Shown here one piece after another: positions 1 to 64,000 of a DNA stretch of 64,000 bases; the first letter of the stretch is position 1, and every line of letters starts with the position of its first letter. The DNA comes from Methylocella silvestris BL2 (GTDB lineage Bacteria; Pseudomonadota; Alphaproteobacteria; Rhizobiales; Beijerinckiaceae), in the NCBI RefSeq assembly GCF_000021745.1, contig NC_011666.1:2242501-2306500 (forward strand), in the 5' to 3' direction. The notes under the pieces were generated by a model. That model saw nothing but the letters and a program-made list of their open reading frames with translations, was not told the origin of the DNA and did not search any database. Position numbers and translations under genes: made by a program.

Positions 1-316
1 TGGCGAGCAGGATGATTCCGCCGTCGCTTTCGGCAAGCAGGCCGCGCTCGGCGACGGGACGGCCGAGACGCAGAGTTTCGGTGAGATCAAGGCCGCCGAG
101 AAGGCGGCTGTCCGGAACGCCGATCGGAACGCGGCGTAGCGGCGTTGCTTCTGGGAGCAGGCGGGTCAGCCAGGACAAAAACGCCTCCCGCGCGGGCCCG
201 CTCCTGGCGCGAAGCACGATCCCCCGCAGTCCAGCCGGATCGATTGCGAACAGCGCCGCGGCCAGCAAGGGGTCGCGCCATGTGTCGCCGCCGCCGCAGG
301 CGCCAGTCTCGCTCAC
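1..316 (-). CDS. bchD: Magnesium chelatase subunit D, N-terminal part (partial)
   Basis: The GTG start at 316 overlaps the bchI stop (GTGA), so the two genes are translationally coupled. The readable 105 residues begin VSETGACGGGDTW and run through an AAA+-like N-terminal region (LLAAALFAIDPAGLRG, VPIGVPDSRLLGGLDL) without a Walker A motif, as expected for BchD/ChlD, whose AAA+ module is degenerate. The gene runs off the left edge of the window, so the acidic linker and VWA/MIDAS domain cannot be seen. BchD works with BchI and BchH to insert Mg2+ into protoporphyrin IX, the committed step of bacteriochlorophyll synthesis. The assignment rests on position after bchI plus this partial sequence. 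Confidence 0.85.
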   Translation of the reverse strand, partial: MSETGACGGGDTWRDPLLAAALFAIDPAGLRGIVLRARSGPAREAFLSWLTRLLPEATPLRRVPIGVPDSRLLGGLDLTETLRLGRPVAERGLLAESDGGIILLA

Positions 317-1338
317 GCCGCCGCCGGAAGTTCGCTCATCGCCCGCTCGACGCGCCGCGTCGAGCCGGATTCGTCCAGCGGATTGCGCCGCAGCCGGTGC
401 CGCAGGGCGGCGGGCGCGATCTGGCGCAGATGGTTTTCCGTGACGCTCAACGAGCCTTCGAGCGCGGCGATGGCGCGTGCGGCGCGGATCAGCGTCAGCT
501 CGCCGCGCAACCCGTCGGCGCCGAGCCGCATGCACAGCCGCGCCGCCCATTCGATCACGGCGTCGGGCGCCTCAACGGCGGCGAGCCGCTTGCGCGCGCC
601 GATGATTTTCGCGCGCAGGCGCCGTTCTTCCTTGCGCCAGAGCGCCGCGAAACCTTCGCGGTCGCGGTCGAAGGCCTCGCGCCGGCGCACCGCCTCGACG
701 CGCGATTTGACGTCGGACGGCGTTTTCACCTCGACCATGAGGCCGAAGCGGTCGAGCAGCTGCGGCCGCAACTCGCCCTCTTCTGGATTTCCGCTGCCGA
801 TCAGCACGAAACGCGCTGGATGGCGCAGGCTGAGGCCCTCGCGCTCGACGAGATTTTCGCCGGAGGCGGCGACGTCGATCAGGAGATCGACGAGGTGGTC
901 CTCGAGCAGATTAACTTCGTCGATATAGAGAAAGCCGCGATGGGCGCGACAGATAAGCCCCGGCTCGAAGGATTTTTGTCCGAGCGTCAGCGCCTTTTCG
1001 AGATCGAGCGCCCCGACGAGCCGGTCCTGCGTCGCGCCGAGCGGCAGATCGACCACCGGCGTCGGCGAAAACCGGGTCTTCAGGCCGCCGGCCGCCTTGC
1101 GGGCGCGGCAGGCGGGGCAAAGCTCGGCGCTGGATGGATCGCAGCCGTAGCGGCATCCCTCGACAGTGCGGATCGGCGGCAGCAGCGCTGCCAGCGCGCG
1201 GACCGCGGTCGATTTGCCGGCGCCACGATCGCCGAAGACGAGCACGCCGCCAATGGTCGGGTCGACCGCGGCACAGATAATGGCAAGTTTTAATTCTTCC
1301 TGCCCGACGATCGCCGTGAAGGGGAAGGCAGTCGGCAT
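313..1338 (-). CDS. bchI: Magnesium chelatase ATPase subunit I
   Basis: AAA+ motor of Mg-chelatase, 341 aa, close to the family's usual length. From the start chosen here, Walker A GDRGAGKS lies near residues 36-43, the family Cys segment GCRYGCDPSSAELCPAC at about 61-77, and Walker B FLYIDE at 136-141. The frame is open to an ATG at 1389 (and another at 1350), but the ATG at 1338 has a perfect GGAGG five bases upstream and starts at the conserved FPFTAIVGQ, so I prefer it. It is transcribed away from crtB, and bchD overlaps its stop. The 130-bp gap to crtB holds two PpsR-like boxes, which suggests oxygen- or light-dependent repression. Confidence 0.95.
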   Translation of the reverse strand: MPTAFPFTAIVGQEELKLAIICAAVDPTIGGVLVFGDRGAGKSTAVRALAALLPPIRTVEGCRYGCDPSSAELCPACRARKAAGGLKTRFSPTPVVDLPLGATQDRLVGALDLEKALTLGQKSFEPGLICRAHRGFLYIDEVNLLEDHLVDLLIDVAASGENLVEREGLSLRHPARFVLIGSGNPEEGELRPQLLDRFGLMVEVKTPSDVKSRVEAVRRREAFDRDREGFAALWRKEERRLRAKIIGARKRLAAVEAPDAVIEWAARLCMRLGADGLRGELTLIRAARAIAALEGSLSVTENHLRQIAPAALRHRLRRNPLDESGSTRRVERAMSELPAAA

Positions 1339-1393
1339 TTGCGCCTCCATTGGCCTCGATCGCCGCAGCTGCGCCGAAAGGAATGCCATTTGC

Positions 1394-1437
1394 TGTCAGC
1401 AAAAATGTACGTTACCGTATGTCAATTAAAATGTACA
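1394..1437. promoter_or_regulatory. Tandem PpsR/CrtJ-type operators
   Basis: The gap between bchI and crtB contains TGT-N12-ACA at 1420-1437 (exact match to the PpsR/CrtJ consensus) and TGT-N12-ACG at 1394-1411 (one mismatch). They are offset by 26 bp, a spacing compatible with cooperative binding of two dimers. A TTGACA-like hexamer on the minus strand lies inside the right box. PpsR/CrtJ represses bch, crt and puc promoters under oxygen in purple bacteria. No ppsR gene is in this window, so binding is inferred from sequence only. Confidence 0.6.
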
Positions 1438-1467
1438 CCGACGTAAACCATCTGGGGGAGAGTTTCG

Positions 1468-2535
1468 ATGGCATTCGGGCTTGAGGCTGTGACCGCCACG
1501 CATGAAATCGCGACCCTGCCATGCGCCCAGTCCGCGTTTCACCCGGAGGCCACGCGCCGGGAGCGCGCCGCCGCGCCGGATGAAATTGTCCTCCTCGCGC
1601 GCGAGCGGCTGAAAAAAGGGTCCACCAGCTTTTTCAAAGCCGCCCGCCTATTTCCCAAGAGCCAGAAGGCGAGCGCGTTCTTGCTCTACGCCTGGTGCCG
1701 CCATTGCGACGACGAGATCGACGGCCAAATCCTTGGAGCCGCGCCAGACATAACACGCCCACCCTGCCAACGAAGCCTTGAGGCGCGCGAGCGCACGCTC
1801 GCAACTTTGCGTGAAAAAACCGTCGCCGCGCTCGCTGGACAGGCCGACGAGCCGGTCTTCGCCGGATTGCAGCGCGTCGTCGTCTCTCATCAAATTCCCC
1901 ACCGCTACCCGCTCGACCTTATCGAGGGCATGGCGATGGATGTGCGCGGACGAAGCTACGCCTGCCTCGAGGATACGTTGAGCTATTCCTATTACGTCGC
2001 TGGCGTCGTCGGCGTGATGATGGCGACAATCATGGGCGTTCGCGACCGCGCGACGCTTGAGCGCGCGTCGGACCTTGGAATCGCCTTTCAGCTCACCAAT
2101 ATCGTCCGCGATGTCGTCGCCGACGCTGCGCTGGGCCGTTTTTATTTGCCGCAAAACTGGCTCGACGAAGAGGGCATTCTTCCTTGCGAAATCGGCGAAA
2201 GAGGTCATCGCGAGAAGGTGTTCCGTATTTCGGCGCGGCTCCTCGATGTCGCCGACGACTATTACAGATCCGCGTTGATCGGCATCGGGCGCCTCCCGTT
2301 TCGTTCGGCCTGGGCGATTGCTTCCGCCCGGCGGATCTATCGCGGGATTGGAGAGGCGGCGCGCGCAAGGGGGGCCGCCGCCTGGGACCGTCGCGCGCGC
2401 GCCGGAACAATCACTCAGGCTTCGGGGATTGCGCTCGGCGCGGTGGAGGCCGCGGTCCTCGTATCCCTTCGCGGCCGCAGCGAGCGAAAGCCGCGGCTCG
2501 GCCTCTGGACGCCTTCTCATCTGTGGACAAGTTGA
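1468..2535 (+). CDS. crtB: Phytoene synthase
   Basis: Condenses two geranylgeranyl diphosphates to phytoene, the first committed carotenoid step. The 355-aa protein has the squalene/phytoene synthase fold signatures: first Asp-rich motif DDEID at 81-85 (RHCDDEID), second Asp-rich motif DVVAD at 215-219 (NIVRDVVAD), and YAWCRHCD. The ATG at 1468 follows GGGGAGAG at good spacing. The first ~38 residues are a poorly conserved extension. It is divergent from bchI and shares the PpsR-like boxes, which fits coordinated carotenoid and bacteriochlorophyll control. A squalene-type (HpnC/D) role is the alternative, but the neighbourhood favours CrtB. Confidence 0.88.
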   Translation: MAFGLEAVTATHEIATLPCAQSAFHPEATRRERAAAPDEIVLLARERLKKGSTSFFKAARLFPKSQKASAFLLYAWCRHCDDEIDGQILGAAPDITRPPCQRSLEARERTLATLREKTVAALAGQADEPVFAGLQRVVVSHQIPHRYPLDLIEGMAMDVRGRSYACLEDTLSYSYYVAGVVGVMMATIMGVRDRATLERASDLGIAFQLTNIVRDVVADAALGRFYLPQNWLDEEGILPCEIGERGHREKVFRISARLLDVADDYYRSALIGIGRLPFRSAWAIASARRIYRGIGEAARARGAAAWDRRARAGTITQASGIALGAVEAAVLVSLRGRSERKPRLGLWTPSHLWTS

Positions 2536-2808
2536 ACCGAAATCGGCAGGCCCTCCTAAGCTTCTAGGTTTGCCACCACGATCGCCTTTCCGAATACATG
2601 AATTCATGGCGATCGCCTTGCCGCTATCCGAACTGCGGAAGGAGTGCCGACGTCACAAAGGAGTGGACTCCCACGGCAAGAGAGCATCACTGTCGACAAC
2701 GACGCAGGCCCCTTGGCCTGGATGATCCTTCCCCGCTGGCGATGCTGCCATTGCGGGGTCGCGGTGGTGACGGCGCGCGCCGTCCCAACGCAAAGAGGAT
2801 CCTCGAAA

Positions 2809-3192
2809 ATGTCGCACAGCAAATCCAAGCCCAACACCGCTTCGCCGAAAGCCGTTCGGGCCCCTGCGGTCTCCGCCATCGCTCCCATTGACGTCAAGGA
2901 CGAAGCCGCGGCGTTGGTCTCGCCCAGTCTGAAGCCTACGGCGTGCGCGGGAACGAAGCAGGATGCGGTGGTCGCAATGCTCAGGCGGCCGCAAGGCGCG
3001 ACCCTTGCCGCCATCATGACGGCGACAGGCTGGCAGCAGCACTCGGTTCGCGGCTTCCTCGCGGCCGTGGTGCGCAAGAAGCTCGGACTGAGGTTCGCAT
3101 CTGACAAGACGGGCGATGCCAGAACCTATCGCGTCGTGGCGCAGGACAGCGCCCCGCCACGCAAGGAAAAGACGCGCCGGAAAGCGGCGTGA
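2809..3192 (+). CDS. DUF3489 domain protein
   Basis: A 127-aa basic protein. The conserved block KQDAVVAMLRRPQGATLAAIM followed by TGWQQHSVRGFL matches the DUF3489 family, a winged-helix-like domain found next to DUF2924 and recombinase genes in alphaproteobacterial mobile cassettes. The frame is open to an ATG at 2644, but the sequence before MSHSKSK is not conserved-looking and 2809 has AGAGGA upstream, so I start there. Its stop overlaps the DUF2924 start (TGATG). The molecular role is unknown; DNA binding is inferred from the domain and the basic tail (RKEKTRRKAA). Confidence 0.75.
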   Translation: MSHSKSKPNTASPKAVRAPAVSAIAPIDVKDEAAALVSPSLKPTACAGTKQDAVVAMLRRPQGATLAAIMTATGWQQHSVRGFLAAVVRKKLGLRFASDKTGDARTYRVVAQDSAPPRKEKTRRKAA

Positions 3193-3668
3193 TGGGCATG
3201 TCACGGACCTCGTTCGATCGCGCCGCGTTCAAAGCCGAGGTCGAGCGCTTTCGCGCGCTCGGCCTCGAGGCGTTGCGACAGGAATGGCGCCGCCTCTGGC
3301 GCAGCGAGCCGCCGCAAATCAGCCGCGACCTGTTCGTTCTGGCGCTCGGCTACAGGATCCAGGAAATCGAGCATGGCGGGCTTGGTCAAGCGGCCCGGCG
3401 CAGGCTTCAAACGCTTGGCAAGGCCTTGCGTGAGAAAGGTCGAGCGGTTCCGCCGCCAGGCTCGGATCTGAAGCCCGGCTGCCGCCTGATCCGAGAATGG
3501 CATGGCCGCAGCCATAGCGTCACCGTGCTGGAAGATGGATTCGAATACGATGGCGAGACCTATCCCTCGCTGACCCAGATCGCCAAGAAGATCACCTCAG
3601 CGCATTGGTCCGGCCCGCGCTTCTTCGGCTTGCTGCCGGCGAATGGCGACGGAGGGCCACATGCGTGA
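3192..3668 (+). CDS. DUF2924 domain protein
   Basis: A 158-aa protein of the DUF2924 family, recognised by RALGLEALRQEWRRLW, ISRDLFVLALGYRIQE and the C-terminal SLTQIAKKITSAHWSGPRFF. The family almost always sits directly upstream of a large serine recombinase in Rhizobiales and may assist it, though no biochemical role is established. GTG 3189, ATG 3192 and ATG 3198 are all in frame; 3192 overlaps the DUF3489 stop by one base. The 3' end overlaps the recombinase start (ATGCGTGA). It appears intact while the recombinase behind it is broken. Confidence 0.8.
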   Translation: MGMSRTSFDRAAFKAEVERFRALGLEALRQEWRRLWRSEPPQISRDLFVLALGYRIQEIEHGGLGQAARRRLQTLGKALREKGRAVPPPGSDLKPGCRLIREWHGRSHSVTVLEDGFEYDGETYPSLTQIAKKITSAHWSGPRFFGLLPANGDGGPHA

Positions 3669-5398
3669 GGGGATCCCGGGACGAGTTAGCAAAGGTAAGC
3701 GCTGCGCGATCTATACCCGCAAATCGACGGAGGAAGGCCTCGATCAGGCCTTCAATTCACTCGACGCCCAGCGCGAAGCCTGCGCCGCCTTCATTCTCTC
3801 GCAAAAGCACGAGGGCTGGATCGCCGCGCCGAGGCTTTATGACGACGGCGGCTATTCCGGCGGCACGATGGAGCGTCCGGCTCTGAAACGGCTGATCGGC
3901 GATATCGAAGCCGGCGAGATCGACGTCATCGTCGTTTACAAGGTCGACCGGCTGACCCGGGCGCTGTCCGACTTTGCAAAGCTCGTCGATGTGTTCGATC
4001 GGCGCGGCGTCTCCTTCGTGTCGATCACCCAGCAGTTCAACACCACGACCAGCATGGGCCGGCTGACCTTGAACGTGCTTTTGTCCTTCGCCCAGTTCGA
4101 GCGCGAGGTGATCGGCGAGCGGGTGCGCGACAAGATCGCCGCCTCCAAGAAAAAAGGTATGTGGATGGGCGGCATGCCGCCGCTGGGCTATGACGTCAAG
4201 GACCGCAGGCTGGTCATCAACGAAGCCGAGGCGCAGCTTCTCGTGCGTATTTTCGAGCGTTATCTTGCGCAAAATCGGTTCACGCGCTGCGCGCGGAGCT
4301 AACGGATATCGGTATCGGCAGCAAGCGGCGCATCCGGGCCGATGGTTCGGAATATGGCGGCCAGAGTTTTTCGCGCGGGGCGCTGTACGCGCTGCTGCAG
4401 AACCGCCTCTACCGCGGCGAGATCAGCCACAATGGCGAAGTCTATGCGGGCGAGCATGCGGCGATCGTCGATGCTGAGCTTTGGAGCGCTGTTCAGGCGA
4501 CGCTCGCCGCCAATCGTGTGGGTCGCGTGACCGGCGTTGGCGCCAGGTCGCCGAGCCTGCTCGCCGGCATGGTCTTCGACGAAAAGGGCGAACGGCTGAC
4601 CCCGACCCACGCCGTCAAGAAGGGCGCGCGCTACCGCTATTATGTGTCCGCCTCGCTTGTGAGAGGGGAAAGAAGAGGCTCGCATGGCCGGCACATTCCT
4701 GCCGGCGATCTGGAAACGCTCGTGATCGGCAAGCTGCGCGACTTCTTCGCTGACGGCGGATCGATACGCGACGCCTACGCTTGCCAGGATGACGTCGCGA
4801 CGACTGCGGCCTGATCGAAGCCGCCCGTCAGATCACTGAGGACCTTGGCGGTTCCGCGCCGCAGGCAATCAAAGCGATTCTCGCCGGACTGCAGTGCCGC
4901 GTCGAAGTCGGACTCGATCGTCTCAACATCATGCTCGCCCGATGCCGAGTCGTGGCGCTGCTTGTGGGAACGACTGATCCCGACGCGCAGCGCCGCGCGC
5001 CGGCGCCGGCCCGCGAGGATCTCCTCACGCTCTCATCGCCCGCAGCGCTCAAGAGGGTCGGCCGCGAAATGCGCATGCTGATCGAGGGCGTCGCAGAGCA
5101 AACCGATCCCGATCCAAGCCTGCTGCGCATTCTAGTTCGGGCGCATCGCGTCCAGGCTCGCCTCAACCAGAACCCCAATCTGGGCGTACGCGACATCGCG
5201 CTGGAAGAGGGCGTGACGGCGCCACACCTCTATTCGATCCTGCGCGTGCCATGGCTCGCCCCGGACATCACGACGGCGATCGTCAACGGCAGACAGCCGT
5301 CCCACCTCACCGCCAAATCGCTGACGCGGCTTCTGCCGCGACTGCCGGCTGATTGGGCCGAACAAAAAAAGCTTCTGGACTTCCGCGAGACCGCATGA
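3661..5398 (+). pseudogene. Large serine recombinase, broken by two frameshifts
   Basis: Three frames must be joined to read one recombinase of about 580 aa. 3661-~4275 gives the catalytic domain (YTRKSTEE with the nucleophilic Ser, YKVDRLTRAL, FAQFEREVIGERVRDKIAA) and the start of the recombinase domain. ~4277-4790 gives ALYALLQNRLYRGEI and a degenerate zinc-ribbon region (RYRYYVSASLV). ~4795-5398 gives the C-terminal part with an HTH-like segment (GVRDIALEEGVTAPHLYSIL). The first break lies near 4270-4277 and the second near 4795. Either could be a sequencing error, but two in one gene suggest real decay of the cassette's integrase. Confidence 0.8.
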
Positions 5399-5892
5399 CG
5401 ATCGCGCTGGCGCGCAAGGGTCTGAATCGCGCAGACCGCGCCAATTCGAGTACGGCGTCGCGCCTTTGATCGACCCTCAATGTAAGGCGTCCCGACAACG
5501 CATGCGCGGCGGCGAACGATGGTCGCGAGCTCCTGACACGCGAACTGCGCTTAGGGTCGAGGCCCGCCGACGATCGATCGAAGTGCGGGGCGCGCCAAGC
5601 CGACAAGCTCTGGAGCGATGCTGGTCCGACCACACCGTGACGATCGCCTGCCCCTTTCCTCTGGCCGGAAGCCCCTCCGCGACGGCGCGCGGGACGCCGC
5701 TCGTTAGCGACAGAGCAGTGAATCTCAGAACGGCCGTGCAGAGAAAATGAGGCGGCAACAGGCGACAACGACGTCCAGAATCGTCTCCGTTGGAGAGCGT
5801 GGTTCCAAGCGCGCCCGCAACGCCCATATTTCGCGGCAGGATTCGCACTGCGCCAAAACCATAAACATTTTCAATATCAATGTGTTAAACAC
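5399..5892. other. Intergenic region without a recognised gene
   Basis: About 490 bp between the broken recombinase and tRNA-Gln. Open frames exist on both strands, but none has a recognisable domain, a good ribosome binding site or non-random composition. The presence of a tRNA at the right border and recombinase debris on the left would fit the edge of an old integrated element. I did not find a clear repeat of the tRNA 3' end within the cassette. Confidence 0.4.
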
Positions 5893-5967
5893 TGGCTGGG
5901 GCGGGAGGATTCGAACCTCCGCATGGCGGAATCAAAATCCGCTGCCTTACCGCTTGGCGACGCCCCA
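5893..5967 (-). tRNA. tRNA-Gln (TTG)
   Basis: On the minus strand the sequence folds as a cloverleaf: acceptor TGGGGCG/CGCCCCA, anticodon stem GCGGA/TCCGC enclosing the loop TTTTGAT with anticodon TTG, T arm GGTTCGAATCC, discriminator G and an encoded CCA. The length is 75 nt including CCA. It lies downstream of the small membrane protein gene and next to the mobile cassette. Confidence 0.95.
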
Positions 5968-6061
5968 AAATGCCCCGCTCGGCGAACCGCCGCGGCGGCA
6001 GGACCATAGAGCGAGGCGCCTTGCGCCGCAACCCGGCCGAACCCTTGAAATCCGCACGGCG

Positions 6062-6559
6062 TCAGTTCGGGATAATTTTCGGATCGCTCCCGCCGCGCCC
6101 GGCGAGCAGCCAATAGATCCATCCGGCGAAAGCGCCCGTCAGAAAGAAGACGAGGGCAAAGCGCAGTTCTTCCGGGCTCGCCGAGACCGCGCGGGAGGTC
6201 TGAAAGGCGGCGCGGGCGATCCAGGGAGCGGCAGCGGCGATCAGCCCTGTCGCGCCGACATACCAGAGCGCGGAGCGCACGCGCGCGACCTCTCCCACGG
6301 CGACGACCAGCGCCAGCGGCGCGACGCAAACGGCCACCGCCGCCGTCCAGACGAAGCGCGCGAGCTCCGCCCCCGCCCGCGCGGAGCCGTCGTCATCGCT
6401 TGAGCGCGCCAGCAGATAGAGAAGATAATCGGCAAAGGCGGCGCCGGTCCGGCGCAGCGCCGGATCAAGCGCCGCAGCGATGGGCAAAAAAAACAGCGCC
6501 GCGCCGATCGCGACCACCGCGCTGAAACAGACAATGAGCGTCCTGCGCACCCCGTTCAT
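6062..6559 (-). CDS. Hypothetical integral membrane protein
   Basis: A 165-aa protein with about four hydrophobic spans: residues ~7-30, a span near 70-92 (TAAVAVCVAPLALVVAVG), ~97-115 and ~135-155. I do not recognise the family. It lies 42 bp downstream of hom on the same strand, so it is probably co-transcribed. The charged loop between spans 1 and 2 (ARSSDDDGSARAG) and the short hydrophilic C terminus suggest an inner-membrane protein without a catalytic domain. Confidence 0.6.
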   Translation of the reverse strand: MNGVRRTLIVCFSAVVAIGAALFFLPIAAALDPALRRTGAAFADYLLYLLARSSDDDGSARAGAELARFVWTAAVAVCVAPLALVVAVGEVARVRSALWYVGATGLIAAAAPWIARAAFQTSRAVSASPEELRFALVFFLTGAFAGWIYWLLAGRGGSDPKIIPN

Positions 6560-6601
6560 GCCGAAAACCTTCGAGAAGCGCCGTCGCCGCCAGACATCGG
6601 C

Positions 6602-7909
6602 CTATTCACGTTCGATCCGGATGAATTGCGGCGCCAGCGCCACGAAGCCGTCGGCGACGACCGCCTCGAGCGCGGCGCGGATGGTCGCTTCATGCGTCGC
6701 ATAGGTGATCAGAATGACCGGCACGGCCCCCTGCGGCTCGGCATGGACGCCCGGGCGGCGGCGCTGCACGATGCTTTCGAGCGAGATGTCGCGTTCGGCG
6801 AATCTGGTCGCGATCGCCGCCGCCGCGCCAGGCCGATCGAACACCGACAGCCGCACATAATAGCCGCCGAGGTGGAGCTGCATCGGCGCGATCTCGGCCT
6901 TGACCAGCTCGCCGACCGGCAGGCCGAAAGGTTTCGAGCGGACGCCGCGGGCGATGTCGGCGATATCCGCGACAATGGCGGACGCGGTCGCCTCGCCGCC
7001 GGCGCCCGGCCCGACCAGGGTCAATTCATGCACGGCGTCGGCGTCGATCGTCACCGCGTTTGTAACCCCCATCACTTGCGCGATCGAAGACGTTTTCGGG
7101 ACCATCGTCGGATGCACCCGCTGTTCGATGCCGTCCTCGGTGCGCCGCGCGACGCCGAGCAGTTTGACCCGATAGCCGAGTTCGTCCGCCGCCTCGAGGT
7201 CGGCGAGGGTGATCGACTGGATTCCTTCGACCGCGATGGCCTGCGTATTGATCGCCGTTCCGAAGGCGAGCGATGTCAGAATGGCGAGCTTATGCGCCGT
7301 GTCGAAGCCGCCGATGTCGAAAGTCGGGTCGGCCTCGGCATAGCCGAGCCGCTGCGCCTCCTCGAGGCATTCGGCGAAGCTCAGCTTCTCGGTCTCCATC
7401 CGGCTCAGGATGTAATTGCAGGTGCCGTTCAAAATGCCATAGACGCGTTCGATGGAATTTCCGGCAAGCCCCTCGCGCAGCGTCTTGATGATCGGAATGC
7501 CGCCGGCCACGGAGGCCTCGAACGACAGCGCGACGCCCTTTTCCTCGGCGATCCCGGCGAGCCGCATGCCATGGGTCGCCAGCAGCGCCTTATTCGCGGT
7601 GACGCAGGATTTACCGGCGAAAAGCGCCGCCTCGACTGAGGCCAGCGCGACGCTTTCCGCGCCGCCGATCAGCTCGACGAAAATATCGATGTCCCCGGAG
7701 CGCGCCAAAACGACCGGGTCGTCGAACCATTTGGCCGCAGAAAGATCAACCCCGCGATCGCGAGCCGGGTCGCGCGCGGAGACGCCGGTCACGACGATCT
7801 CGCGCGCGGTGCGGCTGGTGAGAGCCTCGGCCTGGCGGTCAAGAAGGCGAACGACGGCCGCGCCTACGGTGCCAAGGCCGGCAAGTCCAATACGAAGAGC
7901 AGAAGGCAT
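6602..7909 (-). CDS. hom: Homoserine dehydrogenase
   Basis: Catalyses NAD(P)H-dependent reduction of aspartate semialdehyde to homoserine for Met, Thr and Ile synthesis. The 435-aa length and order are those of the monofunctional ACT-containing enzyme: Rossmann motif GLAGLGTVG at residues 8-16, catalytic-domain motifs NGTCNYILSRM and EADPTFDIGGFDTAHKL, then a C-terminal ACT domain from about residue 350 (YYVRLSVFDRPGAAAAIA) that usually gives threonine feedback inhibition. The ATG at 7909 begins directly at the Rossmann strand. The gene is followed by a small membrane protein gene. Confidence 0.95.
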   Translation of the reverse strand: MPSALRIGLAGLGTVGAAVVRLLDRQAEALTSRTAREIVVTGVSARDPARDRGVDLSAAKWFDDPVVLARSGDIDIFVELIGGAESVALASVEAALFAGKSCVTANKALLATHGMRLAGIAEEKGVALSFEASVAGGIPIIKTLREGLAGNSIERVYGILNGTCNYILSRMETEKLSFAECLEEAQRLGYAEADPTFDIGGFDTAHKLAILTSLAFGTAINTQAIAVEGIQSITLADLEAADELGYRVKLLGVARRTEDGIEQRVHPTMVPKTSSIAQVMGVTNAVTIDADAVHELTLVGPGAGGEATASAIVADIADIARGVRSKPFGLPVGELVKAEIAPMQLHLGGYYVRLSVFDRPGAAAAIATRFAERDISLESIVQRRRPGVHAEPQGAVPVILITYATHEATIRAALEAVVADGFVALAPQFIRIERE

Positions 7910-7990
7910 GAAAGGAAGAGCCGTAAAAGGAATGGGTGGGAACGCGACAGGCGCTGGCGATCCGATGCGCCTCGCCCGGGAACGGTTTCA

Positions 7991-8039
7991 GAGCATGACG
8001 CCGAAAAGCTGGAGACTTTTCGAAACCGGCATTATGCTC
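7991..8039. repeat. Palindromic intergenic repeat, first unit
   Basis: GAGCAT...ATGCTC with inner complementary arms (GCCGAAAAG and CTTTTCGAAACCGGC) forms an imperfect hairpin of about 49 bp. Elements starting GAGCATG and ending ATGCTC are common intergenic repeats in Rhizobiales. Only this clear copy is present in the window; a degenerate relative may start near 57441. Confidence 0.55.
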
Positions 8040-8053
8040 CAACTGTTGGAATC

Positions 8054-8101
8054 GATCACATTTCATAATTTTGGATCGTTACGGTCCAAAACCTAGTGAT
8101 C
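8054..8101. repeat. Palindromic intergenic repeat, second unit
   Basis: GATCAC...GTGATC as outer arms and TTTTGGA...TCCAAAA as inner arms form a near-perfect hairpin. It starts 15 bp after the first unit, so the two look like a composite mosaic element. It lies about 390 bp upstream of map and about 150 bp upstream of hom. Confidence 0.55.
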
Positions 8102-8488
8102 TAAGGCCAATTGTGCCCCGGGTTCCCCGATCGAGGCTGGAGCGGATGGGCCGGACCTTGCCCGTTTTCTTGGAATCGATCAAGAGTCCTGCGCCGATGA
8201 GCAATCCGACCGGGGAAATTGCAAAAAAAGCGGCGGCGCTTGCGTTTATGCGGGCGCGGCCGCAAGATTTGGCGGAATTTGTGTTGGCTGGAGATTGCTC
8301 GATGTCCGCGGCTCTTCCACTTCTCGCCAGTTTGGCTGGCCTCATCTCGCTCCTGATCGGAGCGATGGCCAGCCGCGCGCGGCTGACGGCGCAGCCGGCC
8401 GCCTTGCATCGCCGTGGCAACCGCTTAAATTAATCCAGTAATCCAGCTTGGAGCCAACGGGCAAGACGCCCGGCGGCGGGAATTTGCT

Positions 8489-9322
8489 ATGACATTCGTG
8501 GACGCCGTAGAAGTCGCGGGCCGCAAGGCCGGACACATAAAGCTGCATGGGGAAGACGCCTTCGAGGGCATGCGCCGCGCCGGACGGCTCACCGCCGAAG
8601 CGCTCGACATGCTGACCGAGCATGTCAAGCCCGGCGTCACCACCGAGTTTCTCGATGAGCTCGTGTTCGACTTCGCCATGTCGCATGGCGCCTATCCCGC
8701 GCCGCTCGACTATCGCGGCTACCGCAAATCGATCTGCTCCTCGATCAATCATGTTGTCTGTCACGGCATGCCGGACCGCAAGCCGCTGAAAGACGGCGAC
8801 ATCGTCAATATCGACGTGACGCTCATCGTCGACGGCTGGCATGGCGATTCGAGCCGCATGTATATCATCGGCGAGGCGCCGCGCCGCGCCGAGCGGCTGA
8901 TCGAAGTCACCTATGAATCGCTAATGCGCGGCATGGCCGTCGTGCGCCCCGGCGCCACCACCGGCGATATCGGCGCGGCGATCCAGGATTACGCCGAGGC
9001 CGAGCGCTGCTCCGTGGTGCGCGATTTCTGCGGCCATGGGCTCGGCCGGCTGTTCCACGACGAGCCCAATATCCTCCACTACGGCCGGCGCGGCGAGGGC
9101 GTGATGCTCCGCCCGGGCATGTTTTTCACGATCGAGCCGATGATCAATCTCGGCCGGCCGCAGGTGAAAATCCTGTCCGACGGCTGGACGGCGGTCACCC
9201 GCGATCGATCCCTCTCCGCCCAGTTCGAACATTCGATCGGCGTCACCGAGACCGGTTATGAGGTCTTCACCCTGTCGCCGAAGGGACTGAACCGGCCGCC
9301 CTATGCGCCAGCCGCGGCGTGA
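8489..9322 (+). CDS. map: Methionine aminopeptidase, type I
   Basis: Removes N-terminal methionine from nascent proteins in the cytoplasm using a dinuclear metal centre. The 277-aa protein contains the ligand set in order: VVCHGMPD (substrate His), [19 protein letters not shown] (two Asp ligands), [14 protein letters not shown] (His ligand), FTIEPMIN (Glu) and [12 protein letters not shown] (Glu). The N-terminal extension lacks the SH3-binding zinc ribbon of actinobacterial forms. The ATG at 8489 is preceded by GGCGGGA. Its stop overlaps the radC start (GTGA). Confidence 0.96.
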
Positions 9323-10035
9323 GCGGCAAGAAGGCCGGCGCGCAGCTGGCTGAGGGCGCCCCGCCGCCGCATTATCTCGGCCACAGGGACAGGCTGCGGG
9401 AGCGGTTTCGCAAGGCCGGCGCCGAGGCGCTCGCCGATTATGAGCTGATCGAGCTGATTTTATTCCGGGCGATCCCGCGGCGGGACGTCAAGCCGCTCGC
9501 CAAGGCGCTGATCGCCCGTTTTGGCTCCTTTGCCGAGGTCGTCGCGGCGCGGCCCGAGCGTCTTGCCGAGATCGAGGGGCTTGGCGATGCGGCGATCGTC
9601 GAATTGCGGATCATAGAAGCTGCGGCGCGTCGTCTCGCCCGATCCTCGATCGCAAAGCGGCCGTCAATGTCGAGCCTGCCCGCCGTAATCGATTATTGCC
9701 GCACGGCGATGGCCTTTCTGGATCGCGAAGAATTTCGCATCCTTTTCCTCGACAAGAAGAATTTTCTTATCGCCGATGAGGTGCAGGGCGTCGGAACGGT
9801 CGATCACGCGCCGGTCTATCCGCGCGAGATCATGCGGCGCGCTCTCGAACTTAGCGCCTGCGCACTGATTCTTGTCCACAATCACCCGTCGGGCGATCCC
9901 GAGCCTTCGACGGAAGATATTTATCTGACGCATCAGATCATCGCGGTCGGCAAGCCGCTGAAGATCACGGTGCATGACCATCTGGTCATCGGCAAGCACG
10001 GCCATGCGAGCCTCAAGGAAATGCGGCTGATTTGA
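9319..10035 (+). CDS. radC: RadC family protein (JAB/MPN domain)
   Basis: A 238-aa RadC-like protein. A helix-hairpin-helix-like N-terminal region ([20 protein letters not shown]) is followed by the JAMM metalloprotease signature [15 protein letters not shown], which supplies two His and one Asp for zinc. The GTG start at 9319 overlaps the map stop by four bases, so the two genes are coupled. The old link to DNA repair is doubtful, and the true substrate of chromosomal RadC proteins remains unknown. Phage and island versions are linked to anti-restriction or recombination; here the context is core genome. Confidence 0.9.
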
Positions 10036-10065
10036 GCTGAAGAAACGAGCGCGATGCCTCGCCCC

Positions 10066-10362
10066 TCAATTCAGCCGAAACTCGCCGTCGACGGTTCTGA
10101 ACTCCGCCGGCCGGATCAGCTTGGCGTGGGCGACCCGGACGCTGTGTAGCGGTCCCTCCAGTTTCTCGGTCCAGAAATTCAGGAATTTGTTCAGCGTCGG
10201 GAAGTTGGGCGCAAGATCGTAGTCCTGCCAGATATAGGACTGCAGCAGGCGCGGATGATCCGGCAGACGATACAGGATCTCCGCCGTGGCGAGGCCATAT
10301 CCCGCCATCTGCTTGAGGAAATCCGTGGAAACTTTGAGCTCGACCTTTCTGGCTTCAATCAT
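10066..10362 (-). CDS. usg: Usg family protein
   Basis: A 98-aa protein matching the alphaproteobacterial Usg family, recognised by FLKQMAGYGLATAEILYRLP, HPRLLQSYIWQDYDLAP and FPTLNKFLNFWT. The name comes from the gene upstream of trpF in Caulobacter; its biochemical role is unknown. The frame opens at 10386, but the ATG at 10362 has GGAGG nine bases upstream and starts the conserved block, so I use it. No trp genes are adjacent here. It is convergent with radC. Confidence 0.8.
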   Translation of the reverse strand: MIEARKVELKVSTDFLKQMAGYGLATAEILYRLPDHPRLLQSYIWQDYDLAPNFPTLNKFLNFWTEKLEGPLHSVRVAHAKLIRPAEFRTVDGEFRLN

Positions 10363-10736
10363 TGCGACGAACCTCCAAGTCTGCAACGCAGGCGGTCAGC
10401 CCGTTGCACGCATCTTGACGCTCCGAGGCGCTTCCTCACGTTCCCTCATTGAACGCCTGTCATCTTAATGTAGCGTTGCGTTCAAAAATCCTACTCAGCA
10501 ATCCTTGTGCCGCGCTTGAGCGTAGCCATTACCAAACAGAAACCGCAGCGGATCGCGCCCGCATCCTTCGTCTCAACGAGAGCAGCGCCATCGCGCTCGG
10601 GATCGCGAATGGAAAAATGCAAAATCATCGTGATCTGCCGCCTGTAAATTGACTGATAGTTTAGCGACAATCGCGCCAGCGGCCAGAGCCCCTTTGCGGC
10701 TCCATCTCGGCCGATCGACGAGGCGAGAGGAGAGCC
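10363..10736. other. Intergenic region between usg and the hydrolase gene
   Basis: About 370 bp between divergent genes. Several short open frames are present, but none has a recognisable product or a ribosome binding site. The region holds the promoters of usg (minus) and of the alpha/beta-hydrolase (plus); I could not identify clear -35/-10 pairs. Confidence 0.4.
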
Positions 10737-11819
10737 ATGAGCGAGATCATCGTTGCGGGCGAGCCGTTCAATATCCGTCTTGACGGCGACGCGGATGCGC
10801 CGGTTCTCATCCTGGCCCATCAGCTCGGCGGCGCGCTCCAGGTCTGGGATCGCCTCGCGCCCGCCCTGAGCGAGCGCTTCCGCGTGCTGCGCTATGATTC
10901 GCGCGGCCATGGATCGAGCGTCGCCAACCCTGGGCCCTACTCGATCGCCGGGCTGGCGCGGGACGCAATCGGACTTCTCGACGCGCTGCAAATCGAAAAA
11001 GCCCATTGGATCGGCCTCTCCATGGGCGCGATCGTCGGCCAGGCCGCGATGCTGCTGGCCCCAGCCCGCATCGGCCGCGCCGTGCTCGCCAATACGGCGG
11101 CGCAACTCGGGACGCCCGATTTATGGAACGCGCGGATCAGCGCGATGCGCGCGGACGGCGGCGCGGGCATAGCGTCGGCGACGCAGGAGCGCTGGTTCAC
11201 GCCGGAATTTTGCGAGGCCGAACCGGCCGCCGTCAAAGCCGTCATGGATGATTTCCGCGCGACTCCGGTCGAGGGCTATGCGTCCGCCTGCGGCGCGCTG
11301 CGCGACGTCGATCTGCGCGAAGCTATCCGGTCCATCAGCCATGAAACCTTGGTGATCGTCGGCGCGCGCGACCCATCCGCGCCGCCCGCCCTTGGCGCCT
11401 ATGTCGCGAGCGTCATCGAGGGCGCGAGGCTCGTGACGCTGGAGACCTCGCATATTTCTCCGGTAGAGGATGTAGAGGGTTTCCTCGAGGCGACGCTCGA
11501 ATTTTTGACCGCGCCCGAACCCGTCGCCCGGCCGGCGCTGGCCGCGGGCAAGACGGCGCCACGGCGCAAATCGCTGCAGCGGGTGCTGGCCGGCCGCGCG
11601 CCGGCGAAAAAAGCTCCCGCCAAAAAAGCCGCGGCCAAGAAGGCTCCGGCGAAAAAGGCGCCGGCCAAGAAATCCGCCGCGAAAAAAACTGCGCCGAAAA
11701 AAAGCGCGGCCAAAAAAGCCGTTTCCGTCAAGAAGGGGACGAAGAAGCCGGGCGGGTCGCGCCGCAAAGGCGCCCGCGGATCGCTGCGAACGGTCCGCGC
11801 CAGCAAACTCAAACAATAA
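10737..11819 (+). CDS. Alpha/beta-hydrolase (PcaD-like) with histone-H1-like Lys/Ala tail
   Basis: Residues 1-~260 form an alpha/beta-hydrolase close to 3-oxoadipate enol-lactonases. The nucleophile elbow is GLSMG, the Asp lies in VGARDPSAP and the His in LETSHISPVED; LAHQLGGALQVWD provides the oxyanion strand. From about residue 275 to the end the protein changes to a low-complexity tail of AKKAP/AKKAA repeats ending KKPGGSRRKGARGS, as in bacterial H1-like proteins. Lactonases normally end near 260 aa, so the tail of roughly 85-95 residues is an addition. The ATG follows GAGAGGAGAG. No other protocatechuate-pathway genes are nearby, so the substrate is uncertain. Confidence 0.85.
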   Translation: MSEIIVAGEPFNIRLDGDADAPVLILAHQLGGALQVWDRLAPALSERFRVLRYDSRGHGSSVANPGPYSIAGLARDAIGLLDALQIEKAHWIGLSMGAIVGQAAMLLAPARIGRAVLANTAAQLGTPDLWNARISAMRADGGAGIASATQERWFTPEFCEAEPAAVKAVMDDFRATPVEGYASACGALRDVDLREAIRSISHETLVIVGARDPSAPPALGAYVASVIEGARLVTLETSHISPVEDVEGFLEATLEFLTAPEPVARPALAAGKTAPRRKSLQRVLAGRAPAKKAPAKKAAAKKAPAKKAPAKKSAAKKTAPKKSAAKKAVSVKKGTKKPGGSRRKGARGSLRTVRASKLKQ

Positions 11820-11863
11820 TTTGAGGCGCAGACCGCTTGCGACTCCTCAGTCTCAGCGTGGAA

Positions 11864-12391
11864 TTAAAGCGTGCGATAGCCGCGGTGGACATAGGCGAGC
11901 GAATGGGCCGCCGGGCCATAGGCGACCGCCTCGACGAGGCCGATCATGACGATATGCGTCCCGACCTCTTTGGCCTCGACCAGCCGGCAATCGAAGGAGG
12001 CGACCGCCGCGTTCAGCACCGGGGCGCCAGTCGAAAGCCGACGCCAATCGCCGCGGGCAAAACGCTGCTCGAGCGTGTGATCGCCGCGCCCGGCGAAAAC
12101 ATCGGCCAGCTCCCGATGCTCGGGGGTGAGCGTGTTGATGCAAAACACCCCGTTCTCGATCATCCGCCCCGCCGAAGCCGAGACTTTGTTGATGCAAAAC
12201 AGAAGCATCGGCGGATCAGCCGAAATCGAGGCCATCGACGTCGCGGTAATGCCGCCAAGGCCCGCCGGCCCATCCGTCGTCACGATGTGGACCGAGGCCG
12301 CGACGCGGCTCATCGCCTCGCGAAACCTTGCCGAATCAGGCGCATGGCCAACCGGGGCGGCGATGGCGGCGCCATCAAAAATTTCGGCCAT
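11864..12391 (-). CDS. Flavin reductase domain protein
   Basis: A 175-aa protein of the HpaC/RutF-like flavin reductase family, which reduces FMN or FAD with NAD(P)H to feed two-component monooxygenases. The FMN-binding fold is seen in GITATSMASISADPPMLLFC followed by a conserved NTL (CINTLTPEHRELADVF), and the C terminus HSLAYVHRGYRTL is typical. The ATG at 12391 leaves a ~24-residue N-terminal lead before the conserved REAMSRVAASVHIVTT. No partner oxygenase is nearby, so its client is unknown. It is convergent with the hydrolase gene and divergent from the liv operon. Confidence 0.85.
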   Translation of the reverse strand: MAEIFDGAAIAAPVGHAPDSARFREAMSRVAASVHIVTTDGPAGLGGITATSMASISADPPMLLFCINKVSASAGRMIENGVFCINTLTPEHRELADVFAGRGDHTLEQRFARGDWRRLSTGAPVLNAAVASFDCRLVEAKEVGTHIVMIGLVEAVAYGPAAHSLAYVHRGYRTL

Positions 12392-12545
12392 AGAGTTGCA
12401 GACGCTCCTTTTGCCCTAAGGACTTTTGCGGCGGACCGCGGCGGGAAAGCCCGCCCCGCGGTTCACCCATAACAAAAACAAGGTGATAAGCAAAATAGAC
12501 GGCTCCCACGGGAGGCCCCCGGGCGGCGCCGCCCTTGCAAGCGAA

Positions 12546-12572
12546 GACGGCAGGACGCAAAGTCCGCGCGTC
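12546..12572 (+). promoter_or_regulatory. Possible structured leader upstream of the liv operon
   Basis: About 70-100 nt upstream of livH, GACG-GCA-GGAC-gcaaa-GTCC-GCG-CGTC forms a stem with a symmetric 3x3 internal loop and a GCAAA apical loop. It is preceded at about 12499-12520 by a second hairpin (GGCTCCC-ACG-GGGAGGCC). This looks like a structured 5' leader, but I cannot match it to a known riboswitch class. The GACGCAAAG string recalls part of GEMM-I (c-di-GMP), but the rest of that consensus is absent. Confidence 0.3.
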
Positions 12573-12643
12573 ACGAACCTTTCAGAGATCAACAGAAGAT
12601 CGGCACGCCTGCCGCCAATCTCAAGGAGCAACCGACGCCGCCC

Positions 12644-13561
12644 ATGGAAATCTTCCTGCAGCAACTCATCAACGGCGTCACGCTTGGCTCGATCTATGGG
12701 CTGATCGCCATCGGCTACACCATGGTGTTCGGCATCATCGGCATGGTCAATTTCGCGCATGGCGACGTCTTCATGCTGTCGGCCTTCATCGCGCTAATCC
12801 TGTTTCTGGCGCTGACCCAGCTGCTGGGCCTCACCTCCGTCGCCTTCGCCTTCGTGATCGTGCTGTTCGCCGGCATGGCGCTCACCTCGCTATGGGCCTT
12901 TGTGATCGAGCGGATCGCCTATCGCCGTCTGCGCGGATCCTTTCGCCTCGCGCCGCTCATCTCGGCGATTGGCATGTCGATTTTTCTCTCAAATCTCGTC
13001 TATGTGCTGCAAGGGCCGCGCAACAAGGCGCTCCCGCCCATGTTCAACGATGTGATCCGGCTGAGCGAGGGCGGCGCCTATGACGTCACGCTCTCGGTCA
13101 AACAGATCATGATCGTCTCGGTGACCGCCGTGCTGCTCGCCGGATTCTGGTTCATCGTCCAGAAGACATCTTTCGGCCGGGCGCAGCGCGCCTGCGAACA
13201 GGACGGACGCATGGCCGCCCTGCTCGGCGTCGACGTCGACCGGACCATCTCGCTGACCTTCGTGATCGGCGCTGCGCTCGCCGCCGTCGCGGGGGTGCTC
13301 TACATTGTCTATTATGGCGTGATCAATTCGGGCGACGGCTTCGTTCCGGGCGTCAAGGCCTTCACCGCCGCGGTGCTTGGCGGCGTCGGCTCCCTGCCCG
13401 GCGCCGTTCTCGGCGGCCTCCTGATCGGCCTCGTCGAAACCTTCTGGGCCGCCTATTTCTCCAGCGACTACAAGGATGTCGCCGCCTTCTCGATTCTGGT
13501 CGTCACCTTGATTTTCATGCCCTCGGGCCTGTTCGGCCGCCCCGACGTCGAAAAAGTATAG
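12644..13561 (+). CDS. livH: Branched-chain amino-acid ABC transporter permease LivH
   Basis: Inner-membrane permease of the high-affinity Leu/Ile/Val importer, 305 aa with about eight hydrophobic spans. Recognised by QQLINGVTLGSIYGLIAIGY near the N terminus, FGIIGMVNFAHGD and the EAA-like region GVDVDRTISLTFVIGAALAA, all typical of LivH. The ATG at 12644 has AAGGAGCAA upstream at suitable distance. It is the first gene of a six-gene plus-strand operon with livM six bases after its stop. With LivM it forms the translocation pore energised by LivG and LivF. Confidence 0.93.
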   Translation: MEIFLQQLINGVTLGSIYGLIAIGYTMVFGIIGMVNFAHGDVFMLSAFIALILFLALTQLLGLTSVAFAFVIVLFAGMALTSLWAFVIERIAYRRLRGSFRLAPLISAIGMSIFLSNLVYVLQGPRNKALPPMFNDVIRLSEGGAYDVTLSVKQIMIVSVTAVLLAGFWFIVQKTSFGRAQRACEQDGRMAALLGVDVDRTISLTFVIGAALAAVAGVLYIVYYGVINSGDGFVPGVKAFTAAVLGGVGSLPGAVLGGLLIGLVETFWAAYFSSDYKDVAAFSILVVTLIFMPSGLFGRPDVEKV

Positions 13562-13567
13562 GCGCGC

Positions 13568-14938
13568 ATGCAAAGCTCGCTGACGCCGGCCCGCTCCCGC
13601 TCCCGCCTCAAAGACGCCCTGACCGGCGCGGCGATCGCGGGCGCAATCATGTTCGGGCTATGCTTTCCCATCCTCGCCTTCCGGACCGATCAGAATTTCT
13701 CCAACGAACTCTATCTTCTGAGCCGCTGGCCGGCGGTCGCCTTCGCGGTCGGCGCAGTCTTCGTCCTGCGCTTTGCCATGCTGATGCTGCCGCCGCGCGA
13801 GCCGCGCCCGCAAGCTCCGCCCTCGCCGGCGCGGGCAGGCGCCTTGCAAAGACTGGCGCGCTATGCCGGCGCCGTGGGAATCCTTGCGCTGATCGCCTTT
13901 CCGCTGGTCATGGTGGCCCTGCTCGGCCCCGCCGGAGCGCAGAAATGGATCGATAATTTCGGCGTCCAGATCCTGCTCTATGTGCTGCTCGGCTGGGGAC
14001 TCAATATCGTCGTCGGCCTCGCCGGGCTGCTCGACCTCGGCTATGTCGCCTTTTACGCGGTCGGCGCCTACGCCTATGCGCTGCTCGCCACCCATTTCGG
14101 CTGGTCGTTCTGGCTTTGCCTTCCCGTCGCGGGACTTCTGGCCGCGGGCTTTGGCGTCGCGCTTGGACTTCCCGTGCTGCGCCTGCGCGGCGATTATCTC
14201 GCCATCGTCACAATGGCCTTTGGCGAAATCATCCGCCTCGTCCTCACCAACTGGACGGCGCTGACCAATGGCGACGCAGGCATCAGCTCGATCCCGCGCA
14301 TCACCTTTTTCGGCTGGCCTTTTATCGCCGGGCCAAACGGCTTCGCCGCGCTGTTTGGCCTGAAATTCGCCCCCGTGCACCGCCTGATCTTCCTCTTTTA
14401 TCTCATTCTGGCGCTGGCTCTTTGCGTCAACTATCTGACGCGGCGCCTGCGCAAGGCGCCGCTCGGGCGCGCCTTTGAGGCCCTGCGCGAAGACGAGATC
14501 GCCTGCCGCTCGCTCGGGGTCGACACGGTGGCGACGAAGCTCACGGCCTTCGCGCTCGGCGCCTCGATCGCCGGCATGGCCGGGGCGCTGTTCGCGGCGC
14601 GGCAGAATTTCGTCTCGCCGACGAGCTTCACCTTCATGGAATCTGCGACGATCCTGGCGCTTGTCGTGCTCGGCGGCGCGGGCTCGCAGCTCGGCGTCGC
14701 GCTGGCCGCGATCGTCATCATCGGCGGCTCGGAAATTTTGCGCGAGCTCGACGGACTGAAGCAGATCTTCGGCCCGGCATTCGATCCGACGCAATATCGC
14801 ATGCTGATCGTCGGCATCGCCATGGTCGGCATGATGAACTGGCGCCCGCGCGGCCTGATCGCCTTGCGCACGCCTTCGATTTTCCTGAAAAAACCGAAGC
14901 TTGTCGTCGGCGCGCTGGCGGGAGAGGGCCGCGGCTGA
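13568..14938 (+). CDS. livM: Branched-chain amino-acid ABC transporter permease LivM
   Basis: Second permease, 456 aa, somewhat longer than typical LivM because of an N-terminal ~120-residue extension with two extra hydrophobic spans (residues ~20-40 and ~55-75). The LivM core starts near ILLYVLLGWGLNIVVGLAGL and includes YVAFYAVGAYAYALLA and LPVLRLRGDYLAIVTMAFGE. The cytoplasmic coupling motif is EALREDEIACRSLGVD. It sits between livH and livG; its stop shares one base with the livG ATG (TGATG), so translation is coupled. Confidence 0.93.
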   Translation: MQSSLTPARSRSRLKDALTGAAIAGAIMFGLCFPILAFRTDQNFSNELYLLSRWPAVAFAVGAVFVLRFAMLMLPPREPRPQAPPSPARAGALQRLARYAGAVGILALIAFPLVMVALLGPAGAQKWIDNFGVQILLYVLLGWGLNIVVGLAGLLDLGYVAFYAVGAYAYALLATHFGWSFWLCLPVAGLLAAGFGVALGLPVLRLRGDYLAIVTMAFGEIIRLVLTNWTALTNGDAGISSIPRITFFGWPFIAGPNGFAALFGLKFAPVHRLIFLFYLILALALCVNYLTRRLRKAPLGRAFEALREDEIACRSLGVDTVATKLTAFALGASIAGMAGALFAARQNFVSPTSFTFMESATILALVVLGGAGSQLGVALAAIVIIGGSEILRELDGLKQIFGPAFDPTQYRMLIVGIAMVGMMNWRPRGLIALRTPSIFLKKPKLVVGALAGEGRG

Positions 14939-15854
14939 TGGCTCGCGACAACGCGCCCCTGCTCATTGTCGATCAGTTGACCATGCGCTTTGGCGGCCTT
15001 TGCGCCGTCGACGCGCTCGATTTTAGCGCGAGGGGCGGCGAGATCACCGCCTTGATCGGTCCGAACGGCGCCGGCAAAACGACGCTCTTCAACTGCGTCA
15101 CCGGCTTTTACAGGAGCTGCGCCGGCCGCATCGCGCTGGCGCGGCCCGACCCCGATTCGCCCGGCGCCTTTCGCGCCGACTGGCGCGAGGAGCTGGCGGA
15201 GCTGACGCGCTCGACGCGCCGCTCGGCGCGGATCAAAGGAGGCGAAATCTTTCTGCTCGAACGCATGGCCGATTTCGAGATCGTCAAACGCGCGGGCGTC
15301 GCGCGCACCTTCCAGAACATCCGCCTCTTTCGCGGCATGACCGTTCTCGAAAATCTGATCGTCGCCCAGCATAACCGCCTGATCGGACCGGCGTTCGACA
15401 TTGCCGGGCGGTTTGGCTTCGGCGCCTATCGCGGCCGCGAACGCGCCGCGCTGGAGACGGCGCGCTTCTGGCTCGACCGCGTCGGCCTCATTGCGCGCGC
15501 CGACGAGGCGGCGGGCGATTTGCCCTATGGCGCGCAGCGGCGGCTCGAGATCGCCCGCGCCATGGCGACCGCGCCGACGCTGCTCTGTCTCGACGAGCCT
15601 GCCGCCGGACTGAACCCGCGCGAATCGCATGAGCTGACCACGCTGCTCCTCAGCCTGCGCGACGATCACGACGTCTCGATCCTTATCATCGAGCACGACA
15701 TGTCGGTGGTCATGGCGATTTCGGACCATGTCGTCGTGCTCGATCACGGGGTCAAGATCGCCGACGGGACGGCGCGGGACATCCGCGAGGACGAGGCTGT
15801 GATCAAGGCCTATCTCGGCGTCGCCGACGAGGCGGACATAGCTGCGATGGGCGC

Positions 15855-15858
<4 letters not shown>
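14938..15858 (+). CDS. livG: Branched-chain amino-acid ABC transporter ATPase LivG
   Basis: ATP-binding subunit, 306 aa. Walker A is GPNGAGKTT (near residues 41-49), the Q-loop region is RTFQNIRLFRGMTVLENLIV, the ABC signature position reads LPYGAQRRLEIARAMA (a LivG-type variant of LSGGQ), Walker B is LLCLDEPAAGLNP and the switch His is in IIEHDMSVVM. A ~40-residue insertion after Walker A (TRSTRRSARIKGGEIFLLE) is longer than in E. coli LivG. It overlaps livF by four bases (ATGA). Confidence 0.94.
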
Positions 15859-16603
<745 letters not shown>

Positions 16604-16604
<1 letters not shown>

Positions 16605-16927
16605 TGGAGGGAGCCTTTTCCGACAGCCGCAGCCTGATGATTTTTTTGGCGCTCAGCGTCGCGCTCGGCGGGGCTGCGGCCTTCAGCGCCGGCCGCGCCC
16701 TTGCCATCGGCTGGCGTCCGCTCTGGCAAGGCGTCTTTTACGCGCTCGGCGTCGCCGCGGCGGTGCGCTTCCTTCATTATGCGCTCTTTGCCGAACCGCT
16801 GCTTTCGCCGGCGCGCTTTGGCCTCGACAGCGCCACGGCGCTGATCTTCATGCTGGCGGGCTTTTTTTGGACCCGGCGGCGGCGGATGAAACTGCAATAT
16901 GGCTCCATCCTTTCCCGCGGCGATTGA
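16604..16927 (+). CDS. Small membrane protein in the liv operon (DUF6867-like)
   Basis: A 107-aa protein with three hydrophobic spans (residues ~7-26, ~34-56 and ~68-86) and a basic C-terminal tail (TRRRRMKLQYG). It is wedged between livF (one-base overlap) and livJ (19-bp gap). Small proteins of this kind, DUF6867 in my recollection, recur in this position in Rhizobiales liv operons. Its role is unknown; an accessory membrane subunit of the importer is inferred from context only. Confidence 0.7.
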
Positions 16928-16946
16928 GAATTCAGGGATACAGCAG

Positions 16947-18065
16947 ATGAAACCCAGCTTCGCTCGCCTCAGCCTGATGACGGCTTTTTTCCTCGCCGCC
17001 GTCGCGCCCCCCGCGATCGCTGAAGTGCGCTTTGGCGTCGGCGCGCCGATCACCGGCCCCGACGCGTCTTTCGGCGCACAATTGCGCAACGGCGCCGAGC
17101 AGGCCGTCGCCGACATCAATGCGGCCGGCGGCATTCTCGGCGAGAAAGTCACGCTGCGCGTCGGCGACGATGGCGCGGACCCAAAGCAGGGCGTCTCCGT
17201 CGCCAATAAATTCGTCGGCGATCAGGTGTCTGTCGTGATCGGCCATTTCAACTCCGGCGTGAGCCTGCCCGCCTCGGACGTCTACGCCGAAGCCAATATT
17301 TTGCAGATCACGCCGGGATCGACCAATCCCAAAATCACCGATCGCGGCATCGAGACGCTTTTTCGCACCTGCGGCCGCGACGACCAGCAGGGGGCGGTCG
17401 CCGCCAAATTCCTCGCCGGGCGGGGCTTTAAGAAGATCGCCATCATCCACGACAAGACGACCTATGGCAAAGGACTCGCCGACGAGACGCGCAAGAGCCT
17501 CGAGGCGCTCGGCGTCAAGGACGTGCTCTATGAGGGGATCAACAAGGGCGAGAAGGATTATTCGGCGATCGTCTCCAAGATCAAGCAATCCGGGGCTGAC
17601 GTCATCTATTGGGGCGGCGTCCACACCGAGGGCGGCCTGCTGCTGCGCCAGATGCGCGATCAAGGCGTCGAAACGCCGATGATGGGCGGCGACGGCATCG
17701 CCTCCGACGAATTCGCCGCGATCGCCGGCCCCGGCGTCGAGGGAACCTTCATGACCTTCCCGCCCGACCCGCGCGAGCGGCCGGAAGCGGCGAAAGTAGT
17801 GGCGGAATTCAAGGCGAAGAATTTTAATCCCGAAACCTACACGCTCTATTCCTACGCGGCGGTGGAGGTGGTGAAGCAGGCGGCGGAGGCGGCCAAATCG
17901 CTCGACGCCGCCGAGATCGCCAAGACGATCCATTCCGGCATGGTCTTCAATACGGTGATCGGCCCGATCAGCTTCGACAAGAAAGGCGACGTGACGCGCG
18001 CCGATTATGTCGTCTTCCTCTGGAAAAAGGGGCCCGACGGCAAGATCAGCTATTACCAGATGTGA
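16947..18065 (+). CDS. livJ: Branched-chain amino-acid ABC transporter substrate-binding protein
   Basis: Periplasmic binding protein, 372 aa. It starts with a Sec signal peptide (MKPSFARLSLMTAFFLAAVA, cleavage probably after AIA) and continues with the type I periplasmic-binding fold: VGAPITGPDASFGAQLRNGA, DDGADPKQGVSVANKFVGD and VVIGHFNSGVSLPASDVYAE. The frame opens at 16899, but the ATG at 16947 begins the signal peptide, so I use it. It ends the liv operon and is convergent with ccdA (5-bp gap). Substrate is probably Leu/Ile/Val, though related proteins bind other amino acids or amides. Confidence 0.92.
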   Translation: MKPSFARLSLMTAFFLAAVAPPAIAEVRFGVGAPITGPDASFGAQLRNGAEQAVADINAAGGILGEKVTLRVGDDGADPKQGVSVANKFVGDQVSVVIGHFNSGVSLPASDVYAEANILQITPGSTNPKITDRGIETLFRTCGRDDQQGAVAAKFLAGRGFKKIAIIHDKTTYGKGLADETRKSLEALGVKDVLYEGINKGEKDYSAIVSKIKQSGADVIYWGGVHTEGGLLLRQMRDQGVETPMMGGDGIASDEFAAIAGPGVEGTFMTFPPDPRERPEAAKVVAEFKAKNFNPETYTLYSYAAVEVVKQAAEAAKSLDAAEIAKTIHSGMVFNTVIGPISFDKKGDVTRADYVVFLWKKGPDGKISYYQM

Positions 18066-18070
18066 AAGGC

Positions 18071-18799
18071 CTAGCCGACAGAGGCCAGCCCCGGAAAGGT
18101 CTGCAACAGCCAGAACGAGGCGTTCTGCACGGAGCCCGTCAAAAATGCGATGCCCGTCAGCACCAGCAGCACGCCGACGACGCGCTCCAGCACGCCGAAA
18201 TAACGCTTGAACCGCTTGATGGCGCGGATGAAAGGCTCGATGGCGAGGGCCGCCAGGAAAAACGGCATGCCAAGCCCGAGCGAATAGAAGGCAAGCAGCG
18301 CCGCGCCTTTAAAAGCCGTCTCCTCCGAGGCGGCGACGGCGAGAATCGCCGCCAGAATCGGCCCGATGCAAGGCGTCCAGCCAAAGGCGAAGGCAAGCCC
18401 CATCACATAGGCGCCCCACGCGCCAACCGGCTTTTGCACCGCAACCCGCGCCTCGCGATACATCAGCGCGAACTGGAACACGCCAAGAAAATGGAGGCCC
18501 ATCAGGATGATGGCCGCCCCCGCGAGGACCGACAGCATCTGCAGATGCTCGCGCATGATCTGCCCGACGAAAGAGGCGGTCGCGCCGAGCGCCACAAATA
18601 CGGTCGAGAAGCCCGCGACGAACAGCGCCGCGGCGATCAGAATGTCCCGCCGCGCCTTGGATTCGCGCTCCGTCGCAATCTCCTCGATCGTCGTGCCGGC
18701 GATAAAAGTGAGATAGGGCGGAACGAGCGGCAGCACGCAGGGACTGAGGAACGAGAGAAGCCCGGCGAGCAGGGCGGCGGAGAGGGTGACGTCATGCAT
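18071..18799 (-). CDS. ccdA: Cytochrome c biogenesis protein, CcdA family
   Basis: Inner-membrane thiol-disulfide transporter of 242 aa with six predicted spans, moving electrons from cytoplasmic thioredoxin to periplasmic proteins such as cytochrome c maturation factors. The two conserved Cys motifs are present: LSFLSPCVLPLVPPYL in span 1 and FAFGWTPCIGPILAAIL in span 4. The frame opens at 18853, but the ATG at 18799 (MHDVTLSAALLAG) starts next to the first span and is the likely start. No other cytochrome c maturation genes are adjacent. Confidence 0.92.
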   Translation of the reverse strand: MHDVTLSAALLAGLLSFLSPCVLPLVPPYLTFIAGTTIEEIATERESKARRDILIAAALFVAGFSTVFVALGATASFVGQIMREHLQMLSVLAGAAIILMGLHFLGVFQFALMYREARVAVQKPVGAWGAYVMGLAFAFGWTPCIGPILAAILAVAASEETAFKGAALLAFYSLGLGMPFFLAALAIEPFIRAIKRFKRYFGVLERVVGVLLVLTGIAFLTGSVQNASFWLLQTFPGLASVG

Positions 18800-19113
18800 G
18801 GCTTCGCTTGTAGCCCGTTGGTCGGCAGGGAGAAAGCCGCGCCGGCCGCTCAAACGCCGAAGGCGTTGGATCCAAGGGATAAACTCACCGTGATGAAAAA
18901 GCCTCAGGGGTAGCGTGTTGCGCCTTCCGCCTCAGGCTCGGCGCTTGCTTGAACCCCGCCAAGATGGAAAGGATGATTTTTGGCTCTTTGCGCATGGGCT
19001 TACGAGGCCTTGGAGCGTCATTTGGCGGCTGATCGATGCGCTTTGGATAGGCGCCCGGCGCTGGCTTCAGAGCGGGCGCCGCGGAAAAAGGCAGGATCCG
19101 GATTGGCGCCAGG

Positions 19114-20553
19114 ATGACGGTCTTCATCGCCTTCTTTTGCAACATCCTGTTCAGCTTCGCCGTCGGCCTTCTCGTCGCGAAATATCTCGGCCCCGCGGAA
19201 TATGGCCGGTTCGCCCTCGCCCATGCGACGGCGATCGCCGTGCAGACCGCCTTCTTCGACTGGGTCCGGCTCGGCGCGACCCGATTTTATTCCGAGCGCG
19301 CCCGCAGCGAGCAACCGGCGCTGCGCGCGACGCTCGATTTCGGCTTCGCCTTCATCGCGCTCGCCATCTCCGCCGGCGCGGCCCTGCTGGTCATGTCGGG
19401 CGTCACCTTTACGCTGTCGAACGGGCTGATCGTGCTCGCGATTGGCGTCGCCATCGCCAATGGCCTGTTCGACTATTACACAGCGCTGGTGCGGGCGCGG
19501 TTTCACGACCGCCTGTTCGCGCGGCTACTGCTCGTCAAGAACATCATGACCTTCGCGCTCATGGGCGGCGGCGCCTTCTGGTTCGCCTCGGCGAAGATGA
19601 CGCTGATCGGCGGCATCGTAAGCCTCGCCGGCTCGGTGATTACGGCGCGGGCGGCGCTGCACGATCCGATGTCGGACCCGAAACTTGCGAGCCTTCCGGC
19701 CGCGCGGGCGCTGATGGCCTACAGCCTGCCGATCGTCGCGGCCAATGTGCTGTATCTGTCGATCCCGCTCGCCAACCGGGCGATCCTCGCCTCGCTTTAC
19801 GGCTTCTCCGAAACCGGGCAATTTTCACTCGCCTATGATTTCGGCGCGAAGGCGATTCAGGCGGTGGGCTCGGCGCTTGACGTCGTCTTGTTCCAGATCG
19901 CCGTGGCGACGCATGAGCTGCGCGGGCCGACACAGGCGCGCCGCCAGGTCGGGCGTAATATGACGATCGTCTTTGCGATGGTGCTGCCGGCCTGCACCGG
20001 CATCTGGCTGACGCTGCCCTCGGTCGAAAGCCTGATCGTGCCGGAGCAGTTCCGCGGCCATTTCGGCCCGCTGTTGACGCTGATGATGACCGGGCTGTTC
20101 TGCATGGCGATGATCCAATATGCGATCAATCCGATCTTTCAGATCGAGAAGAAGACCGGGCCGCTGATCGTCGCGGCGCTGGTCGCCTGCGTCGTCGACC
20201 CGCTGCTGATCGTCATTCTGCCGCGCGAGGCCGGCGCCTCGGGCCTCGCCATCGCGCAGGCCGGCGCTTTGCTGGCTTCGCTCGTCACATTGGTCGCCTT
20301 CGCAGGCGCGGCTCGGCCAAGATGGCCGCGCCTGCGCGATATCGTCGCGATCATTTTTGGCAATGCGGCCATGGCCGCCGCGCTGCTTCCCTTGCGCGAG
20401 AGCCAGCCCGGCCTCGCCACGCTCGCGGCGCAGATCAGCCTCGGCGCCGCGGTTTATGCGCTAATCGTCATGAGCTCCGACATCGCCGGGATGCGCGCGC
20501 TGGCGCTCGCCCAGATCCGGCTCGCCTTCGCCCGCAGGAAGGCGATTTCCTGA
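19114..20553 (+). CDS. Oligosaccharide flippase family protein (Wzx/MATE-like)
   Basis: A 479-aa integral membrane protein with about 12-14 hydrophobic spans, opening with FFCNILFSFAVGLLVAKYLGPAEYGRFAL, whose GPAEYG motif is typical of polysaccharide-biosynthesis (PST/Wzx) flippases. Such proteins move undecaprenyl-linked sugars across the inner membrane. No glycosyltransferase or polymerase genes are adjacent, so the substrate is unknown. The frame has stops just upstream (19030, 19048), leaving ATG 19114 as the first available start. It is convergent with prmA. Confidence 0.82.
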   Translation: MTVFIAFFCNILFSFAVGLLVAKYLGPAEYGRFALAHATAIAVQTAFFDWVRLGATRFYSERARSEQPALRATLDFGFAFIALAISAGAALLVMSGVTFTLSNGLIVLAIGVAIANGLFDYYTALVRARFHDRLFARLLLVKNIMTFALMGGGAFWFASAKMTLIGGIVSLAGSVITARAALHDPMSDPKLASLPAARALMAYSLPIVAANVLYLSIPLANRAILASLYGFSETGQFSLAYDFGAKAIQAVGSALDVVLFQIAVATHELRGPTQARRQVGRNMTIVFAMVLPACTGIWLTLPSVESLIVPEQFRGHFGPLLTLMMTGLFCMAMIQYAINPIFQIEKKTGPLIVAALVACVVDPLLIVILPREAGASGLAIAQAGALLASLVTLVAFAGAARPRWPRLRDIVAIIFGNAAMAAALLPLRESQPGLATLAAQISLGAAVYALIVMSSDIAGMRALALAQIRLAFARRKAIS

Positions 20554-20555
20554 AT

Positions 20556-21491
20556 TCAGCCGCGCTTCTGCAACAGCAGCGTCGCCCAGCCGTCGAGGTC
20601 GAGGCGGCTTTGCAACACGATGCGCTGCGCCCGATAGGCGGCGAGCACGCCGGGCACGTCGCGGCCGAGCAGGCCGGAGAGGATGATGTCCGCGCCAAAC
20701 TCCGTGACCTCGGCGATCTGCGGCGCCAAGGCGCGCAACGGCTTCGCCAATATATTGGCGAAGACCAGATCGAAGGGCGCTCCCTTGCGCAACGCCGGAT
20801 GGGCGACGCCGCTCGCCTCGACCGGCTCGACGAGGCCGCCGACGCCATTGCGTCTTGCGTTCTCGGCGGCGGTCGCGACCGAAACTTTGTCGACGTCGCC
20901 GGCGCAGATCGCGCGCTTCCAAAGTTTGGCCGCCGCGATGGCGAGCACGCCCGTCCCCGTGCCGACATCAAGAATGGAGCGCGGCCGGCGCCGGCGCGCG
21001 ACGCGGTCGAGCATCAGGAGGCAGCCGCGGGTGGTGCCGTGATGACCGGTGCCGAAGGCGAGCGCCGCCTCGACCTCGATGCCGATCTCATGGCCCCGCA
21101 CCTCGCCCCGGCTATGCGATCCATGCACGACGAAGCGCCCCGCCCGCACCGGCTTCAGGCCTTCGAGGGAGGAGGCGACCCAGTCGCGCGCCTCAACGCG
21201 GCCAAAGCTCATGCCGCGAGCGGCGTCATCGCCGGCCACAGCGGAAACGAGCGCGCGCAAATTGTCTTCGTCGGGCGGAAGGCCGAAATAGGCTTCCACA
21301 ATCCACGGGCCGCCGGTCCAATCCTCGGTCGAAGGCGCCTCCTCGAAGGCGGCGACGGCCGCGTCCGCCGGATCGAAGGTCTCGAAAATAATGTCGGAGA
21401 CGATGCGCGACGTCGCCTCGTCACAGGACAGGCGCATAACATAGGCGGCGTTATTCGGGGGCAGACCTTCGAGCATGGCCGCGCCTAACAT
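20556..21491 (-). CDS. prmA: Ribosomal protein L11 methyltransferase
   Basis: SAM-dependent enzyme that trimethylates L11 in the cytoplasm. The SAM-binding motif I is ILDVGTGTGVLAIAAAKLW, and the post-motif FDLVFANILAKPLRALAP matches PrmA. Upstream, ALAFGTGHHGTTRGCLLML carries the conserved GTGxHxTT loop. The length of 311 aa is normal. ATGs at 21491 and 21476 are both possible. A 24-codon Cys/Lys-rich ORF ends 33 bp upstream on the same strand and could act as a leader. Confidence 0.95.
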   Translation of the reverse strand: MLGAAMLEGLPPNNAAYVMRLSCDEATSRIVSDIIFETFDPADAAVAAFEEAPSTEDWTGGPWIVEAYFGLPPDEDNLRALVSAVAGDDAARGMSFGRVEARDWVASSLEGLKPVRAGRFVVHGSHSRGEVRGHEIGIEVEAALAFGTGHHGTTRGCLLMLDRVARRRRPRSILDVGTGTGVLAIAAAKLWKRAICAGDVDKVSVATAAENARRNGVGGLVEPVEASGVAHPALRKGAPFDLVFANILAKPLRALAPQIAEVTEFGADIILSGLLGRDVPGVLAAYRAQRIVLQSRLDLDGWATLLLQKRG

Positions 21492-21524
21492 GGGAGGCCG
21501 GAAACGGCAACGCCGGGACGACGG

Positions 21525-21599
21525 TCACTTTCCCTTCTTTTTGCCCTTCTCCTTGCAAATCTTCTTGCACTTTCCGTTGCACCATTTGCACTTTCCCAT
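21525..21599 (-). CDS. Very small Cys/Lys-rich ORF (24 aa) upstream of prmA
   Basis: Found by direct reading of the minus strand. An ATG at 21599 opens a 24-codon frame with the product pattern M-G-K-C-K-W-C-N-G-K-C-K-K-I-C followed by a run of Lys, Gly and Glu. Cysteines at 4, 7, 11 and 15 (CxxC, then C at +4 and +8) alternate with lysines. GAGAGGG lies about eight bases upstream of the ATG. It ends 33 bp before prmA and starts 25 bp from the divergent Cys-rich secreted protein gene. The composition is far from random for this genome, but expression is unproven. It could be a metal-binding microprotein or a leader peptide. Confidence 0.5.
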   Translation of the reverse strand: MGKCKWCNGKCKKICKEKGKKKGK

Positions 21600-21624
21600 C
21601 GAACAGCCCTCTCTTGCGCCCGCC

Positions 21625-21951
21625 ATGTTCCGCTGGTCACGCCATATCACGAGTTACGCGGCGCTTATGCTTTGCGCCGTCTGCTGTCTTGCGCGCGCCG
21701 AACCCGCGCCGGCGCCGGCGATCGAACCGTCTCTCTATCAGTTCGGGCGCACGCACGAGGCCTGCCTCGAATGGACGGACGGCTGCGCCATTTGCAGCAG
21801 GACGTCGCGCGCGCCCAGGCCGGATCGTCCCTGGTCGCGCCGCGCGGGCTTCAAACTCGCGTGTTCGACGCCGGGAATCGCCTGTCTGCCGGGCGCGACG
21901 ACCTGCTCGCGCAAGCGGGCGGATGAGCCTTTGGAACCCCGCCGCAGATGA
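21625..21951 (+). CDS. Secreted Cys-rich hypothetical protein
   Basis: A 108-aa protein with a signal peptide (MFRWSRHITSYAALMLCAVC, cleavage near ARA-EP) and a Cys-rich body: ACLEWTDGCAICSR followed by ACSTPGIACLPGATTC. The pattern CLEWTDGCxxC...CSTPGIAC...C resembles short secreted proteins in other Rhizobiales whose role is unknown; this is from memory. The six-plus cysteines suggest disulfides or metal binding in the periplasm. The frame is open much further upstream, but that part overlaps the opposite-strand peptide and lacks a signal sequence, so I use the ATG at 21625. Confidence 0.65.
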   Translation: MFRWSRHITSYAALMLCAVCCLARAEPAPAPAIEPSLYQFGRTHEACLEWTDGCAICSRTSRAPRPDRPWSRRAGFKLACSTPGIACLPGATTCSRKRADEPLEPRRR

Positions 21952-22172
21952 TTTTGGGCCAAATTGATCAGAAACATAAAAGTGATCGATTTCAATCCTC
22001 TAGAGGTGATGACGGTGGGAATGGTCTGCGCCTTTCGGCGTCATACGATCGCGCCGCGCGCCCGGACATCCTGGACGAGTTATAAAACAGGCTTGATCCG
22101 GACGCGTCGATATCATCATGCTTGCCAGCCGCCTCGCGGGGGCCGGCGCCTCGACAGTTCCGGGAAGAAAAC

Positions 22173-23171
22173 ATGCCAGATTCAAAGCACAAGATCCTTT
22201 TCGCCGCCAAGCTCCTTCTCGCCGCGTCTGCGATCGCAGCCTCGGCTCCGGCGCGGGCGGATGATGCGGACGTCCCGACCGCCATCGTCGATGTGATGAA
22301 CAAATTATTCGGCGTTCATCCGGGATTTCGCGCCAATCACGCCAAGGGCGCCGTCGCAGAGGGAAGCTTCACCGCCTCTCCGGAAGCCGCCCAGTTGAGC
22401 CGGGCGGCGATTTTTTCAGGCGAGAAGATCCCCGTCGTCGTGCGCTTTTCCGACGCCACGGGCGTTCCCACGATCCCGGATGGCGATCCGAACGCCAATC
22501 CACACGGCCTCTCCGTCAAATTCCATCTGCCGGATGGCGGCGAAACCGACATGGTGACGAATTCGCTGCATTTTTTCCCTGTGGCGACCGGAGAGGAGTT
22601 TCTACAGCTTCTGACGGCGATCTCGCAGAGCCCGAAGGATGGGCCGCATCCGTCGCCGTTCGAAAAATTCGTCGCGGCCCATCCGACCGTGCCGGCGGCC
22701 TTTGCGACGATCCACACGCCGGACAGTTTCGCTCATGAAGAATATTATGGAATCAACGCATTCCTGTTGGTGAACAAAAGCGGCGCCAAGCAGGCGGTGC
22801 GGTATCAGTTCATCCCGGACAAAACGGTGCATCTCAGCCCGGAAGACGCGGCCGGCAAGCCAGCGGATTTTCTTGTCGACGATATTGCCGCGCGCCTAAA
22901 GGCGGCCCCCGTGACTTTTCATCTGAAGGCGCAGATCGCCGCCGCCGGCGATGACGTGAAAGACGGGTCGAAGCCGTGGCCAGATGACCGCAAACTGGTC
23001 GAACTCGGCGTGCTGACGATCGACAAGGCCAGCGCAAATTCGCTCGAAGCGCAAAAGCAGCTTCTCTTCCTGCCCGGCGCCCTGATCGACGGCATCGAAC
23101 AGTCGAGCGACCCCCTGGTCGACACCCGCGACGGCGCCTATGCGGTCTCCTTCTCGCGCCGCAATCCATAG
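22173..23171 (+). CDS. Catalase-related peroxidase, periplasmic
   Basis: A 332-aa heme protein of the catalase superfamily, shorter than the ~480 aa of true catalases and belonging to the catalase-related peroxidase (SrpA-like) group. A signal peptide (LLLAASAIAASAPARA) directs export. Conserved elements are GFRANHAKGAVAEGSF (distal His), VVRFSDATGVPTIPDGDPNA, NPHGLSVKF, NSLHFFPVATGEEF and the proximal region RYQFIPD. The frame opens at 22122, but ATG 22173 has GGGAAG upstream and starts the signal peptide. Its likely role is removal of peroxides in the periplasm, with weak or no true catalase activity. Confidence 0.87.
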   Translation: MPDSKHKILFAAKLLLAASAIAASAPARADDADVPTAIVDVMNKLFGVHPGFRANHAKGAVAEGSFTASPEAAQLSRAAIFSGEKIPVVVRFSDATGVPTIPDGDPNANPHGLSVKFHLPDGGETDMVTNSLHFFPVATGEEFLQLLTAISQSPKDGPHPSPFEKFVAAHPTVPAAFATIHTPDSFAHEEYYGINAFLLVNKSGAKQAVRYQFIPDKTVHLSPEDAAGKPADFLVDDIAARLKAAPVTFHLKAQIAAAGDDVKDGSKPWPDDRKLVELGVLTIDKASANSLEAQKQLLFLPGALIDGIEQSSDPLVDTRDGAYAVSFSRRNP

Positions 23172-23343
23172 GAGGCGACCGTTTGAAAACGCTGCGCGCC
23201 TCAGCCTGAGCGAGGCGTACGGCGCCTATCGCGAAGGATCGGTTCGGGCGCAACAGGAGGCGACAACGACGCTCGTGGTTCGGGACGGGCTCTTCGAGCC
23301 CTCCTCGCCATGAGGGCTTTTGCGCTGGCCGCAGACCGCTCAA

Positions 23344-23832
23344 CTAATCCGGCATACCGACATGCAGCGCGCGGTTGCGGGCGGCGATTTCCTGGCGCAT
23401 TTCCTTGCGCATCTTGCCGGCTTCGAACAGGCGGCGCTCGGTCTCGGATTCGAGCTCCAGCGGCGGGGCGATCCCGGGTTTTCCGTCCGCGCCGAGGGCG
23501 ACCATCGTAAAATAGCAAGAGATGTTATGACGCTTGTCCTTTGTCGTGAGGCTCTCGGCGGTCACCTTGATGCCGACCTCCATCGAGGTCCTACCGACGT
23601 AATTAACATTGGCGCTGAAGGTCACCAGCTCGCCGACCTTGATCGGCACTTTGAAAATCACCTGGTCGAGCGAAACGGTCACGACATAGGACTTGCTGTA
23701 TCGGGCGGCGCAGGCGTAGGCGACCTGATCGAGCAGCTTTAAAATGGCGCCGCCATGGACATGGCCGGAAAAATTGGCCATGTCGGGCGTCATCAGAACC
23801 GTCATGTAAAGGGACTTTTCTTGCTTGCTCAT
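23344..23832 (-). CDS. Hotdog-fold acyl-CoA thioesterase (YciA-like)
   Basis: A 162-aa single-hotdog thioesterase. The helix motif NFSGHVHGGAILKLLDQVAY carries the catalytic Asp/His environment of the YciA/BACH group, and RYSKSYVVTVSLDQVIFKVP with VGRTSMEVGIKV forms the sheet. It hydrolyses short- to medium-chain acyl-CoAs in the cytoplasm. It is divergent from the truncated HAD start at 23969. Substrate chain length cannot be read from sequence. Confidence 0.88.
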   Translation of the reverse strand: MSKQEKSLYMTVLMTPDMANFSGHVHGGAILKLLDQVAYACAARYSKSYVVTVSLDQVIFKVPIKVGELVTFSANVNYVGRTSMEVGIKVTAESLTTKDKRHNISCYFTMVALGADGKPGIAPPLELESETERRLFEAGKMRKEMRQEIAARNRALHVGMPD

Positions 23833-23968
23833 GATCTGTGGCCGCCGTCCGCGCGAAAAGCGCCGGCGGAGGATGACACAGACCGGGCGCGCGCGTCATC
23901 CCGCTCAAGGCCTTCAAAACAATGGAAAAATTTAGCGGCTGCTTAGTTTTGTTTTGCGGGATGGCGCC

Positions 23969-24025
23969 TTGAAACTCATCATCTTCGACATTGACGGCAC
24001 CCTGGTCGACAGCCAGGCGTTTTAG
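23969..24025 (+). pseudogene. 5' remnant of the HAD-phosphatase gene at the island left end
   Basis: A TTG-started frame of 18 codons encodes LKLIIFDIDGTLVDSQAF and then hits TAG. It is nearly identical to the first codons of the intact HAD gene at 33759 (KLVIFDIDGTLVDSQAF). The upstream sequence (GCGGGATGGCGCC) is GC-rich and host-like and contains a GGGATGG that could be its ribosome binding site. So this is the original gene start, cut off when the island inserted. The nucleophile motif DxDGT is present but the rest of the enzyme is missing. Confidence 0.85.
23971..24021. repeat. Left attachment-site direct repeat (attL)
   Basis: This 51-bp segment matches 33761-33811 at 47 positions; the longest exact blocks are 17 and 14 bp. 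The two copies flank the AT-rich island, and the integrase gene begins 167 bp inside this copy. The match breaks at the base after GGCGTT, where island sequence begins. The exact crossover cannot be placed within the repeat by eye. Confidence 0.75.
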
Positions 24026-24187
24026 CGAGACAATCTAAGAAACACCTGGACGGACTTTACGTTCATTCAATTGAATTATATCGCTAATTTGAGTTTTGTC
24101 CACGACGGTCAATGACGTTCATTTACTGCTTTAGACACATACTTTTCATTACCCCAAATATACCCTGATCGCCTAGTGAGGTCGCGT

Positions 24188-25390
24188 ATGGCGAAGAATT
24201 TGACCATAAAGGGAATTGCAGCGCTAAAGCCCCAGGCGAAGAGATGCGAGGTGCCGGATGGCCATACGCGTGGCCTTTATTTCGTTGTTCAGCCAAGTGG
24301 CGCGAAATCGTGGGCATATCGCTTCAGCTTCGAGGGAAAGCCAAAAAAGCTTACGATTGGTTCTTATCCTGCAATCGATCTCTCGCGGGCCCGCTCCATT
24401 GCCTTGGCCTCTGCCACGAAGGTGGCGAATGGACGTAACCCTGCAGCCGAAAAGAAAGTGGAGAGAGAGAAGGCGCGAAAGCCCAGCGACCTCGATTTGG
24501 TCGACGTTGTAGTTGCTCAGTTTGTCGTCAAACACGTCGAACCGAAAACTCGCCCTCAATCCGCTAAAGAGATGAAGCGCATCCTTAAGCGTGAAATTTT
24601 ATCGCGCTGGAGCGGGAGGCGCCTTACGGAAATCACCCGCAGTGACATCCGCGATTTGCTTGAAGCGATTGCTGACCGAGCTCCAATTATGGCTAATCGA
24701 GTTTTCGAAGTGATTTCCAGCCTGATCAACTGGTCCATCAGTATGGAGATGCTTTCCGCCTCCCCAATCGCGGGACTTAGAAAACCGTCTCCCGCCAAAC
24801 GACGAGATCGAATTTTGTCAGAGAAGGAATTGACGGATGTTTGGCAAGCGAGTGAGCGAGCGGGGTGGCCGTACGGCTCCATGATCAAAGTGCTGATCTT
24901 GTCCGGTCAAAGGCGCTCGGAGGTCTCGGACATGACCTGGTCGGAGATCGATTTCGAAGAACGTTCTTGGACCCTGCCAGCGGTTCGGACGAAAAACGGC
25001 AAGGGACACATCATTCCGTTAAGCCCAACGATTATTGATGTCTTACTGACCCTTCCACGGATAGGAAGCGAAAGTGGCTTTGTCTTCACCACTAACGGAT
25101 TTTCCCCGATAAGGAATTTTGCGAGACGCAAGAAAGCGTTGATGATGAGTTGTCAATCCGAGAATAACTGGACGCTTCATGACCTACGACGCACCTTCGC
25201 GACGGGCATGGCCCGATTAAAGGTAGAGCTTCCCGTCGTCGAAAAACTGCTTAATCATTCAAGCGGCACTTTTGGCGGAGTTCAGGGCGTTTATCAGCAA
25301 TATGACTTTCAATCAGAAAAAAGGGAGGCAATGAATCTTTGGGCATCGTATGTTAATAAAATAACCAACAAGTTAGATACAATTAAATAA
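24188..25390 (+). CDS. Tyrosine integrase, P4 type (DUF4102 N-terminal domain)
   Basis: A 400-aa site-specific recombinase, likely responsible for inserting the island. The N-terminal arm-binding domain is DUF4102-like (GLYFVVQPSGAKSWAYRF, KLTIGSYPAIDLSRAR). The catalytic domain shows Arg in ILSGQRRSEV, HDLRRTFATGM, LLNHSSG and the nucleophile Tyr in VYQQYDF. The ATG at 24188 has GAGGT six bases upstream. It lies next to attL and reads into the island. Most relatives target tRNA 3' ends; here the target appears to be the 5' end of a protein gene. GC content is clearly lower than in the flanking core genes. Confidence 0.93.
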   Translation: MAKNLTIKGIAALKPQAKRCEVPDGHTRGLYFVVQPSGAKSWAYRFSFEGKPKKLTIGSYPAIDLSRARSIALASATKVANGRNPAAEKKVEREKARKPSDLDLVDVVVAQFVVKHVEPKTRPQSAKEMKRILKREILSRWSGRRLTEITRSDIRDLLEAIADRAPIMANRVFEVISSLINWSISMEMLSASPIAGLRKPSPAKRRDRILSEKELTDVWQASERAGWPYGSMIKVLILSGQRRSEVSDMTWSEIDFEERSWTLPAVRTKNGKGHIIPLSPTIIDVLLTLPRIGSESGFVFTTNGFSPIRNFARRKKALMMSCQSENNWTLHDLRRTFATGMARLKVELPVVEKLLNHSSGTFGGVQGVYQQYDFQSEKREAMNLWASYVNKITNKLDTIK

Positions 25391-25752
25391 CCTTATTGTG
25401 TATTTTTAATCTTAGTCTAATTACAGTATATACATACAATAATTTACATTATACTTCTTACTTACATTACATTACATTATATTTGTTTTTACATGGCGTC
25501 GCTTAAACAACAGCATTCGATTTGACTGCCAGTTTCGCCCTATTTTTAAAAAATTTAATTGGTCCCAATGTCCAATGCAGCGCCCAAGACAATGGAAAAC
25601 AATCACACTATATTTTATAATATCTTTTATTTATTTGACACATTTCGTTTTTTTACAGGTTTTGTGGCTTGTTATTGAGCTGAAAATGGAAAATAAGAAT
25701 ATTAACGTGGCAACGTCGCTACATTACTCTAAATAGAAAAGGGATTTAGGTC
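25391..25752. other. AT-rich non-coding region of the island
   Basis: About 360 bp of strongly AT-rich DNA with no credible gene. It contains three tandem TTACA units at 25462-25479 and several TATA-rich stretches. It could hold the promoter of the AlpA-like gene and excision or replication sites; nothing specific can be assigned. Confidence 0.45.
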
Positions 25753-25962
25753 TTGAACGAGGTTTATTTAATTACAAAACGCATTGTTGCAACTAAGCTC
25801 GGAGTCTGCACGAGAACGATATCACGCCTTTCCGAGAATAAAGCAGAGAACTTCCCGCAGGCAAGGAAGATAAACAATAGATTATACTATATTAGTTCGG
25901 AAATTGAGCAATGGGTGTATGCACGCCCCATTGCCAAGAGTAATAATGATATTCCACGATAA
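25753..25962 (+). CDS. AlpA-like helix-turn-helix regulator / excisionase
   Basis: A 69-aa protein with a MerR/AlpA-type winged helix: LITKRIVATKLGVCTRTISR, then FPQARKINNRLYYISSEIEQW, the usual AlpA pattern of HTH plus a wing ending in E-x-x-W. AlpA proteins activate or serve as directionality factors for P4-type integrases. It starts at TTG 25753 with a purine-rich AAAAGGGAT upstream. It lies 360 bp after the integrase on the same strand. Two other HTH-bearing genes occur on the island, but this one has the classical placement. Confidence 0.72.
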   Translation: MNEVYLITKRIVATKLGVCTRTISRLSENKAENFPQARKINNRLYYISSEIEQWVYARPIAKSNNDIPR

Positions 25963-26225
25963 TCACTTGGTATACCACATTCTGCCGACGATTTAGTAAG
26001 CCGACAGCGTACATGACGTAATATCTCAAACGCCATTTACATAAGTACGCTCGTATCAAATATTTAGTATTTCACTGTACTCGATGATATTCAGCGAGTG
26101 ATAAAGATGCTATGCAAAGATAATTTATTGGACACTTACGTGTATCAATAATGTTAAGCCATGCCTACTACATACTATAATTAAATTATATATACTTACA
26201 TAATATAGATAAAGGACACGTTATC

Positions 26226-26876
26226 GTGCACACTAGTCACAATAAGTTTAACTCAACATTATATGATCGGTCAATTTCAGACATAACGCGATGGTTACTT
26301 ACTGATGTTAAGAGAATTCGTAAACACAATGATGTTCCTTTGATAGTTCCATTGACCGTAACATTCAAGGTCGGATCAATTCAGACATCGCAGTGCCTTG
26401 GACAATTTGAACACTTCTATCATTTAATGTGTCGTAAACTTGTAAACAATATAGACAGGCGGAACAAGCAACATCTATATCCATTAGCAATTGCTTTCGT
26501 CGATAATCCTTCAACGAGATACAAAAGTGACAAGCCAAAATTGTTTGGAACTCATCCCTCCGTTGCTCCACATGTTCATTCAGTTATGATTATCCATCCT
26601 TCAATTAAAAGAAAATTTTTGGAGCGATACCGCGAGTTGGAGGAGTTATGGCAGGATATGAATCCCCGACATGGCACCATTAAGATAAGCGTATCGGAAA
26701 TGTTGTACTATAATCGACTTATTGAGAACTACGCAGGCAATGAAGATGAAATCGAGTCGAAACTAAAAGGATGGATTGGTTATTCGGGCAAGCTTCAAAC
26801 GCGATTTGACCGTCCTGATTGCGATCTTTTTACGATTCTTCCTCCTAGCGGAAAGAATCGTTTCGACCGCTTTTGA
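26226..26876 (+). CDS. Hypothetical island protein with a His-Val-His motif
   Basis: A 216-aa AT-rich gene starting at GTG 26226. I do not recognise the family with confidence. Residues 114-122 (APHVHSVMI) give a His-hydrophobic-His motif in a predicted strand, like motif 2 of HUH rolling-circle replication initiators or the inovirus Gp2 type. LYYNRLIENY at 160-169 supplies tyrosines that might serve as motif 3, though the expected spacing to a Lys is not clear. Its position after integrase and AlpA is where satellite elements often carry a replication gene. Treat the Rep suggestion as weak. Confidence 0.5.
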   Translation: MHTSHNKFNSTLYDRSISDITRWLLTDVKRIRKHNDVPLIVPLTVTFKVGSIQTSQCLGQFEHFYHLMCRKLVNNIDRRNKQHLYPLAIAFVDNPSTRYKSDKPKLFGTHPSVAPHVHSVMIIHPSIKRKFLERYRELEELWQDMNPRHGTIKISVSEMLYYNRLIENYAGNEDEIESKLKGWIGYSGKLQTRFDRPDCDLFTILPPSGKNRFDRF

Positions 26877-27029
26877 GCCTCGAACACGATGCTCGTTATG
26901 AGCCGAAAGCCTGTGCGCCTGACAAATGAGCCCAGAAGCCGTAGTATTACTGCTTCTAGCCTAGATGTTAGCGTCCGACACGCGGCTCTCAAACAATATT
27001 GTGATGCACATACTGCGACATCACCTAAG

Positions 27030-27857
27030 TTACTCGCCTTTAAGTTGTCCTGGCAAATCTACGGAAATAATCTGACCAGAAATAACATCTTTAATTTCAA
27101 GTTTATATCTTAATCTATTATTCGAAGATTCAAATACCAGTTGATCTACAACTTTCTGGTATTGTTTATCTTCAAAAAATATCTGAATTATAAAAGGTAG
27201 GCTGCCATAACGAGTTTGCTGAGGCGCAAGTGTGAGAGGCGAAAGTAGCAATCGCTCAGATTCATCTACTCCGAGTCTATTTTTTAGAATTTGCGACCCG
27301 AGGTCGTTTTTCCCCAATTTTCTCCGGAATAGATCCTCCCCGCTGCCGTCAAATTCCCACGTGGACCCCGGTAGTGAATCATCAGTGATTACAAGTTTCA
27401 AACGGACGGTTACCGACTTAGTAAGCGACGTATTCGAAATAAATACTCCAGGTACATCGAATAGAGCGCTGTCTTTGGTCGGATCTGGATCCAATCCAGA
27501 ATATCGTGCCCAATTAGGAGTAGAAATAACAGATGTTTTTATTAATTGTATAGTCGGCTTCTCTTTAACTGCCTCTATAGCTTGATTATTGAAATTGTTA
27601 ATAATTCCCATTTGCCCGCCTGTCTGTCCGGATGAATTAAAAGTGGGCGATGTGGACGGAGAAGCATTTGCATCTTGTATTTTCTCTGACGATGGATTCC
27701 ACAGGTATATTAGAATACCTATCCAGATTATTGAACCAGCGACGCTTATCAAGAGTTTGACCAGAGGAGTCTGACTAGGCAAAGCGAGAAAAATTTTGAA
27801 AATTTCCACTGTCTTGTCTTTCTTGGGGCTGCTTACACCCGACGCAGCCGCGGCCAA
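27030..27857 (-). CDS. Hypothetical single-span membrane protein
   Basis: A 275-aa protein starting at TTG 27857 (alternative starts are not obvious). Residues ~1-31 are hydrophilic, ~32-53 form one transmembrane segment (LISVAGSIIWIGILIYLW), then a Ser/Thr/Asn-rich linker (~58-95) leads to a beta-rich C-terminal domain (SVTVRLKLVITDD, YGSLPFIIQIFFED). No known domain is recognised. The topology suggests a short cytoplasmic N terminus and an extracytoplasmic domain. It is on the opposite strand to the integrase and the resolvase. Confidence 0.6.
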   Translation of the reverse strand: MAAAASGVSSPKKDKTVEIFKIFLALPSQTPLVKLLISVAGSIIWIGILIYLWNPSSEKIQDANASPSTSPTFNSSGQTGGQMGIINNFNNQAIEAVKEKPTIQLIKTSVISTPNWARYSGLDPDPTKDSALFDVPGVFISNTSLTKSVTVRLKLVITDDSLPGSTWEFDGSGEDLFRRKLGKNDLGSQILKNRLGVDESERLLLSPLTLAPQQTRYGSLPFIIQIFFEDKQYQKVVDQLVFESSNNRLRYKLEIKDVISGQIISVDLPGQLKGE

Positions 27858-28187
27858 ACGACATCGGTTTCGACTTTGCAGGCTCTCTTTGAAACTGGCG
27901 AAGCTCTTTTTACAGTCCGCCAGCGGGAGTTGCGTGGAGCAACCCTTAGCAACGCCGAGGATAATTAATTGAGCCTAACAAAGCTAAAGCGCAACCAAGA
28001 TGTGTCGTGGGCGATCCGGAAATTCAAAGTCGGTACGGAGCGCAGGAGATCGAGAACTAATCAATAGGCCTTGCCCCAGCGATAGCATCGCCTGGGATCA
28101 AAGGATCGATCACACGCATATATATTGACTTGCGATAGCACCCCGATCACAATGTTCTTGGTCCTAATGATAGGAAAAGGATTTTGA
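27858..28187. other. Region upstream of the resolvase with a gene fragment
   Basis: 330 bp without an intact gene. A plus-strand stretch at 27861-27968 reads coding-like and ends in TAA (…LQALFETGEALFTVRQRE…), possibly the 3' remnant of an unidentified gene. Downstream, TTGACT near 28128 and repeats of CGATAGCA/CGATCAC before the resolvase could be its promoter and res site. The GC content here is higher than on the rest of the island, suggesting a separate acquisition. Confidence 0.4.
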
Positions 28188-28799
28188 ATGATCGTTGGCT
28201 ACGCGAGAACGAGCACAATCGAGCAACAGGCGGGTTTAGAAGCCCAGGTACGGGACTTGAAGGCTGCGGGCGCTGAACGCTTGTTTCAGGAACAGACAAG
28301 CTCTGTGGGACCTCGCAAGGAGTTGGAAGATGCGTTGGGATTTCTTAGAGAAGGCGATGTCCTGATTGTCACCAAGCTCGATCGCTTGGCTCGGTCCGTG
28401 GCCAATCTCGGGGATATCGTGGGGAAGCTCGAAAACAAGGGCGTATCGCTGCGAATCATCGGGTTGGGATTGGACACGTCGACCCCTACTGGCAAGCTCA
28501 TGCTGAATCTCTTGGGCTCAATTGCTCAATTCGAGCGAGAGATCATGCTTGAGCGGCAAAGGGAGGGTATCGCGAAAGCCAAGACTGCTGGAAAATACCT
28601 CGGTCGAAAGCCAACAGCTAAAGCCAAGACGGCGGAAGTTGTCCGGTTAGACGCACAAGGTCACACCAGAGAAGCGATAGCCAGTCAGCTCGGGATAGGC
28701 GTGGCCAGCGTCTACCGGATCCTACAGGCCGTGCGTTTGCCCAAGCACGAAAAGATCCAAACAAAAGCCTTAGCAGCAGTAGGATTGGATGCGGGATGA
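28188..28799 (+). CDS. Small serine recombinase (resolvase/invertase family)
   Basis: A 203-aa Tn3-resolvase/Hin-type recombinase. The catalytic N-terminal domain shows YARTSTIEQQ (Ser nucleophile region), VTKLDRLARSVANL and STPTGKLMLNLLGSIAQFER. After the linker helix, the C-terminal HTH is VRLDAQGHTREAIASQLGIGVASVYRIL. AAAGGA lies eight bases before the ATG. Its base composition is closer to the host core than the surrounding island, so it may be a nested insertion. No transposase partner or clear invertible segment is seen next to it. Confidence 0.92.
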   Translation: MIVGYARTSTIEQQAGLEAQVRDLKAAGAERLFQEQTSSVGPRKELEDALGFLREGDVLIVTKLDRLARSVANLGDIVGKLENKGVSLRIIGLGLDTSTPTGKLMLNLLGSIAQFEREIMLERQREGIAKAKTAGKYLGRKPTAKAKTAEVVRLDAQGHTREAIASQLGIGVASVYRILQAVRLPKHEKIQTKALAAVGLDAG

Positions 28800-29109
28800 G
28801 TGAAGAAGCGGGCACTTCACATGGGACCAGACGATAATGAACGAGCTTCTCCGGGCGAATCGATGCCTGTGGAAGCGAAGACCAATGGGAACTCGCCTTC
28901 CAGTTTGTGCGAACACAGTCATCGCGCGCCTTCTGGGTGCGGCCTGTAGGGACGCGTCTCGTACACCAGCACCCGATGCACGCCAATGCGCGAGTATATC
29001 AAATATAGGGGCATCGTTATTTAGATTTTAATGGTGGGTCAGATAAATATCTACCGCGTCGGTCGGTCCTCGAAAACCCGTCGGTTTGCGCACGCAGAAT
29101 TTAAAATCT
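28800..29109. other. Intergenic region after the resolvase
   Basis: 310 bp between the resolvase and the convergent lipoprotein gene. A 42-codon open frame begins at ATG 28820 but has no recognisable product. I see no inverted terminal repeat that would define a transposon border here. Confidence 0.35.
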
Positions 29110-30207
29110 TTATTCGTTTGAGAGCATTATGCATCCGGTATCTGTTCCAAACATCACACGCGTTTGGTCTGCGGAGATGCTGCGGACCGCCCCGCCCCAT
29201 TCATTCTGAAGACCTCCATCATCAAAATTAAGAAGCGGCGCAGACTTTCGATCGGAAAACTTGAGATCGATAGAACGCCCGTTGATATTGACCGCTCCAA
29301 TAACATGTATAGGCATATAAAGAGAGACCCCCTTTTCTTTTACATCTTGAACTGGAAGCTCTGCGGAAAGGTAGCAGTCGCCCTCCCCCGAGTTTTCTAT
29401 TTGACCATTATTGATAAATGTGTCGCCGCGATTGCATCCATCACCGTCAACATGAAAAATATTCATAACATCGGATTTTTTTATTACCCCATCATGTTGT
29501 ATAACTACATGATTTCGAAGGGCATCAAATTCTCCCAAAAGAGTTTGTGCCTCGCCACTCGAAGGTGGTTGAAGACAATCACCAGACGCAAAATCATCTA
29601 CGCAAGCGATGCGACAATTTGGCGCCCCGGCCAAGAAAGCAATTCTTCGTATGATACTAGGTGAGGCGTCTGCCCGTAATGTTTTAGGTCCCAGCGGTGC
29701 ATGCGTCGGCAACATTTCGTTTTGAACGTTTTTGGGATAGGAAATAAGCGCATTCAACGCCCTATTGTCACGGGAATTAAGCAACGAAACGCCCTCACAG
29801 GCGCCGCCTTGGATGTACTCAGCGCGACCAGGCCAATAGCGCCCTTCTACAATGGTCCCAGCGCAATTATGGCATGGATCGTCGACCGCAGCTAACGACG
29901 CAAGTACATTTTGCTTAGACGCCGGGCACGAATTTCCCCAGCCGGTAACGTCGCACTGCGAACCGTCGTTACAGAAATATCGCCGGACGACATAGTAAGT
30001 CCCGCCGACCGGAGGCTGAGAGCTCGTTGGCTTCGACACCTGCATGCAGCCACAATCAGCGGAACCGTGAACCCACCCCGGACCGCAATCATTATGACAC
30101 AGCCCAAGTATCCCGCAACCGCTAAGCAAGCTAGCGATTGCCGCGCAGACGCCAGCCTCTAAAAGCATCAATGAGCGCTGTCTCCCGGTTTTACTCACGG
30201 AGCTCAC
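29110..30207 (-). CDS. Cys-rich lipoprotein of unknown function
   Basis: A 365-aa protein with a lipoprotein signal peptide: hydrophobic LMLLEAGVCAAIASLLSGC with lipobox LSGC near residue 31. The following region is Cys-rich (LCHNDCGPGW, GCMQVS, RYFCNDGSQCDVTGWGNSCP, DDPCHNCAGTIVEGRYWPG). The C-terminal half looks beta-rich and lacks a known domain. It overlaps the upstream LysM-like gene by four bases (30204-30207), so the two are co-translated and probably act together at the envelope. The gene is island-like in composition. Confidence 0.7.
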   Translation of the reverse strand: MSSVSKTGRQRSLMLLEAGVCAAIASLLSGCGILGLCHNDCGPGWVHGSADCGCMQVSKPTSSQPPVGGTYYVVRRYFCNDGSQCDVTGWGNSCPASKQNVLASLAAVDDPCHNCAGTIVEGRYWPGRAEYIQGGACEGVSLLNSRDNRALNALISYPKNVQNEMLPTHAPLGPKTLRADASPSIIRRIAFLAGAPNCRIACVDDFASGDCLQPPSSGEAQTLLGEFDALRNHVVIQHDGVIKKSDVMNIFHVDGDGCNRGDTFINNGQIENSGEGDCYLSAELPVQDVKEKGVSLYMPIHVIGAVNINGRSIDLKFSDRKSAPLLNFDDGGLQNEWGGAVRSISADQTRVMFGTDTGCIMLSNE

Positions 30208-31529
30208 TGGCTAACTCCAAACAACTGCGCTGGGTAAATTCGATCCGGCTTATCGATAAATTTGCGGTTTTGCTTGTAAATTTCGGCTTGGCTTGCGCTC
30301 TCAGCAAAACTCCGTGATATTCCCCAAAGCGAATCTCCATTTTTTACGAGATAATCACTACTTTTCCAAAGCTTATACATCGCAGGAATCACTATTTTCT
30401 GTCCAACTTGCAGGTCGTTTTTTTGTGCAAATGCAATGTCATTCTGTTTCAGCAGCGCCACGAAATAAGTCCCGTCTCCGTACGCAGATTTCGCGGCGGA
30501 CCATAAATTGTCGTGCGTGTTTAGTATCTTCTCGACATCGCCGACATTTGTGCTTCGAAAGTAGGCTCCTAGTTGAGCGAAATAGGGTCTGGCAAATTTG
30601 CAAAACGTATCGTGCTTTATTTTTATCGTGTCGTACGTCACCAGTAGCGCAGGATAATTACGCTCGGGAGACGTTCCAGCACTCGAAACAACGAAGCGGG
30701 TTTCAGTAGGATTTAGAACAAAGCCTTCGACGATTTTTTTAATTCCACCGTTTGGTAAGCGCTGCGCAATTCGTTTGTGGGAAGGTGCCATGATACCTTG
30801 CGGAGAAATACTTCCAAGAGCTGAGGTAATCTCTCCAAGTTTCCCTCTATAAAAGTCAAGTATAAACTTGCTTCCAATATTTAACGTGGAAATCCCAACG
30901 ATGTTTATTATAAGATTTCGAAACGGATTACTTAGATATCCTCGATCATCAAATTGTGGATGAGGAGTTATTGAGATAGTCTGTCCGTCCGCCTCAATTG
31001 CCGCAACTATCGGCACGTCGAGCGTGAACGTAGTCTTATCTATGTCTGTAATTATTCGCTGCTGACAATGATAAAATTTGAAACCCTTCGAGCATATCCA
31101 GTCAAAAACTGCACATGCCCGTATCGTGACATTAATGTCAACATGCGCAAACAAGCTGCCATCCGGACGAGGATATAGATCGAAAGGAGGAACATGTAGG
31201 CTCGCATTGCATGTTTCATTTGCCATTATTTCAGCAACTATTTTGCTTTTAATCCACGAAACGGGTTCTGAAATCTCGTTCAGTATAAGTTCTCGCGGGG
31301 TTACCTTCTCGTCAAACTTGAACTCGTACCGGATTTGCCGAGTTGGCACGTTTCCAATCGGCGCTACGTATGTATTGAAAGTCGGATCAAGCTTAGTTAA
31401 ATCGGGGCTATCTATTAACTCGGGACTCAAGCAGTTATCAGATGCTGGATAAGCACTGGCTGAACTTAATAGAAACCCAACAACAAATAAAAAACGTAAA
31501 CGCTCTCTACTTCCTTTTGAAGCTTTCAT
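30204..31529 (-). CDS. Secreted protein with C-terminal LysM-like repeats
   Basis: A 441-aa exported protein. The signal peptide is FLFVVGFLLSSASAYPA (cleavage near residue 30). A long unrecognised central region is followed by two LysM-like repeats: one around LNTHDNLWSAAKSAYGDG...LQVGQKIVIP and a second at YLVKNGDSLWGISRSFAESA to the end. LysM repeats bind peptidoglycan glycans. The frame is open to 31559, but ATG 31529 avoids overlap with the preceding gene and has CTAGGTG upstream. Together with the lipoproteins on both sides it suggests a wall-associated complex. Confidence 0.72.
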   Translation of the reverse strand: MKASKGSRERLRFLFVVGFLLSSASAYPASDNCLSPELIDSPDLTKLDPTFNTYVAPIGNVPTRQIRYEFKFDEKVTPRELILNEISEPVSWIKSKIVAEIMANETCNASLHVPPFDLYPRPDGSLFAHVDINVTIRACAVFDWICSKGFKFYHCQQRIITDIDKTTFTLDVPIVAAIEADGQTISITPHPQFDDRGYLSNPFRNLIINIVGISTLNIGSKFILDFYRGKLGEITSALGSISPQGIMAPSHKRIAQRLPNGGIKKIVEGFVLNPTETRFVVSSAGTSPERNYPALLVTYDTIKIKHDTFCKFARPYFAQLGAYFRSTNVGDVEKILNTHDNLWSAAKSAYGDGTYFVALLKQNDIAFAQKNDLQVGQKIVIPAMYKLWKSSDYLVKNGDSLWGISRSFAESASQAEIYKQNRKFIDKPDRIYPAQLFGVSQ

Positions 31530-31536
31530 TGAGCAC

Positions 31537-32132
31537 CTAGTCAGGCTCGATTTGACCAAAAAGTGATTTTAGTTCATTCGATTTGCCACTCAACTTTTGC
31601 GTATTCGCATCAATGATCGGGATAGCTCCACGCAGAAATTGCTCGGCCTCCAATATTTGATTGGCAATGACCGTGCTTGGCGGATCGACCGTCGCGTGAC
31701 TAACTAAGCTGGTTCGCGCGTCGGCCAGTGAATTCAACGCCCTTTCGATCGCTGGCGGATCACTCTGTTTTAGCAATACTTGGTAAGCGCTGTTCGTAAG
31801 ATCGGCCCAATCTTCCAAGGCGATATTGCCGCCAAAATTCCGAAGTATAACCGCTATCCCATCGACCTTGGCGGCATCGCGCTGGTTCGCGAGCCTAAAC
31901 GGACAGAGAAGACTTTGCACCTGTTTCCTGAGGTCGGTCTCAGTGCCTGGGTTCGTAAAATATTCGGCATAGACGCCGTCCAAGCCGTCGAACTGGATGC
32001 GTTCGTGCACCTTGATAAGCAGAGCTAGACTTTTGGTATCGATGTTGCTGGGGCATGAACTAAGAGCCTCCGAACATCCGCAAACGATCGCAAAAAAAAA
32101 ATGCGATTTCCACGTCCCATCGGAAATACCAT
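31537..32132 (-). CDS. Probable lipoprotein, signal peptide interrupted by a homopolymer frameshift
   Basis: As sequenced, the longest frame starts at GTG 32010 and gives 157 aa (MHERIQFDGLDGVYAEYF onward). The same frame stays open upstream and encodes a lipobox-like end (AIVCGCSEALSSC). The matching start of the signal peptide (MGRGNRIFFF) lies in another frame, before a run of ten T on the coding strand (32092-32101). One more T would join them into a ~197-aa lipoprotein. The body is helical with Asp/Leu-rich segments and no known domain. It ends 7 bp before the LysM-like gene. A real frameshift, phase variation or sequencing error are all possible. Confidence 0.55.
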
Positions 32133-32609
32133 GGATGCTAGGGTTATTAAGTGTCGATAAAATTTAACTCGATGAAGGTCCAATAGCAATCCATTTTCGG
32201 TGGTGCGTGCGCTTTTTGTCTGCCTGGTCGATGCATGAGGCTTCATGGCGTTAGGACCACCATCGAGCTGACGAACTGAGAGAATATATTTCTAGCAGGC
32301 TGTTGAAAAAGGCTCTGGCCAGGGAAAGGCGGTGTTGATTCAGTCTCCCGGGTGGCTTTGGGGACTGAGCCATGCGGGGCGCAGACGAGCGGTCAGGATC
32401 GCTTTTCGCCTACGCCCATCTTGAAGCTCGGGAACAAGGGCATCATCCATCTAAACATGCAACATTTCCGCTTATTAATTGGGGTTACTAACATCCTCAT
32501 TTCTGCCCCGGAAGTTGAGGAAATCAAACTCCAATTCTTCTATGGGGCGCGACATATCACATGAGGCCTCCCCTTTAGCTAAAGATCACAGCCGTCACTT
32601 CGCATCGCG
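32133..32609. other. Intergenic region containing IS debris
   Basis: Between the lipoprotein gene start and the HTH-module gene. Apart from the IS fragment at 32298-32431, I see only short frames without support. It separates the lipoprotein/LysM operon from the HTH module on the same strand. Confidence 0.4.
32298..32431 (+). mobile_element. IS5-like insertion sequence left-end fragment
   Basis: The sequence GGCTGTTGAAAAA at 32298-32310 resembles a terminal inverted repeat of IS5/IS1182-type elements. It is followed at 32372 by ATG and codons for MRGADERSGSLFAYAHLEAR, similar to the N terminus of such transposases. Homology appears to stop after about 20 codons and no right end is seen, so this is a truncated remnant. 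The family name is from memory of the motif and needs a database search. Confidence 0.5.
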
Positions 32610-32828
32610 TCATGTCATGTTTTTGAAGTGTCCTTGACAAGCTTTCTCCAGCACCATCGATAAATCTTGAAAACGACCCATAGGATAATAAGCTGGATCA
32701 GAAAGAAAGCTGGGAAAATTAACCAACCTAACTGCATTGTTAGATTCCTCTTTAATTAGGAACCAGGCACCGCTCATTCGATCTCCTTTGTTAGCGCGAA
32801 GAACTGTAGGTATGCAGCTCTCATTCAT
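32610..32828 (-). CDS. Small hypothetical protein downstream of the HTH gene
   Basis: A 72-aa protein of unknown family. The central stretch NAVRLVNFPSFLSDPAYYPMGRF is hydrophobic-aromatic but not a membrane span. Its start overlaps the stop of the 217-aa gene by four bases (ATGA), so the two form a unit. The arrangement recalls a regulator with a small partner, but there is no toxin or antitoxin motif I can name. Confidence 0.5.
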   Translation of the reverse strand: MNESCIPTVLRANKGDRMSGAWFLIKEESNNAVRLVNFPSFLSDPAYYPMGRFQDLSMVLEKACQGHFKNMT

Positions 32829-33478
32829 CGACGGAGCTTATCGGTACGGATTGACAAGGTAGCTTCGCCTAAACGAAACACCCCTGATAAAATTGCGATT
32901 GCCCTCCCTTCGAGGTCGAAGCGGACCGCTCTGTGCGGCTCGTAGTTAACAACCAACCCGATAGGGCGACCAAAGCACGGGAGCACGCAAGACGGGTTCG
33001 GAAATTCAGCTAGCTTCAGACGAACGCCGTTCAGTCCTTGCTGAACGAAGCTTGCCGGGCCCGAGGCCAGATCAAAATCCACCCGCAAAATGCGATTAAT
33101 CCCAATGAATACGGCAGCAAAAATCGGCTCCGGTATGCTCCGTTCGGTCGCGATTATCGCATGCGGTCTGAAGGCGGCACGCCACGCACTTTCCCGTCGT
33201 GCGGTTTCTTTGCTCCTCGCTTCCTCGATGATTTTTGCCGTTTCAATTACGGCTTCGGCTAATTTCTCTTTTGGGATCTCAAGGGCGAACGGAAGCGCCT
33301 CGATAATGGCTTTCGCCTGCGCAGAGGTTAGATCCCCTCGACAAACCTCATCTATTCGGTCGATCCCTTTGGATAGATTTTCGTAGCCGCATCGTCTCGA
33401 CAGTTCGGTTCGACTGATGCCAAGTTCCCTGACGCCGTTTTGGATAAAAAGATTGATCGGCAGCCACTGGCAGGTCAT
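32825..33478 (-). CDS. Hypothetical protein with N-terminal HTH-like domain
   Basis: A 217-aa protein. Residues ~14-45 (GVRELGISRTELSRRCGY, then ENLSKGIDRIDEVCRGDL) resemble a helix-turn-helix-like domain seen in widespread proteobacterial hypothetical proteins with an R-x-C-G-Y-x-N-x-x-K-G pattern. A helical segment (IPKEKLAEAVIETAKIIEEA) and a beta-rich C-terminal half follow. It is coupled to the 72-aa gene by an ATGA overlap. DNA binding is inferred; no enzymatic motif is visible. Confidence 0.55.
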   Translation of the reverse strand: MTCQWLPINLFIQNGVRELGISRTELSRRCGYENLSKGIDRIDEVCRGDLTSAQAKAIIEALPFALEIPKEKLAEAVIETAKIIEEARSKETARRESAWRAAFRPHAIIATERSIPEPIFAAVFIGINRILRVDFDLASGPASFVQQGLNGVRLKLAEFPNPSCVLPCFGRPIGLVVNYEPHRAVRFDLEGRAIAILSGVFRLGEATLSIRTDKLRR

Positions 33479-33758
33479 TTAGTCACCCTTCTCTGCGCCT
33501 CTACCTTAGGCAGGCAATGCTCCAAATCGCGACCGTTCCACGCATGCCGTCGCTTCCAAGTGCATTCTCAAAGACGGCTCGAAATTGTTTCGCGTCACGC
33601 GCCTTACGTTGCGAAAAAGCCCGCAAAACCATGCTGCCATGTCAATTCCAATTTCGATGGACCAACGGTGAAATGCGAATCGATCATCTCATTACCCTAC
33701 AAGATACCCCAGCATTTATTGCAAAGTATTGTATTTTATTTAACTTATTGATAAGTTT

Positions 33759-34406
33759 GTGAAACTCGTGATCTTCGACATTGACGGGACCCTGGTCGAC
33801 AGTCAGGCGTTCATTCTCGAGGCGCAGCGGCGCGCCTTCGCGGCGCACGCGATGGCAGCGCCAAGCCGCGAGGCGTCGCTCGCGATCGTCGGCCTGTCGC
33901 TGCATGAGGCGTTCAGCGTGCTTGCCGGGCCGGACGGCCCCATCGAAAGCCTGTCCGAGGCCTATCGGGCGGCATGGGCCGAAATTCGCGCCAATCCGGA
34001 TTACGAAGAGCCATTTTATCCCGGCGCGCGCGAGGCGGTCGCGACGCTTGCCGAAAACGCCGGGGTGACGCTCGGCGTCGCCACGGGCAAGGCGCGCCGC
34101 GGCGTCGACCACCTTTTCGCGCGGACGGGATGGGCCGATGTCTTTCGCACCGTTCAGACCTCCGACGATCATCCCTCCAAACCCGCGCCGAACATGATCC
34201 TTGCCGCCCTCGCCGAAATCGGGGCGGGTCCGGCCACAACCCTGATGATTGGCGACACCAGCTTCGACATGGAGATGGCGCGCGCGGCCGGCGTGCGGCC
34301 GATCGGCGTCGCCTGGGGCTACCATGACCGCGCCGCGCTCGAAGCCGCCGGCGCCGAGCGCATTGTTGCGGATTTCGCCGAATTGCTGCATTTCATCGGT
34401 CCATGA
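33759..34406 (+). CDS. HAD-superfamily hydrolase (phosphoglycolate-phosphatase-like)
   Basis: A 215-aa cytoplasmic HAD phosphatase. Motif I FDIDGTLVDS, motif II in VATGKARRG, the Lys in DDHPSKPAPNM and motif IV IGDTSFDMEMA are all present, with a C1 cap between. It starts at GTG 33759. The first codons and everything before them come from the island, since the original TTG start is stranded at 23969. No clear ribosome binding site precedes the new start. It overlaps the ATP12 gene by four bases, a conserved pairing in Rhizobiales. The natural substrate is unknown. Confidence 0.88.
   Translation: MKLVIFDIDGTLVDSQAFILEAQRRAFAAHAMAAPSREASLAIVGLSLHEAFSVLAGPDGPIESLSEAYRAAWAEIRANPDYEEPFYPGAREAVATLAENAGVTLGVATGKARRGVDHLFARTGWADVFRTVQTSDDHPSKPAPNMILAALAEIGAGPATTLMIGDTSFDMEMARAAGVRPIGVAWGYHDRAALEAAGAERIVADFAELLHFIGP
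33761..33811. repeat. Right attachment-site direct repeat (attR)
   Basis: Matches 23971-24021 at 47 of 51 positions. The four differences change Ile to Val in codon 4 (ATC/GTG, two of them) and make silent changes in a Gly and a Ser codon. The repeat therefore preserves the reading frame of the HAD gene. Upstream of it the sequence is AT-rich island DNA; downstream it is GC-rich host DNA. Confidence 0.75.
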
Positions 34407-35278
34407 GTTCCGACGAAAAGCAGCCCGGCAACCCTGCGCGAAAGACCATCCGCGATGATCTGGCGCGGGCGCCCGGCGAAGTCATCGCCATCGATCCGGT
34501 CGAAATGGCGCGGCGGGACCTTAAAAAATCGCTCCCGCGGCGTTTCTACAGCCATGCCGCCGCGGCGCCGTGCGCGTCGTCTGGCGAGGGCGCTTTTGCG
34601 CTGCTGCTGGATGGGCGCCCGGCGCGGACGCCCGCGCGCAATCCGCTCGCCCTGCCGACGCTGGAAGCGGCCGAGGCGATTGCGGCGGAATGGGAGCGCC
34701 AGCAAGAGCTGATCGACCCCGGACAGATGCCGCTGACCCGCATCGCCAATTCGGCGATCGACGGCGTCTCCAATGAGATGGACGCGACGATCGCCGATAT
34801 CGCCCAATTCGGCGGCTCCGATCTCATTTGCTATCGCGCCGGCGAGCCCGAAGCGCTGGCGCTGGCCGAGGCGGCGGCCTGGGATCCCATGCTCAATTTC
34901 GCGCGCGAGAAATTGGGCGCCCGGCTGATCTGCGCGCAAGGCGTCAATTACGTCGAGCAGCCCGAGCCTGCCCGCCGCGCTGTGTTGCAAGCCGTGCGGG
35001 AGATCGCCCGCCCCGAGGCAGGCGGGGCTTTCGCGCTCGCGGCGCTTCACGTCATGACCACACTTACCGGATCGGCGCTCCTCGCGCTCGCCGTGGCGCA
35101 TGGCGCGCTGACGGCCGAAGAAGCCTGGGCGGCGGCCCATGTCGACGAGGATTATCAGATGCAGCTCTGGGGCGCGGATGAAGCCGCCCTCGCCCGCCGC
35201 GCCCGGCGCTGGTCCGAGATGGAAGCCGCGGCGCGGCTGCTTCGCGCAGCGCGGCCGCCGGAATCCGCGCCAGCATGA
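34403..35278 (+). CDS. ATP12 family F1-ATPase assembly chaperone
   Basis: A 291-aa protein of the ATP12 family, which in mitochondria binds the F1 alpha subunit during assembly; bacterial homologues occur in alphaproteobacteria. Recognised by LPRRFYSHAA, the FALLLDGRPARTPARNPLAL block, LAAEWE-like IAAEWERQQELIDPGQMPLT and the C-terminal VDEDYQMQLWGADEAA. It overlaps the HAD gene (ATGA) and is transcribed with it, so island insertion also moved this gene away from its native promoter. Confidence 0.9.
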   Translation: MSSDEKQPGNPARKTIRDDLARAPGEVIAIDPVEMARRDLKKSLPRRFYSHAAAAPCASSGEGAFALLLDGRPARTPARNPLALPTLEAAEAIAAEWERQQELIDPGQMPLTRIANSAIDGVSNEMDATIADIAQFGGSDLICYRAGEPEALALAEAAAWDPMLNFAREKLGARLICAQGVNYVEQPEPARRAVLQAVREIARPEAGGAFALAALHVMTTLTGSALLALAVAHGALTAEEAWAAAHVDEDYQMQLWGADEAALARRARRWSEMEAAARLLRAARPPESAPA

Positions 35279-35637
35279 TGGCGCGCCGGCGACGCTGGCC
35301 AATTTATTTCGCGATCGCCGCGGGCTATCTTTTTGCGGCGCAGACGATCGCCTTCGCAGCGCTCGCCGCCGCGCAAGCGCCCCAAGGTGGCGGGCCGGAC
35401 GCGATTCTCTGCCAAAATGGACGCGCGCCGGGCGAACCGCAGCGCCATTCCGATGCGGCGCATTGCCTTGTCGCCTGCGCCGCATTCGACGCAGCGGCGG
35501 CGCCGGCGCCCGAATTCGTCCTCCTGCCGGCGCGACGTTCAAGCGTCATCGCCCTGCCCGCCGCCACATGCGCTCATTGCCGCGCCGCCTCGGCGCGACG
35601 AACGCCGCATAATCCCCGCGCTCCTCCCGCCGCCTAG
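35275..35637 (+). CDS. DUF2946-like small exported protein
   Basis: A 120-aa Ala/Pro-rich protein with an N-terminal hydrophobic segment (IYFAIAAGYLFAAQTIAFAALA) and Cys/His residues in ILCQNG, HSDAAHCLVACAAF and CAHCRAA. The layout resembles DUF2946-type proteins that occur next to copper-handling genes, though the match is loose. It overlaps ATP12 by four bases and is followed 63 bp later by the copper chaperone gene. A role in copper handling is inferred from the neighbour only. Confidence 0.55.
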   Translation: MMARRRRWPIYFAIAAGYLFAAQTIAFAALAAAQAPQGGGPDAILCQNGRAPGEPQRHSDAAHCLVACAAFDAAAAPAPEFVLLPARRSSVIALPAATCAHCRAASARRTPHNPRAPPAA

Positions 35638-35700
35638 AGCCGCCGTAGCCTGACCGATATCAATCGCGTCTTTCACGCTCTAATCGCCATGGAGATTTGA

Positions 35701-36198
35701 ATGTTCATTTTGTCCCGCCGAATCATCGCGGGCGCCGCGCTCGCCTTGGCTCTCATGCCATGCGTCGCCGCCGCTCACGAATACAAGCTCGGCTCCCTCG
35801 AAATACTGCATCCCTGGTCGCGTGCGACTCCTCCCGGCGCCAAGGTGGCCGGAGGCTATCTCATCGTGAAGAACCACGGGCCCGCGGACCGCCTCATCGC
35901 GGCTTCCATCGAGGCCGCAGGCAGCGCGTCGATCCACGAAATGGCGACGACCGACGGCGTCATGACCATGCGCGCGCTGAAGGACGGCGCGGTCGTGCCG
36001 GACAATGGCGAACTCACGCTGAAGCCCGGCGCCTACCATCTGATGTTCGAGGAGCTGAAGCAGCCCCTGAAAGAAGGCGAGCGCATTCCCGGAACGCTGA
36101 CCTTCGAAAAAGCGGGAACGATCAAGGTCGATTTCGCCGTCGAGGCGATGGGCGCGGCCGAACCCGCCGGCGCGCACAAGGGTCACGAGGGGCATTAG
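35701..36198 (+). CDS. Periplasmic copper chaperone PCu(A)C
   Basis: A 165-aa exported copper chaperone that delivers Cu(I) to cytochrome oxidase CuA/CuB sites. A signal peptide ([18 protein letters not shown]) is followed by the cupredoxin-like domain: [18 protein letters not shown], the copper ligands in [13 protein letters not shown] and the distal [14 protein letters not shown] with HxM. The C terminus AHKGHEGH adds potential ligands. The length is typical. A GC-rich hairpin follows the stop at 36210-36227. Confidence 0.92.
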
Positions 36199-36209
36199 AC
36201 AAATTGGGG

Positions 36210-36227
36210 GGCGGCCGCAGGGCCGCC
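36210..36227 (+). terminator. Hairpin after the copper chaperone gene
   Basis: GGCGGCC-GCAG-GGCCGCC forms a perfect 7-bp stem with a 4-nt loop 12 bases after the stop codon, followed by TTCTCTCGCCCTT. The U-tract is weak, so termination may be incomplete. Confidence 0.5.
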
Positions 36228-36376
36228 TTCTCTCGCCCTTGCTGCACGGCGACGTCCGCAAGGCCGCGATATTCTTCGCAAATCGTCTTGCACGATGAGG
36301 CGGACCAAGCCATTCTTCATCGCTTCAGACGGCGCGCGCAAGGCGCCGTCCTGCTTCCCCCGCGATTGGAGACGCC

Positions 36377-36661
36377 ATGATCATTGAATATGATTTCGGC
36401 AAGAAAGAGCGCGCGACGGAGAAAAGATTCGCCAAATCGTCGGCCGGCGAGGGTCAGCCCCGCAAGATTTTTGGCGCCGCGCAGGTCCATCTCGAACTCG
36501 CCAACGCCCGCATCGCAAAACTCGAAGCGGCACTTCGCGACGCGAAAAACGCCTGCGAAAAATCCGGCGAAACGAAGCGCGAGCAGATCTTGGTCGATGC
36601 GGCGGAATATGCCCGGCTGTTGCGCTGCAAGGAGTTGGTGGCGGCTGCGCTCGAAAGCTGA
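36377..36661 (+). CDS. Small hypothetical protein
   Basis: A 94-aa, highly charged protein with a predicted helical segment VHLELANARIAKLEAALRDA that has heptad character, suggesting a short coiled coil. No family is recognised. The ATG at 36377 follows GGAGACGCC. It sits alone between the copper chaperone gene and a minus-strand membrane-gene pair. Confidence 0.5.
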   Translation: MIIEYDFGKKERATEKRFAKSSAGEGQPRKIFGAAQVHLELANARIAKLEAALRDAKNACEKSGETKREQILVDAAEYARLLRCKELVAAALES

Positions 36662-36909
36662 CGCGCCCGGCCGCCCCTGCGCCGCAAGGCGTGCTCCGGG
36701 CGCGCGCTGCGCCTGCGTTCGTCGCGTAGGCAATCTCTCGGGGCTGAGAGGCCCGCCGACGGAGCGCGACGGTGAGAGAATGTCAGGAACGCACGGTGCC
36801 GTTGAGCCGCGCCTGTTCACTCACGACATAGCGCGCCCCGGCTTCATGTGTCGCCGGTTGATGTCGACCAATGGCGAAGTTGCCGGTTTTACATGGGCCG
36901 TCGCTCGGA

Positions 36910-37047
36910 CTAAAAAAAATCGCCGAATATTTGTTTGATGGCTCGCAGCGCGATGTACACGCCGAGCAGCACCAGCGGAATTGAAAAGCCCGTAGCGATC
37001 AAAACCGTCGACGTAAGAATGCAAGCCGGGTAAACGTGCTCTTTCAT
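36910..37047 (-). CDS. Small single-span membrane protein (45 aa)
   Basis: Found by reading the minus strand. ATG 37047 opens 45 codons, MKEHVYPACILTSTVLIATG then a continued hydrophobic span (FSIPLVLLGVYIAL) and a charged end RAIKQIFGDFF. The composition is that of a real membrane peptide, and the overlapping frame on the same strand is not. The ribosome binding site is weak (GGCGAG adjacent to the ATG). It lies about 150 bp downstream of the frameshifted membrane gene and may belong to the same transcript. Confidence 0.5.
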   Translation of the reverse strand: MKEHVYPACILTSTVLIATGFSIPLVLLGVYIALRAIKQIFGDFF

Positions 37048-37193
37048 CTCGCCAGATTACATATAAATAATTAGTATCTCAACACTAAAAGCGGCGCCTA
37101 ATACTGTCGATATAGCGCCGCGTTATGCCACTACAATGTTTGTCTGCAATCGCGCTGCGCGATCCAAGTTACCGGATCTCTGATCGCGGCAAA

Positions 37194-37615
37194 CTACATA
37201 TGCCACTCCTTCATGCGGCTTTCGATTCGGTCTCTCGTAGCCGCAGGCAGTCCTTGCAAAACATTGTCCATGCCACGGACCAAGATGTAAATTGCGCCGG
37301 CAGTCTGGATGATGATGACCGACAATTGAAAAGCGTCAAAATCAGCGCTGAAATCCGAGCTAAACTCCCGCGGCCTTCGTCAGCGGAATTCCAAAGCACG
37401 AAAAGGCCGAACGCCAGCTCGATCAAACCGTAAACGAAACGAAATTTCATTCGCCAAAGAAATAAAGTGAACGCTAAAAAAGCGCCGCAGGTGACAATCC
37501 ATACCCTTTGCCCACCCCACAATAGGCCAGTGAAACCAGCCCCGCTCGCGACTGAGAGGAGCTGCCATGCCAAGGCTTCGCGCTGCGCCGAGTTCAAAAA
37601 TTTGAACAAATTCAT
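37194..37615 (-). pseudogene. Small membrane protein gene with an apparent frameshift
   Basis: From ATG 37615 the first ~80 residues encode three hydrophobic spans (ALAWQLLSVASGAGFTGLLW, WIVTCGAFLAFTLFLW, FVYGLIELAFGLFVLW). After about 37375 that frame turns into Ser-rich sequence typical of a wrong frame. The shifted frame instead reads FQLSVIIIQTAGAIYILVRG then MDNVLQGLPAATRDRIESRM and stops at 37194, giving a fourth span and a plausible C terminus. A one-base shift near 37371-37385 would join them. I cannot tell decay from sequencing error. Confidence 0.55.
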
Positions 37616-37738
37616 GAGCTCTCCCGCGTCCGCGTTACTTTTGGCCGGCTAAAGCCGCCGCGCCAAGACGGCGCTGGTGACAGTAAATCATGGTCCCCCC
37701 ATTGCAGCATGCTCCGACGCCGGATTTTCCCTCTTGCT

Positions 37739-37755
37739 GATACGCGTGACGTATC
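37739..37755. promoter_or_regulatory. Inverted-repeat operator before higBA
   Basis: GATACG-CGTGA-CGTATC is a perfect 6-bp inverted repeat 12 bp before the higB ATG, followed by an AT-rich CATATATAG that could be the -10 element. HigA-type antitoxins usually bind such repeats at their own promoter, so autoregulation is likely. Confidence 0.6.
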
Positions 37756-37767
37756 ATATATAGAGGC

Positions 37768-38049
37768 ATGATTTGCAGCTTCGCCGGCCGGACGACGAAG
37801 GCCTTTTTCGAAGACGGCAAATGCCCGGCGAAATGGAGCTCGTTCCGCGCGGTCGCCCTTCGCAAACTCGATATGCTTGATGCGGTCGCCAAGCTCAATG
37901 ATTTGGCTTCGCCGCCAGGCAATCGCCTCGAAGCCTTGAAGCACGATCGGCAGGGGCAATACAGCATCCGGATTAACGATCAATGGCGCGTCTGCTTTCG
38001 TTGGACGGAGCGCGGCCCGGCAGACGTTGAAATTGTCGATTACCATTAG
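37768..38049 (+). CDS. higB: RelE/HigB-type toxin
   Basis: A 93-aa RelE-superfamily mRNA interferase of the HigB/ParE-like group. It contains LRKLDMLDAVAKLNDLASPP, GNRLEALKHDRQGQYSIRIN and the C-terminal WRVCFRWTERGPADVEIVDYH, the usual order of this family. The toxin gene precedes the antitoxin gene by eight bases, the reversed order typical of higBA. It would cleave mRNA at the ribosome when freed from HigA. Palindromic DNA lies just upstream. Confidence 0.9.
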   Translation: MICSFAGRTTKAFFEDGKCPAKWSSFRAVALRKLDMLDAVAKLNDLASPPGNRLEALKHDRQGQYSIRINDQWRVCFRWTERGPADVEIVDYH

Positions 38050-38057
38050 GAGAACTC

Positions 38058-38339
38058 ATGCCCCGCATCCGCGCCCATCCCGGCGAAATTCTGCGCGAGG
38101 AATATCTCAAGCCGCTTGGGATGAGCGCGCGCGGCCTGGCCGCTGCGCTTCACGTTCCCCCGAACCGGATTAGCGAGATTGTCCGCGAGCGCCGCGATGT
38201 GACCGCCGACACCGCAATCCGACTCGCGCTCTGTTTCAGGACCACGCCGCAGTTCTGGCTCAACCTGCAAGTCGCCCACGATCTCTCGAAGGCTGAAGCC
38301 GGAACGGATTTCCGCGACGTCGTCCGGCGGCGCGCTTAA
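38058..38339 (+). CDS. higA: HigA-type antitoxin
   Basis: A 93-aa Xre-type HTH antitoxin: RIRAHPGEILREEYLKPLGM then SARGLAAALHVPPNRISEIV (HTH), RRDVTADTAIRLALCFRTTPQFWLNLQ. This matches HigA of type II systems, which neutralises HigB and represses the operon. An AGGAGAA precedes the ATG. Its stop overlaps the stop of a possible small convergent ORF on the minus strand. Confidence 0.92.
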   Translation: MPRIRAHPGEILREEYLKPLGMSARGLAAALHVPPNRISEIVRERRDVTADTAIRLALCFRTTPQFWLNLQVAHDLSKAEAGTDFRDVVRRRA

Positions 38340-38458
38340 TCGCCCTGCCCTTTGCGATAGGCGTCAAAGGCTCGCTTGAGCGGCTCGTTTAGCTTCACGT
38401 CATGCGACGCCGCATAGGTCTTGAAGGCGCGCCGTAAGTCGAAATCGGGACGGAACAA
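38336..38458 (-). CDS. Possible small ORF downstream of ribE
   Basis: A minus-strand frame ending at 38336 encodes FRPDFDLRRAFKTYAASHDV, then KLNEPLKRAFDAYRKGQGD, which looks like genuine helical protein sequence. The start is unclear: a TTG at 38458 gives 40 aa, but the frame remains open into the ribE 3' end. It could be a small separate gene coupled to ribE. The stop overlaps that of higA. Confidence 0.35.
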   Translation of the reverse strand: MFRPDFDLRRAFKTYAASHDVKLNEPLKRAFDAYRKGQGD

Positions 38459-38472
38459 TAAGCTCGCGGCGA

Positions 38473-39096
38473 TCAGGCCCGCGCCGTCTCCTCCTTCGCT
38501 GCTTCCGTCAGGCGCGCGGCATAGCGCGCCATGAGATCGACTTCGAGATTAACGGCCTCCCCCGCTCGCCTGTCTCCCCATGTCGTGACCTTGAGCGTGT
38601 GCGGGATCAAAAGCACGGAGAAAACGTCGCCCTCGACAGCGTTCACGGTCAGCGAGGTCCCGTCGAGAGCAATCGATCCCTTTTCAGCGATGAAACGCGA
38701 CAATTGGCGGGGCGCCCGGATTGCAAAGCGCTTCATGCCGTCGAAATCATCGATCCAGATGATCTCGGCGGTTCCGTCGACATGGCCGGTCACGATATGG
38801 CCGCCAAGCTCGTCGCCGATCTTCAGCGAACGCTCGAGATTGACCCGGTCGCCGCTGGTCCAGGCCGAGGCCGTCGTGCGGGCCAGAGTCTCAGCGGCGA
38901 CGTCGACCTCGAACCAGGCGTCTCCCCCAAGGGCTCCCGCGTCGACGACGGTGAGGCAAGGGCCGCTGCACGCGATCGAGGCGCCGATGGCGATCGTATG
39001 GAACGGATAAGAGCAAATGATCCGCGCCCGCCGCAAGGCTCCGCGCGGCTCGATGTGGGCGATCTGGCCGACGTCGCTGATAAGACCGGTGAACAT
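38473..39096 (-). CDS. ribE: Riboflavin synthase alpha subunit
   Basis: Dismutates two 6,7-dimethyl-8-ribityllumazine molecules to riboflavin. The 207-aa protein has two lumazine-binding repeats: MFTGLISDVGQI at the start with SIACSGPCLTVVD, and the second with GGHIVTGHVDGTAEI and IALDGTSLTVNAVEGDVFSV. It lies three bases after ribD on the same strand in the order glyA-nrdR-ribD-ribE, which is conserved in Rhizobiales. No riboswitch is seen within the unit. Confidence 0.95.
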   Translation of the reverse strand: MFTGLISDVGQIAHIEPRGALRRARIICSYPFHTIAIGASIACSGPCLTVVDAGALGGDAWFEVDVAAETLARTTASAWTSGDRVNLERSLKIGDELGGHIVTGHVDGTAEIIWIDDFDGMKRFAIRAPRQLSRFIAEKGSIALDGTSLTVNAVEGDVFSVLLIPHTLKVTTWGDRRAGEAVNLEVDLMARYAARLTEAAKEETARA

Positions 39097-39099
39097 GAT

Positions 39100-40212
39100 C
39101 TAAGAAATCCTTTCGCGCCGCGTCAGGAGATCGTCTCCAATGGCGCGTTGTTCGACCAGCCGATAGCGCGAGCCGTCCTCAAGCGCATTGATGCGTTCGG
39201 CCGTAAAGCCGCAAAGGCCGGGGCGGGCAAGACGCTTTTGGCTCGTCAGCATAATGATATCGTCGGCGGCATCTTCGCGCAGCAGCGCTTCGGCGAGCGT
39301 CGGGCCGGCTTCGCAAAAGATCCGCGTCAGGCCGCGCGACGCCAAAAGCCCCAGCGCCGCGCGCAGATCGAGGCGGCCGCCGCCGTCTGTCGGGACCCGC
39401 GCGACCGCGACGTTTTCGGCGACAAGCCGGGCTTCGTTCGCCGCGGGCGCGGCCTCTCCGGCAATAATCAGGGTTGGATGGCTGCGGGCGGTCGCCACGA
39501 GACGCGAGGCGGGTGAAATCCGAAGCGCGCTGTCGAGCACGATGCGAAGGGGTCTGCGCTGCTCGAGGCCGGGCAGGCGCACCGTCAGCAGCGGATCGTC
39601 GGCCAGCGCCGTTCCGACGCCGATCAAGATCGCGTCATACATCGCGCGCATCAGATGGACGGCGCCGTTCGCCGCCTCTCCCGTGATCGAAAGACGCGGT
39701 TCGTTGGGGCCGCCCGCGACGAAGCCATCCGCGGTCATGGCGAGTTTGAGCGTGATCAGGGGCCGGTTTTGCGTGACGCGAAGCACATGGCCGAGATTGG
39801 CGCGAAGCGCCGCTTGCGCGCAAACACCCGTCCGGACGATGAGCCCGGCAGCCCGTAATAGCTCATGGCCACGCCCGGCGACGCGTGGGTCCGGGTCTTC
39901 GATCGCCGACGCCACGCGGGCGATCCCCGATGCGATTACCGCCTCGGCGCAGGGCGGCGTCTTGCCGTGATGGCTGCAAGGCTCCAGCGTGACATAGAGA
40001 GTGGAGCCGCGGCTTTTATCGCCCGCCTGCCGCAGAGCCTCGGCTTCGGCGTGAGGACGGCCGCCCGCCTGAGTCCAGCCGCGCGCGAGGACGACGCCGT
40101 CCTTGACGATCAGCGCGCCGACAGCGGGATTGGGCGCGCAGACTCCGAGGCCGCGCCGCGCCAGCGCGATGGCGGCGGCCATGAAGCGCTCGTCCGCATC
40201 GACTTGGCTCAT
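39100..40212 (-). CDS. ribD: Bifunctional riboflavin biosynthesis deaminase/reductase
   Basis: Carries out the deaminase and reductase steps between RibA and RibH. It is 370 aa. The N-terminal cytidine-deaminase domain has [12 protein letters not shown] and the zinc motif [19 protein letters not shown]; the C-terminal reductase domain has [12 protein letters not shown] and [15 protein letters not shown] much longer open frame extends upstream to 40641, but it overlaps nrdR in another frame; ATG 40212 overlaps the nrdR stop (ATGA) and starts the conserved domain. Confidence 0.95.
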
Positions 40213-40739
40213 GCCCGAGTCGGCGCGCGCGTCTTCGCTGGGGGCTCGTCCGTTCCGCCGTCGTCCTTGGAAGGCGCCTCCGGCTGCGCCGCGCCATCGA
40301 GTTCGTCGATGAGAGCGTTGAAATCGCGCGCCTCGCGGAAATTGCGATAGACCGAGGCGAAGCGCACATAGGCGACGCTGTCGAGCGCGCGCAGCCCCTC
40401 CATCACCAATTCGCCGATGCGGTCGCTGGCGATTTCGCTCTCGCCCTGACTTTCGAGCTGACGCACGATGCCATTGACCATGCGCTCGACGCGCTCGGGT
40501 TCGACCGGGCGCTTGCGCAAGGCGATTTCGAGGGAGCGCATCAGTTTTTCGCGTTCGAACGGCGCGCGCCGGCCCGACTTCTTGAGCACCGTCAGTTCGC
40601 GCAGCTGGACGCGTTCGAAGGTCGTGAATCTGCCGCCGCAATCGGGGCAGACGCGCCGCCGCCTGATGGCGGAGGCGTCATCCGTGGGGCGTGAGTCCTT
40701 GACCTGGGTCTCGAGGCTGCCGCAGTAAGGACACCGCAT
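40209..40739 (-). CDS. nrdR: Transcriptional repressor NrdR
   Basis: Represses ribonucleotide reductase genes. The 176-aa protein has an N-terminal zinc ribbon ([20 protein letters not shown], then [15 protein letters not shown]) and an ATP-cone domain ([20 protein letters not shown] onward) that senses (d)ATP. A C-terminal ~25-residue extension is Pro/Glu-rich and not part of the family core. It overlaps ribD by four bases and follows glyA closely, in the usual alphaproteobacterial order. Confidence 0.96.
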
Positions 40740-40749
40740 CAGGCATGCC

Positions 40750-42054
40750 TCAATAGATCGGGAAACGTCCCGTCAGTTCGAGAACGGTCGTCTTGACCTT
40801 GGCTTCGACCGCGCCGTTTCCAGCCTCGCCATTGGCCGAAAGACCGTCGAGCGTCTCCGCGATCAGTTCGCCCACCTTCTTGAATTCGGCGACGCCGAAG
40901 CCGCGCGAGGTCGCCGCCGGCGCGCCGAGGCGGACGCCGGAGGTGACCATCGGGCTCGCCGTGTCGAAGGGCACGCCGTTCTTGTTGCAGGTGATCGAGG
41001 CGCGCCCGAGCGCTGCTTCCGCCGCCTTGCCGGTGAGGTTTTTCGGCCGGAGATCGACCAGCATCAGATGATTGTCGGTGCCGCCCGAGGCGAGATCGAA
41101 GCCGGCGTCCTTGAGGGTCGCGGCCAAGGCGCGGGCGTTGTCGACGACCTGGCGGGCATAGACCTTGAAATCGGGCTGCAGCGCTTCGCCGAAGGCGACC
41201 GCCTTCGCCGCGATCACATGCATCAAGGGGCCGCCCTGAAGGCCGGGGAACACCGCGGAATTGATCTTCTTCGCGATGTCCGGATCATTGGTCAGGACGA
41301 GGCCGCCGCGCGGACCGCGCAGGGTTTTGTGCGTCGTCGAGGTCACGACATGCGCATGCGGGAATGGCGAGGGATGCACCCCGCCGGCGACGAGGCCGGC
41401 GAAATGGGCCATGTCGACGAAGAAATAGGCCCCGACCGAATCGGCGATCTTGCGAAAGCCCTCAAAGTCCCAATGCCGCGGATAGCCCGAGCCGCCGGCG
41501 ATGATGATTTTCGGCTTATGCTCTTCGGCAAGCTTGGCGACCTGCTCCATGTCGATGCGATGATCGTCGCGGCGCACGCCGTAAGCCACGGGCTTGAACC
41601 ATTTGCCCGACAGATTGACCGGCGAGCCATGCGTCAGATGTCCGCCCGCGGCGAGATCGAGGCCCATAAAGACGTCGCCCGGCTGCATCAGCGCAAGGAA
41701 CACCGCCTGGTTGGCCTGGCTGCCGGAGTTCGGCTGAACATTGGCGAATTTGCAGTCGAACAGGCGGGTGACGCGCTCGATCGCCAGCGTTTCGGCGATG
41801 TCGACAAATTGGCAACCGCCATAATAGCGGCGGCCTGGATAGCCTTCGGCGTATTTGTTGGTCAGGATCGAGCCCTGCGCCTCCAGAACCGCCTTGGAGA
41901 CGATGTTTTCGGACGCGATCAGCTCGATCTCATGGCGTTGCCGGCCGAGCTCCAGCTCGACCGCATTGGCGATTTCGGGATCGACGTCCTTGAGATGCGC
42001 AGCGAAGAAGGAATTGGAAGCAGGGCCTCCGATTTCGGCATTGGCCTGGCTCAT
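40750..42054 (-). CDS. glyA: Serine hydroxymethyltransferase
   Basis: PLP enzyme interconverting Ser and Gly with tetrahydrofolate, also central to C1 assimilation in serine-cycle bacteria. The 434-aa protein has the PLP-lysine motif [32 protein letters not shown] and [14 protein letters not shown]. It is the first gene of the glyA-nrdR-ribD-ribE unit (10-bp gap to nrdR). The upstream region has an inverted repeat at 42112-42144. Confidence 0.97.
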
Positions 42055-42410
42055 CTGCGATCTCCCTTTGCAGCAGGAACGTTCATTCCGCGTCGGCGCG
42101 CGACCCTACGCTATGGCGCGACGCTTCATCGATTGATCGCCATAACATGGCGCTTACGACGAAGGAAGCAGATCGCATCATGGAATTATTTGGGATGGGG
42201 CAAAGTTTTTTTGTTCGCCATCGCCGGAGGAAATCGGCCCTCCGGGACGCCCAGCATGAAAATTAGTTCCCTGACTGAGCCCCTCGCCGGCGACCCTGCG
42301 CGGCGCGAAAGCGTGGCCTCACCGCGCCGCCGCCGACAGTCCCTTGCGCCCGGCGCATATCGACGCATAAAAGAATGGCGGCGTCGCCGCTGGATCAAAG
42401 GAAGCAACCC
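42055..42410. other. Divergent intergenic region glyA / DUF937-like gene
   Basis: 356 bp without a gene. It holds a 7-bp inverted repeat TATGGCG...CGCCATA at 42112-42144, a possible operator or stem upstream of glyA. No known riboswitch is visible. Confidence 0.4.
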
Positions 42411-43433
42411 ATGTCGCAAATCGAAGCGCTCGTCGCAAATGTCGGAAGCCGACTAGGGATCGGCCCCGAGGCTGCGCCTCTCGTCAAGGGGCTGTTGCAA
42501 TTGGTTTTCGGCGGCCCCAAGGGATTCGAGGGCTTTCTCGATCGCTTCAAATCGGCCGGCCTTGGCGGCCTCGTCGCCTCCTGGATCGGCCAAGCCGACA
42601 ATCCCCCGCTCGGCCAGCAAGGCGCAGCGCAGGCGTTCGGCGAAGAGACAATCGCCGCGCTTGCTGAAAAGGTCGGGCTCGACAGGGGAGTCGTGACCGA
42701 GGCGCTCGCCTTTCTCGCGCCGAAGCTGATCGGCCTGCTGACGGCAGGCGGCGCTATTCCCGCCTCCGCGCCGCCGGCCGTCGCCGCCTTTCTCGCCGGC
42801 GCTCCGGCCGCTGGCTCAGCCCCCGCAGTTGCAGCCGCGCCGGCCTTGAACCCGGCGTTGGGCAAATCAACCGCGAGCGCGACGCCGCCCTCGGCCGCAG
42901 TCAGCCATGGAAGGGACTCGACCGGCCTCGATCGGTATTTTATCCCCGGCATCGGCGCCCTGCTTGCAATCGGCTTTGTCTATCATTTCGTCACGAGCCG
43001 CCCCGAGCCGGCCCCCGCGCCGGCCGCCAGCGAAACCGCCGCCGCGCTGACCCCGGCGCATTTCGGATTCTCCAATGACAATGGCGTGATCACCGCTTCC
43101 GGCGTCGTCGGCGACAACACCGCCCGCAGCGCGATTCTCGACGCGCTGAAGAAGGCGTTCGGCGACAAGGTCTCGAGCGCTGTCAGCGTCGAGCCGAACG
43201 TCGCCCCGGCGCCCTGGCTTGCAAAACTTCCCGCGGCGCTTGAGCTTTTAAAAGTCCCGGCGCTGACCGCCGACTTCGATGGCGCGAAGATCAACCTCAG
43301 CGGATCGGTTCCCCCCGCTGATCTCGAGGCGATTCTCGGCAAGCTCAAGGCGCTGTTTGGCGGCGATTTCACCTTCGCCGCCGGTTCAGGCGCCGTGAGC
43401 GCGCCTGCGCCTTCCGCCAGTTCTCCGAAGTGA
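42411..43433 (+). CDS. DUF937/YidB-like protein with a membrane span and a BON-like C-terminal region
   Basis: A 340-aa protein in three parts. Residues 1-~125 resemble the DUF937/YidB fold (LLQLVFGGPKGFEGFLDRFK, GVVTEALAFLAPKLIGLLTA). An Ala/Pro-rich linker leads to one membrane span near 180-200 (FIPGIGALLAIGFVYHFV). The last ~130 residues look like a BON/OmpA-linker region (GVVGDNTARSAILDALKKAF). ATG 42411 has AAAGGAAGC upstream; an earlier in-frame ATG at 42375 is less likely. Function unknown; an envelope-anchored role is inferred. Confidence 0.7.
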   Translation: MSQIEALVANVGSRLGIGPEAAPLVKGLLQLVFGGPKGFEGFLDRFKSAGLGGLVASWIGQADNPPLGQQGAAQAFGEETIAALAEKVGLDRGVVTEALAFLAPKLIGLLTAGGAIPASAPPAVAAFLAGAPAAGSAPAVAAAPALNPALGKSTASATPPSAAVSHGRDSTGLDRYFIPGIGALLAIGFVYHFVTSRPEPAPAPAASETAAALTPAHFGFSNDNGVITASGVVGDNTARSAILDALKKAFGDKVSSAVSVEPNVAPAPWLAKLPAALELLKVPALTADFDGAKINLSGSVPPADLEAILGKLKALFGGDFTFAAGSGAVSAPAPSASSPK

Positions 43434-43556
43434 GGGAGAGTTCTTACGCACGGGATCTGGTCGCCGTTTTGAATGGCGTCGTGTTGAATTCCGCACGGGC
43501 GACGCAATAATCGACGAAAGCGCCGGAGCGAGGGATCACGATCCGCGCCGCAAACG

Positions 43557-43586
43557 AAAGCCGCCGAGATTTCTCTTGGCGGCTTT
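43557..43586. terminator. Rho-independent-type hairpin
   Basis: AAAGCCGCC-GAGATTTCTCTT-GGCGGCTTT is a perfect 9-bp stem with T-rich ends on both strands. It lies between the DUF937-like gene and the convergent L,D-transpeptidase gene (33 bp from the latter's stop) and probably terminates both. Confidence 0.75.
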
Positions 43587-43619
43587 GCTTTATCGAACGT
43601 GCGCGAAAGGCGCCGCGGA

Positions 43620-44963
43620 TTACTGCTGCTCGTCGTCGTTCATCGGCAGCGGCCGCGCGCTGGCGGCGCTGATCGGGCGCTCGGAGTCAGGCTGGATCGC
43701 CTGCTCCAAAGGCGCTCCGACGCCGGAGCTGGCGGTCGGGCCAAAGCCGTCGCGCTGATAGATGTCGTCGCGGAACTGGATCAGCCCCTCAGGAGTCGAC
43801 CAGGCGGTGATATAGACCCAATAGACCGGAACCGGCGTCGCGAGCTTGGCGTCGATGCGCTGACCGGAGCGGATCGCCTCATCGATATGTTCGCGATCCC
43901 AGCCGGGCGTGTCCTTCAAAAGCCAGGCGACATAGTCGCGCACGTTCTGAACGCGGATGCAGCCGGAAGAGACAAAGCGGAAATCATCGCCGAAGACGCC
44001 TTTTTCCGGCGTGTCATGCATATAGACGCCATAAGGATTGCTGATGTTGATGCGCACGACGCCGAGCGAATTGATGTCGCCGCCGGGATCCTGCCGATAG
44101 CGGTAGTTGGTCGCCTGATTCGTCGTCCAGTCGATCTGGCTCGGCGGAACCTCCTGATTGTCCTTGTCGAAAATCCGGATCTTATGTTCGGTCAGGTAAT
44201 CGGGGTTCTTCTGCATGCGCGGGATCAGATCTTTTTTGATCAGCGACGGCGGCATGGTCCAGAAGGGGTTGAAATTGATGTCGGTCGCCTTGGTCATCAT
44301 GACCGGCGATTGACGGTCGATCTTGCCGACGCCCGCGGCGTGATGCGTCGCGACCGCGCCATTCTCAACCGTCTCGACCGCCATCGCCGGAATATTGGCC
44401 ATGACAAAGCGTTCGCCGAGATTGCCGGAATAGGAGCGCAACCGAATCAGATTGATCTCAAGCTGATGCAGCCGAAGGTCGGCGGTCGCGTTCAGCGCCG
44501 CAAAAGTGTCCTTCGACACGAGGCCGGTTTCGAGCAGGCCGTGGCGCGCCTGAAAATGCTTGACGCCGGCTTCGACGAAGGAGTCGAAAACGGGAGACGC
44601 GCCAGCCGACGCGTCGAGATCGCCCGAGGCAACAAGGCGTTTTCTCAAGGCGACGACGGACGGGCCGCTGACGCCGAGCTTCAGCACATTGGACGCCGGA
44701 ACCATGTTCCAGCCGCCGCTGGCGACGATCTGCCGATAAGTCTCGATCGCCTGCTCGGTCGCTGCGAGCGTCTGCTGCGACAGGACCGGAGTGTTCGAGC
44801 GCGTGACGGCGAGTCGGGGCGCGGCGTCATAGCGCTGCGCCCATTCGGCCTGATCGCTGTAGCCGGCCGCGAGCGCCGGAAGCGAGGCGCCGAGGCAAAG
44901 GCCTGTCAGGATGGCGGCGATTGCCGGCTGGCGCAACGAGACGTTGCGATGATCTTTCGCCAT
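43620..44963 (-). CDS. L,D-transpeptidase (YcbB/LdtD-like)
   Basis: Periplasmic enzyme forming 3-3 peptidoglycan cross-links, 447 aa. A signal peptide (AAILTGLCLGASLPALA) is followed by a peptidoglycan-binding motif (LKLGVSGPSVVALRKRLVAS) and the catalytic YkuD domain with VYMHDTPEKGVFGDDFRFVS, then SGCIRVQNVRDYV (catalytic Cys with the SxGCxR motif). The frame is open to 45104, but ATG 44963 has GAGGGTAGG upstream and starts the signal peptide. The divergent-context neighbour at 45595 is LdtR, whose known target in Liberibacter and Sinorhizobium is an L,D-transpeptidase gene (ldtP). Confidence 0.93.
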   Translation of the reverse strand: MAKDHRNVSLRQPAIAAILTGLCLGASLPALAAGYSDQAEWAQRYDAAPRLAVTRSNTPVLSQQTLAATEQAIETYRQIVASGGWNMVPASNVLKLGVSGPSVVALRKRLVASGDLDASAGASPVFDSFVEAGVKHFQARHGLLETGLVSKDTFAALNATADLRLHQLEINLIRLRSYSGNLGERFVMANIPAMAVETVENGAVATHHAAGVGKIDRQSPVMMTKATDINFNPFWTMPPSLIKKDLIPRMQKNPDYLTEHKIRIFDKDNQEVPPSQIDWTTNQATNYRYRQDPGGDINSLGVVRINISNPYGVYMHDTPEKGVFGDDFRFVSSGCIRVQNVRDYVAWLLKDTPGWDREHIDEAIRSGQRIDAKLATPVPVYWVYITAWSTPEGLIQFRDDIYQRDGFGPTASSGVGAPLEQAIQPDSERPISAASARPLPMNDDEQQ

Positions 44964-45594
44964 TTTGAACCTACCCTCTCGGATCAACACTTTATGCTTC
45001 CCCTTCAGCTTCGCTCGTCGCGGCTTGACCTCATCGCAAAACAGCGACAGAGACGGGACAAGACCAACGGCCGACGCGAGCCTCTCGCGAATTGGCCGAA
45101 ACATGCCCGCAGAACCGATGATCCCTGCTCACCATGTTTGCTGCGCCGACGCAAAACACGCAGGCGTGAAGGCGGCCTGAAGCCGCCTCCGTTCGCGCTA
45201 TAGCATCCTGATGGTTAACAAGGCACAAATAGGGCGCCGCAGCGTTTACGGCGCCGCATGGGGCAATCGCGCCTGGCGCCAGGCGGAGCATATTCCAACG
45301 CAAGCGCTCGTAATGGTCGAGCTTTAGCCGCCGTTTTGAGCGCGCAGCCGAAATGAGGGCGCTTCCCTGTCGGGCGGGCGGCGGCGCGGGGGCGAGGCGG
45401 GATCGCCGCATTTCAAAAGCCGCAGGGCAATTTTCCGCGCTCAGGGCAAGATGGACGCCGGAGGCGTTCAGCCACGGGACTGGTTGAACCGTCCTCCAGA
45501 GCGGGATGACGAAAACGTTGCAGCCTTTTCGGACCGGCCTCATGCGCTAACGACTTGAAGTCGTCGCGATCGAGCGCCGTCCGAGGCTTTGGCT
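44964..45594. other. Upstream region of the L,D-transpeptidase gene
   Basis: About 630 bp between ldtR (minus) and the transpeptidase gene (minus). Long open frames in it have biased GC3-driven composition and no recognisable product. It should contain the LdtR-responsive promoter of the transpeptidase gene; I cannot identify the operator by eye. Confidence 0.45.
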
Positions 45595-46107
45595 CTAAAG
45601 CCGGTACCGGATCTGGTCCGTCCAGAAACGCTCGAGGCGACCGAGCGATTTGTTCAGCCGCTGGAATTCGTCGCCGCTGATGCCGCCGATCTGCTCTACC
45701 GTCAGCACATGCTTGTCGTAAAGGCCGTTGACGATGGCGTGCACGTCGCGGCCCTTGTCGGTCAGGCTGATGCGCACCGCGCGCCGGTCGATGCGGGAAC
45801 GGGCGTGATGGAGATAGCCGGTCTCGACCAGTTTCTTCACGTTATAGGAGACGTTGGATCCAAGATAATAGCCGCGCGTGCGCAATTCGCCGGCGGTCAG
45901 TTCCTTGTCTCCGATGTTGAACAGCAACAGGGCCTGCACCGAATTGACGTCGCTGCGGCCGCGCCGGTCGAACTCGTCTTTGACGACGTCCAGCAAGCGG
46001 CGATGCAGCCGCTCGACCAGGGTCAGAGCTTCGAGATAGTTGGGCCGCACCTCGGCTGAACGCTCTCCCTGCGCCGGATTGGCCTCGCTTTTCAGAGCAT
46101 GCACCAT
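45595..46107 (-). CDS. ldtR: MarR-family regulator LdtR
   Basis: A 170-aa MarR winged-helix regulator: VNSVQALLLFNIGDKELTAG, ELRTRGYYLGSNVSYNVKKL and the wing SRIDRRAVRISLTDKGR. The GYYLGSNVSYNVKKL recognition-helix region is characteristic of LdtR, the regulator of osmotic and cell-wall adaptation that controls the L,D-transpeptidase gene ldtP in Candidatus Liberibacter and Sinorhizobium. The neighbouring transpeptidase gene supports the name. Upstream is an AT-rich promoter region. Confidence 0.88.
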   Translation of the reverse strand: MVHALKSEANPAQGERSAEVRPNYLEALTLVERLHRRLLDVVKDEFDRRGRSDVNSVQALLLFNIGDKELTAGELRTRGYYLGSNVSYNVKKLVETGYLHHARSRIDRRAVRISLTDKGRDVHAIVNGLYDKHVLTVEQIGGISGDEFQRLNKSLGRLERFWTDQIRYRL

Positions 46108-46714
46108 AGAAAGCCTCGTCCACTCAATTTGTCGCCGCTACGAGCGATTTCTCGCCGATGCGACCAGCGCCTATCCTTCGAGAATACTGATCAGCCGTGA
46201 ATAGCAGATTAAATAATAAATGTAATTTTATACTTATTGTCGGACTAAATTCATGGTTTCTCAAATAAAGTTTAGTATTGTCTATTTATTCAATAATAAT
46301 TTGAATAAACCGGAACTGCCATCCGGGCCACGCTGCGCTTCATCCCGAGCCCACGCACGCAAGATGTTTGCGCGCTGGCGCGACGCATTTCGATCACCAC
46401 AGGGCGGTCTGCCAAGAACGCCAAGACTTTGATTTAACTCCGCTTATCTTCTACCGAATGAATCCTCGGGCCGCAAGTCATGCGCAAGCGCGCGGCGCGG
46501 GCCGCAAGCCCCTTCGAAAACAATATGCGGGCCGCCCGATGCAGGAGAGGAGATCGCTCGACTTCCGCCTTTTAACCTTGTCGCCTTTTAACCTTGCGCC
46601 GAACTGGAACAGCGCCGGCGATCCCTAGGCGCCCGCGGCCGGCGGCGGGGGATGCGCGCTGAGCGCCGCCCCGCCCGCGGGCGTTGGCTTCAAACGCGAG
46701 CCGCAAGCCTCGTT
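46108..46714. other. Intergenic region upstream of ldtR
   Basis: About 600 bp without a recognised gene. The part at 46196-46310 is strongly AT-rich compared with the surroundings and probably holds the ldtR promoter. Short frames in the GC-rich right half have no support. Confidence 0.45.
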
Positions 46715-47467
46715 TCAGGCCAGATAGTCGTAGACGACTTCGCCGAGCCCGAGCGTCAGATCGGTCACGAAATGCGTCGCCGAAACAACCCCGCGCACCG
46801 GCAGTCGGGCGACGTCGCACATTGCGTGCTCAAACAGCTCGATGGCGGCGGGGCCGCTCCAGGCGCCCTTCACCGTGACGTCCTCGCAATAATAGCGCAC
46901 GAGTTCGCAAATGCGCGGCGTGCAATCCACATGCGGGATGATCTTGATCATGAAATTGGGCTTGGCGAGGCTCTTGATCAGCGGCGCCTTGTCGAGTTCG
47001 CGATGCTTGTAGCCCATGGTCGCCGAGACGCAGAGCACCGAGCCGTAATGCAACGTGCAGACGAGCGTCTCGCTTTCATGGGAGATTTTCGGAGTCGCCA
47101 GCTTTTTGGGAAAACCCCAGATCTCCCGCCCGCCGGCGATCGGCGAATTGTCGTCAAGATACATCGCATGGACATAGCCGCCTTCCTGAACGACGCCGTC
47201 CTTGCCGGTGAAACGCACGGGAATGACCTGCCCCGTCTCGGTATAGTCGCCAAAGCCGGTCGAATCGGGCATGCGGATGAATTCATAATTCACCGTGTCG
47301 CCGACCACTTCGAGCGGCTCGGGCACGACGGCGCGCAGCTCGTCGGGATCGGTGCGATAGCTGATGATGATGAATTCGCGATTGTAGAATTTATACGGCC
47401 CGCGCGGATAGGCCGGGTCGTTCAAGGGCATGGCGAAGGCTTTTTGGCGGACGTCGGCGAGTTTCAT
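46715..47467 (-). CDS. adc: Acetoacetate decarboxylase family protein
   Basis: A 250-aa protein matching acetoacetate decarboxylase, which forms acetone and CO2 through a Schiff base on lysine. The active-site motif is [14 protein letters not shown], preceded by [20 protein letters not shown] with the conserved Glu. The N-terminal [18 protein letters not shown] and PEPLEVV are typical. The length equals that of clostridial Adc. No CoA-transferase is next to it, so a true solvent pathway is not implied; some family members act on other beta-keto acids. Confidence 0.88.
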
Positions 47468-47761
47468 GGGGGACTCTTCCTCGGGAAGCGGGAGGCGGCG
47501 GCCTGAAGGACGGCGCGGGCTGGCGCGCGGTCGGCAGGATCAGCGCAAAGGCGGCGCCGGTCAATCGATTAGAAGGCGAAACATCCCCCTGCCAGAAGTC
47601 GCCGCGCCTTTTGCGCGAGAGCGCTGCAAGACAAGCGCGCGGAAGCTCCACGCGCCAAAACCCGCGCGCCGCCTTGGCTAGATGGCGGACCAAATCCGCC
47701 GGGATGAGCAGAGGCTTATGCTGATGTCTGCAGGACGAAACGGCGTCGTTCGCGAGACTTG

Positions 47762-48763
47762 CTAGTGTCGCTTGTCGAGCCAGTCAAACCAGCGCCGTTT
47801 TGCGAGAATCCCGCGCAGCCGCTCCACCTCCGCATGGGCCTCCGCGAGCTGCTGCGGATAGGGCGTGGCGGCCGCGCCGAGAGGCTTGACCATCGCCGCG
47901 AGCAAGGAATGGAGCTCCGCATCGCCAGATTTGCGCAGCATCTCCAAAGCGAGATCCCAATGCCCTTGCTGACCGACGAGAATCGCGCCCTTTAGCGCTT
48001 TTTCGCGGTCAAGCTTTGCGTCGGGCTGGGTCGGGACGAATTCACGCCGGACATATTGCGCGTCGCCCCAAAACAATTGGCCGTTGGCTTGCGGAACCGA
48101 CTGGTAGGCGTCGCCGTCGACAGAATGGAGCAGCACCGGCGCGGCGGAGTCCTCGAGCAGCCCATTGGAGCAGAAGGCAAGATGATTGAGCCGCCACAGC
48201 ACGAAGCCATGGTTGCGGAGAAAGCGGTCGACATCGCCGAACAGCGGCTGCCCCTCATAGAGCTCATTGAATTCGACTTCTATGTCGATCAAGGAGACTG
48301 ATTTCAGGACCTCGGCGCAGCCCTTCAGAACATCGAGTTCAGACCCCTGCGTATCGAGTTTCAGCGCGTCGACGTCGCCGATCGCGTGGTCCGCGCAATA
48401 GCGGTCCAGCGTCATCGAGGGGCGGCGCATCGTTCCAATCGGACGCATGCCTTTGAAGGCTGGAAGATTCTCGTAGAGGGCGCGGTTTGGCGAAAGGATG
48501 GAGCAGGAATTGGGGTTCGCAGTGAGATGGATCTCGACGCCCTGGTCATGTCCTGCAAGCGCGCACGGGATATAGGTTGCTTTGCCTTGGGACAGTGCGT
48601 TCAGCCGATCGCATTCCTCGGCGTCGGCTTCAAAGCAGATCAGCCGCGCCTCGTCGCCCAGATCGTCCCAATTCGGCGAAACGCCGCCGCGCGCGCCCAC
48701 GTCGATGAGGGTGAGTTGCGAGGATAGACTGTTGAGAAGCGCGGAGATCGCAGGACTTGGCAT
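47762..48763 (-). CDS. FkbM family methyltransferase
   Basis: A 333-aa SAM-dependent methyltransferase of the FkbM family. The SAM loop is LIDVGARGGVSPNWDDLG with acidic LICFEADAEECDRL; further family motifs are DALKLDTQGSELDVLKG and SLIDIEVEFNELYEGQPLF. The C-terminal ~70 residues are helical and less conserved (LAEAHAEVERLRGILAKRRW). The frame opens at 48817, but ATG 48763 with GGGGGC upstream starts just before the domain. The acceptor is unknown; FkbM enzymes methylate sugars or natural products. Confidence 0.85.
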   Translation of the reverse strand: MPSPAISALLNSLSSQLTLIDVGARGGVSPNWDDLGDEARLICFEADAEECDRLNALSQGKATYIPCALAGHDQGVEIHLTANPNSCSILSPNRALYENLPAFKGMRPIGTMRRPSMTLDRYCADHAIGDVDALKLDTQGSELDVLKGCAEVLKSVSLIDIEVEFNELYEGQPLFGDVDRFLRNHGFVLWRLNHLAFCSNGLLEDSAAPVLLHSVDGDAYQSVPQANGQLFWGDAQYVRREFVPTQPDAKLDREKALKGAILVGQQGHWDLALEMLRKSGDAELHSLLAAMVKPLGAAATPYPQQLAEAHAEVERLRGILAKRRWFDWLDKRH

Positions 48764-49096
48764 GGGAAGCCCCCGCCTGGTTATGTATGGCCAATGTGCG
48801 CCGGACTTTGCAATCACGCGACGCTCAGTTGCAGCTCCGCCCGTATCTTTGGGAGCCGAAAAATTCTTCCTGGAAAATAGTCATCGTCGCCGGCCAAGAT
48901 CGAAACGCCGAAGTCCAGCAACAATATTGGCGGACGGCGCGATCGCCAGTCGGGCAGCGCAGGTATAGAATGACATACAGACGATGCTCACTGGCTTTTT
49001 TTATGACCGATCTTTGCAATCGTTGTTTTACCCAAGCCGAAACGAAAGCTTCATGAAAATGACTTCTCTGTGAGGAGGATCATTTCGTGGGGAGAA
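48764..49096. other. Intergenic region between the FkbM gene and tRNA-Leu
   Basis: 333 bp with no credible gene. Small frames on both strands lack support. It contains the FkbM promoter on its left side. Confidence 0.4.
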
Positions 49097-49181
49097 TGGT
49101 GCGGACGGCGGGAATCGAACCCGCATGACCAAGGTCGAGGGATTTTAAGTCCCTTGCGTCTACCAGTTTCGCCACGTCCGC
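49097..49181 (-). tRNA. tRNA-Leu (TAA)
   Basis: Reads on the minus strand as GCGGACGTGGCGAAACTGGT through GGTTCGATTCCCGCCGTCCGC-A-CCA. The anticodon stem GGGA/TCCC encloses the loop CTTAAAA with anticodon TAA, and there is a long variable arm as expected for tRNA-Leu. CCA is encoded. Length 85 nt. Confidence 0.95.
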
Positions 49182-49237
49182 AATGAAACTGAGCCTTAGT
49201 TGCTGAGGGGCGTCTCGGCAAGCTGGCTTGGCGCCGT

Positions 49238-49765
49238 TCAGCGCCGCGCGTCGGCGATCGGCGCCTGAAAGCTGAGGCCGAGATCCCAGGGGAAATAGAT
49301 CCAGGTGTCCTGAGACACCTCCGTCACATAGGTGTCGACCAGCGGCCCGCCGAGCGGCTTGGCGTAGACCGTTGCGATATGGGCCTTCGGCAACAGCGCG
49401 CGGATCTGCTTGACCGTCGCGCCCGTGTCGGCGAGATCGTCGACGACGAGCACCCCGGCGCCGGCGCCGGCGGCGATCTCCGCCGCGACGCCTTTCAGCA
49501 CCGTGACCTCGCCCTGCACCCCCTCGGCGACATAGCTCGTGACGCAAAAAGTATCGATCAGCCGCAGATCGAGTTCGCGGGCGACGATGGCCGCCGGCAC
49601 GAGGCCGCCGCGCGTCACCGCGATCATGCTGGAGAACGGACCGCTCGCGCTGAGGCGCCAGGCCAGAGCCCGCGCGTCGCGGTGAAACTGGTCCCAGGAG
49701 ACGTGAAAGGCCTTTTGCGAAACGGGCGGCGCAGAGGACGACGAAGGCGGCGGGGATGCGCTCAT
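49238..49765 (-). CDS. gpt: Xanthine-guanine phosphoribosyltransferase
   Basis: A 175-aa type I phosphoribosyltransferase of purine salvage, converting xanthine or guanine with PRPP to the nucleotide. The PRPP motif is [13 protein letters not shown], with [20 protein letters not shown] and the C-terminal [12 protein letters not shown] (purine contact with Trp) typical of Gpt. The N-terminal ~18 residues are Ser/Pro-rich and additional. Its start overlaps the cinA-like stop by four bases. Confidence 0.92.
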
Positions 49766-50541
49766 TGGCGCGATTTCATCTGCGCGCGCTGGCGTCCGGC
49801 CTCGCCCTCGCGCAGGCTGGCGAGGAGCGCTTCAATCGCTACGGCCGCCGCGCCGACCTGGTCTGCGTCCTTCCCCCGCACCACGATCTCATTGCGAAAG
49901 CCGCCATCGCGAAAGGAAGGGTAGGAGCCGATGGACAGCGCGGGATTGGCGCGCGCGACGTCGCTGAGACCCGCGGCATAGGCGCCTTCCGGAATATTGT
50001 CCGCCAGAATCGCGCGCGCCACCACCTTCAGCCCCTTGCAGAGCTTCGGGCCGACGCGATCGAGCATCGCCTTCATGATCGCAGGAACGCCCGCCATCAC
50101 GATGACATTGCCGATCCAGAAGCCCGGAGCCTTCGAAATGTCGTTCTCGACCAGTTCGGCGCCGTGCGGGACGCGGGCCATGCGCCGGCGCGCTTCGTTC
50201 AGATCCTCCGGCTTGATCTTTTCCAGGAGGAGGGCGATCGCGCGGGGATCTTCCGATATGCCGACTCCGAACGCGCGCGCAATGGCGTCGGCGGTGATGT
50301 CGTCGTGGGTCGGCCCGATGCCCCCGGTCGTAAACACATAATCATAGCGCGCGCGCAGCGCATTGACCGCGGCGACGATTTCCGGCTCGACATCGCCGAT
50401 GACGCGCACCTCGCGAAGATCAACGCCGATCGCCGCAAGATAGTCCGCGATATAGCCGCTGTTCGCGTCTTTCGTCCGGCCCGACAGGATCTCGTCGCCA
50501 ATGACGAGGACCGCCGCCGTGATGTCGGCTTTTTGCGCCAT
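49762..50541 (-). CDS. CinA-like molybdopterin-binding domain protein
   Basis: A 259-aa protein with the MoaB/Mog-like domain of CinA family (competence/damage-inducible protein A N-terminal half): [40 protein letters not shown] and [13 protein letters not shown]. It lacks the C-terminal nicotinamide-deamidase domain of full-length CinA. Some relatives are FAD or NMN pyrophosphatases; the activity of this stand-alone form is not established. It overlaps gpt (ATGA). Confidence 0.87.
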
Positions 50542-50668
50542 ATGGGCCTCCGTTGCGTCGAAAAAGGCAGAGTTTTCCGCGAGCCGTCTCGCCGCCTTGT
50601 GTAAACCAAACGCTCTATCACGAAAATCCGTCCCTGACGGCGAAGCTTGCGACGGACGTTTTCGTAAA

Positions 50669-51088
50669 TTACTCGCCGATAAGATGCATGACGACGCTGC
50701 GCCGATGCGGCGCTCGCCGGTGCTCGAACAGATAAACGCCTTGCCAGGTCCCGAGCGTCATGGCGCCGCCGGCGACCGGCACGCTGAGCTGGGTTTGCGT
50801 CAGCGCGGCGCGAATATGGGCCGGCATGTCGTCCGGCCCCTCCAAATCATGGACATAGAGCGCGGCCTGTTCCGGAGCAGCGCGCTCGAAAAAGCTCAGA
50901 AGATCCGCCTGATCGTCAGGATCGGCGTTCTCCTGAATAAGCAGGGAGGCCGAGGTATGGCGGCAAAACAGCGTCAGAAGGCCGGTCTCGATCCGCTCCA
51001 GCTTCACAAAGGCGGCGATCTCGCGCGTGATTTCGATGAGGCCCTTGCCCTTCGTCTCCACCTCGAGCTGGCGCAGCGCCTGCCGCAT
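50669..51088 (-). CDS. yjbQ: YjbQ family protein (secondary thiamine-phosphate synthase)
   Basis: A 139-aa protein of the UPF0047/YjbQ family: RHTSASLLIQENADPDDQAD, HDLEGPDDMPAHIRAALT and GTWQGVYLFEHRRAPHRRSV are all family signatures with conserved His and Asp residues. Some members show weak thiamine-phosphate-synthase activity, but the real function is unresolved. It shares one base with the ddpX stop (51088), so they are coupled. Confidence 0.93.
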   Translation of the reverse strand: MRQALRQLEVETKGKGLIEITREIAAFVKLERIETGLLTLFCRHTSASLLIQENADPDDQADLLSFFERAAPEQAALYVHDLEGPDDMPAHIRAALTQTQLSVPVAGGAMTLGTWQGVYLFEHRRAPHRRSVVMHLIGE

Positions 51089-51756
51089 CAGCGCACGTCG
51101 AAATCATGCGGCGCGACGCCTTCGAGATTTTCGAGCGTAAAGTGCCACCACTCCTTGTCGAAATTGACGAATCCGTGCCGCTCCATCAGCGCGAACAGTT
51201 CGGCGCGGTTCTGCTTCGCCTCGGCGCTCAGCCCCGCGAAATGCGAGCCGGACGCTTCGTCGAAGAGATCGAAGGGCGTGCCGAAATCAAGCCCGATCAG
51301 CGCGAGATCGACGGCGACCCCGGTCGAATGCGCCGATTCGCGGGCGATATAGCCGAGATCGAATAGCGTCTCTTTGCCGAGATGGGGAAAATACTCCGCC
51401 TTCATGAGTTCGTCGGCGGGATCGGCCGCCCAGGCGATGAACGCCCGCGTCGCGCGCTGCGGCCGGTAGCAATCATAGACGACGAGGCGCCGCCCCATGC
51501 TCTCCGCGTCGCGCTGCACGGCGGCCAGCGCCTCCGCCACCTCGCGTCGCAGCCAGCATTGGCCGGCGCAATAGCCCGGAACGGGGCGGCCCATAAAATT
51601 TTCCGAGCCGGCGTAGCGCATCTCCTGGCGGACGCCAGGCGCGACATCGGCGAGGCGCACGAAATTTTCAGGCGGCTCGCCGCGCGGCCCGCCCTGGTCG
51701 AGGCAGCCGCCGCCAAGGGTCAGCAAGGTTGCGGATGCCTTGTCGGCGCGGCTCAT
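51088..51756 (-). CDS. ddpX: D-alanyl-D-alanine dipeptidase (VanX/DdpX family)
   Basis: A 222-aa zinc peptidase that hydrolyses D-Ala-D-Ala. The motif ESAHSTGVAVDLALIG holds the SxHxxGxAxD zinc ligands and EWWHF the catalytic Glu and third ligand. The N-terminal FVRLADVAPGVRQEMRYA is typical. No vanH/vanA genes are nearby, so it belongs to peptidoglycan turnover (DdpX) rather than vancomycin resistance. A signal peptide is not evident. Confidence 0.9.
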   Translation of the reverse strand: MSRADKASATLLTLGGGCLDQGGPRGEPPENFVRLADVAPGVRQEMRYAGSENFMGRPVPGYCAGQCWLRREVAEALAAVQRDAESMGRRLVVYDCYRPQRATRAFIAWAADPADELMKAEYFPHLGKETLFDLGYIARESAHSTGVAVDLALIGLDFGTPFDLFDEASGSHFAGLSAEAKQNRAELFALMERHGFVNFDKEWWHFTLENLEGVAPHDFDVR

Positions 51757-51976
51757 CCCGGCTCCGGAGCAATCATGACTTCAGCGATACGGCCGCCGCA
51801 TTCTGTTTTCTTCGGGCGGAAAAATAGCGATTATGAGGCGAGGCCCAGCCGCGCCGACGGACGGCGACGCTCAGGGGCGGCAAAACGCCCTTGTGCGCGC
51901 CCGCCGCGTGGCCAAATAAGAGACGCGCGGGCCTTCCCGCCAACTCCTGCGCGAAAAACTTGGATCGAGAGCGCCA

Positions 51977-52450
51977 ATGAGCAATCTGGGACAATTCGAC
52001 AGGGTCGCGGTCAGCAACGCGCCTTATCTGCCCGCCAATCTCCCGCCGGCGGCGTTTTCGGGCGTGCTGATGCGGCGCGTCGCGGCCTTTTTCCTCGACT
52101 TTATCCTGGTGTCGATCTTTTCGATCGCGATCTGGTTCGCGCTCGCCCTTCTGACCTTCGGTCTGTCGGTCCTGCTGCTGCCGCCGATCTTTCCCTTCGT
52201 CGCCTTCTTCTACAACGGCCTCACCGTCTCCGGGCCGAATATGGCGACGCCAGGGATGCGGGCCATGGATCTCGAATTGCGCACCGTCGACGGTCAGCGC
52301 GTTCCGTTTCTGATCGCGGCCGCGCATGCGGTCCTGTTTTATTTCAGCACCATGTTCATGCCGATTTTTCTTGTCGCGCTCGTCACCGACGGAAAAAGAT
52401 GTTTGCACGATATCCTCGCCGGCGTGATCATGACGCGGCGGCCGGCCTGA
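51977..52450 (+). CDS. RDD family membrane protein
   Basis: A 157-aa RDD-domain protein with three hydrophobic spans. The core is GVLMRRVAAFFLDFILVSIF (the R...D pattern that names the family), ATPGMRAMDLELRTVDG and the C-terminal DGKRCLHDILAGVIM. RDD proteins are membrane proteins, some linked to Na+/H+ antiport or to transport of small molecules, without one general role. It lies 56 bp before the bpt gene and may be co-transcribed. Confidence 0.85.
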   Translation: MSNLGQFDRVAVSNAPYLPANLPPAAFSGVLMRRVAAFFLDFILVSIFSIAIWFALALLTFGLSVLLLPPIFPFVAFFYNGLTVSGPNMATPGMRAMDLELRTVDGQRVPFLIAAAHAVLFYFSTMFMPIFLVALVTDGKRCLHDILAGVIMTRRPA

Positions 52451-52506
52451 CCTGCATTTTATTCAGTTGCGGCCGCCTCAGAAACCGCTAGCCTGATTGA
52501 TCGAAG

Positions 52507-53271
52507 ATGAAAACGGGTTCAAAGGGGCAGACCGGCTTGACGAGAGAACCGCGCGACGCGCCGCAGTTCTATCTGACTGCGCCCTCCCCGTGCCCCTATC
52601 TTCCCGATCGCCAGGAACGCAAGGTCTTCACCCATCTCATCGGCGGCCGCGCCGTCGGGCTCAACGATCAGCTGACGTTGTCCGGCTTTCGTCGCTCCCA
52701 GACCATCGCCTACCGGCCGGCCTGCGAGCGCTGCCGCGCCTGCGTCTCGGTCCGGGTCAAGGTGGATGATTTTCGTCTCTCGCGCAGCTTCAGGCGCGTC
52801 ATCGAACAAAACCGCGATCTTATCAGCACAGTCGGCCGTCCTGAGCCGACCTCAGAGCAATATAGTTTGTTTCGGCGCTATCTCGACGCCCGCCATGGCG
52901 AGGGCGGCATGGCCGACATGACCGTCCTCGACTATTCGATGATGATCGAGGACAGCCATGTCGAGAGCCGGCTGGTCGAATATAGGGCGCCCGATGGGGA
53001 ACGCGGCGGAGAAACCGCGCTCGCCGCCGCCTGCCTGACCGATCTGCTCGCCGACGGGCTGTCGATGGTCTATTCCTTCTATGCGCCCGAAGAGACGCAG
53101 CGCTCGCTCGGAACCTATATGATCCTCGACCATATCGAGCGCGCGCGCCGCCTCGGCCTGCCGCATGTCTATCTCGGCTATTGGGTCCAGGGCTCGCAGA
53201 AGATGGCTTACAAGGAGCGTTTCCTGCCGCAGGAGCGCCTGACGATGAGCGGCTGGGAGCGCGTGGAGTAA
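52507..53271 (+). CDS. bpt: Aspartate/glutamate leucyltransferase
   Basis: A 254-aa Leu/Phe-tRNA-type protein transferase of the Bpt family, which adds Leu to N-terminal Asp or Glu and marks proteins for ClpS/ClpAP degradation. The N-terminal Cys region is [20 protein letters not shown] and [20 protein letters not shown]; the C-terminal ATE domain has [20 protein letters not shown] and [15 protein letters not shown]. The length and order match. ATG 52507 is used. Confidence 0.94.
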
Positions 53272-53335
53272 CGCGCCGGCCCTGTTTTCGAGGCGTCGTA
53301 TCTGCCCCAGACCCTCGTTATGTTCCCGGCCCAGC

Positions 53336-54346
53336 TCACCGGATGAGAGCGGGAGGCATCGACAGCGCCGGGACCTTGACGCCATTCTGGGTCGAGTAAG
53401 TGACCTTATAGGCGCGGATGAGATGTTCGCCCGGGAAGGAAACGTAAAGGCGTGAGCGCGCCTTGTCGAAGGCGATCCCGTAGGGCGAAGATGGAAGATT
53501 AGTCAATAGCTTCCGAAATGAGACCGGCGGCTTTCCCGTAACAGCGATGTCCATCCCATCCGGGTCGGTGTAGAAAATATTGTGATTGGCGTCGACTGCC
53601 GCCGCGAAGGACGAGCCCGTCAGCGCGAGAATGTGATTATTGATCCATGCGTTGCAATTCGCATCAAAGCATTGGGCGACCTGATTGGAGAAATCCTGGG
53701 CGTGGCCTGAAAGAAGCAACTGTGTATCGTAGATATTCCTGTTGCCGCCGTGGCCCGGTAAATTTCCAAGCATAAAAATCTGCCCATTGTCATAGCCAAG
53801 GGCGTATTTCGTCCCGGAGGGCATCTCGGTATATGTTTGAAGCTTATTGTAAGGAATAAAACTGAAACCAGACGGCGGCGAATCGAGAACCTGATTATAC
53901 GGCAGGGTGACATCATTCGTGTAGGCGTTTATTTCTCCCAATCCGGTGCTGACGCCTTTGGACTGATAGAGAATATTGTCGGCGTCAAAGGCCATTGTGA
54001 TCGGGCTGTCGCCCGGCGGCACGGGCATCGAATTGATTGATTGGCCCTGCGCATTATAGACGTTGATATGGCCGCCTGCGCCGACAATCCCGGCATAGAG
54101 CAGCCCATTGCCGTTGACAGCAAGCGAGAACGGATTGCTAACGAGCGCGAACGCTGAAAGCGCATTCGCTTTGGGATTGTAAGCAATGATCTGGCCGGCC
54201 GCCGGATCAGCGATATAGAGCGAGCCGGCGCTTTGGTCGACAGCGAGCCCATAAGGCGCTTTGAGCGTCCCGGCCTCCGCCCCGCTCGAAGCGGCAAATA
54301 TTGACGCGATTACGGCCGCCGCCTTCACAATGCGATCGATAAGCAT
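53336..54346 (-). CDS. Secreted NHL-like beta-propeller protein
   Basis: A 336-aa exported protein. A signal peptide (AAAVIASIFAASSGAEA) is followed by repeated APYGLAVDQSAGSLYIADPA-type blades (also PFSLAVNGNGLLYAG and SPYGIAFDKARSRLYVSFPG), the pattern of NHL/SMP-30-like six-bladed propellers. No catalytic motif is visible; ligand or protein binding is likely. It lies 140 bp downstream of the DUF4399 gene on the same strand and may be part of the kinase-DUF4399 group. Confidence 0.75.
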   Translation of the reverse strand: MLIDRIVKAAAVIASIFAASSGAEAGTLKAPYGLAVDQSAGSLYIADPAAGQIIAYNPKANALSAFALVSNPFSLAVNGNGLLYAGIVGAGGHINVYNAQGQSINSMPVPPGDSPITMAFDADNILYQSKGVSTGLGEINAYTNDVTLPYNQVLDSPPSGFSFIPYNKLQTYTEMPSGTKYALGYDNGQIFMLGNLPGHGGNRNIYDTQLLLSGHAQDFSNQVAQCFDANCNAWINNHILALTGSSFAAAVDANHNIFYTDPDGMDIAVTGKPPVSFRKLLTNLPSSPYGIAFDKARSRLYVSFPGEHLIRAYKVTYSTQNGVKVPALSMPPALIR

Positions 54347-54486
54347 ATCAAATCCCCCTTTTTCGAGAATGTCTCGATGAGGGATCTACCCATGTGAAGC
54401 GCAGCGCCTGGGTGTGAATCGCCACAATGCCGCGAGCGCGGGAGGAGCGTCAGCGGCAGCCTGCAGAGCGGCGCGCGTTGCAGTTG

Positions 54487-55011
54487 TCAATAGTGATAAT
54501 GTCCCGGCCGCCGATGTTTCTTCTTCTTGGCCGTCGGCGAGACCACCGTCACCTCGATCTTTTGCGACGCCAGCAGCGGCGATAAGGGTCTGTGCTTGGC
54601 GTCGCCGAGGACGAGCTGGAGCGTATGCCGGCCCGGCGGCAGATCCAGCGTCGTTTCGGTCTGGCCGCCGCCGAAATGAAGATGGTTCTTGTCCGAGGGA
54701 ATGATCTCCGTCTCGGAAATCGGCTCCTTGACGTCGACAAGAAGATGATGATGCCCGGCATTGGCGGATGTGTTCCCCGCCTGCGTGACTCCCATGCCTT
54801 TCAGGCCGAACTGAACCGTGAAGGGCGAGCGGACCCGCGCTTTATTGGCCGGCGAGATAATGTAGAGCTTCGCGCCCGCCGGCGTCGCCATTTGCTGGTA
54901 AGGCGCCGGCGCGGCGGATTCGGAGGGCGTCGCCGCCGGCGCTTGCGCGGCGGCCGGCCAGGCGGCCGTCATCGCGCACAGTACGAATGCCGTCTTGGTC
55001 CAGTTGCTCAT
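54487..55011 (-). CDS. DUF4399 domain protein, exported
   Basis: A 174-aa exported protein. The signal peptide (TAFVLCAMTAAWPAAAQA) and an Ala/Pro-rich linker lead to the DUF4399 domain: YIISPANKARVRSPFTVQFG, NAGHHHLLVDVKEPI and KNHLHFGGGQTETTLDLPPG. The His-rich GHHHLLVD and HLHFGGGQT could bind metal. The C-terminal KKKKHRRPGHYHY is basic. It starts 66 bp after the kinase gene stop, in the same direction. DUF4399 proteins have no assigned function. Confidence 0.85.
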   Translation of the reverse strand: MSNWTKTAFVLCAMTAAWPAAAQAPAATPSESAAPAPYQQMATPAGAKLYIISPANKARVRSPFTVQFGLKGMGVTQAGNTSANAGHHHLLVDVKEPISETEIIPSDKNHLHFGGGQTETTLDLPPGRHTLQLVLGDAKHRPLSPLLASQKIEVTVVSPTAKKKKHRRPGHYHY

Positions 55012-55077
55012 CGCGTCGCTCCCTCAATGGATTTGCCGTCCGCCCGCGTCATCGGGCGCCGTCGTTCCGCCAAGCCG

Positions 55078-57270
55078 TTATGGGTCGCGGCCGACGCGAA
55101 GTCCGTGGCCGGGGTAGCGGACTTTCGGATCGTAGAATTCCCGGTTGGTGACCCTGAGATCCGCGGGCGCGCTGTTCCATGAGCCGCCGCGCAGAACCCG
55201 CTCGGGGCAGTTCGGACTTATCCAGGCGCTCCCATCGATCGGCGCGCCTTTAAAGCTGCGATGCCAACAGTCCGCCACCCATTGCGACACCGAGCCGGTC
55301 ACATCCTGGAGGCCAAAGCCGTTCGGCGGGAACAGACCGATCTTGGGCGGCCCTTCGGTTTTTTGGTCGCCGCAGGAGCGGCACGCCGCCATGTCCGGCT
55401 TGAATTGTTCGCCCCACCAATAGCGCGTCGGGGCGCCGCCGCGCGCCGCATATTCCCACTCCGCTTCGCTGAGGAGGCGATAGCGATGGCCGGTCAGCTT
55501 CGAGAGCCAGTCGACATATTGCGCAGCGTCGTCCCAACTGAGGTTGTGGACGGGGGCTCCCTCGTCGCCGCCAGGATCGAAGCTGCACCCTTTCGCGTCG
55601 ACGCAGAGCCGCCATTCGCCCTCCGTGACCGGGAAGCGCCCGACTGCAAAAGGCGCGACCTTGACCTTGCGGATCGGTTTTTCGCTCGGATCGGCGTTGC
55701 TGCCCATGGAAAAAACGCCGGCTGGCAGCGGCAGCATTTCCGGACATCCGTCGCAGTCGCGGATCGCGCCCTCGGGCGAGGGAGCAGAGGAGCCCGACGG
55801 CGCCGCGGGTCGCGCGACAATGCCCGCGGTCTCCACCTCATTCGGCTCCACGGCCGGCCGCGGGGGCCGCGCCGGGGGCGCTGCGGGCGAAACCTCCGAG
55901 AGCTTGAGCTCCGAGAGTTGCGCGGCGGTCGCGTGGTCGGGCGCCGCGCCCGGCGGCTCCGACGCCGTTGCGGGGACCCCCGCCGGCGCGCTGAGGATTG
56001 GCGACGCCGGCGCGAGCGGACCTGGATTGGGGGGGATTGGATTCGTCGCGGTTTGGACAGGCGGCGCAGGCGCGGCGGGCGGCGGCGCGGCGGCAGACGC
56101 CGGCGACGGGGGAGACGGTTCGGCGGGCGGCGGCGCCGCATCGGAAGGCGCTTCCGCGGTGAGGCGCGGCGCCCCCAGCGGGAATTCGCTGAGATTGCTC
56201 GATTTACGATCGCCCAGGCTGAGCATGGCGACCGCGCCGGCGCCGATCAGCGCCGCGACCCCCGCCGCTGCGGCCGGCAGGATCCAGCGGCGCTTTTGCG
56301 GGACCGGCCGGCCCGCCGGGGCGGGCGCTATGACCGTCGGGGCGGAGGCGACCTCGGCCATGGTCGGGCGGTCCTCCGGGCGCGGCTGCAGCATGCTGCG
56401 CAGCAGCGGGCGCATCTCGGCGGGCATTTCGCTCAGATCCGGCACGCTGCTGCGTTTTCGCACCACTTCGGCCGGCAGACCGCCCATGTCGATCGGCCGT
56501 CCCACCAGCGCGGCGGCGAGCGTGAGGCCGAGACTGTAGACATCGGATTTGGTGGTGACCTCGCCGCCGAAGAGGCCGATTTGCTCGGGCGAGACATAGT
56601 TCGACTTGCCGGCGAACTCGCCGCCGATCACCGTCGCGTCGCCCTTCGAGTCGCGGGCGATGCCGAAATCGATGATTTTGGCCCGGTTGGGGTCGTTGTC
56701 GGGAAGAATGATATTGTCGGGCGACAGATCGCGGTGGATCACGCCTGCGCGATGCGCGACGTCAAGCCCGGCCGCGAGCCGCCGCTGCAGGATGCGCACC
56801 GTGCCAAGATCGAGCGGCCCGCGCTCGAGCAGGCTGGCGAGCGATTCCCCTTCGACGAACTCCATCGCGAGATAGGGGCAGCGAAGCTCGGGATCGGTCG
56901 TGAAGAGATAATAACGCACGATGGCCTCGTGCGGGCTCCGATGCAGCGCCGCGGCCTCCTTGCGGAAGAGAGCCAGATAGGTGTCGCTCTGGGCGAGTTC
57001 CGGGCGGATCATCTTGATCGCCACCTTGTCGGCGGTCTCGATGGTATGGCCGACAAAGACCTGCCCCATCCCGCCCGTGGCGATCAGCCGGTCGATTACA
57101 TAGATGTCATTGAGCCGCGTGCCGGGTCCCGCCAGCGCATAGGAAGCAAGCGGAGGGGAGGTCGGCTCTTTCAATGAAGCGGCTCCGTTCGATTCCGCGA
57201 GACTGACATCCGGTCGGCGCGCCGTGAGGCGGCCCCGGATATGGTAGTGCGGCGCGGCCCTCAGGGCCAT
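55078..57270 (-). CDS. Ser/Thr protein kinase fused to an FGE-sulfatase (SUMF1) domain
   Basis: A 730-aa transmembrane protein. Residues ~55-310 form a Hanks-type kinase (ATGGMGQVFVGH P-loop, Lys in DKVAIKMIRPEL, HRDLSPDN catalytic loop in which Ser replaces the usual Lys, and IIDFGIAR for DFG). A span near 330-350 (WILPAAAAGVAALIGAGAVA) is followed by a ~150-residue Pro/Ala linker. The C-terminal FGE/SUMF1 domain runs from LPAGVFSMGSNADPSEKP to RVLRGGSWNSAPADLRV. The FGE part probably lies in the periplasm as a sensor; the catalytic Cys pair of true FGE is not apparent. The Ser in the HRD loop is common in this kinase group. Confidence 0.92.
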   Translation of the reverse strand: MALRAAPHYHIRGRLTARRPDVSLAESNGAASLKEPTSPPLASYALAGPGTRLNDIYVIDRLIATGGMGQVFVGHTIETADKVAIKMIRPELAQSDTYLALFRKEAAALHRSPHEAIVRYYLFTTDPELRCPYLAMEFVEGESLASLLERGPLDLGTVRILQRRLAAGLDVAHRAGVIHRDLSPDNIILPDNDPNRAKIIDFGIARDSKGDATVIGGEFAGKSNYVSPEQIGLFGGEVTTKSDVYSLGLTLAAALVGRPIDMGGLPAEVVRKRSSVPDLSEMPAEMRPLLRSMLQPRPEDRPTMAEVASAPTVIAPAPAGRPVPQKRRWILPAAAAGVAALIGAGAVAMLSLGDRKSSNLSEFPLGAPRLTAEAPSDAAPPPAEPSPPSPASAAAPPPAAPAPPVQTATNPIPPNPGPLAPASPILSAPAGVPATASEPPGAAPDHATAAQLSELKLSEVSPAAPPARPPRPAVEPNEVETAGIVARPAAPSGSSAPSPEGAIRDCDGCPEMLPLPAGVFSMGSNADPSEKPIRKVKVAPFAVGRFPVTEGEWRLCVDAKGCSFDPGGDEGAPVHNLSWDDAAQYVDWLSKLTGHRYRLLSEAEWEYAARGGAPTRYWWGEQFKPDMAACRSCGDQKTEGPPKIGLFPPNGFGLQDVTGSVSQWVADCWHRSFKGAPIDGSAWISPNCPERVLRGGSWNSAPADLRVTNREFYDPKVRYPGHGLRVGRDP

Positions 57271-57575
57271 GCCAAAATTGTACCGGCGGACGTTGATTTC
57301 TCAAACTATTTGGACGACGGCGCCGGAAGTCGGTTCAAACGCCGCGCCGCCGCGAACGCGGACAGGACAACGAATGACCTTGGCCGTTTATACTTGATGG
57401 TTGCGAATTCTTGCGTTTATTTTTTTCTTAACGCGTGCGCTAGAGCATATTCCGATCGAACGGGCTCAATGTATCGCAATAACTCCAAGCTTTTGAAGCG
57501 GAAGCGATTTTTGCTCAGCCGAGTGAGTTCGGCCGGGTCTTAAGAATCGCTAACTCAAGCGATCGGAGTTTAGCC
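57271..57575. other. Divergent intergenic region of the kinase gene
   Basis: 305 bp with no gene. Around 57441-57520 there is a segment beginning AGAGCATATTCCGATCG that resembles the start of Rhizobiales palindromic intergenic repeats, but its far arm is not clear. It holds the promoters of the kinase gene (minus) and of the secreted protein gene (plus). Confidence 0.4.
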
Positions 57576-58172
57576 ATGCGATCATACGCGCGTTCAACGA
57601 CACTTTTCGCAGCCGCCGCCTCCCTCCTGATCCTCAGCGCCCCATCATCGCCTTCGCGCGCCGCAAGCAGCGACGCAGGGGTTCCGAGCGCGCCGGTGGC
57701 TGAACAATCTGGCGCTCAGGCCGCCCCCCTGCCGGCGCCGACGGGCCAGGCCGCCCGTTACGTCATCCCCTTTTACACGTCGCAAACGGCGTTTTCGACC
57801 GGACGCAGCGTCACCGTGGTGGGGATCTTCAATAACAGCAATGTCGCCTGCTCGGTTTTCGTTCAGTTCCAGTTCGCCAGCCAAACAAGCAGCATCTGCA
57901 CGATCACCGCGACCGTCCCGGCAAGAACCTCGGCGCAATTGTGCAGCCGCCCGGTCGGCGATCCGCTGGCGCCCTGCAATTCGAGCTGCCCAAGCGGCGG
58001 GCTGACCTTCAACACCGGCCACGCCTATGTCGGCTCCAGCTCCGCGCCGCCAGGGTGCAAGATGATCGCGGTCGATCCGCGCATCTATTACACCACCGGC
58101 TCCGATTCGGTGATTTTGGGAAGCAGCCAGCTCTCTCTGGTGCCGGTCAATGCGGCCAACAAGGGCGATTAA
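57576..58172 (+). CDS. Secreted hypothetical protein
   Basis: A 198-aa exported protein of unknown family. Signal peptide FAAAASLLILSAPSSPSRA, then a Pro/Ala segment and a beta-rich domain containing GRSVTVVGIFNNSNVACSVF and Cys residues in SSICTIT, AQLCSRP, APCNSSCPSGG and PPGCKMI that may form disulfides. It has the look of a small beta-sandwich. It is divergent from the kinase gene. Confidence 0.6.
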   Translation: MRSYARSTTLFAAAASLLILSAPSSPSRAASSDAGVPSAPVAEQSGAQAAPLPAPTGQAARYVIPFYTSQTAFSTGRSVTVVGIFNNSNVACSVFVQFQFASQTSSICTITATVPARTSAQLCSRPVGDPLAPCNSSCPSGGLTFNTGHAYVGSSSAPPGCKMIAVDPRIYYTTGSDSVILGSSQLSLVPVNAANKGD

Positions 58173-58378
58173 GGGCCGGGGTTTGAGGGAAGGCCGGTCG
58201 TGCTCGGCATGCCCTCGGCTCAACCCAATCGAAGACTGCAACGGCCGCGCGGGTCATAGGGCGACGCGTTTTCGGTGTCCGGATCTGCGCGGTGAAGAAT
58301 GAAAAGAAGCGTATAAGGCGCGCTCGCCGGCGGCGGCGATTGCAATCGTAGGGTTGAAAAGGATCGGGACGAGCCGGT

Positions 58379-59128
58379 TCACTTCGCTGGCTCTTGCAAT
58401 ACTGGGCGGCAGATCGTTTCGATGAGGACAATAGCGCGGTCGACGTCGTCGCCTATCGTGTCCGGCGTTGCCGCTCCCTGCCAGATATCTCCCTGCATTT
58501 TATCCCAAAGTGCGAGGTTATCTGGCGTGGATGTCTGAGAGTCCTTGTCCGCCCAATCAATCAGCGAGCGCGCCGAGACAATAATCGTACTCAAGGCGCG
58601 ATACACAATTTCGAACGGCTCATCCGCTTCTTTGCCGAACCAAGCCGTCATGCGATAGCGCCTCGACATAAGATCAGCTATCTCCTTTCTGCGCGCTTCA
58701 AAGCGTTCGACGATCGCGTAATAGGCGTCTCGCATCCTCGCTACGTCTTCGCTTTCGCCGGGCATTATTGGACGATTCTTGCCTTCGTCGGGATAGCCGC
58801 CGGGAGAGCGGATAGCCCGGATCGTGTCGACCATCTGGTAAAAAGCGGAAAGAACTTCCTCCGCCAAATCCTGCCGACGCTTCCGGTCGGCAAGGCTCGC
58901 GTCTAGTGCGATCTTCTTCTCGGCCAACGCGATGTCGGCGTTCACCTTCCGCTCGGCTAGTTGTTCGTCGAATCCAAGCTTTTGCGCCGCCTGGTTCTGA
59001 TCAAATGCCAGTTTTTCGGTATGGATAGCGCGAGCCGTGCAAGTCGATACGATCAAGCCAACTACAGAGACAATCCCCGAAACGCCGGCGGCGATAACGG
59101 CCGGCCCTATGAACGATCCCCACTCCAC
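58379..59128 (-). CDS. Membrane-anchored coiled-coil hypothetical protein
   Basis: A 249-aa protein. An N-terminal span (residues ~6-28, IGPAVIAAGVSGIVSVVGLI) is followed by a helical region with repeated units (EKLAFDQNQAAQKLGFDEQL, IALAEKKIALDASLADRKRR) that looks like a coiled coil, then a mixed region with YRMTAWFGKEADEPFEI. The family is not recognised. It lies about 70 bp downstream of parC on the same strand. Confidence 0.55.
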   Translation of the reverse strand: MEWGSFIGPAVIAAGVSGIVSVVGLIVSTCTARAIHTEKLAFDQNQAAQKLGFDEQLAERKVNADIALAEKKIALDASLADRKRRQDLAEEVLSAFYQMVDTIRAIRSPGGYPDEGKNRPIMPGESEDVARMRDAYYAIVERFEARRKEIADLMSRRYRMTAWFGKEADEPFEIVYRALSTIIVSARSLIDWADKDSQTSTPDNLALWDKMQGDIWQGAATPDTIGDDVDRAIVLIETICRPVLQEPAK

Positions 59129-59195
59129 AGTGCACCCCGACCTCCAATATAAAAGACATTATCGCATAGATTTCGGTTGTATTTAGACTTTCCAC

Positions 59196-61448
59196 TCACC
59201 TAAACCGGTTGTTCTTCGGAAAACCTCGCGGCGGCAGACGGCCGGCTTCGGCGCGGTTGCCGATCCATTCCGCCAACTCCGGCTTCGCGACAACAAAAAC
59301 GCGCCCCGCCGAATCTTTCCAGCTCAGCCCCTCGACTATTGAAAAAACCTTGGCGTCGGCGACGCCCCCGTCGCGGTATTTTTGCAGGCGCACGCCTTTG
59401 CCACGCGCCATTTCCGGAACCTGATCCAGCGGAAACACCAGCAGCTTTCTGTTCTCGCCGATGATCGCGACATGGTCGCCGTCGGCCGGGACGATGATTT
59501 TCGCGATCCCCGGCTTTTCCACATTGAGCAGCAGCTTGCCCTTGCGCGTGCCGCCAATCATCTCGTCCTGCGAAACGACGAAGCCGCGTCCGTCATCGGT
59601 CGCGACCAGCATTTTTTGCCCCGGCGCATAGGGAAACACAGCGGCGACGCTCTCGCCTTCGCCAATGTCGGCGAGCAGGCGCAAGGGCTCGCCCTGGCTG
59701 CGCCCGCCCGGCAATTTGCCGGCGTCGAGGGTGAAAATCTTTCCATCGCCCGACAGCACGAGAATCTTCGACGTCGTCTCGGCAAAAAAGGAGATGTGCA
59801 GCGAATCATCGCCCTTGAATTGCAGTCCCGACAGATCGGCGACCTGGCCCTTCAACGCGCGGATCCAGCCCTTTTCGGACACCACCACCGTCACCGGCTC
59901 GCGCTCGACCATGGCGCTGGCAAAATCGATCTCGCCGACGTCGGGCGCTTCGGCGAAGCTCGTGCGGCGGCGCCCGAGTTTGGTTTCGGGCCCATATTTC
60001 TTCTTGAGATCGCGGATCTCGGCGGCGATCTTTTTCCACTGCCTCGCCTCGTCGGCAAGCAAGGCCTCGAGCTCCAGTTTTTCCTTTTCGAGCGCCTCAT
60101 GCTCGCGCTGGATTTGCATTTCCTCGAGCCGGCGCAGGCTGCGCAGCCGCGTGTCGAGGACATAATTGACCTGCATGTCGGAGAGGCTGAAGGCCAGTTG
60201 CAGCCGCTCCTTCGGCTCATCCTCCTCGCGGATGATGCGGATCACCTCGTCGAGATTGAGGAAGACGATGAGCATGCCGGCCAGCAGCTCGAGCCGGCGC
60301 ACGATTTCGGCGAGGCGGTGGCGCGCGCGGCGCACCAGCACCTCGCGGCGATGGTCGAGCCATTGCTGCAGCGCCTCCTTGAAGGAGACGACGCGCGGCG
60401 CGACGCCGTCAACCAGCACATTGAGATTGACCGGAAAGCGCGTCTCAAGCTCGGTCAGCCGGAACAGATGCTCCATCAAAAGCGCGGGATCGACCGTGCG
60501 GCTTTTGGGCTCGATGACGACGCGCACATCCTCGGCCGATTCGTCGCGGATGTCGGCGACGAGCGGCAGCTTCTTGTCGTTCAAAAGCTCGGCGATCTTT
60601 TCGATCAGCCGCGATTTTTGCACCATGTAGGGGATTTCGGTGACGACGATCGTCCAGGCGCCGCGCGCGGCCTCCTCCTTCGACCAGCGCGCGCGAAGGC
60701 GCAGCGATCCGCGGCCGGTCCGGTAGGTTTCCGCGATGGATTGTTTTGATTCGACCAGCACGCCGCCGGTCGGGAAATCCGGCCCCGGCGCGAAGCTCAG
60801 AAGCTGATCAGTCGAGGCGTCGGAATGGGAGAGCAGATAAAGCGCGGCGTCACAGAGTTCGGCAAGATTATGCGGCGGGATCGAGGTCGCCATGCCGACC
60901 GCGATGCCCTGCGCGCCATTGGCCAGCAGATTGGGCAGCGCCGAGGGCAGCACCACCGGCTCCTGCTGGTCGCCGGAATAATTGTCGCGGAAATCGACGC
61001 TGTCCTCGTCGATGCCCTCCAGGAGAAGGCGCGCGACGTCGGTCATGCGCGCTTCGGTGTAGCGATAGGCGGCGGCGCCGTCGCCGTCGATATTGCCGAA
61101 ATTGCCCTGCCCGTCGACCAGCGGATAGCGCGAGGAAAAATCCTGCGCGAGGCGCACGAGGGCGTCATAGATCGCCTGATCGCCGTGCGGATGGAACGAG
61201 CCCATCACGTCGCCGACGATCTTCGCGCATTTCTTGAAGGCGGTTCCGGGGTCGAGCCTGAGAATCTGCATGCCGTAGAGGATGCGGCGATGCACGGGCT
61301 TTAGCCCGTCGCGCGCGTCCGGCAGGGCGCGGCCCATGATGGTCGAAAGCGCATAGGCGAGATAGCGCTCTTCCAGCGCCTCGCGCAGATTGACGGGTTC
61401 GGTTCCGCCGGAGGACGGCGGCGCGGGAGGAGAGACGGTCTTGCCCAT
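59196..61448 (-). CDS. parC: DNA topoisomerase IV subunit A
   Basis: Catalytic subunit of topoisomerase IV, 750 aa, decatenating daughter chromosomes with ParE. The N terminus reads [40 protein letters not shown], and the active-site Tyr is in [20 protein letters not shown]. The C-terminal part (from ~500) contains beta-pinwheel repeats ([14 protein letters not shown]). The [10 protein letters not shown] and pinwheel without the GyrA box identify ParC over GyrA. Confidence 0.95.
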
Positions 61449-61709
61449 TCAAAGACGCCTAGCGGAGGCGGCGCGGCGGCGCAAGTTCCGTTTTTGTTCT
61501 GGATGACGCCCGAACCTGCCGAACATCAAAACGCCTTACCGAACCCCGCGCACTGTGTCCCCCCTGCACTAGTTTGGCGGGGGCGCCTCAGCTACCTAGC
61601 ATCCGGACTGTGGAGCCGTTTTTTTTCGATGGCGGGAAGCCGCGCAAGCGGAACCGTAAGGGCAGCTTAGCTGTTTAGCTTATCGAAGCGGCATAGGAAT
61701 GGATGCGAC

Positions 61710-61943
61710 ATGATCAGGCTGGGTTCGATCTTCGGTTTTGTCCTCAGTCTCGGCCTCATTTTCGCAATCTATATGGGAACCCCGGACCCCTCGCTCGCCG
61801 ATTCGCAGGCGAGCGCAGCGCTGGCCGAAGGCTGCGTCGCTGAAAAAGTCGCGCTCGACGAAGGCTATGGCGTCACCCGCACCGAGACCCATGTCGTCTG
61901 CCCGAAGGCGCCCGAAGAAAAGGCCAAGGGCGCAAAGGACTGA
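61710..61943 (+). CDS. Small exported hypothetical protein
   Basis: A 77-aa protein with a hydrophobic N-terminal segment (LGSIFGFVLSLGLIFAIYMG) that can be a signal peptide or anchor and a short Glu/Lys-rich tail with two Cys (AEGCVAEKVA, HVVCPKAP). No family is recognised. It lies between parC and the convergent reductase gene. Confidence 0.5.
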   Translation: MIRLGSIFGFVLSLGLIFAIYMGTPDPSLADSQASAALAEGCVAEKVALDEGYGVTRTETHVVCPKAPEEKAKGAKD

Positions 61944-61987
61944 GTTCCGTTGGCTGGCGTCGCCAAGGGCGGCCGGCCGGCTTGGAG

Positions 61988-63055
61988 TCAAGCCGGCGGG
62001 ATAAGCCTGTCCGCGCGCAGCTCCGCAAACAAATCGAAGAAGGCGTCGTCAGTCGGCTGGTAGGCGGTAAAGCCGAGCTTCCGGCTTTTCGACATGTCGG
62101 TAACGACCTCAATCGGCCGTCCGAGATCGGCGTCCGTATGCCACGGCGACGCCAGCCGCGCGATGTCCGGCTCGCCCAGGCCATAGCGCTCCGCGATCGC
62201 GCGCCAAACGGGCGCGTCGTTGGCCATCTGCTTTTCCAACGGCTCGACCCGCCCATCGAAGGGCGCCGCCTCGATCCCGAACCAGTCGGCGATGCGGCTC
62301 CACATCCAGCTCCAGCGAAAAATATCGCCATTGACGACATTAAACGCTTGGTTCGCCGCCGACGGAGTCGTCGCCGCCCAGAGCAGATGACGCGCGAGCA
62401 GGCGCGAATCCGTCATATCGGACAGGCCATTCCATTGGGCGGCCGAACCTGGAAAACGGAACGGCCTTCCCGTCTCCCGGCAGATGACGGCATAGACCGC
62501 CAGAGTTGTTCCCATATTCATCGCATTGCCGACGGCCTTGCCGATGATCGTATGCGGCCGATGCACGCTCCACCCGAATCCGTCGCGGGCGGCGGCGGCG
62601 AAGACTTCATCCTCCTGCGCGTAATAAAAATTCTCGACGTCGAGCCGTGGCTGCTCCTCGCGAAAAGGGGTCGCCGGCAGCGTTCCCTTCCCATAGGCCT
62701 CGAACGGTCCAAGATAGTGTTTCAGGCCCGTCACGAGAGCAACGTGGCGGACGCTTCCGGCCGGGCGCAGGGCGTCGAGCAGATTGCGCGCCATGGCGCG
62801 ATTGACCTTGATATTTTCGGCCTCGGTCGCCTGCCGCGACCAATTGGTCAGAAAAACATGGCTCGGGCGGATCCCGGCCAGCGCCGGGGAAAGGGAGGCC
62901 GGCTCCTGCAGATCGGAGGCGATCGGCGTGACGCCTTTTTGCGCCAATGGTTTGCGCGCGAGCCCGAACACTTCCCAGCCGTTCTCCACGAAGAGGGTTG
63001 CGGCGGCGGCGCCGACGATGCCGCTCACGCCGGCGATAAGGGCGGTCTTTGTCAT
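61988..63055 (-). CDS. NAD(P)-dependent reductase, PRISE-like SDR
   Basis: A 355-aa short-chain dehydrogenase-type protein of the PRISE/progesterone-5-beta-reductase-like group (extended SDR). The cofactor motif is ALIAGVSGIVGAAAATLFVE (GxxGxxG). The catalytic region shows FYYAQEDEVFAAAARDGFGW, where the Tyr/Lys pair is atypical as in PRISE enzymes, and GWSVHRPHTIIGKAVGNAMN. Substrates of bacterial members are enones or unknown. It is divergent from an HxlR-type regulator, which may control it. Confidence 0.75.
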   Translation of the reverse strand: MTKTALIAGVSGIVGAAAATLFVENGWEVFGLARKPLAQKGVTPIASDLQEPASLSPALAGIRPSHVFLTNWSRQATEAENIKVNRAMARNLLDALRPAGSVRHVALVTGLKHYLGPFEAYGKGTLPATPFREEQPRLDVENFYYAQEDEVFAAAARDGFGWSVHRPHTIIGKAVGNAMNMGTTLAVYAVICRETGRPFRFPGSAAQWNGLSDMTDSRLLARHLLWAATTPSAANQAFNVVNGDIFRWSWMWSRIADWFGIEAAPFDGRVEPLEKQMANDAPVWRAIAERYGLGEPDIARLASPWHTDADLGRPIEVVTDMSKSRKLGFTAYQPTDDAFFDLFAELRADRLIPPA

Positions 63056-63156
63056 GGTTTGGCTCCTGACGGGTCTTCGTCCTATCTAAGGGGAGCCCCA
63101 GCGCCGCGCCAGAAGGCGCCAAAACGGGTTATGGGCTCCAAAAGGTGACCGCCGAT

Positions 63157-63600
63157 ATGGATCAAGGCACGCCGGATGACGAAGGCCGCGAGGATTGCGC
63201 GCCGCGTCGCATCCTCGAGATTTTCGCCGTCAAATGGACCAGTATGGCGCTGCACACGCTGCACGCGCGCCTCGGCGGCTGCGCGCGGGCTGGCGTGCTC
63301 CACCGCAGCCTGCCCGGCATTTCCAAGAAAATGTTGAATCAGACGCTGCGCGAGATGGAGGCGAGCGGGCTCATTGCCCGACGGGTGCGCGACACGCGGC
63401 CGCCCGCGGTCGAATATCGCGTAACGCCTCTCGGCGCGCGCTTCGTCGAGCCGCTGGAAATGCTCTATGACTGGGCGCGCGCCAATAGCGACGCCCTCGA
63501 CGCGCTGCAGCCGCGGCCAACATCCCGCAGGCGCCAGCCCTCCGCCAGCCTAGCTCCCCCGCGCGCGCTCGCCGACCACGGCGACCACAGCATCGGTTAG
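63157..63600 (+). CDS. HxlR-family transcriptional regulator
   Basis: A 147-aa winged-helix regulator with the HxlR signature: FAVKWTSMALHTLHARLGGC, LPGISKKMLNQTLREMEASG, LIARRVRDTRPPAVEYRVTP and LGARFVEPLEMLYDWA. HxlR proteins often control adjacent redox enzymes. It is divergent from the PRISE-like reductase (about 100 bp between starts). GTG 63145 is also in frame, but ATG 63157 has AGGTGA upstream. The last 51 bp overlap the convergent bioA gene. Confidence 0.88.
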   Translation: MDQGTPDDEGREDCAPRRILEIFAVKWTSMALHTLHARLGGCARAGVLHRSLPGISKKMLNQTLREMEASGLIARRVRDTRPPAVEYRVTPLGARFVEPLEMLYDWARANSDALDALQPRPTSRRRQPSASLAPPRALADHGDHSIG

Positions 63601-64000
63601 ACATTTCAGCTCGCCCTCGCCGATTGTCAGGGCCGGCGTCAGATAGACGATGTTGCGGAACGGGCGCACCCAGACGCCCGCCTCGACGAAACGCCGCTTC
63701 AGCCCGTTCATATCGTCGATGCGGTCGAGCTCGACGACGCCGATGGCGCCGAGCACGCGCACATCCTTGACCCGCGGAAAATCGCGGCAGGGGGCGAGAC
63801 CCAGCTTCAGCGCCTCGCTGATCGCGGCCGCCTGGGCGAGGCGCGGCTCCTGCTCGAACAGATCTAGCGAAGCGTTGGCGGCGGCGCAAGCGAGCGGATT
63901 GGCCATGAAGGTCGGGCCGTGCATCAGCGCATGCAGAGGATCGTCCGACAGAAAACCTTCGAAAATTTTTCGGCTCGCGATGGTCGCGGCGAGGCCCATC
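63550..64000 (-). CDS. bioA: Adenosylmethionine-8-amino-7-oxononanoate aminotransferase, C-terminal part (partial)
   Basis: The visible C-terminal 149 residues of a class III aminotransferase run off the right edge. HALMHGPTFMANPLACAAAN contains the GPTFMANPLACA motif (with the conserved T) typical of BioA, and VKDVRVLGAIGVVEL with WVRPFRNIVYLTPAL completes the C-terminal domain. BioA makes 7,8-diaminopelargonate in biotin synthesis. Since the PLP lysine lies upstream of the visible part, the family call rests on the C terminus. The stop lies within the HxlR gene's 3' end. Confidence 0.82.
   Translation of the reverse strand, partial: MGLAATIASRKIFEGFLSDDPLHALMHGPTFMANPLACAAANASLDLFEQEPRLAQAAAISEALKLGLAPCRDFPRVKDVRVLGAIGVVELDRIDDMNGLKRRFVEAGVWVRPFRNIVYLTPALTIGEGELKCLTDAVVAVVGERARGS

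Follow-up and report, generated by a model that had tools for sequence, protein, structure and literature searches.

A genomic island of about 9.8 kb in the start of a HAD phosphatase gene, with an integrase whose relatives, as far as examined, mostly occupy tRNA genes

The route by which integrases gain new target genes remains a matter of inquiry and is relevant to the choice of an integrase for inserting DNA into genomes. The question is raised by a locus within 64,000 nucleotides of Methylocella silvestris BL2 (the window), where an island bearing a P4-type integrase adjoins a HAD phosphatase gene at its 5' end. The reading preferred here, at a probability of roughly 0.88, is that the island was inserted by its own P4/CP4-type integrase into the HAD start, which was thereby rebuilt, and that the integrase lineage had switched from tRNA genes, possibly by way of an anticodon-arm likeness of the new site.

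The first-pass annotation had described an AT-rich island of about 9.8 kb at the 5' end of the HAD gene, and this is borne out by the flanking repeat, the low GC content and a relative's uninterrupted HAD locus. A repeat search gave a direct repeat of 52 bp with 48 identities (92%) at 23970-24021 and 33760-33811, which is the repeat noted earlier as 51 bp with 47 identities, one base shorter. Its copies differ at four positions (23978, 23980, 23998 and 24013), bound a unit of 9,790 bp and sit at the exact ends of the block, 219 bp from the integrase start. GC content per kb is 0.38-0.54 in the block versus 0.53-0.70 (mostly above 0.60) in the rest of the window. When the HAD gene was searched against the whole 4.305-Mb genome, the left copy was the sole other strong match (52 bp, 92%, E 1.8e-14), and the next matches were at E 2e-4 or worse. 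As annotated at first pass, the left copy is a truncated HAD start reaching TAG after 18 codons, and the right copy opens the intact gene; the truncated frame opens with TTG and occupies 23969-24025. The features of the target site are:

23970..24021, plus strand: left att copy, direct repeat; the host's former HAD start as far as the crossover
33760..33811, plus strand: right att copy, direct repeat; HAD start provided by the island as far as the crossover, then host DNA
33759..34406, plus strand: intact HAD phosphatase gene, the insertion target; Pfam HAD_2 E 2.3e-33, 215 aa, GTG start at 33759
34403..35278, plus strand: next gene, an ORF overlapping HAD by 4 bp, which we take to be ATP12-like

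An uninterrupted HAD gene in a relative had been proposed as the check on insertion, and one was found in a genome of the same genus, G400, whose HAD protein is 92% identical. There, the gene order thioesterase-HAD-ATP12 is unbroken (the ATP12-like gene is syntenic behind HAD in relatives), and both host flanks join at the single HAD start. The two flanks, once joined, align to G400 without a break through the junction over 2,196 columns at 90.4%, with the empty site closing without loss. Island similarity was absent from the HAD loci of seven other genus genomes with this HAD gene (3.6-kb loci, about 1.5 kb on each side of HAD). Neither of two outcomes named beforehand as contrary, a separate truncated copy in the empty relative or an AT-rich upstream sequence always present, was seen. 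With att repeats, an empty site in a relative and its own integrase beside the att site, the block bears the marks of a site-specifically integrated island.

The insertion hits the DNA for the first HAD residues and catalytic motif I (FDIDGTLVDSQ). At three sites, namely the start codon and positions 23978 and 23980, the left copy agrees with the G400 empty site and the right copy differs from it; past 24021 the agreement is with the right copy alone. The left copy is the old host HAD start, now an 18-codon remnant, and the right copy was brought in by the island, giving HAD a different start codon, opening codons and upstream DNA. Within the repeat, the change in the HAD protein is confined to residue 4 (I to V). 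The comparison with G400 bounds the crossover at 23981-24021. Placing it inside 23981-23997 was rejected, as sites 23998 and 24013 are not decisive: G400 is about 10% diverged, so these sites cannot locate the exchange. The crossover probably falls within 24006-24012. In the sequence ahead of the new HAD start, a scan for sigma-70 promoters returned none. The right end of the island should now drive expression of HAD and ATP12; since the two genes overlap by 4 bp, it should serve both.

Nine island proteins were scanned:

24188..25390, plus strand: P4/CP4-type tyrosine integrase, 400 aa (Pfam; PHROG 1 integrase E 2e-65; PDB 3jtz E 4.6e-10)
25753..25962, plus strand: AlpA-like small HTH protein, probable excisionase/regulator (PHROG 66 E 9.1e-6; Pfam AlpA and HTH_17 below cut-off)
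26226..26876, plus strand: orphan with PHxH motif, possible HUH replication initiator (no Pfam, NCBIfam or PHROG match)
27030..27857, minus strand: orphan, probable membrane anchor as read by eye (no Pfam, NCBIfam or PHROG family)
28188..28799, plus strand: serine resolvase/invertase (Pfam Resolvase E 5.4e-39)
29110..30207, minus strand: probable lipoprotein (lipobox by eye), orphan (no Pfam, NCBIfam or PHROG family)
30204..31559, minus strand: probably exported protein with C-terminal LysM domain (Pfam LysM E 1.5e-9)
31537..32010, minus strand: orphan ORF preceding the LysM gene, with an uncertain start (no Pfam, NCBIfam or PHROG family)
32825..33478, minus strand: orphan, some relatives having homologues (6 of 199 genomes of the family, own included)

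By its domain content, the integrase is classed as P4/CP4-type (Arm-DNA-bind_3 plus a tyrosine recombinase catalytic domain). The earlier P4-type call held: Phage_integrase, Arm-DNA-bind_3 and Phage_int_M all exceed the Pfam cut-offs, and the frame is intact across the three domains. Its arm domain resembles the CP4-like integrase arm domain of PDB 3jtz, and the ORF is also open from GTG 24176. The AlpA-like call stood in part, with the match to PHROG 66, annotated as 'excisionase and transcriptional regulator', in its favor and the Pfam scores under the gathering cut-offs. The PHxH protein was matched in 3 of 248 family genomes, own included, and P115, H116 and H118 are invariant in the three aligned sequences; it had no sequence match in PDB, and from the motif it may be an HUH replication initiator. 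The putative lipoprotein was found in none of 198 other family genomes, and no other genome of the order, among 248 searched, had the LysM protein at E 1e-8. In PHROG, endolysin and tail families matched the LysM protein weakly and over part of its length.

Judged by these family searches, the cargo is mostly orphan. Pfam, NCBIfam and PHROG revealed no capsid, tail or conjugation genes among the nine proteins, and a PADLOC defence-system search of the same set gave no match apart from a weak one to the resolvase HTH region (E 0.0062). A plasmid search had no match for the PHxH, LysM or 32825-33478 proteins, and a pattern scan of viral contigs for the PHxH, LysM and integrase proteins gave none either. 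A genome-contig scan yielded three distant integrases (22-27% identity), and phage and plasmid records yielded only integrases below 60% identity, the best among the matches listed being 37.9%.

The att site in the HAD gene is unlike those of most examined relatives of the integrase, which lie in tRNA genes. tRNA fragments were found near the integrase in all eight close relatives examined first (L081-L088), in 15 of 17 further same-family loci (the new ones examined among the matches listed) and in two of three class loci; L194, L198 and L205 have none beside the integrase. The spacing of these fragments from the integrase gene matches that of the HAD site, with the loop at -174 to -216 in L081-L088 and at -182 here. 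In the integrase tree, from which L135 was left out for an internal stop, a group of 13 rows includes 11 tRNA-site members with a support of 85/98 (not starred); the group rests on midpoint rooting, and the tree does not fix the window's place inside it. One of the 11, L133, has another geometry, its repeat being the tRNA 5' part in opposite orientation, and L131 shows a tRNA-like repeat in which ARAGORN calls no tRNA. No site was assigned for L117, L118, L120, L122-L124, L127-L130, L132, L134 and L136; in L118, L120 and L122-L124 a tRNA-Met lies 2.8-12.1 kb off, yet has only 11-12 bp in common with the integrase side. At the island site here there is no tRNA, the ARAGORN hits in the window being only those at 3377, 5893 and 49097, and an Rfam search of 23000-35000 gave no match. 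A switch of this lineage between a tRNA gene and a protein gene is well supported, and its direction was presumably from tRNA to HAD.

A candidate for what eased the switch lies within the repeat:

24001..24017, no strand assigned: CCTGG-TCGACAG-CCAGG, 5-bp arms with a 7-bp spacer, anticodon-arm-like; proposed integrase core site (motif and profile tests)

This 5-7-5 layout is that of an anticodon arm, placed where the relatives' anticodon arm sits. About 0.004 such motifs are expected by chance per repeat, in a test that is post hoc. The odds seem evenly split on whether the switch was real and the motif a coincidence, the integrase having adopted a conserved coding stretch as dusA integrases do. 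Such a coincidence would agree with the weak profile-only p-values against 6,000 random host segments (0.198 for the left copy, 0.036 for the right, 0.160 for the empty site), with the two to four of five arm pairs kept in other genus members, and with an ordinary likeness to the host's own tRNA arms. Mimicry of one specific tRNA was in fact rejected: the best own-arm identity is 11/17 (tRNA-Pro for the left copy, tRNA-Lys for the right copy and empty site), equalled by 1,064 of 35,570 host 17-mers. Against coincidence, perfect arms with the loop pattern occur in only 12 of 106,704 host 17-mers, the score together with TCGA at T-loop spacing in 3 of 106,706, and the spacing between motif and integrase is the one expected. 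These data are suggestive of a switch eased by the likeness, which may have been its cause.

That the island is a fixed relic, no longer moving, appears doubtful. The repeat copies differ at 4 of 52 positions, part of which may be older than the insertion, and one host species only carries the island among the genomes searched, but the intact integrase frame and the AlpA-like gene speak for an element that could still excise. Somewhat less probable is a stronger version in which a tRNA-specific lineage moved because the DNA of the HAD catalytic motif (TLVDSQ) forms the anticodon-arm-like site, and the island captured both the start and the promoter of the HAD-ATP12 operon, so that excision or integration could switch it. 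Segmental duplication, transposition or homologous exchange with the integrase as a bystander is very improbable, for although the block also has a serine resolvase and varies in base composition, as a composite might, the repeat coincides with the ends of the block, as far from the integrase as the att sites of relatives, and the empty site closes cleanly.

Under the preferred reading of integrase-driven insertion, the island would have carried its own copy of the HAD 5' stretch, which the integrase would recombine with the host HAD start, leaving the old start as the remnant and furnishing the new one on the right. The integrase would descend from a tRNA-inserting group, its move to HAD perhaps helped by the anticodon-arm-like inverted repeat. 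On this reading a move by an integrase lineage from tRNA genes to a protein gene has been mapped here, empty site included, and the core motif is a concrete, testable candidate for the cause.

SXT/R391 are large conjugative elements inserted in the 5' end of prfC, a protein gene whose start they replace; the present island shares that replacement, but no conjugation gene was found among its nine scanned proteins. With tRNA islands of the P4/CP4-57 type it has in common a terminal Arm-DNA-bind_3 integrase transcribed away from the att site, an AlpA-like regulator and an intact target gene at the far end. Here, however, a protein gene replaces the tRNA gene as target, and the island supplies the 5' end, whereas those islands supply the 3' part. 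No HAD-gene integrase target was noticed in the accessible portions of the literature on HAD/phosphoglycolate phosphatase islands or tRNA-like sites; TIGER/Islander may hold the island. The first-pass view that a protein-gene 5' end is a less usual target has to be qualified, since the accessible part of the report on dusA-specific islands and prophages (PMC4482086) describes elements that an integrase inserts at such an end, with imperfect direct repeats on either side and the new 5' end supplied by the island; the HAD site is a departure from the tRNA targeting of this integrase's relatives. The insertion mode is that of the known dusA islands, and what is new is the HAD target, in place of dusA, together with its tRNA-to-protein history.

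The island is flanked by a direct repeat of 52 nt with 48 identities, the copies lying 9,790 bp apart, which bears out the repeat that the first-pass annotation had placed at the block ends; its claim of an AT-rich block also holds, with per-kb GC of 0.38–0.54 vs 0.53–0.70 in the rest of the window. A search of the complete single-contig 4.305-Mb genome gave strong matches to the HAD gene only for the gene itself and the partial copy. The HAD gene is present in 8 of 15 genus genomes, own genome counted (E 1e-30). The island-free relative with an uninterrupted HAD gene, proposed in the annotation as a check, was found in the nearest relative, G400 (HAD 92% identical), where the thioesterase, HAD and ATP12 genes stand side by side and the flanks joined at 23968/33759 align without a break over 2,196 columns (90.4%). 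None of the 3.6-kb HAD loci of seven genus relatives showed similarity to the island (E 1e-5). A query of the 78 bases that open HAD matched 40 of 149 relatives, and two HAD-start copies within 10 kb were found only in the own genome.

Since the start codon, 23978 and 23980 match the empty site in the left copy and differ from it in the right one, the host's original start is on the left and the start on the right was supplied by the island. Past 24021, only the right copy agrees with the empty site, and the crossover is somewhere within 23981-24021. The island-supplied start GTG AAA CTC GTG replaces TTG AAA CTC ATC, changing residue 4 from I to V. A GTG-AAA/AAG-CTN-GTN start is also found in five of the seven relatives (L042-L046), the remaining HAD starts being ATG (L041) and TTG (L040). 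Since the next gene, ATP12, starts at 34403 and HAD ends at 34406, both genes probably rely on the right end of the island; no sigma-70-like site was detected there by consensus scan, which speaks neither for nor against a promoter.

An integrase match was found in 213 of 397 genomes of the order, own genome counted (E 1e-20), the best others being at most 49% identical. A tRNA 3' fragment, from the T-arm to the anticodon arm, lies upstream of the integrase in all eight loci examined first (L081-L088). Direct repeats with an intact tRNA at the far end are present at L082 (Arg), L085 (Lys), L087 (Asn), L125 (Lys) and L126 (Thr), and with another geometry at L133 (Thr). In the family, 34 of 258 genomes matched at E 1e-60, which added 17 loci (L187-L203) of up to 51% identity; the fragment occurs in 15 of them (13 by motif, 2 by eye) and in two of three class-level loci. 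The HAD motif turned up in none of 29 loci (L007-L035) and in none of these 20 family and class-level loci. In a midpoint-rooted tree of 29 rows, the window's integrase belongs to a 13-row group (support 85/98) with 11 tRNA-site members and one without an assigned site, its position inside the group not being fixed by the tree. From these fragments and this group, tRNA targeting is therefore likely the ancestral state.

A second integrase of the same kind (G000:C1:3040601-3041943; loci L114, L186) shares 38% identity over 247 residues. A tRNA-like sequence about 0.6 kb upstream of the part that matched scored very weakly (E 9.5, below the cut-off), and the locus may be a further tRNA-site island.

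The relatives' repeats end inside or directly past the anticodon arm (5-bp stem, 7-nt loop). The HAD gene start holds an arm-like motif:

24001-24017, left att copy: CCTGG-TCGACAG-CCAGG

Relative to the integrase, the left-copy spacer begins at -182 and the loops of the relatives lie at -174 to -216. Among 106,704 host 17-mers, 12 combine perfect arms with the anticodon-loop pattern (0.004 expected per repeat) and 118 have exactly 4/5 arms, the state of the right copy and empty site (0.039 expected). TCGA, as in the T-loop, precedes the spacer by 21 bases (by 20 in aligned relatives), and 3 of 106,706 host sites combine it with a score at least equal to the left copy's. Against the likeness count the profile p values, which are 0.198 (left), 0.036 (right) and 0.160 (empty site) for the profile alone and 0.041, 0.010 and 0.118 once the arms are included; the opposite strand, which by the profile alone outscores the motif strand in both copies; the two to four arm pairs kept in other genus members; and the post hoc design of the test, made once the motif had been noticed.

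Directly inside the integrase-proximal att site, GCGAGACA(A/T) at 24026-24035, repeated at the same place in several relatives (among them L197, L199 and L202), may be an integrase arm-binding site.

Nine island ORFs, picked by length and layout, were scanned. The integrase and the genes without a family (five of the nine) expected from the annotation were recovered, as was the AlpA-like regulator, though by a weak match; the others are a serine resolvase and a LysM protein. The three genes at 29110-32010, all on the minus strand, seem to encode exported proteins and could constitute an envelope-related operon. The LysM protein had no homologue in 248 other genomes of the order (E 1e-8), and the lipoprotein none in 198 other family genomes (E 1e-5). 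Since no conjugation, capsid or known defence genes were found among the nine proteins, the island appears minimal or like a satellite, and its transfer would require outside help. The integrase and AlpA-like excisionase would cut it out, leaving one restored HAD start, and the PHxH protein (26226-26876) may be the replication initiator of the circle so released.

The 32825-33478 protein has a broken relative, 71-75% identical, at G000:C1:521321-521753 (L113:9825-10254), directly upstream of a gene named by eye as methanol-dehydrogenase-like. On contig C47 of genome G399, a broken PHxH-protein relative lies about 3 kb from a resolvase relative (63% over 164 aa; L090:6722-10292), and an integrase 47% identical to the island's lies about 90 kb from this pair, at a tRNA fragment. 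Within the island, GGCTGTTGAAAAAGGC (32298-32313) presumably resembles an insertion sequence end, and a ten-A run (32092-32101) where the 31537-32010 gene begins leaves that gene's start and reading frame uncertain.

The island architecture is already known. No report of a HAD target or of a tRNA-to-protein-gene switch was noticed in the literature excerpts covered, a scope outside which the TIGER database lies. According to excerpts of PMC10111431, att sites within genes carry replacement sequence. For dusA islands, excerpts of PMC4482086 describe putative -10/-35 regions both before and after insertion, and a target whose 5' end is likewise replaced by island sequence; the dusA and HAD islands are thus alike in substituting their own sequence for the target's 5' end.
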